Virus record (IMG/VR): IMGVR_UViG_3300025674_000361
Coordinates: 1 to 24,902 of that record
Direction: 5' to 3' (one strand)
DNA length: 24,902 nt
Origin: a virus
Position numbers and translations under genes: made by a program. Every line of letters begins with the position of its first letter. Within the stretch, counting starts at the first letter, position 1. Shown here one piece after another: positions 1 to 24,902 of the stretch. The notes below the pieces were generated by a model, which saw only the letters and a program-made list of their open reading frames with translations, was not told the origin of the DNA and ran no database searches.

Positions 1-2292
1 ATTTTGACCTCTTGATAGATTTCTTATTACATTATTAATTGAACCACCAGCAAATTCTCCGTTTTGAAATGCTTCATAAGTTAGTAATAATTCTCCTTCA
101 AAATAAGTTACAAATTCTATATTAGCACCTTCTATAGATTTATTTGTTTCTGAATCTATAATTCTACCTGTAATGGTTTTTGTATATGGTCCGAAAGTTT
201 TTAAGAATAGTTTTCTTGATTTTCGCTTATTCTCTTTTCTTTCATTTGTTGACCTTCCTGTTGCTGTTCTTGTATTAAATTCATTTATTTCTGCAATAGT
301 TCTATCTCTTTCTCTTGTATCAATAACCCCTCTTCCGTCTATATCGCCTCCTCTACCGCTAACAGTTCTTTGATTTACTTGCGTTCTTATAACCCCTCTT
401 CCGTCTATATCGCCTCCTCTACCGCTAACAGTTCTTTGATTTACTTGCGTTCTTATAACACCTCTTCCATCTGCATCACCTCCTCTTCCTGAGACATATC
501 TTGTATTAGTATTAAGGAAGTCTTCTCGTCGGTCTCTTCTTCTGCTTCTACCGCCTGCAATCCTTGTATTAGCATCTATTGCTTCTTGTTCAGCTCTTTG
601 TTGATCCCTAACATCTACTATACCTCTTCCATCTGCATCACCTCCTCTACCGCTTACTGTCCTTGTAGTGAGATCATTATCTACGAAGTCAGCACGATTT
701 TCTCTTCTTATATTTCTACCACTTACAACTCTTGTATTATTTGAATTTTTCTTTTGTTGTTTTAGCAATTTAGCTGCTTCTTTACGTTTTTTTCTTTCTT
801 CTATTCTTTTCTTTCTAGCAGCTTGTTTTTGTTCTTTAGTTGGTTTAAGTATACCTCTTCCTCCTCCTTCTACTGTCCTACCATCTACAACTCTTGTATT
901 AACATTTTCTTGTAAGTTAGATGGTAAATCATTATTAAGATTTTCAGCTCCTTGTTCTAACGCTGCTTCTTCAGCCTTTCTCTGTGCTTTTTGATCTTTT
1001 TTCTTTTGTCTATTTCTTTTTAATCTATCAATTAGACTTAATCTTTCTGTTTCTTGTTGTAATTGATCAGCATCAGTTAATGATTGTTCCCTAGTTAAAC
1101 CTACCTGCTGTCCAGCGAGTGCTTGAACTTGCTTCATTATTTCTTCATCAAAAAAATAATCATATGGAACAGCAACGGCTACATATTTTACTACACCATC
1201 TTTTCTAAATCCAAAAAATTGAACCTGATATGGTTCTTCATTTACAATAGTAGTAACTGTTCCATCTGCATTTCTTATATTAGTGGTTCTTGATATAAAT
1301 TTACCCTCCTTAATTGCTTCTATTCCAGCTTTGTCTAGAGCGGTATAATAATCCTGATCCACTACAAACGGTCCTAATAATTCAGGATCAAGAACGTTAG
1401 GACTAACATCTTCTTCAGGTTCAGCTTCTTCGTTTTCTGGAGATATTCCTAAAAGGTTATCTATAAATGCATTTGCTTGAACAGTATACTCAGAGGGATA
1501 TTTAAAAGCATGAAATCCACCTTCAATAGGTTCTATTCGTGTTTCTATATGATCATATGTTTGAGTAAAATATTTTTCAACTGCTGAATGTGCTGCATTA
1601 ACAGCTCCATACTCGTTTATAGATCTACCATCTGCAAGATGAATTTCAGGATCAAATGGAGCAAGTGGATCGGTAGAGTTATTAATTTGATAGGGAACAC
1701 CTTCAAATCCATCTCTTATTATCTCCCTATACCTTTCAGCATTTGGAGTGGAAACTATAATATTATCTTTATCAAATACGCGTGGATTAAATTCCTGGAT
1801 AGTACCTCCTTCGTCCATAAATTCATCTAAATCCCTATATAGCTCTAAATCGTGTAATTCATCTAATATAGGAAAGCTTACTGGTGGATAGAAAAATCCG
1901 TTTTCTGTTGATTGACCAACAACAGGGTATTCTCCACTTATTATACCTGATCCATTAGGATCTGTTAAATCAAATTGTATAGGTTTAGCTGCTGCCGCCA
2001 ATATTTGATTTTTACCAATATTTTTAGAATTTCCATAGGTTTTAATAAAATCGTTATCAACGTAATTACCATCATTATTAGGATCCTGTAATGCGGAATC
2101 ACCTTGCCTTATAGTTAATTCGGGAAGTCTTGAATCATTTGGTATTATCTGTATTACTAGACCAGTAATTACTACATCAGCTCCAGGGTCGAAGTCACTC
2201 TCATTAGTACCAGAGTTACCTGTATTTCGATCAAAATAAAGAATTTCTTGTAATCGAATTTTATATTGATATGTTAATGGAGGAGATTGCAT
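1..2292 (-). CDS. Large repeat-bearing virion structural protein (partial, C-terminus off the left edge)
   Basis: An open frame of 764 codons runs from ATG at 2292 to the window edge without a stop. The ATG directly abuts the stop of the upstream gp5-like gene, so the two are co-transcribed. Residues 1 to about 400 are a mixed acidic region with no family I recognise. Residues about 400-540 are rich in K, R, E and Q and probably helical. Residues about 460-675 carry a recurring motif of the form NTR-x-V-S-GR-GGD-x-DGRG, with two perfect 22-residue copies (613-634 and 635-656). From about 700 the sequence (TITGRIIDSETNKSIEGA) looks like a carboxypeptidase-regulatory-like beta-sandwich domain, a fold common in surface and adhesion proteins. 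Position behind a baseplate spike gene suggests a baseplate or tail-fibre-associated protein. The virion role is inferred from context; no catalytic motif is visible. Confidence 0.75.
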   Translation of the reverse strand, partial: MQSPPLTYQYKIRLQEILYFDRNTGNSGTNESDFDPGADVVITGLVIQIIPNDSRLPELTIRQGDSALQDPNNDGNYVDNDFIKTYGNSKNIGKNQILAAAAKPIQFDLTDPNGSGIISGEYPVVGQSTENGFFYPPVSFPILDELHDLELYRDLDEFMDEGGTIQEFNPRVFDKDNIIVSTPNAERYREIIRDGFEGVPYQINNSTDPLAPFDPEIHLADGRSINEYGAVNAAHSAVEKYFTQTYDHIETRIEPIEGGFHAFKYPSEYTVQANAFIDNLLGISPENEEAEPEEDVSPNVLDPELLGPFVVDQDYYTALDKAGIEAIKEGKFISRTTNIRNADGTVTTIVNEEPYQVQFFGFRKDGVVKYVAVAVPYDYFFDEEIMKQVQALAGQQVGLTREQSLTDADQLQQETERLSLIDRLKRNRQKKKDQKAQRKAEEAALEQGAENLNNDLPSNLQENVNTRVVDGRTVEGGGRGILKPTKEQKQAARKKRIEERKKRKEAAKLLKQQKKNSNNTRVVSGRNIRRENRADFVDNDLTTRTVSGRGGDADGRGIVDVRDQQRAEQEAIDANTRIAGGRSRRRDRREDFLNTNTRYVSGRGGDADGRGVIRTQVNQRTVSGRGGDIDGRGVIRTQVNQRTVSGRGGDIDGRGVIDTRERDRTIAEINEFNTRTATGRSTNERKENKRKSRKLFLKTFGPYTKTITGRIIDSETNKSIEGANIEFVTYFEGELLLTYEAFQNGEFAGGSINNVIRNLSRGQN
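325..456. repeat. Perfect 66-bp tandem duplication inside a coding region
   Basis: Positions 325-390 and 391-456 are identical base for base. The unit is 66 bp, a multiple of three, so it adds 22 residues without breaking the frame. A third, diverged unit starts at 457, and looser copies lie further right (around 480-510 and 630-660). Exact identity at the DNA level, including synonymous positions, points to a recent duplication within an older, diverged repeat array. Confidence 0.95.
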
Positions 2293-3552
2293 TTATGATG
2301 TTTTTGATGTCTGTGATAAATTCATTTTATCTTTTAAACTATCAATAACTTCGTTAATACGATTTTCAGTATTAACTGCTTGCATTATAACTTCTTGGTT
2401 AGGGACTGGTTGTCCTCCAGGATAGTTTTGTAAATCTTGTAAAGCTATTACTAAATCATTTAATGATGTTAAGGCTTTAACAAGTAACCGATTGGTCTTA
2501 TTACCTAACATTAATGACTCACTTGCTGCATTACTTCCTAACCTAATATTATTACTACTAACTACAAATTCATTAGTCCCATTAATACCAATACTTTTTG
2601 AAGATAGGTTTATACTTTCTGCTGCTTGTAGCATTACAGCATCTCTTTTAGCTGAAAGTACTATTCTATCAGAATTAATTAATATTTGTGGTTTATTAAA
2701 GTTACTTGGGAGTATGGGTGGATTCGAAGAAGCTTCGAACGGTGTTTTAAGGAAGTTTATTGGTAGTTCTTGTGTTGATGTGAGGTAGATACTGCTTACA
2801 TCTTTATCTGGATGTTCTGAAAAAGGAACAAAAGGTGCTACTTTATCGCTATGAACTCCATTATTTATAATCATTATCGGATCAGAGCTAGCTGGTCTTG
2901 TTGATTTTGACCAAGAATTATCTTCTTTTGGTTTGGTTGATGAAAACCTAATATTATTACCAAATCTACCTTGATAGATAATATCTCCTATAAAAACTCT
3001 CGGAGGTCTTACTATACCATTATCGAGAAATACAGAACTATTCAAAGGTGAAGGTGATAGTTCTGCTCCCCCACCTGTACTTTCATTTTGAGTCGATAAT
3101 CCAGGAGCAATTTTCTCTTGGGTTTGTAATTTTATACTTTTTCTATAATTAAGAAAAGTTGTGGATAATGGGTTGTGTGTAGGGTTGTTGAAGAGTCCTA
3201 CTTTAGAAATATAATAATATGAAAAGGTTGGTTTATCCACTTGCGTAGGATCAACGCTTGGTCCTTTGAGGATCATAACAGTTTCTCCTATCACTGGATA
3301 GCTAATAATATTAGGATCAAGTGGCCTTGCTCTTAACTCTTGTATGGTTCCTCCTATATCTTTTGTTAGAGAATCAAAAATAATTAATCCTAAACTATTG
3401 TATCCACCATTTTTTGGAAAAAGATTGGATTTTTCGTTTAAGCAGATATCTTTAACTACACCATAAAACATCTCCCGTTCATTAAACGGACGCTCTGTTT
3501 TTTGTATATTTTGCGTTACATTTATAAATCTTTGATGAGCTCCATTATTCAT
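2293..3552 (-). CDS. gp5-like baseplate hub/spike protein
   Basis: 419 residues. The N-terminal part (about 25-120) contains short beta strands with ARPLDPNIISYPVIGETV, which resembles the OB-fold of T4-type gp5 baseplate proteins. Residues about 185-210 (RVFIGDIIYQGRFGNN) are again beta-rich. Residues about 290-350 show alternating hydrophobic strands (ILINSDRIVLSAKRDAVML), the pattern expected of a spike beta-helix. The end is a helical segment (LNDLVIALQDL) with a polar tail. No lysozyme domain is present, unlike T4 gp5. It begins inside the end of the preceding small gene (8-nt overlap) and is one of the few genes here with a possible ribosome-binding site (AAGG before the ATG). Role: central spike of the tail tip that contacts the cell envelope. 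The family call comes from motif-level similarity and context. Confidence 0.7.
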   Translation of the reverse strand: MNNGAHQRFINVTQNIQKTERPFNEREMFYGVVKDICLNEKSNLFPKNGGYNSLGLIIFDSLTKDIGGTIQELRARPLDPNIISYPVIGETVMILKGPSVDPTQVDKPTFSYYYISKVGLFNNPTHNPLSTTFLNYRKSIKLQTQEKIAPGLSTQNESTGGGAELSPSPLNSSVFLDNGIVRPPRVFIGDIIYQGRFGNNIRFSSTKPKEDNSWSKSTRPASSDPIMIINNGVHSDKVAPFVPFSEHPDKDVSSIYLTSTQELPINFLKTPFEASSNPPILPSNFNKPQILINSDRIVLSAKRDAVMLQAAESINLSSKSIGINGTNEFVVSSNNIRLGSNAASESLMLGNKTNRLLVKALTSLNDLVIALQDLQNYPGGQPVPNQEVIMQAVNTENRINEVIDSLKDKMNLSQTSKTS

Positions 3553-3883
3553 TATCCTTCAACTTGTTTATTTCTTTCATTAGCTGAGCTTTTTCCTCTT
3601 CTGATATAAGCTCTCCACCACCACTAGTCTCGTTTGACTTCACTACTCTTTGAATAATAGTAGCTATCTTTATAAGTTGCTCATCATTTTTAATACCAAG
3701 GTCTAAATATTCCTTTATTAAAGGTACTATTAATGTAGCATCACCAATATCTTGTATAAGGGGCTTTAATTCACTAATTAAAACAGAAATTTGATCTTGC
3801 TTTCTCTTCTGATTATCATATATTTCTGATAAAAGATCGGAAAATTTCTTATTCTTAAAGATTATTTTATCAAAATCACTCAT
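3545..3883 (-). CDS. Small helical protein, unknown function, in the sigma/baseplate operon
   Basis: 112 residues, mostly helical and charged (for example FSDLLSEIYDNQKRKQDQ and PLIKEYLDLGIKNDEQLIKIA), with a Gly/Ser-rich break near residue 90 followed by a short acidic helix. No signal peptide or membrane segment. It sits between the late sigma factor and the gp5-like gene and overlaps the latter by 8 nt, so it is probably translated together with it. The sequence TATTTATTATAAAAG lies immediately before its start, nearly the same string as before the tail gene at 9127, so a late start of transcription here is possible. I do not recognise the family; a structural or chaperone role near the baseplate is a guess from position. 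Confidence 0.75.
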   Translation of the reverse strand: MSDFDKIIFKNKKFSDLLSEIYDNQKRKQDQISVLISELKPLIQDIGDATLIVPLIKEYLDLGIKNDEQLIKIATIIQRVVKSNETSGGGELISEEEKAQLMKEINKLKDNE

Positions 3884-3884
3884 T

Positions 3885-3899
3885 CTTTTATAATAAATA
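3885..3899 (-). promoter_or_regulatory. TATTTATTATAAAAG element, candidate late promoter
   Basis: On the minus strand TATTTATTATAAAAG lies 2 bases before the ATG at 3883. The string TATTTATTATAAAA is repeated exactly upstream of the GTG at 9127. It lies in the 23-base gap after the sigma gene. A promoter role is inferred from its recurrence; no TTG box sits 20 bases upstream. Confidence 0.35.
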
Positions 3900-3906
3900 C
3901 AAAAGA

Positions 3907-4611
3907 TTAGTTTTTTTCTATTTCAAAATGAATAATTTTGTTTTCAAGATAATCTTTAATTCCTGAATAAAATACCGATTTTAATACTTTCACAACCGGA
4001 GTTATTTGTATTGTTTGAACATCAATAATTTCTTTAACAAAAATATACAAAGCTTTTTTATTGAAGTTCTCAATATTACCTCTTTTTCTAAATATCTCTA
4101 ATACTGCATCTGCTATTCTTATATCTTCTTCTGAGGAAAAAAGCTTATATAAATTATCGGTACTGTATTTTGTAAATGCATCAATATAATCGTGAAGATC
4201 AATTTGTTCTTCATCCATATTATATGAGTGGTTAATATTACTTACAATAGCTGAAGTATCTAGGTGAGATATCTTTTTATTATAATTTTTTCTATTATAT
4301 TGAATTAAATAATTCTTAGTGATAGTACCAAAATAAGAATACGCTTTAGTACCTTTTGATTCATCAAATAAGTGTATCTTAGATAATAAAAAAGTAATTA
4401 CTTCATGCTGTAAATGCTCTATATTATCTACCTCAGTATTATAAAACTTATATCTATGTATAATATTTTGAGTAAGTTTAAAGAAAGGATAATGAATATG
4501 ATCTTTATATATCTTACTTCTTACTTCTTCATCTTTAGTATTATTATATTCAATTATTTTAGCTTCTGTTTCTAGAGTAAAATAATTTTTATTAGATTTT
4601 TTTCTTCCCAT
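3907..4611 (-). CDS. Late-transcription sigma factor (T4 gp55-like)
   Basis: 234 residues. The segment at about 40-110 (FFKLTQNIIHRYKF, then HEVITFLLSKIHLFDESKGTKAYSYF, then ITKNYLIQYNRK) matches the pattern of sigma region 2 as shortened in T4 gp55: a core-binding helix, then FDE(S/T)KG-x-KAYSYF, then a basic helix. Residues 1-10 are strongly basic. The C-terminal half has no clear region 4, as in gp55, which lacks the usual -35-binding domain. Known role of the family: it redirects host RNA polymerase to phage late promoters, usually with a sliding-clamp coactivator. The ATG overlaps the stop of the preceding membrane-protein gene (TAATG), so the two are translationally coupled. The operon starts from a host-type promoter near 5690, as expected for a gene needed before late transcription. 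Confidence 0.8.
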   Translation of the reverse strand: MGRKKSNKNYFTLETEAKIIEYNNTKDEEVRSKIYKDHIHYPFFKLTQNIIHRYKFYNTEVDNIEHLQHEVITFLLSKIHLFDESKGTKAYSYFGTITKNYLIQYNRKNYNKKISHLDTSAIVSNINHSYNMDEEQIDLHDYIDAFTKYSTDNLYKLFSSEEDIRIADAVLEIFRKRGNIENFNKKALYIFVKEIIDVQTIQITPVVKVLKSVFYSGIKDYLENKIIHFEIEKN

Positions 4612-4886
4612 TATTTAGTTATAGTAAAGTCCGATAATAAGCTATTTAGCTTTTTTATTTCATTAAAAAAGAAACCTATTTCATCATCAGACTTAAAAGA
4701 ATCAGTGCTATCTAATTCTTCCACTTTACTATTAACAAACTCTAAAACTTTAGAAACTCTATCAAGATAGCTAAAATAAGAAGATGTTACTGTTTCAGCT
4801 ACTACTAGTTTTCTATGTAAATTATAAATAACATAACCACATACTAGTATTATAGCTGATAATATTGAAATTATTATCCACAACAT
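4611..4886 (-). CDS. Small single-pass membrane protein with cytoplasmic helix
   Basis: 91 residues. Residues about 3-22 (LWIIISILSAIILVCGYVIY) form one hydrophobic membrane helix at the extreme N-terminus. After a short basic stretch (NLHRK) comes a helical, acidic tail of about 60 residues that could form a coiled coil. The positive-inside rule suggests that the tail faces the cytoplasm. It overlaps both neighbours by single bases (TAATG junctions), so it is made together with the HD hydrolase and the late sigma factor. No family recognised. A membrane-anchored accessory factor is possible; a lysis role (Rz-like) is less likely because no holin, endolysin or partner gene is near. Confidence 0.75.
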   Translation of the reverse strand: MLWIIISILSAIILVCGYVIYNLHRKLVVAETVTSSYFSYLDRVSKVLEFVNSKVEELDSTDSFKSDDEIGFFFNEIKKLNSLLSDFTITK

Positions 4887-5665
4887 TATAGATCGTTTAA
4901 AATATTTAAAAGATTAGAATTGGTTGATTTTTTGGCTGTATCTGAAATAGCCTTATTTTGTGTTGATTGCTTTTTAACATTTAAATTAAAAGGCTTTTTT
5001 TCTTGTTTGGGTTGCTCTTCTTTATTATAATAGAATTGTTCAAATTCAATTCTAGCAGCCATCATATCTGCATGATGAATAATAATTGGAAGAGAGCTTT
5101 TAAATTTAGAGTCTGGTAAGAAGCTAATAAAGTATTTTTTATTTGCATCATCATAAAGTCCATCATGAGTTTGGATACAAACATATTCATTTTGAGTTAC
5201 TTTAATTCCGTAATCTTGTAATAAAAATAAGGAGCGATCTGGAATAGACATAAAATCTACTTCTGAGTTATGCTTATAATGTTCTCCAAGGTTCTTACGT
5301 CTCCATTGATCAGTCTGTTGAAGATACATTAAATTTTCCTTATCACCAATCTTACCTAAGTCATGATTGATAGCAGAAAATACTAACTCCTCTTCAGTAT
5401 AATCTTCTGTCCGGCATCCCATCTCTTGCCAAATTTTATTTAGCTTAAGAGCGCATTCTACCACTCGATTAACATGATCAACATATCCTCCTGGGAATGC
5501 GTTATGAAAAGAATCCTTATGAGAAGCTGGGTATAGTACAAGATCCTCTTCTCGTTCTTCATAAAAATTAATTAACTGTTGTTGTCTATCTCCAGTAATA
5601 TAATTTTTAATATTATCAATAAATGTATTCCAATTAGATTGTAGCTGTTCAGGTGTAAGATTCAT
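4886..5665 (-). CDS. HD-domain phosphohydrolase
   Basis: 259 residues. The HD-superfamily metal ligands are visible: H64 in GGYVDHVNRVVE, the paired H101-D102 in INHDLGKIGD, H167 in THDGLY, and the HHADMMAARIE block around 197-207. This order matches metal-dependent HD hydrolases, which cut nucleotides, cyclic nucleotides or, in the Cas3 group, single-stranded DNA. The specific substrate cannot be read from the sequence. Residues 215-259 form a low-complexity, Lys/Gln/Ser/Asn-rich tail. It is the first gene of an operon leading into the membrane protein and the late sigma factor, with its own promoter 13 bases upstream of the ATG. A role in nucleotide metabolism or in countering a nucleotide-signal defence would fit; neither is shown. 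Confidence 0.8.
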   Translation of the reverse strand: MNLTPEQLQSNWNTFIDNIKNYITGDRQQQLINFYEEREEDLVLYPASHKDSFHNAFPGGYVDHVNRVVECALKLNKIWQEMGCRTEDYTEEELVFSAINHDLGKIGDKENLMYLQQTDQWRRKNLGEHYKHNSEVDFMSIPDRSLFLLQDYGIKVTQNEYVCIQTHDGLYDDANKKYFISFLPDSKFKSSLPIIIHHADMMAARIEFEQFYYNKEEQPKQEKKPFNLNVKKQSTQNKAISDTAKKSTNSNLLNILNDL

Positions 5666-5678
5666 TTAATATATTTTT

Positions 5679-5710
5679 CTTAATATACGAAATAAATCTC
5701 AATAAAACAA
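5679..5710 (-). promoter_or_regulatory. Host-type promoter for the HD hydrolase / late sigma operon
   Basis: Reading leftward: TTG (5710-5708), a spacer of exactly 20 bases, then TATATTAAG (5687-5679), 13 bases before the ATG at 5665. The 13-mer TTCGTATATTAAG recurs exactly upstream of the bS21 gene (8435-8447). The layout resembles the Bacteroidota TTTG / TAnnTTTG promoter. Confidence 0.6.
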
Positions 5711-5746
5711 CTATTAAATAATCAAAGTAAACATACCTGTACCACT

Positions 5747-5992
5747 TTAGGGTTCACTTGGTGGTGATTTCCACTCACTACTTTCAACAATAGGCATTAT
5801 CTCTTCATGAGTGTATAAAGTTTTATTACTTATAGAATTAATAGTACTTGGCATATCCCCTTCATATTTCACAATTGCTTTATCTCCACTAACACTACGT
5901 ATTGTTGTTTCAATACTGGTTGTTAATAATTGACTATAATCAAGTAATGTTAAATCAGTTGTATTTATTATTACATAAGTTCTAGAGTCCAT
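5747..5992 (-). CDS. Small hypothetical protein coupled to the LamG virion gene
   Basis: 81 residues from the ATG at 5992 (MDSRTYVIINTTDL). An in-frame ATG at 6037 would add 15 residues, all inside the end of the preceding gene, and is less likely. With the 5992 start the overlap with the LamG gene is 11 nt. The protein looks like a compact beta-rich domain (YVIINTTDLTLLDYSQ, then DKAIVKYEGDMP) with an acidic helix ending in EWKSPP. No family recognised. Its coupling to a lectin-fold virion gene suggests a partner or chaperone for that protein; this is inference from position. Confidence 0.7.
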   Translation of the reverse strand: MDSRTYVIINTTDLTLLDYSQLLTTSIETTIRSVSGDKAIVKYEGDMPSTINSISNKTLYTHEEIMPIVESSEWKSPPSEP

Positions 5993-7016
5993 ATCTATCT
6001 TTTGTTGCGTTATAGTTTTGTAATGCCTCTGGTGCACTTAAAACTTTATCATATATTTTTACAGTAGAAATTCTCCCATCAAAATAAAATCCTGCTCTAT
6101 TTCCTCCCACAAATATATCGTTTGATGTTGCAAAATTTGTATTAGTTGCTGTTCCTTGAGCAAATAAACTACCATTTAAATACATTTTAGCACCATTTGC
6201 ATTAGTAGTTCCATCCCACATACAAACTAAATGATGCCATTGTCCTAAAGCAGGATAAGTACTTGAAATATTAACTATATAGGATATACCATTACTTATA
6301 ACAAAAACTAAATTAGTCCCATTACCAAATATATCAAAATCTCTTTGACTTTGAGATCCTCTAGTAGTTCCCTTAGTAATAATACCATCATTTTTGGTAT
6401 CTGTAGTATCGGCATAAAACCATAAATCTATTGATAGCGGAAAACTTTCAAGTATTGCAGGTTGTCCAAAATCAACCTGATCATCTACACCGTCAAATTG
6501 AAAATATCCTCCTTCAGATGTATTATATGCGGCACCGTTATTAATCTCTCCATTACTACCACTAATAACATCAGTCCATGTAGTTCCTGCTCCTGGATAG
6601 CTAAATAAATCTATTGCATCTACTCTAAAAATTAAACTATCAGTAACAATATCTTCAAATGGATACATCTTACTTGTATACATTCCGGTACCTCTTAACT
6701 TAAGTGCTGATGCTACTTCTGATGTATCTGATGGTGTAAAAACAAATGATGAGTTTCCTTCCGGAACCACTACACCAAATTTAAATTTATCTTTAACTAT
6801 ACCTATTTCTGTTATCTTAACTAAATCTGAAAACGATCCTGTTGCATAGCTTGTAGAGTTCTCAGGAATAAAACCAGTATTAATATCTTTACTAATATTT
6901 TGCTCTATAAAAAAATAAGCAGATCCACTAGGGTTTAAAAACTGAGTGGTAGTTGAACCTGTTAATGAGGTAACAATTACTCCATCAGATAATTGTTGAG
7001 GTGCGTAGGTTGCCAT
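5982..7016 (-). CDS. LamG / concanavalin-like lectin-fold virion protein
   Basis: 344 residues. Residues 1-125 form a beta-rich N-terminal part without a known match (MATYAPQQLSDGVIVTSL). Residues about 128-340 have the pattern of a laminin-G-type jelly roll: LIFRVDAIDLFSYPG with TTWTDVISG, then YFQFDGVDDQVDFG, LSIDLWFYAD, WHHLVCMWDG, KMYLNGSLFAQG, and FDGRISTVKIYDKVLS. These blocks are typical of Laminin_G_3-like domains that bind sugars on cell or virion surfaces. A surface decoration or fibre-tip role in host glycan binding is likely. No catalytic residues of a glycosidase are apparent. A candidate promoter lies directly before the ATG, so its transcript may be nearly leaderless. Confidence 0.8.
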   Translation of the reverse strand: MATYAPQQLSDGVIVTSLTGSTTTQFLNPSGSAYFFIEQNISKDINTGFIPENSTSYATGSFSDLVKITEIGIVKDKFKFGVVVPEGNSSFVFTPSDTSEVASALKLRGTGMYTSKMYPFEDIVTDSLIFRVDAIDLFSYPGAGTTWTDVISGSNGEINNGAAYNTSEGGYFQFDGVDDQVDFGQPAILESFPLSIDLWFYADTTDTKNDGIITKGTTRGSQSQRDFDIFGNGTNLVFVISNGISYIVNISSTYPALGQWHHLVCMWDGTTNANGAKMYLNGSLFAQGTATNTNFATSNDIFVGGNRAGFYFDGRISTVKIYDKVLSAPEALQNYNATKDRYGL

Positions 7017-7018
7017 TA

Positions 7019-7050
7019 TTATAAATAATCAAAAGAATAATCTTCCACAA
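7019..7050 (-). promoter_or_regulatory. Candidate promoter for the LamG gene
   Basis: Reading leftward: TTG (7050-7048), 20 bases, then TATTTATAA (7027-7019). TATTTAT ends 4 bases before the ATG at 7016, so a start at the usual distance would give a leaderless or nearly leaderless message. The -10 box differs from the four stronger promoters. The surrounding 7017-7200 gap is extremely AT-rich and holds no gene I can see. Confidence 0.4.
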
Positions 7051-7200
7051 TATTCCATTGCTTTTATCTTCTCATCATATATCTTATTATTAAATTTAAT
7101 AATTTTATTAATAATATTATATATTTTTTTAATTATTTTAAATATTATTTTAATTAATATCATAATATAATTTTGAAGATAATAAAAATTTTACAGAAAA

Positions 7201-7653
7201 TCAACTATTTTGTATAATATCTTGGATTTTTTTTAAAAAACCACACTTTTCATACTCTTCTACCGATTCGTAATAGTCTAAACAATCTAAAATATAAGCT
7301 TCTAAATTCTTTTCTGACCATAGCTTGATACTATCAATTACCATCTCATTATTAAGATCTAAATCCTGGATATGTCTAAATCTTAAAAGATTAAAAACAA
7401 CATCAAACTCTTGTTTATTATCATCAGTAATATCCATACCAGGGAACATAAAAAATACATCACCATCCGAATTATTATCAACTCCTCTCAAAGAATTTAA
7501 TAATTTAAATTCAGATAAACGAATAAACATCCCCAGTTTAAAAACAGGAGTATCTTCTCTAAATGTTTCAATATTATCATTTACAATTTCCTGCTCCTCA
7601 AAAGAGCCAGAATCTTGATTCTTAAAAAACTTAAAAAATCTATTCAGATCCAT
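7201..7653 (-). CDS. Small acidic hypothetical protein
   Basis: 150 residues from the ATG at 7653 (MDLNRFFKFFKNQ). The frame is open up to an ATG at 7698, but that codon lies inside the -33 box of the promoter at 7668-7698, so the shorter form is preferred. After a basic, aromatic N-terminal helix the protein is acidic and helical, with FKLGMFIRLSEFKLLNSL and a C-terminal stretch rich in Asp, Glu and Tyr (LDCLDYYESVEEYEKCG). No signal peptide, membrane segment or known motif. As the first leftward gene behind a host-type divergent promoter it is a candidate early protein; function unknown. Confidence 0.65.
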   Translation of the reverse strand: MDLNRFFKFFKNQDSGSFEEQEIVNDNIETFREDTPVFKLGMFIRLSEFKLLNSLRGVDNNSDGDVFFMFPGMDITDDNKQEFDVVFNLLRFRHIQDLDLNNEMVIDSIKLWSEKNLEAYILDCLDYYESVEEYEKCGFLKKIQDIIQNS

Positions 7654-7667
7654 AAATAACTTTATTA

Positions 7668-7698
7668 TAAAGATACGAAAAAAATACATAACAAACAA
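7668..7698 (-). promoter_or_regulatory. Leftward host-type promoter of the divergent pair
   Basis: Reading leftward: TTG (7698-7696), 20 bases ending in TTTCG, then TATCTTTA (7675-7668), 14 bases before the ATG at 7653. TATCTTTA differs from the Bacteroidota consensus TAnnTTTG by one base. Its TTG is one base away from the TTG of the rightward promoter. Confidence 0.6.
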
Positions 7699-7699
7699 G

Positions 7700-7731
7700 T
7701 TGAAAAATTGATATATTTTTCTTATCTTAAT
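7700..7731 (+). promoter_or_regulatory. Rightward host-type promoter of the divergent pair
   Basis: TTG (7700-7702), a 20-base spacer, then TATCTTAAT (7723-7731), 20 bases before the ATG at 7752. The two TTG boxes form the string CAAGTTG (7696-7702), so both transcription units may be controlled from a single point. Confidence 0.6.
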
Positions 7732-7751
7732 AAATATTAATAATTAAGGTT

Positions 7752-7934
7752 ATGGCAAAAACAAACTCTTACGGCAATCTTCCGATTTCTATATTATTTA
7801 AAACTTCTAATAGGAAGAACGCTAGAACTAAAACTAAAACTTGGAAGAATAAAAATATAGATCAAATCTTATCTATGAAAAAGATACCAGGTATTCCTGA
7901 GAAAGCAATAATTTTAAAAATAAAGGTAGGATAA
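7752..7934 (+). CDS. Small basic hypothetical protein
   Basis: 60 residues, very rich in Lys, Arg, Asn and Thr in the middle (SNRKNARTKTKTWKNKN), with a short hydrophobic end (PEKAIILKIKV). The charge suggests nucleic-acid or ribosome binding, but no motif is recognised. It is the first gene behind the rightward divergent promoter, and its stop overlaps the start of the next gene by one base (TAATG). Promoter, coupling and a plausible start support a real gene; nothing points to a specific function. Confidence 0.6.
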   Translation: MAKTNSYGNLPISILFKTSNRKNARTKTKTWKNKNIDQILSMKKIPGIPEKAIILKIKVG

Positions 7935-8242
7935 TGAGTGAAAAAAGAGGAGATGTTGGAAAACTAATATATGATTTTAATCAATGTTGGTTAACTGAAG
8001 TTCAAAATAAAGAAGGAAGGTGGTATAGAACTACTTGTAGAATGTTTAGAAGCTGGGATGGTCCTAGAAGAATAAAAGAATCTACAAATATGTACGAATA
8101 TGATACCACTCAATTCCAGGATTATAATGGACCGCTTTATATGTACAACACCAATCTAGAAGTAGAACCTGATGGTAGATGCGATATAAGATGGGAACCT
8201 GGATATATTCATACACAATCACTTCATAGACATCGTAAGTGA
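7934..8242 (+). CDS. Hypothetical protein with Trp/Arg-rich N-terminal half
   Basis: 102 residues. The N-terminal half is rich in aromatic and basic residues (GRWYRTTCRMFRSWDGPRR). It is followed by FQDYNGPLYMYNTNLEV and an ending rich in His and Arg (HTQSLHRHRK). No membrane segment or signal peptide. The repeated WDGP / YNGP pattern suggests a small beta fold. It is translationally coupled to the upstream small gene (TAATG). A faint AGG precedes the ATG, one of few such sites in the window. No family recognised; a position among early genes suggests a regulatory or host-interaction role at most. Confidence 0.7.
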   Translation: MSEKRGDVGKLIYDFNQCWLTEVQNKEGRWYRTTCRMFRSWDGPRRIKESTNMYEYDTTQFQDYNGPLYMYNTNLEVEPDGRCDIRWEPGYIHTQSLHRHRK

Positions 8243-8253
8243 TATTTATAAAC

Positions 8254-8412
8254 ATGAATAGAGAGCAAATCAAACAAGCCATTAGAGAAGAAATAAAATC
8301 CATGCTACAGGAAAAAGCAACATGTTGCTATAAATGTGGACATGTTCATGTTAAAGGAACAGCTCATCCAACTCCATATAGAACAGGAAAAAATAACTGT
8401 AAATATAAATAA
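8254..8412 (+). CDS. 52-residue putative zinc-binding microprotein
   Basis: ATG at 8254, stop TAA ending at 8412. The N-terminal 21 residues form a charged helix (MNREQIKQAIREEIKSMLQE). The rest is a compact Cys/His-rich unit: CCYKCGHVHVKG, then HPTPYRTGKNNCKYK. The CxxC pair, the histidines and the late Cys could bind one zinc ion, as in small zinc ribbons. The motif TATTTATAAAC lies directly before the start. The density of Cys and His in an AT-rich genome argues that the short frame is real. The stop codon overlaps the first TATAAATA repeat upstream of the bS21 gene. Function unknown; nucleic-acid or ribosome binding is a reasonable guess given the neighbour. Confidence 0.65.
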   Translation: MNREQIKQAIREEIKSMLQEKATCCYKCGHVHVKGTAHPTPYRTGKNNCKYK

Positions 8413-8436
8413 TAGTTGGAGATATAAATAATAGTT
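8403..8436 (+). promoter_or_regulatory. Tandem TATAAATA elements upstream of the bS21 gene
   Basis: ATATAAATAATAGTT occurs twice, at 8403-8417 and 8422-8436, a perfect 15-base direct repeat with a 19-base period. Each copy holds TATAAATA, the exact T4 late-promoter -10 element, in the direction of the bS21 gene. They overlap the host-type promoter at 8416-8447. A late-promoter role is inferred from the T4 consensus. Confidence 0.45.
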
Positions 8437-8447
8437 CGTATATTAAG
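8416..8447 (+). promoter_or_regulatory. Host-type promoter of the bS21 gene
   Basis: TTG (8416-8418), exactly 20 bases, then TATATTAAG (8439-8447), 16 bases before the ATG at 8464. TTCGTATATTAAG is shared base for base with the promoter of the HD/late-sigma operon (5691-5679). Confidence 0.6.
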
Positions 8448-8463
8448 GTATAAAGTTTTTTAA

Positions 8464-8649
8464 ATGATTATTGTAAGAGTTAAAGATAGAGATATCGAAA
8501 AAGCTTTACGTCAGTACAAATATAAGCGATCAAGATCTAAACTTGATAGGGAGCTTATTGAACGTAAAGAATACACAAAACCGACAACTAGACGTCGTAG
8601 GCAGAAATTAAAGGCAATTAATAAAAATAAGTTTTTGAAAAATGATTAG
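8464..8649 (+). CDS. rpsU: Phage-encoded ribosomal protein bS21
   Basis: 61 residues, the normal length for bS21. The N-terminus MIIVRVKDRDIEKALRQYKY fits the bS21 pattern (beta start, then an IExALRxYK helix). It is followed by SRSKLDRELIERKEYTKPTTRR with the typical R-x-x-(E/Q)-x-x-x-KP element, then a basic tail (RRRQKLKAINKNK). bS21 sits on the small-subunit platform near the 3' end of 16S rRNA. In Bacteroidota it helps bury the anti-Shine-Dalgarno sequence. Phage copies are known and are thought to replace the host protein on ribosomes. Its stop overlaps the next gene by 8 nt. It has its own host-type promoter plus tandem TATAAATA elements, suggesting expression over a long part of infection. 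No strong Shine-Dalgarno is near the ATG. Confidence 0.85.
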   Translation: MIIVRVKDRDIEKALRQYKYKRSRSKLDRELIERKEYTKPTTRRRRQKLKAINKNKFLKND

Positions 8650-8971
8650 GTATAATACAAGAGAAGAATTTTGTGAAGGTCAAACAGCTATTTTTGATCC
8701 TAAAATTGAACCATTTTTTATAGTTAAAGGAAATAGTGGTGAATACTTAGTATGTGAAGAAACAACAACATCATCTGATCACCACCTATCTAATGGTGAA
8801 GATCGAACTGTAGTAAAAGTTCACTCCTACCCTTCAACCTTTAACAACGCATTAAGATCAATTGTACATAGAAAATCTGTTCAAGAAGGGAAGCATTATA
8901 ACAGCATCAATGAATACATTGAAAAGTTTGATGTTATTATGAATGACATGCGAAACTTAGTAAATTATTAA
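8642..8971 (+). CDS. Hypothetical protein coupled to bS21
   Basis: 109 residues, beginning inside the end of the bS21 gene (8-nt overlap), so probably translated together with it. The N-terminal half is beta-rich (QTAIFDPKIEPFFIVKGNSGEYLVCEE). The C-terminal half is helical with NNALRSIVHRKSVQEGKHYNSINEYIEKFD. No catalytic or metal-binding motif, signal peptide or membrane helix is evident. The coupling with a ribosomal protein raises the chance of a role in translation or host takeover, but this is inference from position. No family recognised. Confidence 0.7.
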   Translation: MIRYNTREEFCEGQTAIFDPKIEPFFIVKGNSGEYLVCEETTTSSDHHLSNGEDRTVVKVHSYPSTFNNALRSIVHRKSVQEGKHYNSINEYIEKFDVIMNDMRNLVNY

Positions 8972-9000
8972 AATATTTTTTTAACCACTAAATAGTGTAT

Positions 9001-9102
9001 TATGCAGAGTGAGAGTACACGCCTATCGAAGGAGATGGCTGATACTTAATTAGATATTTATTATCTAATATTAATAAAGGCGAGCTTATGCTCGCTTTTT
9101 TT
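9001..9102 (+). ncRNA. Structured untranslated RNA candidate ending in an intrinsic terminator
   Basis: The gap 8972-9126 holds no convincing gene but three stacked hairpins. First, GCC-U-AUC (9021-9027) pairs with GAUGGC (9034-9039) around a GAAGGA loop, extended by AGUA (9014-9017) with UACU (9043-9046). Second, a perfect 8-bp arm pair ATTAGATA / TATCTAAT (9049-9056 and 9062-9069). Third, the terminator at 9080-9102. A small palindrome CACTAAATAGTG (8986-8997) precedes it. This could be a small RNA, a 3' end structure of the bS21 unit, or a leader for the tail genes. It fits no tRNA or riboswitch that I recognise. Folding was judged by eye. Confidence 0.4.
9080..9102 (+). terminator. Intrinsic terminator
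   Basis: A perfect 6-bp GC-rich stem GCGAGC / GCTCGC (9080-9085 and 9090-9095) with loop TTAT is followed directly by seven T residues (9096-9102). It closes the bS21 / small-gene unit and separates it from the tail genes. It is the only strong intrinsic terminator that I found in the window. Confidence 0.85.
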
Positions 9103-9110
9103 GTTTATGA

Positions 9111-9126
9111 TATTTATTATAAAAAC
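9111..9126 (+). promoter_or_regulatory. TATTTATTATAAAAAC element, candidate late promoter of the tail operon
   Basis: TATTTATTATAAAAAC lies directly after the terminator and directly before the GTG at 9127. Its first 14 bases equal the element before the gene at 3883 (minus strand), with the same 9-base distance from TATTTAT to the start codon. Related strings occur before 8254, 17016 and 18730. The promoter role is inferred. Confidence 0.4.
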
Positions 9127-10287
9127 GTGGGCGTTTATAAATTTTTTCCAACAAAAGATGCTTCTTTATATTCATATCACCCATCTAGATCTGCTGGTAT
9201 AGATGAGATGCTAGAGGTATATAACGAAAACAACATAACTGTTTCTCCTCAAGTAGCTAGATACGTTGTTCAATTCGATCAAACAGATATTAATAATTTT
9301 ATCTCAACCAACAGTGCTACCTCTTCTTTAGCATTTTCTTTAAGAAACTACATAGCATATGCTGATGGATTTAATTTAGATACAAAATTATACATTTATC
9401 CAGTATCTGGATCATGGGAAAATGGAACAGGAAAATTTGCTGATTCTCCCGAAACAACAAATGGTGTAAGCTGGCTATTTAGAGATTATGCAGATGGTAC
9501 CTCCTGGAACTTTGCTAGTAACCCCTACACTACACAATCATACGATCCCACATATACTAGTGAAGGAGGAGGAGTATGGTTTACAGGCTCAGCAGATGGA
9601 AAGCAACTAGAAGTAACACAATCTTTTTCACTAAGATCCTCAAAAGATATCAACGTAAGTGTAACAGATATTGGATTAGCATGGTATAGTAGCTCTAATT
9701 CAATAGGATCTGATACTGATATTCAAAATAATGGGTTTTTAATAAAACTTGACAATAGTGTAGAATTTAACACCTCTCAATCAATATCACCTCAATCTAA
9801 ATTTTTTAGCGTAGATACCAATACAATATATCCACCAGCATTAGAATTAAAATGGAAAGACTTTTTAAATACTAGCTCAGGGTCAACCAAACAAACAATA
9901 ACCTCAGTAACCGAGGAATTCTCCCTCTCCTTAAGAGAGCAACCAACTGAAATAATGCCCGATAGTGTTGTAAAGTTTAAAATAGATGTACGAGAGAAAT
10001 ACCCCACTAGAGCATATAACACTATACTTGACGATACTCTAAATAAATACTTCCTACCTCTAACATCTTATTACGCTATACAAGATGTAGATACAAATGA
10101 ATATATAATTGATTTCGATACAACATACACACAAATATCAAGAGATCAAAACCACAGCTATTTTAATCTATATATGAATGGATTCGAACCTGAAAGGTAT
10201 TATAAAGTATTAGTTAAATCAGTATTTAATAATCAAACCTATATATATGATGATAAGTTATATTTTAAGGTTGTAAATAATATATAA
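9127..10287 (+). CDS. Virion (tail/baseplate) protein, first of the structural operon
   Basis: 386 residues from GTG at 9127. The frame is open to an ATG at 9088, but that codon lies in the loop of the terminator hairpin, so it cannot head this transcription unit if termination works there. The protein opens with GVYKFFPTKDASLYSYHPSR, then VARYVVQFDQTDINNF. A middle part is rich in Gly, Ser, Trp and Asp (SGSWENGTGKFADSP, GVSWLFRDYADG), reminiscent of DNRLRE-type beta domains found in bacterial and phage surface proteins. The C-terminal half is beta-rich with REQPTEIMPDSVVKFKIDVRE. No enzyme motif. Six virion genes follow closely in the same direction, which supports a tail or baseplate role. 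Confidence 0.65.
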   Translation: MGVYKFFPTKDASLYSYHPSRSAGIDEMLEVYNENNITVSPQVARYVVQFDQTDINNFISTNSATSSLAFSLRNYIAYADGFNLDTKLYIYPVSGSWENGTGKFADSPETTNGVSWLFRDYADGTSWNFASNPYTTQSYDPTYTSEGGGVWFTGSADGKQLEVTQSFSLRSSKDINVSVTDIGLAWYSSSNSIGSDTDIQNNGFLIKLDNSVEFNTSQSISPQSKFFSVDTNTIYPPALELKWKDFLNTSSGSTKQTITSVTEEFSLSLREQPTEIMPDSVVKFKIDVREKYPTRAYNTILDDTLNKYFLPLTSYYAIQDVDTNEYIIDFDTTYTQISRDQNHSYFNLYMNGFEPERYYKVLVKSVFNNQTYIYDDKLYFKVVNNI

Positions 10288-10288
10288 T

Positions 10289-10819
10289 ATGCCAAACCGT
10301 CTTCCTTCACTTTATACCCAAGGTGGTGAATTTGTTGATATTCAAGGGATTGAATATATTGGTTACTACCATATAATGGAAGACGGAACTATAATGTCAG
10401 GTCCTGAACATTCTGAAAATGATATAATTCTATATAGAATATCATCAGGTAATTCTAAAAAGGAAATTTCACTATCAACATTAAAATTTAATAAACAATC
10501 TTTTGAGAAAAGAGTAGATTTTGAATTTAGTGAATTAATTAATATAGATAGTTCTAACGTTTTTAATAAACTATCTGATGATACAAGTAGAGATATAAAT
10601 AAATTCTTTACCCTTTATAATGAAATTTTTTATGATATTCCAAAAGAAGGAGCCACTCAATCACATCGCTTCTTAATAGAGCAAAGTAGTGAATATATTA
10701 ATTTTAATCCAAACGCCAATCTTATAGCATCCTTAAGGCAAGAAATAACAGACCTGAGAGAAGAACTTCTTCAAGAACAACAAAAAACTGAAAACCTACT
10801 AAATTCTTTAAATAATTAG
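10289..10819 (+). CDS. Virion-associated protein with C-terminal coiled coil
   Basis: 176 residues, beginning one base after the upstream stop. The N-terminus carries YTQGGEFVDIQGIEYIGYYH followed by EDGTIMSGPEHS, a compact beta motif that I associate with small domains of marine phage tail proteins (from memory, not checked). Residues about 142-176 form a heptad-like helix (LIASLRQEITDLREELLQEQ), so the protein probably makes oligomers. It lies between two tail-type genes and just before the 2053-residue protein. A connector, chaperone or assembly partner for that protein is plausible; function not shown. Confidence 0.65.
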   Translation: MPNRLPSLYTQGGEFVDIQGIEYIGYYHIMEDGTIMSGPEHSENDIILYRISSGNSKKEISLSTLKFNKQSFEKRVDFEFSELINIDSSNVFNKLSDDTSRDINKFFTLYNEIFYDIPKEGATQSHRFLIEQSSEYINFNPNANLIASLRQEITDLREELLQEQQKTENLLNSLNN

Positions 10820-10821
10820 TA

Positions 10822-13800
10822 ATGTCGGAAACAACAGTAACACTTATTAATACAACATCGGATACGACAAGTTCGCTCGATCAAGCAGGAATTCAAACAG
10901 TAAATATTAATTTTGAATTTGACGAGAACACCTACATAGAGTATTCCGTATATTCCCTCAATGAAGTGTTATACGATATTGATTACGAATATAATAATTA
11001 TTTTTTACAAGATAATATATCCGACAATATAGATATTGATAATATTACTATAAACCCTGTAAGAGATTTAGAAGATATTGTAGGTGTCTACGAAGGAACA
11101 TGGCTAGTTAGATATAATATTTTAAAAAGTAAATGTGGATCAAGTCCAACAAAAGTATTATATATTACCGATATATCACCATCGAGAACTGAAATTCAAG
11201 TTGATTCAGATTTAATTAACGACTTTACACTCGCTAGTGAAACTATTAACTTTATTAATGAAAGAGAAACCTCAACATATTTTATTGACTTTGCAATAAA
11301 TTTCGGTAGAAACGAACTACTACCAGCTATCAATTTAGCCCTAGATACTACAACAAGCAATACAAAACTATTTATTAAACTAGCCGAACCCCTACCACCT
11401 CAATATCAAGTAGGCAGCCAGCTAACGGTGGTAGAGAGAGTATCAAACACTATATCCTATAGAATTGATTTCCCACCTGTAATTATAGACACTACCCCAC
11501 AACAGGAATTACTACCAGGACCTAACTTAAACCTGGTACTAAAAGATGAGTTTAGTAAAGGAACAGAATATAAATCTTTTAATTCAATAACAAGTACACA
11601 AAACTCCTCATCTCTATACGATATAGATAATATCCTATCATCATCAGGTATTACAATAAATCAAGATTTTACTGATTTTAATGATTTTATTTTCTTTTCA
11701 GACGCTAGAACAAGATTAGAAAATTTTTACTACAAAATGTCTCTTATAGAATCGTATTCTAGCTCACTTCAAACACAACAATCAATACCTAGTAATAATA
11801 CTAATATTCAAATAATCGAAGATAATATTAGAGATATAATAACTAATTTTGATAGTTATGAAAAATACCTATACTACGAAAGTGGATCATACGCATGGCC
11901 AAAACTAACAAATACAAAACCATACCTAAATAATTTAACCGGAAGTATTGCTGTTAGAGAATGGATCGGATCCTACGATGATACATCACAATACTACGGT
12001 GGATTACTACTATCAGCATCCGACTATGATAGTCAAAATAGAAATAATCTAATGTATTCTATACCTGAATTCATTAGAATGGATCCACAAAATCAGCAAT
12101 ACGATACCTATGTTGCTATGATAGGACAGTATTACGATACTATTTGGAGCTACACAAAAGATATAACAAATAAACTAGATGCAGATAACAGGATAAACTT
12201 TGGTATATCAAAGGATATTGTAGCAGATGCCTTAAGAGATTTTGGATATAAAATTTATAATAATAATTACTCCTCTACAGATCTTTACAATGCCTTCTTT
12301 GGATATGACGGAACATCAGCAGGAGGCTTAGCTAGTGTTTCATTATTTTATCCACTTTATTATAATTTAGCAGTTTATGGTGGAGGAGTATATGGATTAC
12401 TACCAACCGGAAGCTCAGTTGCACTAAACTTTATTACATCATCAGCAGATCCAATACCATTAGATGATATTAATAAAAGAGTATATAAGAGAATATATCA
12501 CAACCATCCATTCCTATCTAAAGCAAAAGGAACAAAAGCAAGTATAAGAGCATTAGGTAACGCATATGGAGTACCTGACACTCTACTTCAAGTAAGTGAA
12601 TTTGGAGCTAAAGATAAATCCGCTATAAATGATTGGGATTTTTATAAACCAATTTATAATAAAGCAATATCAACAAACGTTGATAATAATCCTACAGGAT
12701 CTATAGTTACTAAATGGTTTTTAAACAGTTCATGGGGAATTACACCATCCGTTCCAAGGACAGTAGAGTTAAGATTTAAATCCGACCTAAATCCCGACAC
12801 TCTACCACTACATCCAAATATTACACAATCAATATTCCATGTAACCGACGATCCCCTCTTCGACGGAGTAGAACTCCTACTACACTACAACGGCTCTGGA
12901 TCATATACATCATCCTATTCAGCTAGCAGAATAGACCCACTTAACGAGTATGCAGACCTAATACTACAACTACCAAATTCTGCCTCCACATCATTCTATA
13001 CAGCAAGTGTAAACCTACCCTTCCTAAATCAAGATTGGTGGTCAGTAATGATACACTACGATTCAGGATCCAATCCTTCAGCATCTTTTGAACTATATGC
13101 AGCAAACAACATATATCATGGTGATGATGGAACTAAACTAGGATTTTTTGACTCAGCCTCCTTTACACTAACTACAGCTTCTGACGATGTTCACTGGACA
13201 GAACCTAAAAACGACGCTTATGTTAATGCAGGACCTGGGTATGCTGGAGGCTACCAACATTTTACAGGATCTGTTCAAGAAATAAGATACTGGACAACAT
13301 TGCTTGATCCAGAAAAATGGAAAAATCATGTGATGAATCCTCAATCTATAGAGGGTAATTCAATTTCAGGATCAGATTCAGCAAGAGAATCCCTCGCATT
13401 TAGAACTAGAGAAGGAGAGGATATTAATCCTATTGGCTATCAAGAACAAGTATTTCAATCAATTCACCCTAAAGTAGCAGGAACACTAACAACAACATCC
13501 TCCTTTGGAGGAACTAACTCTAATTATACTGTTAGTGCAAGCTATGTTTCTAATAACGAAACTCACTTCCTTAATCAACCTATAGTAGGTATAAAAAATA
13601 GAGTTAGCGACAGAATTCGAGTAGAAAACTTAGAATTCCCATCTGGTGATACCTTATCTCCATTCAGAAGATTGCAACAAAATACCTATACCTCTAAATC
13701 ATATACAGAGGGAATAAATTATATAGAAGTAGGATACTCACCAAGTAATGAGATTAATGATGATATTATTGCTGAATTAGGTGCTTGGAATATAGGAGAA

Positions 13801-16800
13801 TATATTGGAGATCCAAGAGATACATATGATAGAAAAAATGAATATCCTAATTTAGATAAATTAAGAGATTTTTATTTTGAAAAATATATAAAAAATTATG
13901 ACCTAAATGATTTTATCAAATTAATAAAGCAATATGATAATTCTTTATTTAAAATGATAAAAGATTTAATTCCTGCCAGGAATACTGCAGCTACAGGAAT
14001 TATAATAAAACAACACTTACTAGAAAGACAAAAATATCCTGAACCATTAATGTCCTTCAGTGACGTTACATATACAGGATCCTTTAAATCACAACCAAGA
14101 GGATTTATTACTGGATCATCTATACAAGTATTTAGTGGAGGTACAGGTGGAATGTTTGAAGAATATAACGGTCTAACAAATAGATTTAATATTACACAAT
14201 CATATACAGAAACTATTATAACCCCATCTGGTAGTATCTCCAAAATCCATGATACTCAAGAAGAATTCTATAACGGGGAATTAAGTGGATCAAATATTAC
14301 TATCACCACTCAGTCACTAAATCCACACTGTCTACAATACTTAAATATATTTGCAGAAGAACCCACACTAAGTAACTTTGATACTTTCGTATATAATTAT
14401 ACAACCACAAGTTCACTTCAACAGTTTACTGATACTAGAACACAACCAGCTAGTGGGGAGTTATATTTAGCATCAAATGGAGCTGATAGAATAACAAGAA
14501 TAAAAATATCCAGATACGATAAATCAGGAAAAGATCTTTTTGATATTTTAAATCCAGCAACTAGATTTGCTTTTCAATTAGAAGGAAATGAACGCAGTAT
14601 AAACGTTACAAGAGAAAATATACTTTTTGATAGCTTTGATTATAGTACAAATAATCCTATAATATCCTTAAATCAAAATAACTACAGAGAGATTAATTTT
14701 GAAGCAACCAATGGAAGTGGATCCGCTCCTAATATATTATCAGGATTTATAAATGGAGGTGCAAAAATCCAAGAAGTAATAATCAGCTCCTTTGAAACAG
14801 AAAACGACCCACATAACCTTTTTGATCCCTCAACAGGAATATATAATACCCCATATACTCCAAACCGACAAGCTATAGTAACCGCATCAGTTGACTATAC
14901 AGCCAGCTTTTCATCCTACTCTGTAGATAATACTGCAGCTAAAATACGCTTAGAAGTAGACGGATTACAATATGGAATAGGAACATTCGTTCAAGTTCCA
15001 TTTCTATCTGATGGAAACGATCAAGTGTTCTCTGGTAGTCTTGAATTAACAGGATCATCAAATTATATCATAAATAAAGGTATGATAGGCGGTGTCCCAC
15101 TAAAATTAAAAGCAACTGTAGAGCATCCCAATATATCAAGAACTCTAAGTGCATCATATGAATTTAATAATGCAACCTTCAGAATAAATACATCATCAGT
15201 TACTGATAGTAATCCTGTCGGTATATTAAAATCATACGAACCATATTTAGGATTAGAAGATCAGTTTAATGTATTTGAACATGAATTTGATTGCCAACCA
15301 CTCCTAAATAATGCTGTTGATATTAGAAAATCAACTGTTTTTATAGATGTTGACTATAGTACAGGTACAGTTTTACCTGTTAATTTAATTGGTATTCTTA
15401 ACAGGACTGCTGTAAAAGCAGAGATTCCTGATTCTAATTATACTTCTAAATCTTGGAGTAATATAAGATATAATGGTGTAAAATTAAGCGCTGCAGTACT
15501 AAACAACTTTACTCCACCTAACACCTTTATTCTATCTGATGGTACATTTTGGCCAGGAGATAAATCTTATGGAAGTGACCCTGTTATTGAGCAGCTATAT
15601 CCTAATTTTGGATACTTTAAACTGTTAGTACCAACCTCTCCAGAATTAGAAAAAGCAACTCAAGTAAAACTACAATATAATATTGATCAAACAGGAGCTA
15701 CTCAAAAACCACTATTAAATACACCTGCATTTTTTAATGTTGAAGGTACTTATGAATCAAACAATTTAGTAGACATAACATTAAATGATAGCTTTCAAAC
15801 AGATGGAGGTAACTTTCCTACTAATGCTGCTGCAGGTATTAACTTAGATGTATTTAATACACCTGCAAAAGTTATTAGAGGTGCAAGAAGAGTGGATCCA
15901 ATTTTAACAACTCAAGTAGCTTCCATCTTTGATCCTGATATTGGTAATGAATTTTCTGAATCTATTTCATTTACTAATCCTAGTGGATTGGATGTTAATT
16001 ATAGTTTTCAAGCAGGATATTTTCCCAATAAATCGTACAATACTAATATAGGAGCTGCTGAATTTATTGTAACAGCATCCAATGAAGGATACGACCCAGC
16101 AGGATTATATAATGCAAATATATCCACATGGGAAAATACAACAGGAGAGCAATTTAATCTAACACCAATAAGGTTTAGGTTACAATTTAATCTACTAAAT
16201 ACTACCGATGTATTTAATGTACCACAAGGCGCTCAAGCAGGTATTATTATAATAAAACATATTAGACCAAGTATAGGTCAAGACGCTACTATAGGCTATG
16301 CATCACTACCAAATCAAACCTCTAAAATATTTAACGATGGTAGTGTATTAGCCGGAGATCCGCTAGCAGTGCCCGAAATAGTAACACCATACATCTTTCC
16401 ACAGGCAGGAGATAGCGTTAGAATAGAAGTACAACACAATGCATTAGGTAATATTGATCTAGGTAACGTCAATTTCTATGGTGAACCTGAAGAGTTACCA
16501 CAGGTTGAAATCACAGGTTCATTTTGGAGAACAGGAAGTGCATGGCCAAATAGTACACAATTAACATCATCTCAAGATCTTGCGCAATATTATAATACTT
16601 CAAAACAAATTCAATATCCAGGATCTACATTTAAACCAATTAATACTCCATTTACAATTAAACGAGGAGATCAATTTAGATTTTTAGGAACTGAAACTAA
16701 AGTACATACTGTAAGTAAAGTAACAACAATTAATACTGGTGCAGAAGCAGGAAATATATTAGTAGATATTCAACCTCCCATAGTGGATGGAATAAACTTA

Positions 16801-16983
16801 GATAAATTTTTAATAAGACGATACGTTCCAGATGGATCATCAGTAATTATTGACGTTAATCCACCAAGTACTGGATTTGGTACAACAAGTGGTATTATTA
16901 AAAACATAACTAATAATAATAAACTGCAAACCGAAACAAATGAAATAATTTCAACATTAATTCAAAATGGGACTATTTCATAA
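10822..16983 (+). CDS. Giant tail/baseplate structural protein
   Basis: 2053 residues in one uninterrupted frame, by far the largest gene here. Residues 1-240 are beta-rich. Residues about 405-590 are helical and include SIPEFIRMDPQNQQYDTY and a segment near 565 (PFLSKAKGTKASIRALGNAYG) that resembles phage P2 gpI-type baseplate proteins (RKGT-x-x-x-I-x-x-L). Residues about 630-840 look like a LamG/concanavalin jelly roll, with WWSVMIHYDSGS and GSVQEIRYWTTLLDPEKW. Residues about 930-1120 include INDDIIAELGAWNIGEYIGD and DNSLFKMIKDLIPARN. The C-terminal half is a string of Ser/Thr/Asn-rich beta regions. A wedge-to-fibre role, with an embedded sugar-binding domain, fits this order. No protease or glycosidase active site was seen. 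Confidence 0.75.
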   Translation: MSETTVTLINTTSDTTSSLDQAGIQTVNINFEFDENTYIEYSVYSLNEVLYDIDYEYNNYFLQDNISDNIDIDNITINPVRDLEDIVGVYEGTWLVRYNILKSKCGSSPTKVLYITDISPSRTEIQVDSDLINDFTLASETINFINERETSTYFIDFAINFGRNELLPAINLALDTTTSNTKLFIKLAEPLPPQYQVGSQLTVVERVSNTISYRIDFPPVIIDTTPQQELLPGPNLNLVLKDEFSKGTEYKSFNSITSTQNSSSLYDIDNILSSSGITINQDFTDFNDFIFFSDARTRLENFYYKMSLIESYSSSLQTQQSIPSNNTNIQIIEDNIRDIITNFDSYEKYLYYESGSYAWPKLTNTKPYLNNLTGSIAVREWIGSYDDTSQYYGGLLLSASDYDSQNRNNLMYSIPEFIRMDPQNQQYDTYVAMIGQYYDTIWSYTKDITNKLDADNRINFGISKDIVADALRDFGYKIYNNNYSSTDLYNAFFGYDGTSAGGLASVSLFYPLYYNLAVYGGGVYGLLPTGSSVALNFITSSADPIPLDDINKRVYKRIYHNHPFLSKAKGTKASIRALGNAYGVPDTLLQVSEFGAKDKSAINDWDFYKPIYNKAISTNVDNNPTGSIVTKWFLNSSWGITPSVPRTVELRFKSDLNPDTLPLHPNITQSIFHVTDDPLFDGVELLLHYNGSGSYTSSYSASRIDPLNEYADLILQLPNSASTSFYTASVNLPFLNQDWWSVMIHYDSGSNPSASFELYAANNIYHGDDGTKLGFFDSASFTLTTASDDVHWTEPKNDAYVNAGPGYAGGYQHFTGSVQEIRYWTTLLDPEKWKNHVMNPQSIEGNSISGSDSARESLAFRTREGEDINPIGYQEQVFQSIHPKVAGTLTTTSSFGGTNSNYTVSASYVSNNETHFLNQPIVGIKNRVSDRIRVENLEFPSGDTLSPFRRLQQNTYTSKSYTEGINYIEVGYSPSNEINDDIIAELGAWNIGEYIGDPRDTYDRKNEYPNLDKLRDFYFEKYIKNYDLNDFIKLIKQYDNSLFKMIKDLIPARNTAATGIIIKQHLLERQKYPEPLMSFSDVTYTGSFKSQPRGFITGSSIQVFSGGTGGMFEEYNGLTNRFNITQSYTETIITPSGSISKIHDTQEEFYNGELSGSNITITTQSLNPHCLQYLNIFAEEPTLSNFDTFVYNYTTTSSLQQFTDTRTQPASGELYLASNGADRITRIKISRYDKSGKDLFDILNPATRFAFQLEGNERSINVTRENILFDSFDYSTNNPIISLNQNNYREINFEATNGSGSAPNILSGFINGGAKIQEVIISSFETENDPHNLFDPSTGIYNTPYTPNRQAIVTASVDYTASFSSYSVDNTAAKIRLEVDGLQYGIGTFVQVPFLSDGNDQVFSGSLELTGSSNYIINKGMIGGVPLKLKATVEHPNISRTLSASYEFNNATFRINTSSVTDSNPVGILKSYEPYLGLEDQFNVFEHEFDCQPLLNNAVDIRKSTVFIDVDYSTGTVLPVNLIGILNRTAVKAEIPDSNYTSKSWSNIRYNGVKLSAAVLNNFTPPNTFILSDGTFWPGDKSYGSDPVIEQLYPNFGYFKLLVPTSPELEKATQVKLQYNIDQTGATQKPLLNTPAFFNVEGTYESNNLVDITLNDSFQTDGGNFPTNAAAGINLDVFNTPAKVIRGARRVDPILTTQVASIFDPDIGNEFSESISFTNPSGLDVNYSFQAGYFPNKSYNTNIGAAEFIVTASNEGYDPAGLYNANISTWENTTGEQFNLTPIRFRLQFNLLNTTDVFNVPQGAQAGIIIIKHIRPSIGQDATIGYASLPNQTSKIFNDGSVLAGDPLAVPEIVTPYIFPQAGDSVRIEVQHNALGNIDLGNVNFYGEPEELPQVEITGSFWRTGSAWPNSTQLTSSQDLAQYYNTSKQIQYPGSTFKPINTPFTIKRGDQFRFLGTETKVHTVSKVTTINTGAEAGNILVDIQPPIVDGINLDKFLIRRYVPDGSSVIIDVNPPSTGFGTTSGIIKNITNNNKLQTETNEIISTLIQNGTIS

Positions 16984-16990
16984 CATAATA

Positions 16991-17008
16991 TATTTATAAT
17001 AATAAAAC
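16991..17008 (+). promoter_or_regulatory. TATTTATAATAATAAAAC element
   Basis: It lies in the 32-base gap between the giant gene and the next, 7 bases before the ATG at 17016. It is similar to the elements before 9127 and 3883. A candidate late promoter; AT-rich background makes chance similarity possible. Confidence 0.3.
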
Positions 17009-17015
17009 ATAAAGA

Positions 17016-17687
17016 ATGGGTTACTTAAACAACCAAGTCATTACCGTAGACGCAATATTAACAAAAAAAGGTAGAGAGCTTTTAGCTCGTAACGACGGAT
17101 CATTTAGAATTACTCAATTTGCTGTATCAGATGACGAAATAGATTATACTCTATATAATCCAACACATCCATCAGGATCCACCTATTATGGTGAAGCAAT
17201 AGAAAATCTACCATTACTAGAAGCTTTCCCACAGGAAACTCAGATCATGAAATACAAACTAGTAACCCTACCAAGAGGTACAGCTAAGTTACCAGTTCTT
17301 GATCTTGGATACTCTGCAATTACATTAAAGCAAGGAGCATCTCTTGCAGTAACACCTCAAACATTAAATTATCTTGGTAATCAACAAATTAACGAAACAA
17401 GTGGATATACTTGTACAATTGCAGATGTTAGATTATTAAGTACGTTTAGCGGAACAGGAGTAAACACTGCAGCGGCACAAAGCCAAAACCAACCTATCAA
17501 TCAAACACTTGGTACAAATATATCAAGAACTATTATTGGTACGCAAATTAATTTACGAGGAACAACAATCAATACCTTATTCGGATCAAACGCTCAAGCT
17601 GGTTCTTTAATTAGATCAACTTTAACATTTGTAGGAATTGACTCAGGAGCTAGATTAACCATTCCATTAACAATAGAAAAAGTATAA
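17016..17687 (+). CDS. Virion structural protein, unknown fold
   Basis: 223 residues. It opens with MGYLNNQVITVDAILTKKGR, then ELLARNDGSFRITQFAVSDDEIDY. This resembles the start of small tail-associated proteins in other large phages, where a Kx(G/R)RE-LL motif precedes a compact beta domain. The middle (LVTLPRGTAKLPVLDLGYSA) and the Asn/Thr/Gln-rich end are beta-type without catalytic residues. A possible own promoter lies in the gap upstream. Two paralogous genes follow two bases after its stop or further on, so it belongs to the same structural block. Probably a component of the baseplate or tail tip; the exact role is unknown. Confidence 0.7.
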   Translation: MGYLNNQVITVDAILTKKGRELLARNDGSFRITQFAVSDDEIDYTLYNPTHPSGSTYYGEAIENLPLLEAFPQETQIMKYKLVTLPRGTAKLPVLDLGYSAITLKQGASLAVTPQTLNYLGNQQINETSGYTCTIADVRLLSTFSGTGVNTAAAQSQNQPINQTLGTNISRTIIGTQINLRGTTINTLFGSNAQAGSLIRSTLTFVGIDSGARLTIPLTIEKV

Positions 17688-17688
17688 A

Positions 17689-18708
17689 ATGAGTTTTAAA
17701 AGATTTGACGCTCAAGATATTGTAGTAAGTAGTGATAGTATAACCACTGCTGCATGGTCAGAAAATAGACCAACACTAACCTCCTTCTTTACATCATCAG
17801 TTCAAAAAGCAGGATCTTCAGGAGATTATTATTATAGTGTATATGATGGAGACCCCACACTATCAACTTCTGCTTCAGTTCAATTTGATATTGTTTATTG
17901 TGATAATTTAGGTAGCGGTAGTACATTTTTTAATGATTTAGTTCCTTTTAAATCACCAACCCTATCAACATACGGACAATATAGATCCCTAGTATTAGAA
18001 GATGAAAATTCTAATTTTGTATTTGGTAGCGGAACTAATGTAGTAACAGGTTCACATTTCTATGCTATTTCAGTAGAAAGAACAAGATATAAGGAAAAGT
18101 TAATGCCAGGTACCCTTAATCTACAACTAAGTGGATCAGGAGGATTTGGATTAATAAAACTAACCGATGATTCAAAAGAAGTATTAGTTAATACATTTAT
18201 TGGAGCACAAAGAGCATTTCAGCTTATATCAGGTAGTAATGGTGAAGCATACGATACTGGAAACGGATATGTAGCAGGAAGTGGATCATATGGACTATTT
18301 TTACCCGATATTGCAACAATATTATTAAATCCTTTAGCACTATCTCAATCAATAAATTTAGAAGCTTCTCGAAGCTATGACTCACCAGGAGAAAATTTAG
18401 ATAAACTTTATAATGCTATTAAATTAGGTGGTTCATTCTCAGCTAATGCAGAAGAAACAGTATCCTCAGATTATGTTTTTGTAAGACTAAGAAATAGTGA
18501 ATTTAATTATTCAGAAAATCCATCATTTATTTCAGGATCTACGGGTGAAGTAATTTATGATAACTTTATTAATCAACCTCAAGTTTATATAACAACAGTA
18601 GGAATGTATAATGATGCTAATGAATTATTAGCAGTATCAAAATTATCTAGACCACTACTCAAAGACTTTACGAAAGAAGCATTAATTAGAGTTAAATTAG
18701 ATTTTTAA
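17689..18708 (+). CDS. Tail/baseplate protein, first of a paralogous pair
   Basis: 339 residues. The middle has ISVERTRYKEKLMPGTLNLQ followed by GLIKLTDDS. The end has SEFNYSENPSFISGS, then YITTVGMYNDANELLAVSKL and SRPLLKDF. The next gene has the same blocks in the same order (RSLFGEYIKPGSF, FTDD, YNFSLNPTIIS, YITTVGLYNNNLDLIAVAKL, PQPLPK), so the two are diverged duplicates. The fold appears to be all beta. It starts one base after the upstream stop. By context both are tail-tip or baseplate proteins and may form mixed oligomers. No enzyme motif. Confidence 0.7.
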   Translation: MSFKRFDAQDIVVSSDSITTAAWSENRPTLTSFFTSSVQKAGSSGDYYYSVYDGDPTLSTSASVQFDIVYCDNLGSGSTFFNDLVPFKSPTLSTYGQYRSLVLEDENSNFVFGSGTNVVTGSHFYAISVERTRYKEKLMPGTLNLQLSGSGGFGLIKLTDDSKEVLVNTFIGAQRAFQLISGSNGEAYDTGNGYVAGSGSYGLFLPDIATILLNPLALSQSINLEASRSYDSPGENLDKLYNAIKLGGSFSANAEETVSSDYVFVRLRNSEFNYSENPSFISGSTGEVIYDNFINQPQVYITTVGMYNDANELLAVSKLSRPLLKDFTKEALIRVKLDF

Positions 18709-18729
18709 TCTAATTATATTAAAATATTT

Positions 18730-19662
18730 ATGAGTGTTTACAAGCAACTTACTACTGCAGACACTATTGTTACACCCTTTGAGGTAAATAAAAGCTTTAC
18801 TTTTCAAGGAAAGAATAACTTTAGTAGCTCTAATGTTAATATAGATTTGCTTATAGGAACACTACCAACTCAATCACTATTTAATAGCTCTAGTTTTAGT
18901 ACAACAGGTCTATACAATAATCAATTTCAAGATTTAGTATACGAATCTATAGAACACTTATATTATAGTAATTACCTATCTCAATCATACGGAGATACTG
19001 CCGCTACTGCATCTTTTAATAACGACGGAACCATAACAGGAATAAGGCAAACTACAAATAATTACAATTACCTAACAAATACTCTAACACAATCTAGAGA
19101 ACTACTACCTGATGGTGGAACAAATATCGGTGTATTAACAATACCAAGAAGCTTATTCGGTGAGTATATAAAACCAGGCTCATTTATATTTAACGATGGA
19201 GTCCATAGATTTACAGACGATAAGCAAGGTAATATTTTTACAACACAAAACACAGGTATAACTCATGTAGGAAATATAATTTACGAACATGGTGTAATTG
19301 TTTTTACATATAAATTACTTTCAACAGGATCATTCCCACCCGATACTCAAGGTATAAGCGAATCTTTTTCAAGACAAAACTTAACCTGCTCATTTGATAG
19401 TACAAAAACAATATACGAAACACAGTTTCTATGTAACCTAAACGAAGCTGAATATAATTTTTCATTAAATCCAACTATAATATCTAAACCAGATGGTACT
19501 GTATATCCTTATACTACTGGTTCATGGTTTAATCCATACATAACCACAGTTGGATTGTATAATAATAATTTAGATTTAATAGCAGTTGCTAAATTGCCAC
19601 AACCACTACCTAAATCAAACGTAAACGACACAAATATAGTTATTAATTTAGATATGTATTAA
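18730..19662 (+). CDS. Tail/baseplate protein, second of a paralogous pair
   Basis: 310 residues. It shares with its upstream neighbour the central R-x-x-(F/Y)-x-E-x-(I/M)-x-PG(S/T) block, a TDD turn, and the C-terminal NPxxIS and YITTVG(L/M)YN-x-x-x-(D/E)L-(I/L)AV(A/S)KL blocks. The N-terminal third (MSVYKQLTTADTIVTPFEVN, then SYGDTAATASFNN) has no clear counterpart there. This copy has the segment VGNIIYEHGVIVFTYKLL, typical of a beta strand pair. The ATG is embedded in TATTTATG, with no ribosome-binding site. It is the last virion gene of the block; a replication-type group begins right after. Confidence 0.7.
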   Translation: MSVYKQLTTADTIVTPFEVNKSFTFQGKNNFSSSNVNIDLLIGTLPTQSLFNSSSFSTTGLYNNQFQDLVYESIEHLYYSNYLSQSYGDTAATASFNNDGTITGIRQTTNNYNYLTNTLTQSRELLPDGGTNIGVLTIPRSLFGEYIKPGSFIFNDGVHRFTDDKQGNIFTTQNTGITHVGNIIYEHGVIVFTYKLLSTGSFPPDTQGISESFSRQNLTCSFDSTKTIYETQFLCNLNEAEYNFSLNPTIISKPDGTVYPYTTGSWFNPYITTVGLYNNNLDLIAVAKLPQPLPKSNVNDTNIVINLDMY

Positions 19663-19663
19663 A

Positions 19664-20104
19664 ATGTTTTGGATTTATCAAAAAGGAAAAATTGAATCCT
19701 TAAATGATTTTCCTAAAGGAGCTTTTGGTTTTATATACGAAATAGAGCATATTCCTACAGGAAAAAAATATATAGGAAAAAAGCAGTTGCATTTTATAAG
19801 AAAGCTACCTCCACTTAAAGGACAGAAGAGATGGAGAAAAGTAGAAAAAGAATCTGACTGGTTAAAATATACTGGCTCACATACCTTCTTAAAAGAAATA
19901 AGAAAAGAAAATAGGTATGATGAATTACGTAGAGAAATACTTTTAATTTGTTTTACTAAGAAAATTTTAACATATAATGAACTAAAATATCAAATGATGT
20001 TTGAAGTTCTGGAAGAAAGTTCGTATCTTAATGATAATCTTCTAGGTAAATTCTACCGAAAAGATTTTATAAGAGAAAATGAGAGTAAATCAATTATTAG
20101 TTAA
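19664..20104 (+). CDS. GIY-YIG family endonuclease, SegE-like
   Basis: 146 residues. The GIY-YIG fold signature is seen as GFIYEIEHIPTGKKYIGKKQ (residues about 22-41): the first element is FIY in place of GIY, the second is YIG. A basic stretch follows with KGQKRWRKVEKESDWLKYTG, then LRREILLICFTKK and a helix with a candidate catalytic Glu (ELKYQMMFEVLEE). The C-terminal LNDNLLGKFYRKDF resembles the YN-x-N-I end of the T4 SegE group. Such enzymes nick or cut DNA; in T4 they act as homing endonucleases, though related proteins may serve in repair or recombination. It sits at the border between virion genes and the primase and overlaps the primase gene by 26 nt, so it is fixed in the operon and not an obvious recent insertion. 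Confidence 0.75.
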   Translation: MFWIYQKGKIESLNDFPKGAFGFIYEIEHIPTGKKYIGKKQLHFIRKLPPLKGQKRWRKVEKESDWLKYTGSHTFLKEIRKENRYDELRREILLICFTKKILTYNELKYQMMFEVLEESSYLNDNLLGKFYRKDFIRENESKSIIS

Positions 20105-21008
20105 TCTACTGAATTCAGTACTAGGTCCCTCACGCAATACATCTGGTGGTAATTATTCTTATAAGTGTCCTAAATGTAAGCATCGTAAGAATAAATTAGA
20201 AGTTAACTTAGATCAAGAATCTAAACACTTTCAGAGTTATCAATGCTGGGTATGCGGAGATGACTTTAGTGGTAAATCTCTTTTGAAACTCTTTCGTAGA
20301 TTAAAAGCTTCCCAAGAACAAGTTATTGAATTATCTAAGTATGTTAAGGTACAGACAACAAAGATTAACAATGATATAGAAAGTAAAATAGAGCTACCTA
20401 AAGAGTTTAAAAAATTTGATAGTTCTTTTGAATCAAGACGTGCTCTAGCTTATTTAAAACAGAGAGGAATAACCGAAAAAGATATTGAAAGATATAATAT
20501 TGGTTACTGCACAACAGGTAAATTTCAAAATAGAATAATTATTCCTTCTTATGATAAAGATGGTAATTTGAATTATTTTATTGGTAGAAGCTTTGAAGAA
20601 TGGTCATCATTAAAATATAAAAATCCTACAGTTACAAGAGATATTATACCATTTGAATACTATATTAACTGGAATATTCCAATTATATTGTGTGAAGGAG
20701 CATTTGATATGATGGCTATAAAAAGAAACGCAATACCATTATTAGGTAAATCAATTAATAATGCTTTAATGAAAAAACTTATCTCCTCTCAAGTAGATAA
20801 AATTTATTTAGCATTAGATAATGATGCAATTAAAAAAACATTAAAATATAGCGAATACTTACTAAAGCAAGGTAAAGAAGTCTATATTGTCGATACAACA
20901 GAAAACGATCCCTCAGACTTAGGATTCGATAAATTTGTAGAAATTCTACAACAAACCCAGCCAATAGACGAATATTCGTTTATGTCTTACAAACTACAAC
21001 TCATATGA
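20079..21008 (+). CDS. DNA primase (zinc finger plus TOPRIM)
   Basis: 309 residues. A zinc-binding domain of the DnaG/T7-primase kind is at the N-terminus: C30-x2-C33 (YKCPKCKH) and C56-x2-C59 (QCWVCGDD). Residues about 115-180 include YLKQRGITEKDIERYNIGYC and FQNRIIIPSYDKDGNL, as in the primase core. A TOPRIM domain follows: E206 in LCEGAFD, and D247-x-D249 in LALDNDA, then the ENDPSDLGF segment. There is no helicase domain, so it must act with a separate helicase, as T4 gp61 does. Known role: makes RNA primers for lagging-strand synthesis. It begins 26 nt inside the GIY-YIG gene and overlaps the nuclease gene by 4 nt (ATGA), so the three are co-translated. Confidence 0.85.
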   Translation: MRVNQLLVNLLNSVLGPSRNTSGGNYSYKCPKCKHRKNKLEVNLDQESKHFQSYQCWVCGDDFSGKSLLKLFRRLKASQEQVIELSKYVKVQTTKINNDIESKIELPKEFKKFDSSFESRRALAYLKQRGITEKDIERYNIGYCTTGKFQNRIIIPSYDKDGNLNYFIGRSFEEWSSLKYKNPTVTRDIIPFEYYINWNIPIILCEGAFDMMAIKRNAIPLLGKSINNALMKKLISSQVDKIYLALDNDAIKKTLKYSEYLLKQGKEVYIVDTTENDPSDLGFDKFVEILQQTQPIDEYSFMSYKLQLI

Positions 21009-21772
21009 GTATTTTAAAAAAATCTTATAATAGATTATTAGAAATTTCCGACGATCACAAGCAAATTACTTTAAAGGATTCTCGGTTTTATCAAAGAAAT
21101 GGTGAATATTATCCATCAGTTACTTATGTTTTAGGATGTTATCCAAAAGGAAAGCATTTTGAAGATTGGTTAAAAAGAGTTGGATACTCTGCCGATTATA
21201 TCGTTAAAAAAGCTGGAGAGCAAGGTACTCAAGTGCATGATCTATGTGAAAGATACTTAAAAGGTGAAGAAATAAGATACTTTGCTGAGTTTTCAACTCC
21301 TTTATATGAACCATTAGTATGGGAAATGTTCTTAAGATTTGTTGAATTTTGGGAAACTTTTAAGCCTACTCTAATAGAAACAGAGGTATTTTTATTTACA
21401 GATAAGATGAAAGTAGCCGGAACCTGTGATTTAGTAGTAGAAATTAATGGAGAGAGATGGATACTTGATATTAAGACATCTAATACGATTGCATCTACTT
21501 ACGAACTACAAACAGCTATTTATAAAGAAATGTATGAAGAGTGTTATGGTAAAGAAATTCATAGAACTGGTATCTTATGGTTAAAATCCAGTAAGAGAGG
21601 TCCTAGGAAAGATAAGTTTCAAGGGAAAGGATGGGAGATTATTGAAAGTAAACGCTCATTTGAAGATAATATAGAAATCTACAAATGTGTTAAGAAGCTT
21701 TTTGATATAGAAAATCCTAAACCAGAACCATTAATGAAAAAATTAAATACTGTAATAAAACAAAGTGAATAG
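21005..21772 (+). CDS. PD-(D/E)XK nuclease, RecB/Cas4-type exonuclease
   Basis: 255 residues. The active-site pattern is complete: H78 in QGTQVHDLCERYL, acidic residues E125 and E127 (LIETEVFLF), D142 in AGTCDLVVE, D155-x-K157 in WILDIKTSN, and Q169 and Y173 in ELQTAIYKEMYEE. This order matches the RecB-like branch that includes Cas4 and phage exonucleases. No four-cysteine iron-sulfur cluster set is visible, which separates it from classical Cas4. The likely role is single- or double-strand DNA end resection in recombination or in breakdown of host DNA. It starts within the primase stop (ATGA) and its end overlaps the GTG start of the next gene by 8 nt. Confidence 0.85.
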   Translation: MSILKKSYNRLLEISDDHKQITLKDSRFYQRNGEYYPSVTYVLGCYPKGKHFEDWLKRVGYSADYIVKKAGEQGTQVHDLCERYLKGEEIRYFAEFSTPLYEPLVWEMFLRFVEFWETFKPTLIETEVFLFTDKMKVAGTCDLVVEINGERWILDIKTSNTIASTYELQTAIYKEMYEECYGKEIHRTGILWLKSSKRGPRKDKFQGKGWEIIESKRSFEDNIEIYKCVKKLFDIENPKPEPLMKKLNTVIKQSE

Positions 21773-24700
21773 TCTTTCTCAATTTTTAGTAGAGTCCATT
21801 ATGGATGAAAAAGGAACGATAGTTTCTTATGGTGGAGGATTTAAACCACCACATAAAGGACATTTTAATGTAATCAAAAGGATGATTGAAAAATATCCTG
21901 ATGCAGAAGTATATAACATCTTTGTTGGTAGTAAAGATAGAGGTGGTATTACACAACAAGATGCATTAGATATTTGGAAAATTTATAAAAAATATTTAAG
22001 TCCAAAAGTATCAGTAAGACAATCACAAATACCTATTAGTGATGTATATAGTTCAGCTAAAGAAAATCCAGATAAAAATGTAATTTTTGCAGCAGGATCT
22101 AGAGGAGAAGAAGACGATAAAGAATTATTAGGTAGACTTACATCATATCACAAGTATGATAATCTACAGTTAGATGTTGTTAGAGATCAAGGTGGTATTT
22201 CTGCTACTCAGTTAAGAAATGCTAATCCTGATGAATTAGCTAGCTTTTTTCCGGATGAATTATCTGATGAAGATTTAGAAATAGTAACAAATATAGCTTT
22301 AGGAGTTAATGAAGATACAACACGAACTACAAAAAAAGGAGCTCCTGGTACATTTAAAGCAAAAATTACAAAAGCTTATGGTGGACCTGTTACTATAGAA
22401 AAGGCTAAGAAATTTAAAAATAGAAAAGGGGCTACTGCTCATGATAAATCACAAGCAAATTGGTTTATTAACATGCATAGTGCTAAAGAAGGGTTTGATC
22501 CTAAACTAGGAAAAGATCCTTATGGTATTTCTCAATATTCTAGAGAGATTATGGAAGCTAAAAAAGCAGCTGATATGGATCCTCTCTTTATAAAAGATAT
22601 TGAAAAAAATTACGGTGAAGTTGATTTAGAAAATGATTACTTTAATGATGAATTAACTCGTTATTATAAAACAACTGATATAAATAAAGAAACAGGAGGT
22701 GTAACCCACGATGTTATTAATCTTCCTTCATTTAAAGATTCTTTTGATAAACTAAAATCAGCTTATCTTTCATTTAAACAACTACAAACAGCTAAACAAG
22801 TATCAAATGATCAGAAGTTTCCTGAGTTAGTTGATAAAGTTAAAGATGCTTTTAATAAATATCGCACACATTTACGTACAAAATACCCTTCTCAGTACAA
22901 AACTATTAAAGAAGAAGTAGATAAAATGGTAAATTTCCTTAGTGAAGGTGTTTATGATTCTATTACTACAAAAGTTTCTAGCGATATATTTAATGCTTGG
23001 AAAGAATTTCATGATAAATATCCTGATCAAGAAGAATTTATCTATCAGAATGAATATGAGTTGCAAGATAAAAAAGGCCGTGATATGGATTTTGAACTTC
23101 AAGCAAAAATTGTATTCAAAGAAACAGAAGAAGGTATTTATAGTGTAGATGGAGGGGCAGAAGAAGGAGATGAAGATATTCAAGGAGAGCTTACTGTAAT
23201 ATTCCAAGTAGATCCAAGAGATTTACCCAATATGTGGTCTACTATCTCAATGGATCTTAAAGATGTAGTTAGACACGAAATAGAACATTTATCTCAAAGA
23301 GGATATAATGTTGTTTATAGTAAAGAAATGGAAGATAATAGAGCATTAAGAGCTCTTATAAAAGCAAAATTACTACCAGATAAAGAATATTATAAGTTAG
23401 AGGATGAAATTCCTGCAATGCTGCAAGGAATGTACTTTAAAGCTAAAAAAGTAAAACAACCTCTAAAAGATGTAATTAAAGACTACTTTGATAAAGTACA
23501 ATTATCTAAAGAGGATCGTAAAGAAATCATTGCTCTCTGGAAAAAATATTTACCTTCCTTATCCTTACCACCTATTCAAGAATCTAAACAAATAAGCGAA
23601 GATTTTCCTTTAAGTTTTGATAGAGTTGAATATTATAAAAATCACATTTCTAATGTTATTCCACCAACTGTAGAAGTAATTAGAGAGGGAGATAAATTAA
23701 TAGTAGATGGTATTTATAATTCTTATCCACCCAACTATATGCAAAATCTCACAAAAGAGATTAATGATAAAATGCAAGCAGAGGAAAAAATATCATTAAA
23801 AAAAAGTATTGATAACAATATTTTAGATAATTTTTTAGATTTTTGTTGTAAAAAACTTGGTATTTCTGATAATTTTTTCGTATCTTTACATAGTAATAGG
23901 GATAAACTACAAACTTTAGCTCAATATAATCTAGTAGATAATTCTATAGATGTATATGTGAAGGATAGATTAATGGCTGATATTTTAAGAAGTATAGCAC
24001 ACGAATTAGTACACCATCAACAACTTGAAAATGGTGATATTGATTTAAATAATATGCCACAAGATATTGGCGGACCTATTGAAGACGAAGCTAATGCAGT
24101 AGCCGGTCAATTAGTTAAAGAATTCGGTTACGATAATCCAGAAATCTTTGAAAATATAGATCCTAAAGCTCAGAAAAAGCATCAAAAGAATCCAACAGCA
24201 GTACCTTTTGGTTCTGCCTATTCTCCTGTTAAAGAAGACGGTAAAGAGGTATCGGACAAAAATATGGATGATTATAAAAAATCAAACATAAAAGAAAATA
24301 AAGATAAACCTAAAGCTATCTTCATGGCAGGACCTGCTGGATCCGGTAAATCGTATATTTTAAATAAATTAGGAATACAAGGATTTACTACTATTAATAT
24401 AGATGATGAATTTGAAGAGCTTTTAAAGAAAGAAATAGGTAAAAGTAGATTTTCAGATATGTCACCTGAAGAACTTTCACAAGCAGCAAAGTTAATGGGT
24501 CAAGCAAGAAAAACTACATCAGCTAAATTAGATAAAGCAAGAGAATCTTTAACTAATGTTATAATTGATGGAACAGGAGCAGCTTCTAATCCTATTCTTA
24601 AGAAGAAAAAACAATTTGAAGATCTAGGATATGAAACATTTATGATTTTAATTTATGTTTCTCCTATTACTTCATTAATGAGAAACAAAGGTAGAGATAG

Positions 24701-24902
24701 AAGTTTACCACCTAGTGCTATTTTACATACCTGGAAAGGAGTAGCACAAAATATGGAGATCTATAAAAAAGAGTTTGGAGATAATATTGTTTTAATTAAT
24801 AATGATCCTGAAGGAGCAGATAAAACATTTGATGATCCACAAGAGATAATGAAACAATTTCCATCTCCTAAAGGTAAACCAAAAACACCAGAAGAAATAG
24901 AA
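21765..24902 (+). CDS. Multi-domain candidate internal head protein: nucleotidyltransferase, two HExxH proteases, P-loop kinase (partial)
   Basis: At least 1046 residues, open to the right edge. I chose GTG at 21765, which overlaps the nuclease gene by 8 nt, because its first residues (MNSLSQFLVES) resemble the cleaved N-terminal peptide of T4 internal proteins (MKTYQEFIAEA). ATG at 21801 is the alternative. Domains: residues 19-180, a cytidylyltransferase/NMNAT-like domain with H30-x-G-H33 (FKPPHKGHFN) and ISATQLR (145-151); residues 184-300, a basic segment (KKGAPGTFKAKITKAYGG) with no clear family; residues 395-600, HEIEH at 504-508 with E548 as possible third zinc ligand; residues 613-800, HELVH at 746-750 with E775 (EDEANAVAG); residues 850 onward, a zeta-toxin/polynucleotide-kinase-like domain with GPAGSGKS (856-863) and VIIDGTG (D935). 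Candidate (L/I)xE cleavage sites lie at 8-10, 392-394, 604-606, 610-612 and 842-844. Substrates unknown; packaging and cleavage are inferred. Confidence 0.8.
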   Translation, partial: MNSLSQFLVESIMDEKGTIVSYGGGFKPPHKGHFNVIKRMIEKYPDAEVYNIFVGSKDRGGITQQDALDIWKIYKKYLSPKVSVRQSQIPISDVYSSAKENPDKNVIFAAGSRGEEDDKELLGRLTSYHKYDNLQLDVVRDQGGISATQLRNANPDELASFFPDELSDEDLEIVTNIALGVNEDTTRTTKKGAPGTFKAKITKAYGGPVTIEKAKKFKNRKGATAHDKSQANWFINMHSAKEGFDPKLGKDPYGISQYSREIMEAKKAADMDPLFIKDIEKNYGEVDLENDYFNDELTRYYKTTDINKETGGVTHDVINLPSFKDSFDKLKSAYLSFKQLQTAKQVSNDQKFPELVDKVKDAFNKYRTHLRTKYPSQYKTIKEEVDKMVNFLSEGVYDSITTKVSSDIFNAWKEFHDKYPDQEEFIYQNEYELQDKKGRDMDFELQAKIVFKETEEGIYSVDGGAEEGDEDIQGELTVIFQVDPRDLPNMWSTISMDLKDVVRHEIEHLSQRGYNVVYSKEMEDNRALRALIKAKLLPDKEYYKLEDEIPAMLQGMYFKAKKVKQPLKDVIKDYFDKVQLSKEDRKEIIALWKKYLPSLSLPPIQESKQISEDFPLSFDRVEYYKNHISNVIPPTVEVIREGDKLIVDGIYNSYPPNYMQNLTKEINDKMQAEEKISLKKSIDNNILDNFLDFCCKKLGISDNFFVSLHSNRDKLQTLAQYNLVDNSIDVYVKDRLMADILRSIAHELVHHQQLENGDIDLNNMPQDIGGPIEDEANAVAGQLVKEFGYDNPEIFENIDPKAQKKHQKNPTAVPFGSAYSPVKEDGKEVSDKNMDDYKKSNIKENKDKPKAIFMAGPAGSGKSYILNKLGIQGFTTINIDDEFEELLKKEIGKSRFSDMSPEELSQAAKLMGQARKTTSAKLDKARESLTNVIIDGTGAASNPILKKKKQFEDLGYETFMILIYVSPITSLMRNKGRDRSLPPSAILHTWKGVAQNMEIYKKEFGDNIVLINNDPEGADKTFDDPQEIMKQFPSPKGKPKTPEEIE

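Follow-up and report, generated by a model that had tools for sequence, protein, structure and literature searches.

The window, by which we mean the whole 24,902-nt (24.9-kb) stretch analysed here, is in its entirety an IMG/VR virus record, and it carries on its plus strand, at 8464–8649, an open reading frame (ATG...TAG, 61 aa) for a ribosomal protein of the bS21 family. It is syntenic with Flavobacterium phage vB_FspM_immuto (MW353175, Immutovirus), to which most of its genes match in similar order, with identities of 52% for an HD-type protein, 72% for one tail protein and 44% for the primase. The window is a tail/baseplate region from an immuto-related myovirus, and we infer a flavobacterium-like host. 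Annotation recognised no TerL, portal or MCP within the 25 kb, in which many proteins are without a family match, and no tRNAs were found. Outside the bS21 region, the window encodes on the plus strand (21765–24902) a multi-domain protein whose immuto relative is annotated as an NMN adenylyltransferase (NadR) and whose C-terminal part matches a Zeta-toxin/AAA kinase (E 1.9e-9), and on the minus strand (5982–7016) a LamG-type (Laminin_G_3) domain protein, a possible adhesin; at this position L002, a second IMG/VR contig, encodes a shorter product of 125 aa.

The bS21 gene sits in a cassette of small plus-strand genes. Two genes of unknown function (60 and 102 aa; 7752–8242), conserved in L002 and in the related contig L305, show omega values of 0.033 and 0.122, and they are followed, immediately upstream of bS21, by a variable, cysteine-containing gene of 52 aa (8254–8412), in whose place relatives carry a gene of 99–104 aa with a similar N-terminus. 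On the other side lies a 109-aa gene, also of unknown function (8642–8971; omega 0.062), the start of which shares 8 bases with the end of bS21; this overlap is kept in L002, and translational coupling of the two genes is possible. The cassette is closed, ahead of the tail operon, by an intrinsic-terminator-like hairpin (9076–9099, plus strand) with a 10-bp stem, a 4-nt loop and a T run, one of five terminator-like sites found in the region against 0.6 expected. Around this terminator, a search for structured RNA (Rfam) returned sub-threshold matches only. An open reading frame start at 9088 falls inside this hairpin, and the GTG at 9127 is the likelier start of the tail gene, as in L002 and L305.

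The leader of the bS21 gene (8435–8463, plus strand) is devoid of a Shine-Dalgarno (SD) site and holds a promoter-like sequence, TTCGTATATTAA, which starts 29 nt ahead of the ATG and is conserved in L002 and L304. An exact copy of it precedes the minus-strand gene at 5665, and a variant, TTCGTATCTTTA, precedes the gene at 7653; allowing up to two mismatches, this type of motif occurs 21 times against 9.5 expected. A TTCGTAT[AC]TT motif is found at 5680–5691 (minus), 7668–7679 (minus) and 8435–8446 (plus) in the window, at 1941 and 2795 in L304 and at 2977 in L305, approximately 15–30 nt ahead of several genes, among them the 109-aa gene in phages without bS21. This motif, which resembles an extended Bacteroidota -7 element, is probably a phage promoter; a sigma-70 promoter scan performed at chance level.

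Related phages differ in whether they carry the bS21 gene at all. The L002 cassette is arranged as in the window (60-aa gene, 102-aa gene, variable gene, bS21, 109-aa gene), whereas L305 and L306, whose flanking proteins are 89–94% identical, retain the 109-aa gene and are missing bS21 between the same neighbours. No bS21 was found in the whole 160-kb immuto genome, nor in any of 50 immuto-like records, all of them fragments and many short. Because the gene is absent at the same site in L305 and L306 and genome-wide in immuto, bS21 is, by this comparison of sequences, an accessory gene gained or lost within the lineage.

Several lines of evidence identify the 61-aa product as a genuine bS21. 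It scores 34.7 bits against PF01165 (Ribosomal_S21), above the cutoff of 27 (E 1.5e-8; profile positions 2–54 of 55), and matches PHROG 21469 'ribosomal protein S21' (E 8e-7) and, among solved ribosome structures, bS21 chains led by 9i5v (E 8e-5) and including Flavobacterium 7jil (E 1e-3). It retains M1, A15, L16, K20, K22, K40, R46, K51 and A52, which hardly vary among 99 flavobacterial and viral bS21 sequences, as well as I12, also counted among the near-invariant positions of the family. An AlphaFold model predicts three helices at moderate confidence (mean pLDDT 75, pTM 0.36); with this moderate model, the top Foldseek match came from a 30S complex (chain U, E 0.13; VIA Z 5.0, rmsd 3.9), and the top BFVD matches were phage S21 proteins (E 4e-3). 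A chance open reading frame was ruled out by the L002 protein, which is 93% identical to that of the window at dS 0.75 and dN 0.035, and the resulting omega of 0.046 indicates strong purifying selection. The earlier note, made from the sequence alone, had taken the stretch for phage DNA and its 61-residue product for bS21; the virus record and immuto synteny bear out the former, and the Pfam, PHROG and PDB-chain matches the latter.

A phylogeny against host bS21, proposed in the same note, placed the window protein inside a phage bS21 clade that is nested among flavobacterial sequences (support 95/90 in a 17-row set; 96/73 for the phage-only fork), in a tree that is weak, with 64 columns and a long branch for the window protein (1.46). 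Sequence at the bS21 C-terminus varies. An origin from a non-flavobacterial Bacteroidota bS21 with Arg54 (such as L232) was rejected, the window protein falling outside that clade. Some flavobacterial genomes (L284, L285, L287 and L288) contain a second bS21 gene, with Tyr54 retained and mostly without a strong SD, a possible sign of host-side ribosome heterogeneity or of a phage-derived copy. One viral-contig bS21 with His54 (L099) is near-identical to host bS21 (L260/L274) and may represent a misclassified bacterial contig.

What sets the window protein apart is a change at the residue that, in Bacteroidia, ties bS21 to the anti-SD end of 16S rRNA. The F. johnsoniae protein stacks its Tyr54 on A1534, steering the 16S tail into a pocket formed by bS21, bS18 and bS6, and a Y54A mutation raises translation of strong-SD messages approximately 3-fold while SD-less reporters remain about normal in vivo (PMC9976891). 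Column mapping equates Asn53, Asn55 and Ile32 of the window protein with Tyr54, Gln56 and Arg33 of F. johnsoniae, so that in F. johnsoniae numbering the changes are Y to N at 54, Q to N at 56, R to I at 33 and F to R at 23. Among 51 flavobacterial and 47 other viral sequences compared by column, position 54 was aromatic throughout (Y/H/F in 51 of 51, and Y/H in 47 of 47, respectively), as it is in every phage and bacterial bS21 of the set of Chen et al. 2022 (PMC9723584). Across 134 viral bS21 entries, which comprise 52 distinct sequences and include contigs retrieved repeatedly by different scans, Tyr is found in 129, His in one, Met in one, Lys in one and Asn in two; the Met and Lys copies (L398, L399) belong to another bS21 type, and the two Asn copies are the window and L002. 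Tyr54 is present in all 80 Flavobacterium bS21 sequences, and the broader Flavobacteriales have Tyr, His or Phe, save for two divergent Leu copies from one genome (L296/L297) that look like contamination; Arg occupies the position in many other Bacteroidota sampled. The aromatic required of an anti-SD-sequestering Bacteroidia bS21 is thus absent from the window and L002 proteins. Sequencing error was rejected as the source of Asn, which both contigs carry despite a dS of 0.75, as was substitution by a C-terminal Phe, given that L003 and L010 have Tyr plus a nearby Phe and that K51-A52 fix the register. Since the window protein nests in a phage clade within flavobacterial bS21, Tyr54 was probably lost, a derived state rather than an ancestral lack. 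Other residues could hold the 16S tail.

Start sites in the window lack SD sequences. An SD core (AGGA, GGAG or GAGG) was found at none of 23 chosen window starts, which therefore include no SD-bearing phage message, and the mean anti-SD duplex at these starts was weaker than background (-0.87 versus -1.84 kcal/mol); adenine is enriched at -12, -10 and -3. The identical script recovered the core at 32 of 52 starts in T4 (z -10) and at one of 61 in immuto. The bS21 gene follows the same pattern, its leader forming a duplex of -4.0 kcal/mol; the strong SD ahead of the gene, a feature of bS21 autoregulation in Bacteroidia, was not found there, and 14 sampled Flavobacterium rpsU leaders have strong SDs of about -21 kcal/mol. 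Two premises of the earlier note, a near-total lack of SD sites at window starts and a part for Bacteroidia bS21 in hiding the anti-SD (PMC9976891), are therefore sound.

The conclusion drawn from them, that phage bS21 would bias ribosomes toward SD-less messages by hiding the anti-SD, fares less well. In its fuller form, this explanation has the phage protein preserve or reinforce the hiding of the anti-SD, with the result that SD-less phage messages are translated in preference to those of the host, and it can draw on the two premises just given and on the proposal by Chen et al. that phage bS21 serves selection of phage transcripts (PMC9723584). However, the clamp residue is Asn in both the window and L002; the bulk of host messages is SD-less as well (PMC9976891), and such a bias would not separate phage from host; immuto is just as SD-less without any bS21; and L305 and L306 lack the gene at the same site. 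Since immuto dispenses with the gene, bS21 and SD-less starts are not linked in this lineage, and together these points leave the hiding bias unsupported and, in our estimation, quite unlikely.

We consider it probable instead that the window encodes an exchangeable phage bS21, outside host SD control, which joins the 30S subunits of the host and clamps the anti-SD less firmly. On this account, the gene is an accessory bS21 of an Immutovirus-related myovirus, descended from a Bacteroidota bS21 via a phage lineage, and its product would replace the loosely bound host bS21 on the 30S, keeping ribosomes bS21-replete for phage protein production. Because the phage gene has no strong SD, it would escape autoregulation of the rpsU type, being made by ordinary bS21-replete ribosomes and unrepressed by its own product. 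Because the Tyr54 and Gln56 elements of the clamp are gone, the 16S tail would be held less tightly, and ribosomes with the phage protein would be expected to accept SD messages more readily rather than less. Incorporation has a precedent in the bS21 of Pelagibacter phage HTVC008M, which entered E. coli ribosomes; the resulting ribosomes were approximately 5% active in vitro (PMC6375957), which counts against this explanation, as do the variable bS21 C-terminus, the long branch of the window protein, the moderate AlphaFold model and the chance that other residues hold the tail.

The same near-inactivity would fit a mainly extra-ribosomal or decoy role, in which the protein would bind RNA, or compete with its host counterpart, and no active 30S would be made, and the conserved positions altered in the window protein (R33I, F23R, Q56N) point the same way; the retained near-invariant core and the constraint on the gene argue against such a role, which we regard as the least likely of the explanations weighed. 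A bolder alternative is that a loss-of-clamp bS21 was selected in order to free the 16S tail in infected cells, either opening SD–anti-SD pairing for particular messages or making the tail accessible to a phage factor. Loss of the aromatic under strong purifying selection, with Asn kept in L002, and the Y54A phenotype (PMC9976891) speak for it, but the window offers no SD-bearing phage messages to profit, freed tails would raise host rpsU and hence host bS21, and no partner factor has been identified. We therefore hold this alternative unlikely, if slightly less so than a hiding bias, and give equally small credence to its strongest form, that phage bS21 evolved to switch off anti-SD hiding and that infected flavobacterial ribosomes become SD-responsive or tail-exposed. 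Our preferred reading remains a replacement bS21 whose clamp is probably weakened.

The literature already covers phage bS21, its aquatic prevalence and its occurrence in phages of Bacteroidetes, as well as the notion of ribosome takeover (PMC6375957, PMC9723584, PMC9976891); as far as the literature was searched, what is new is a non-aromatic bS21 in a flavobacterial-type phage together with its presence and absence among close relatives. The leading published idea for Bacteroidetes-phage bS21 depends on a retained anti-SD-hiding aromatic, and the window lineage supplies a natural counter-example, with a constrained phage bS21 that lacks the aromatic and close relatives in which the same site has no bS21 gene. 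Asn versus Tyr, and gene present versus absent, thereby offer a ready comparison for whether anti-SD handling explains phage bS21. Like the Bacteroidetes myoviruses of Chen et al. 2022 (PMC9723584), which are large and encode bS21 near structural genes, the window phage has its copy beside tail/baseplate genes; unlike theirs, which has Tyr, His or Phe at position 54 and lies by TerL, portal and MCP on the opposite strand, the window copy has Asn and lies in a small-gene cassette, co-directional with the following tail operon. HTVC008M (Mizuno 2019, PMC6375957) likewise has a bS21 that lacks the Bacteroidia tyrosine, its gene having a small hypothetical one after it, but that protein is alphaproteobacterial in type and host and 36% identical to the window protein by alignment. 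The F. johnsoniae protein (7jil; McNutt 2023, PMC9976891) belongs to the same family (31% identity by alignment) and shares the core residues, whereas its gene, rpsU, has Tyr54, Gln56 and a strong autoregulatory SD, none of which the phage gene possesses. Finally, immuto shares related virion and replication genes (24–72% identity), a similar gene order and SD-less starts with the window, and differs from it in having no bS21.
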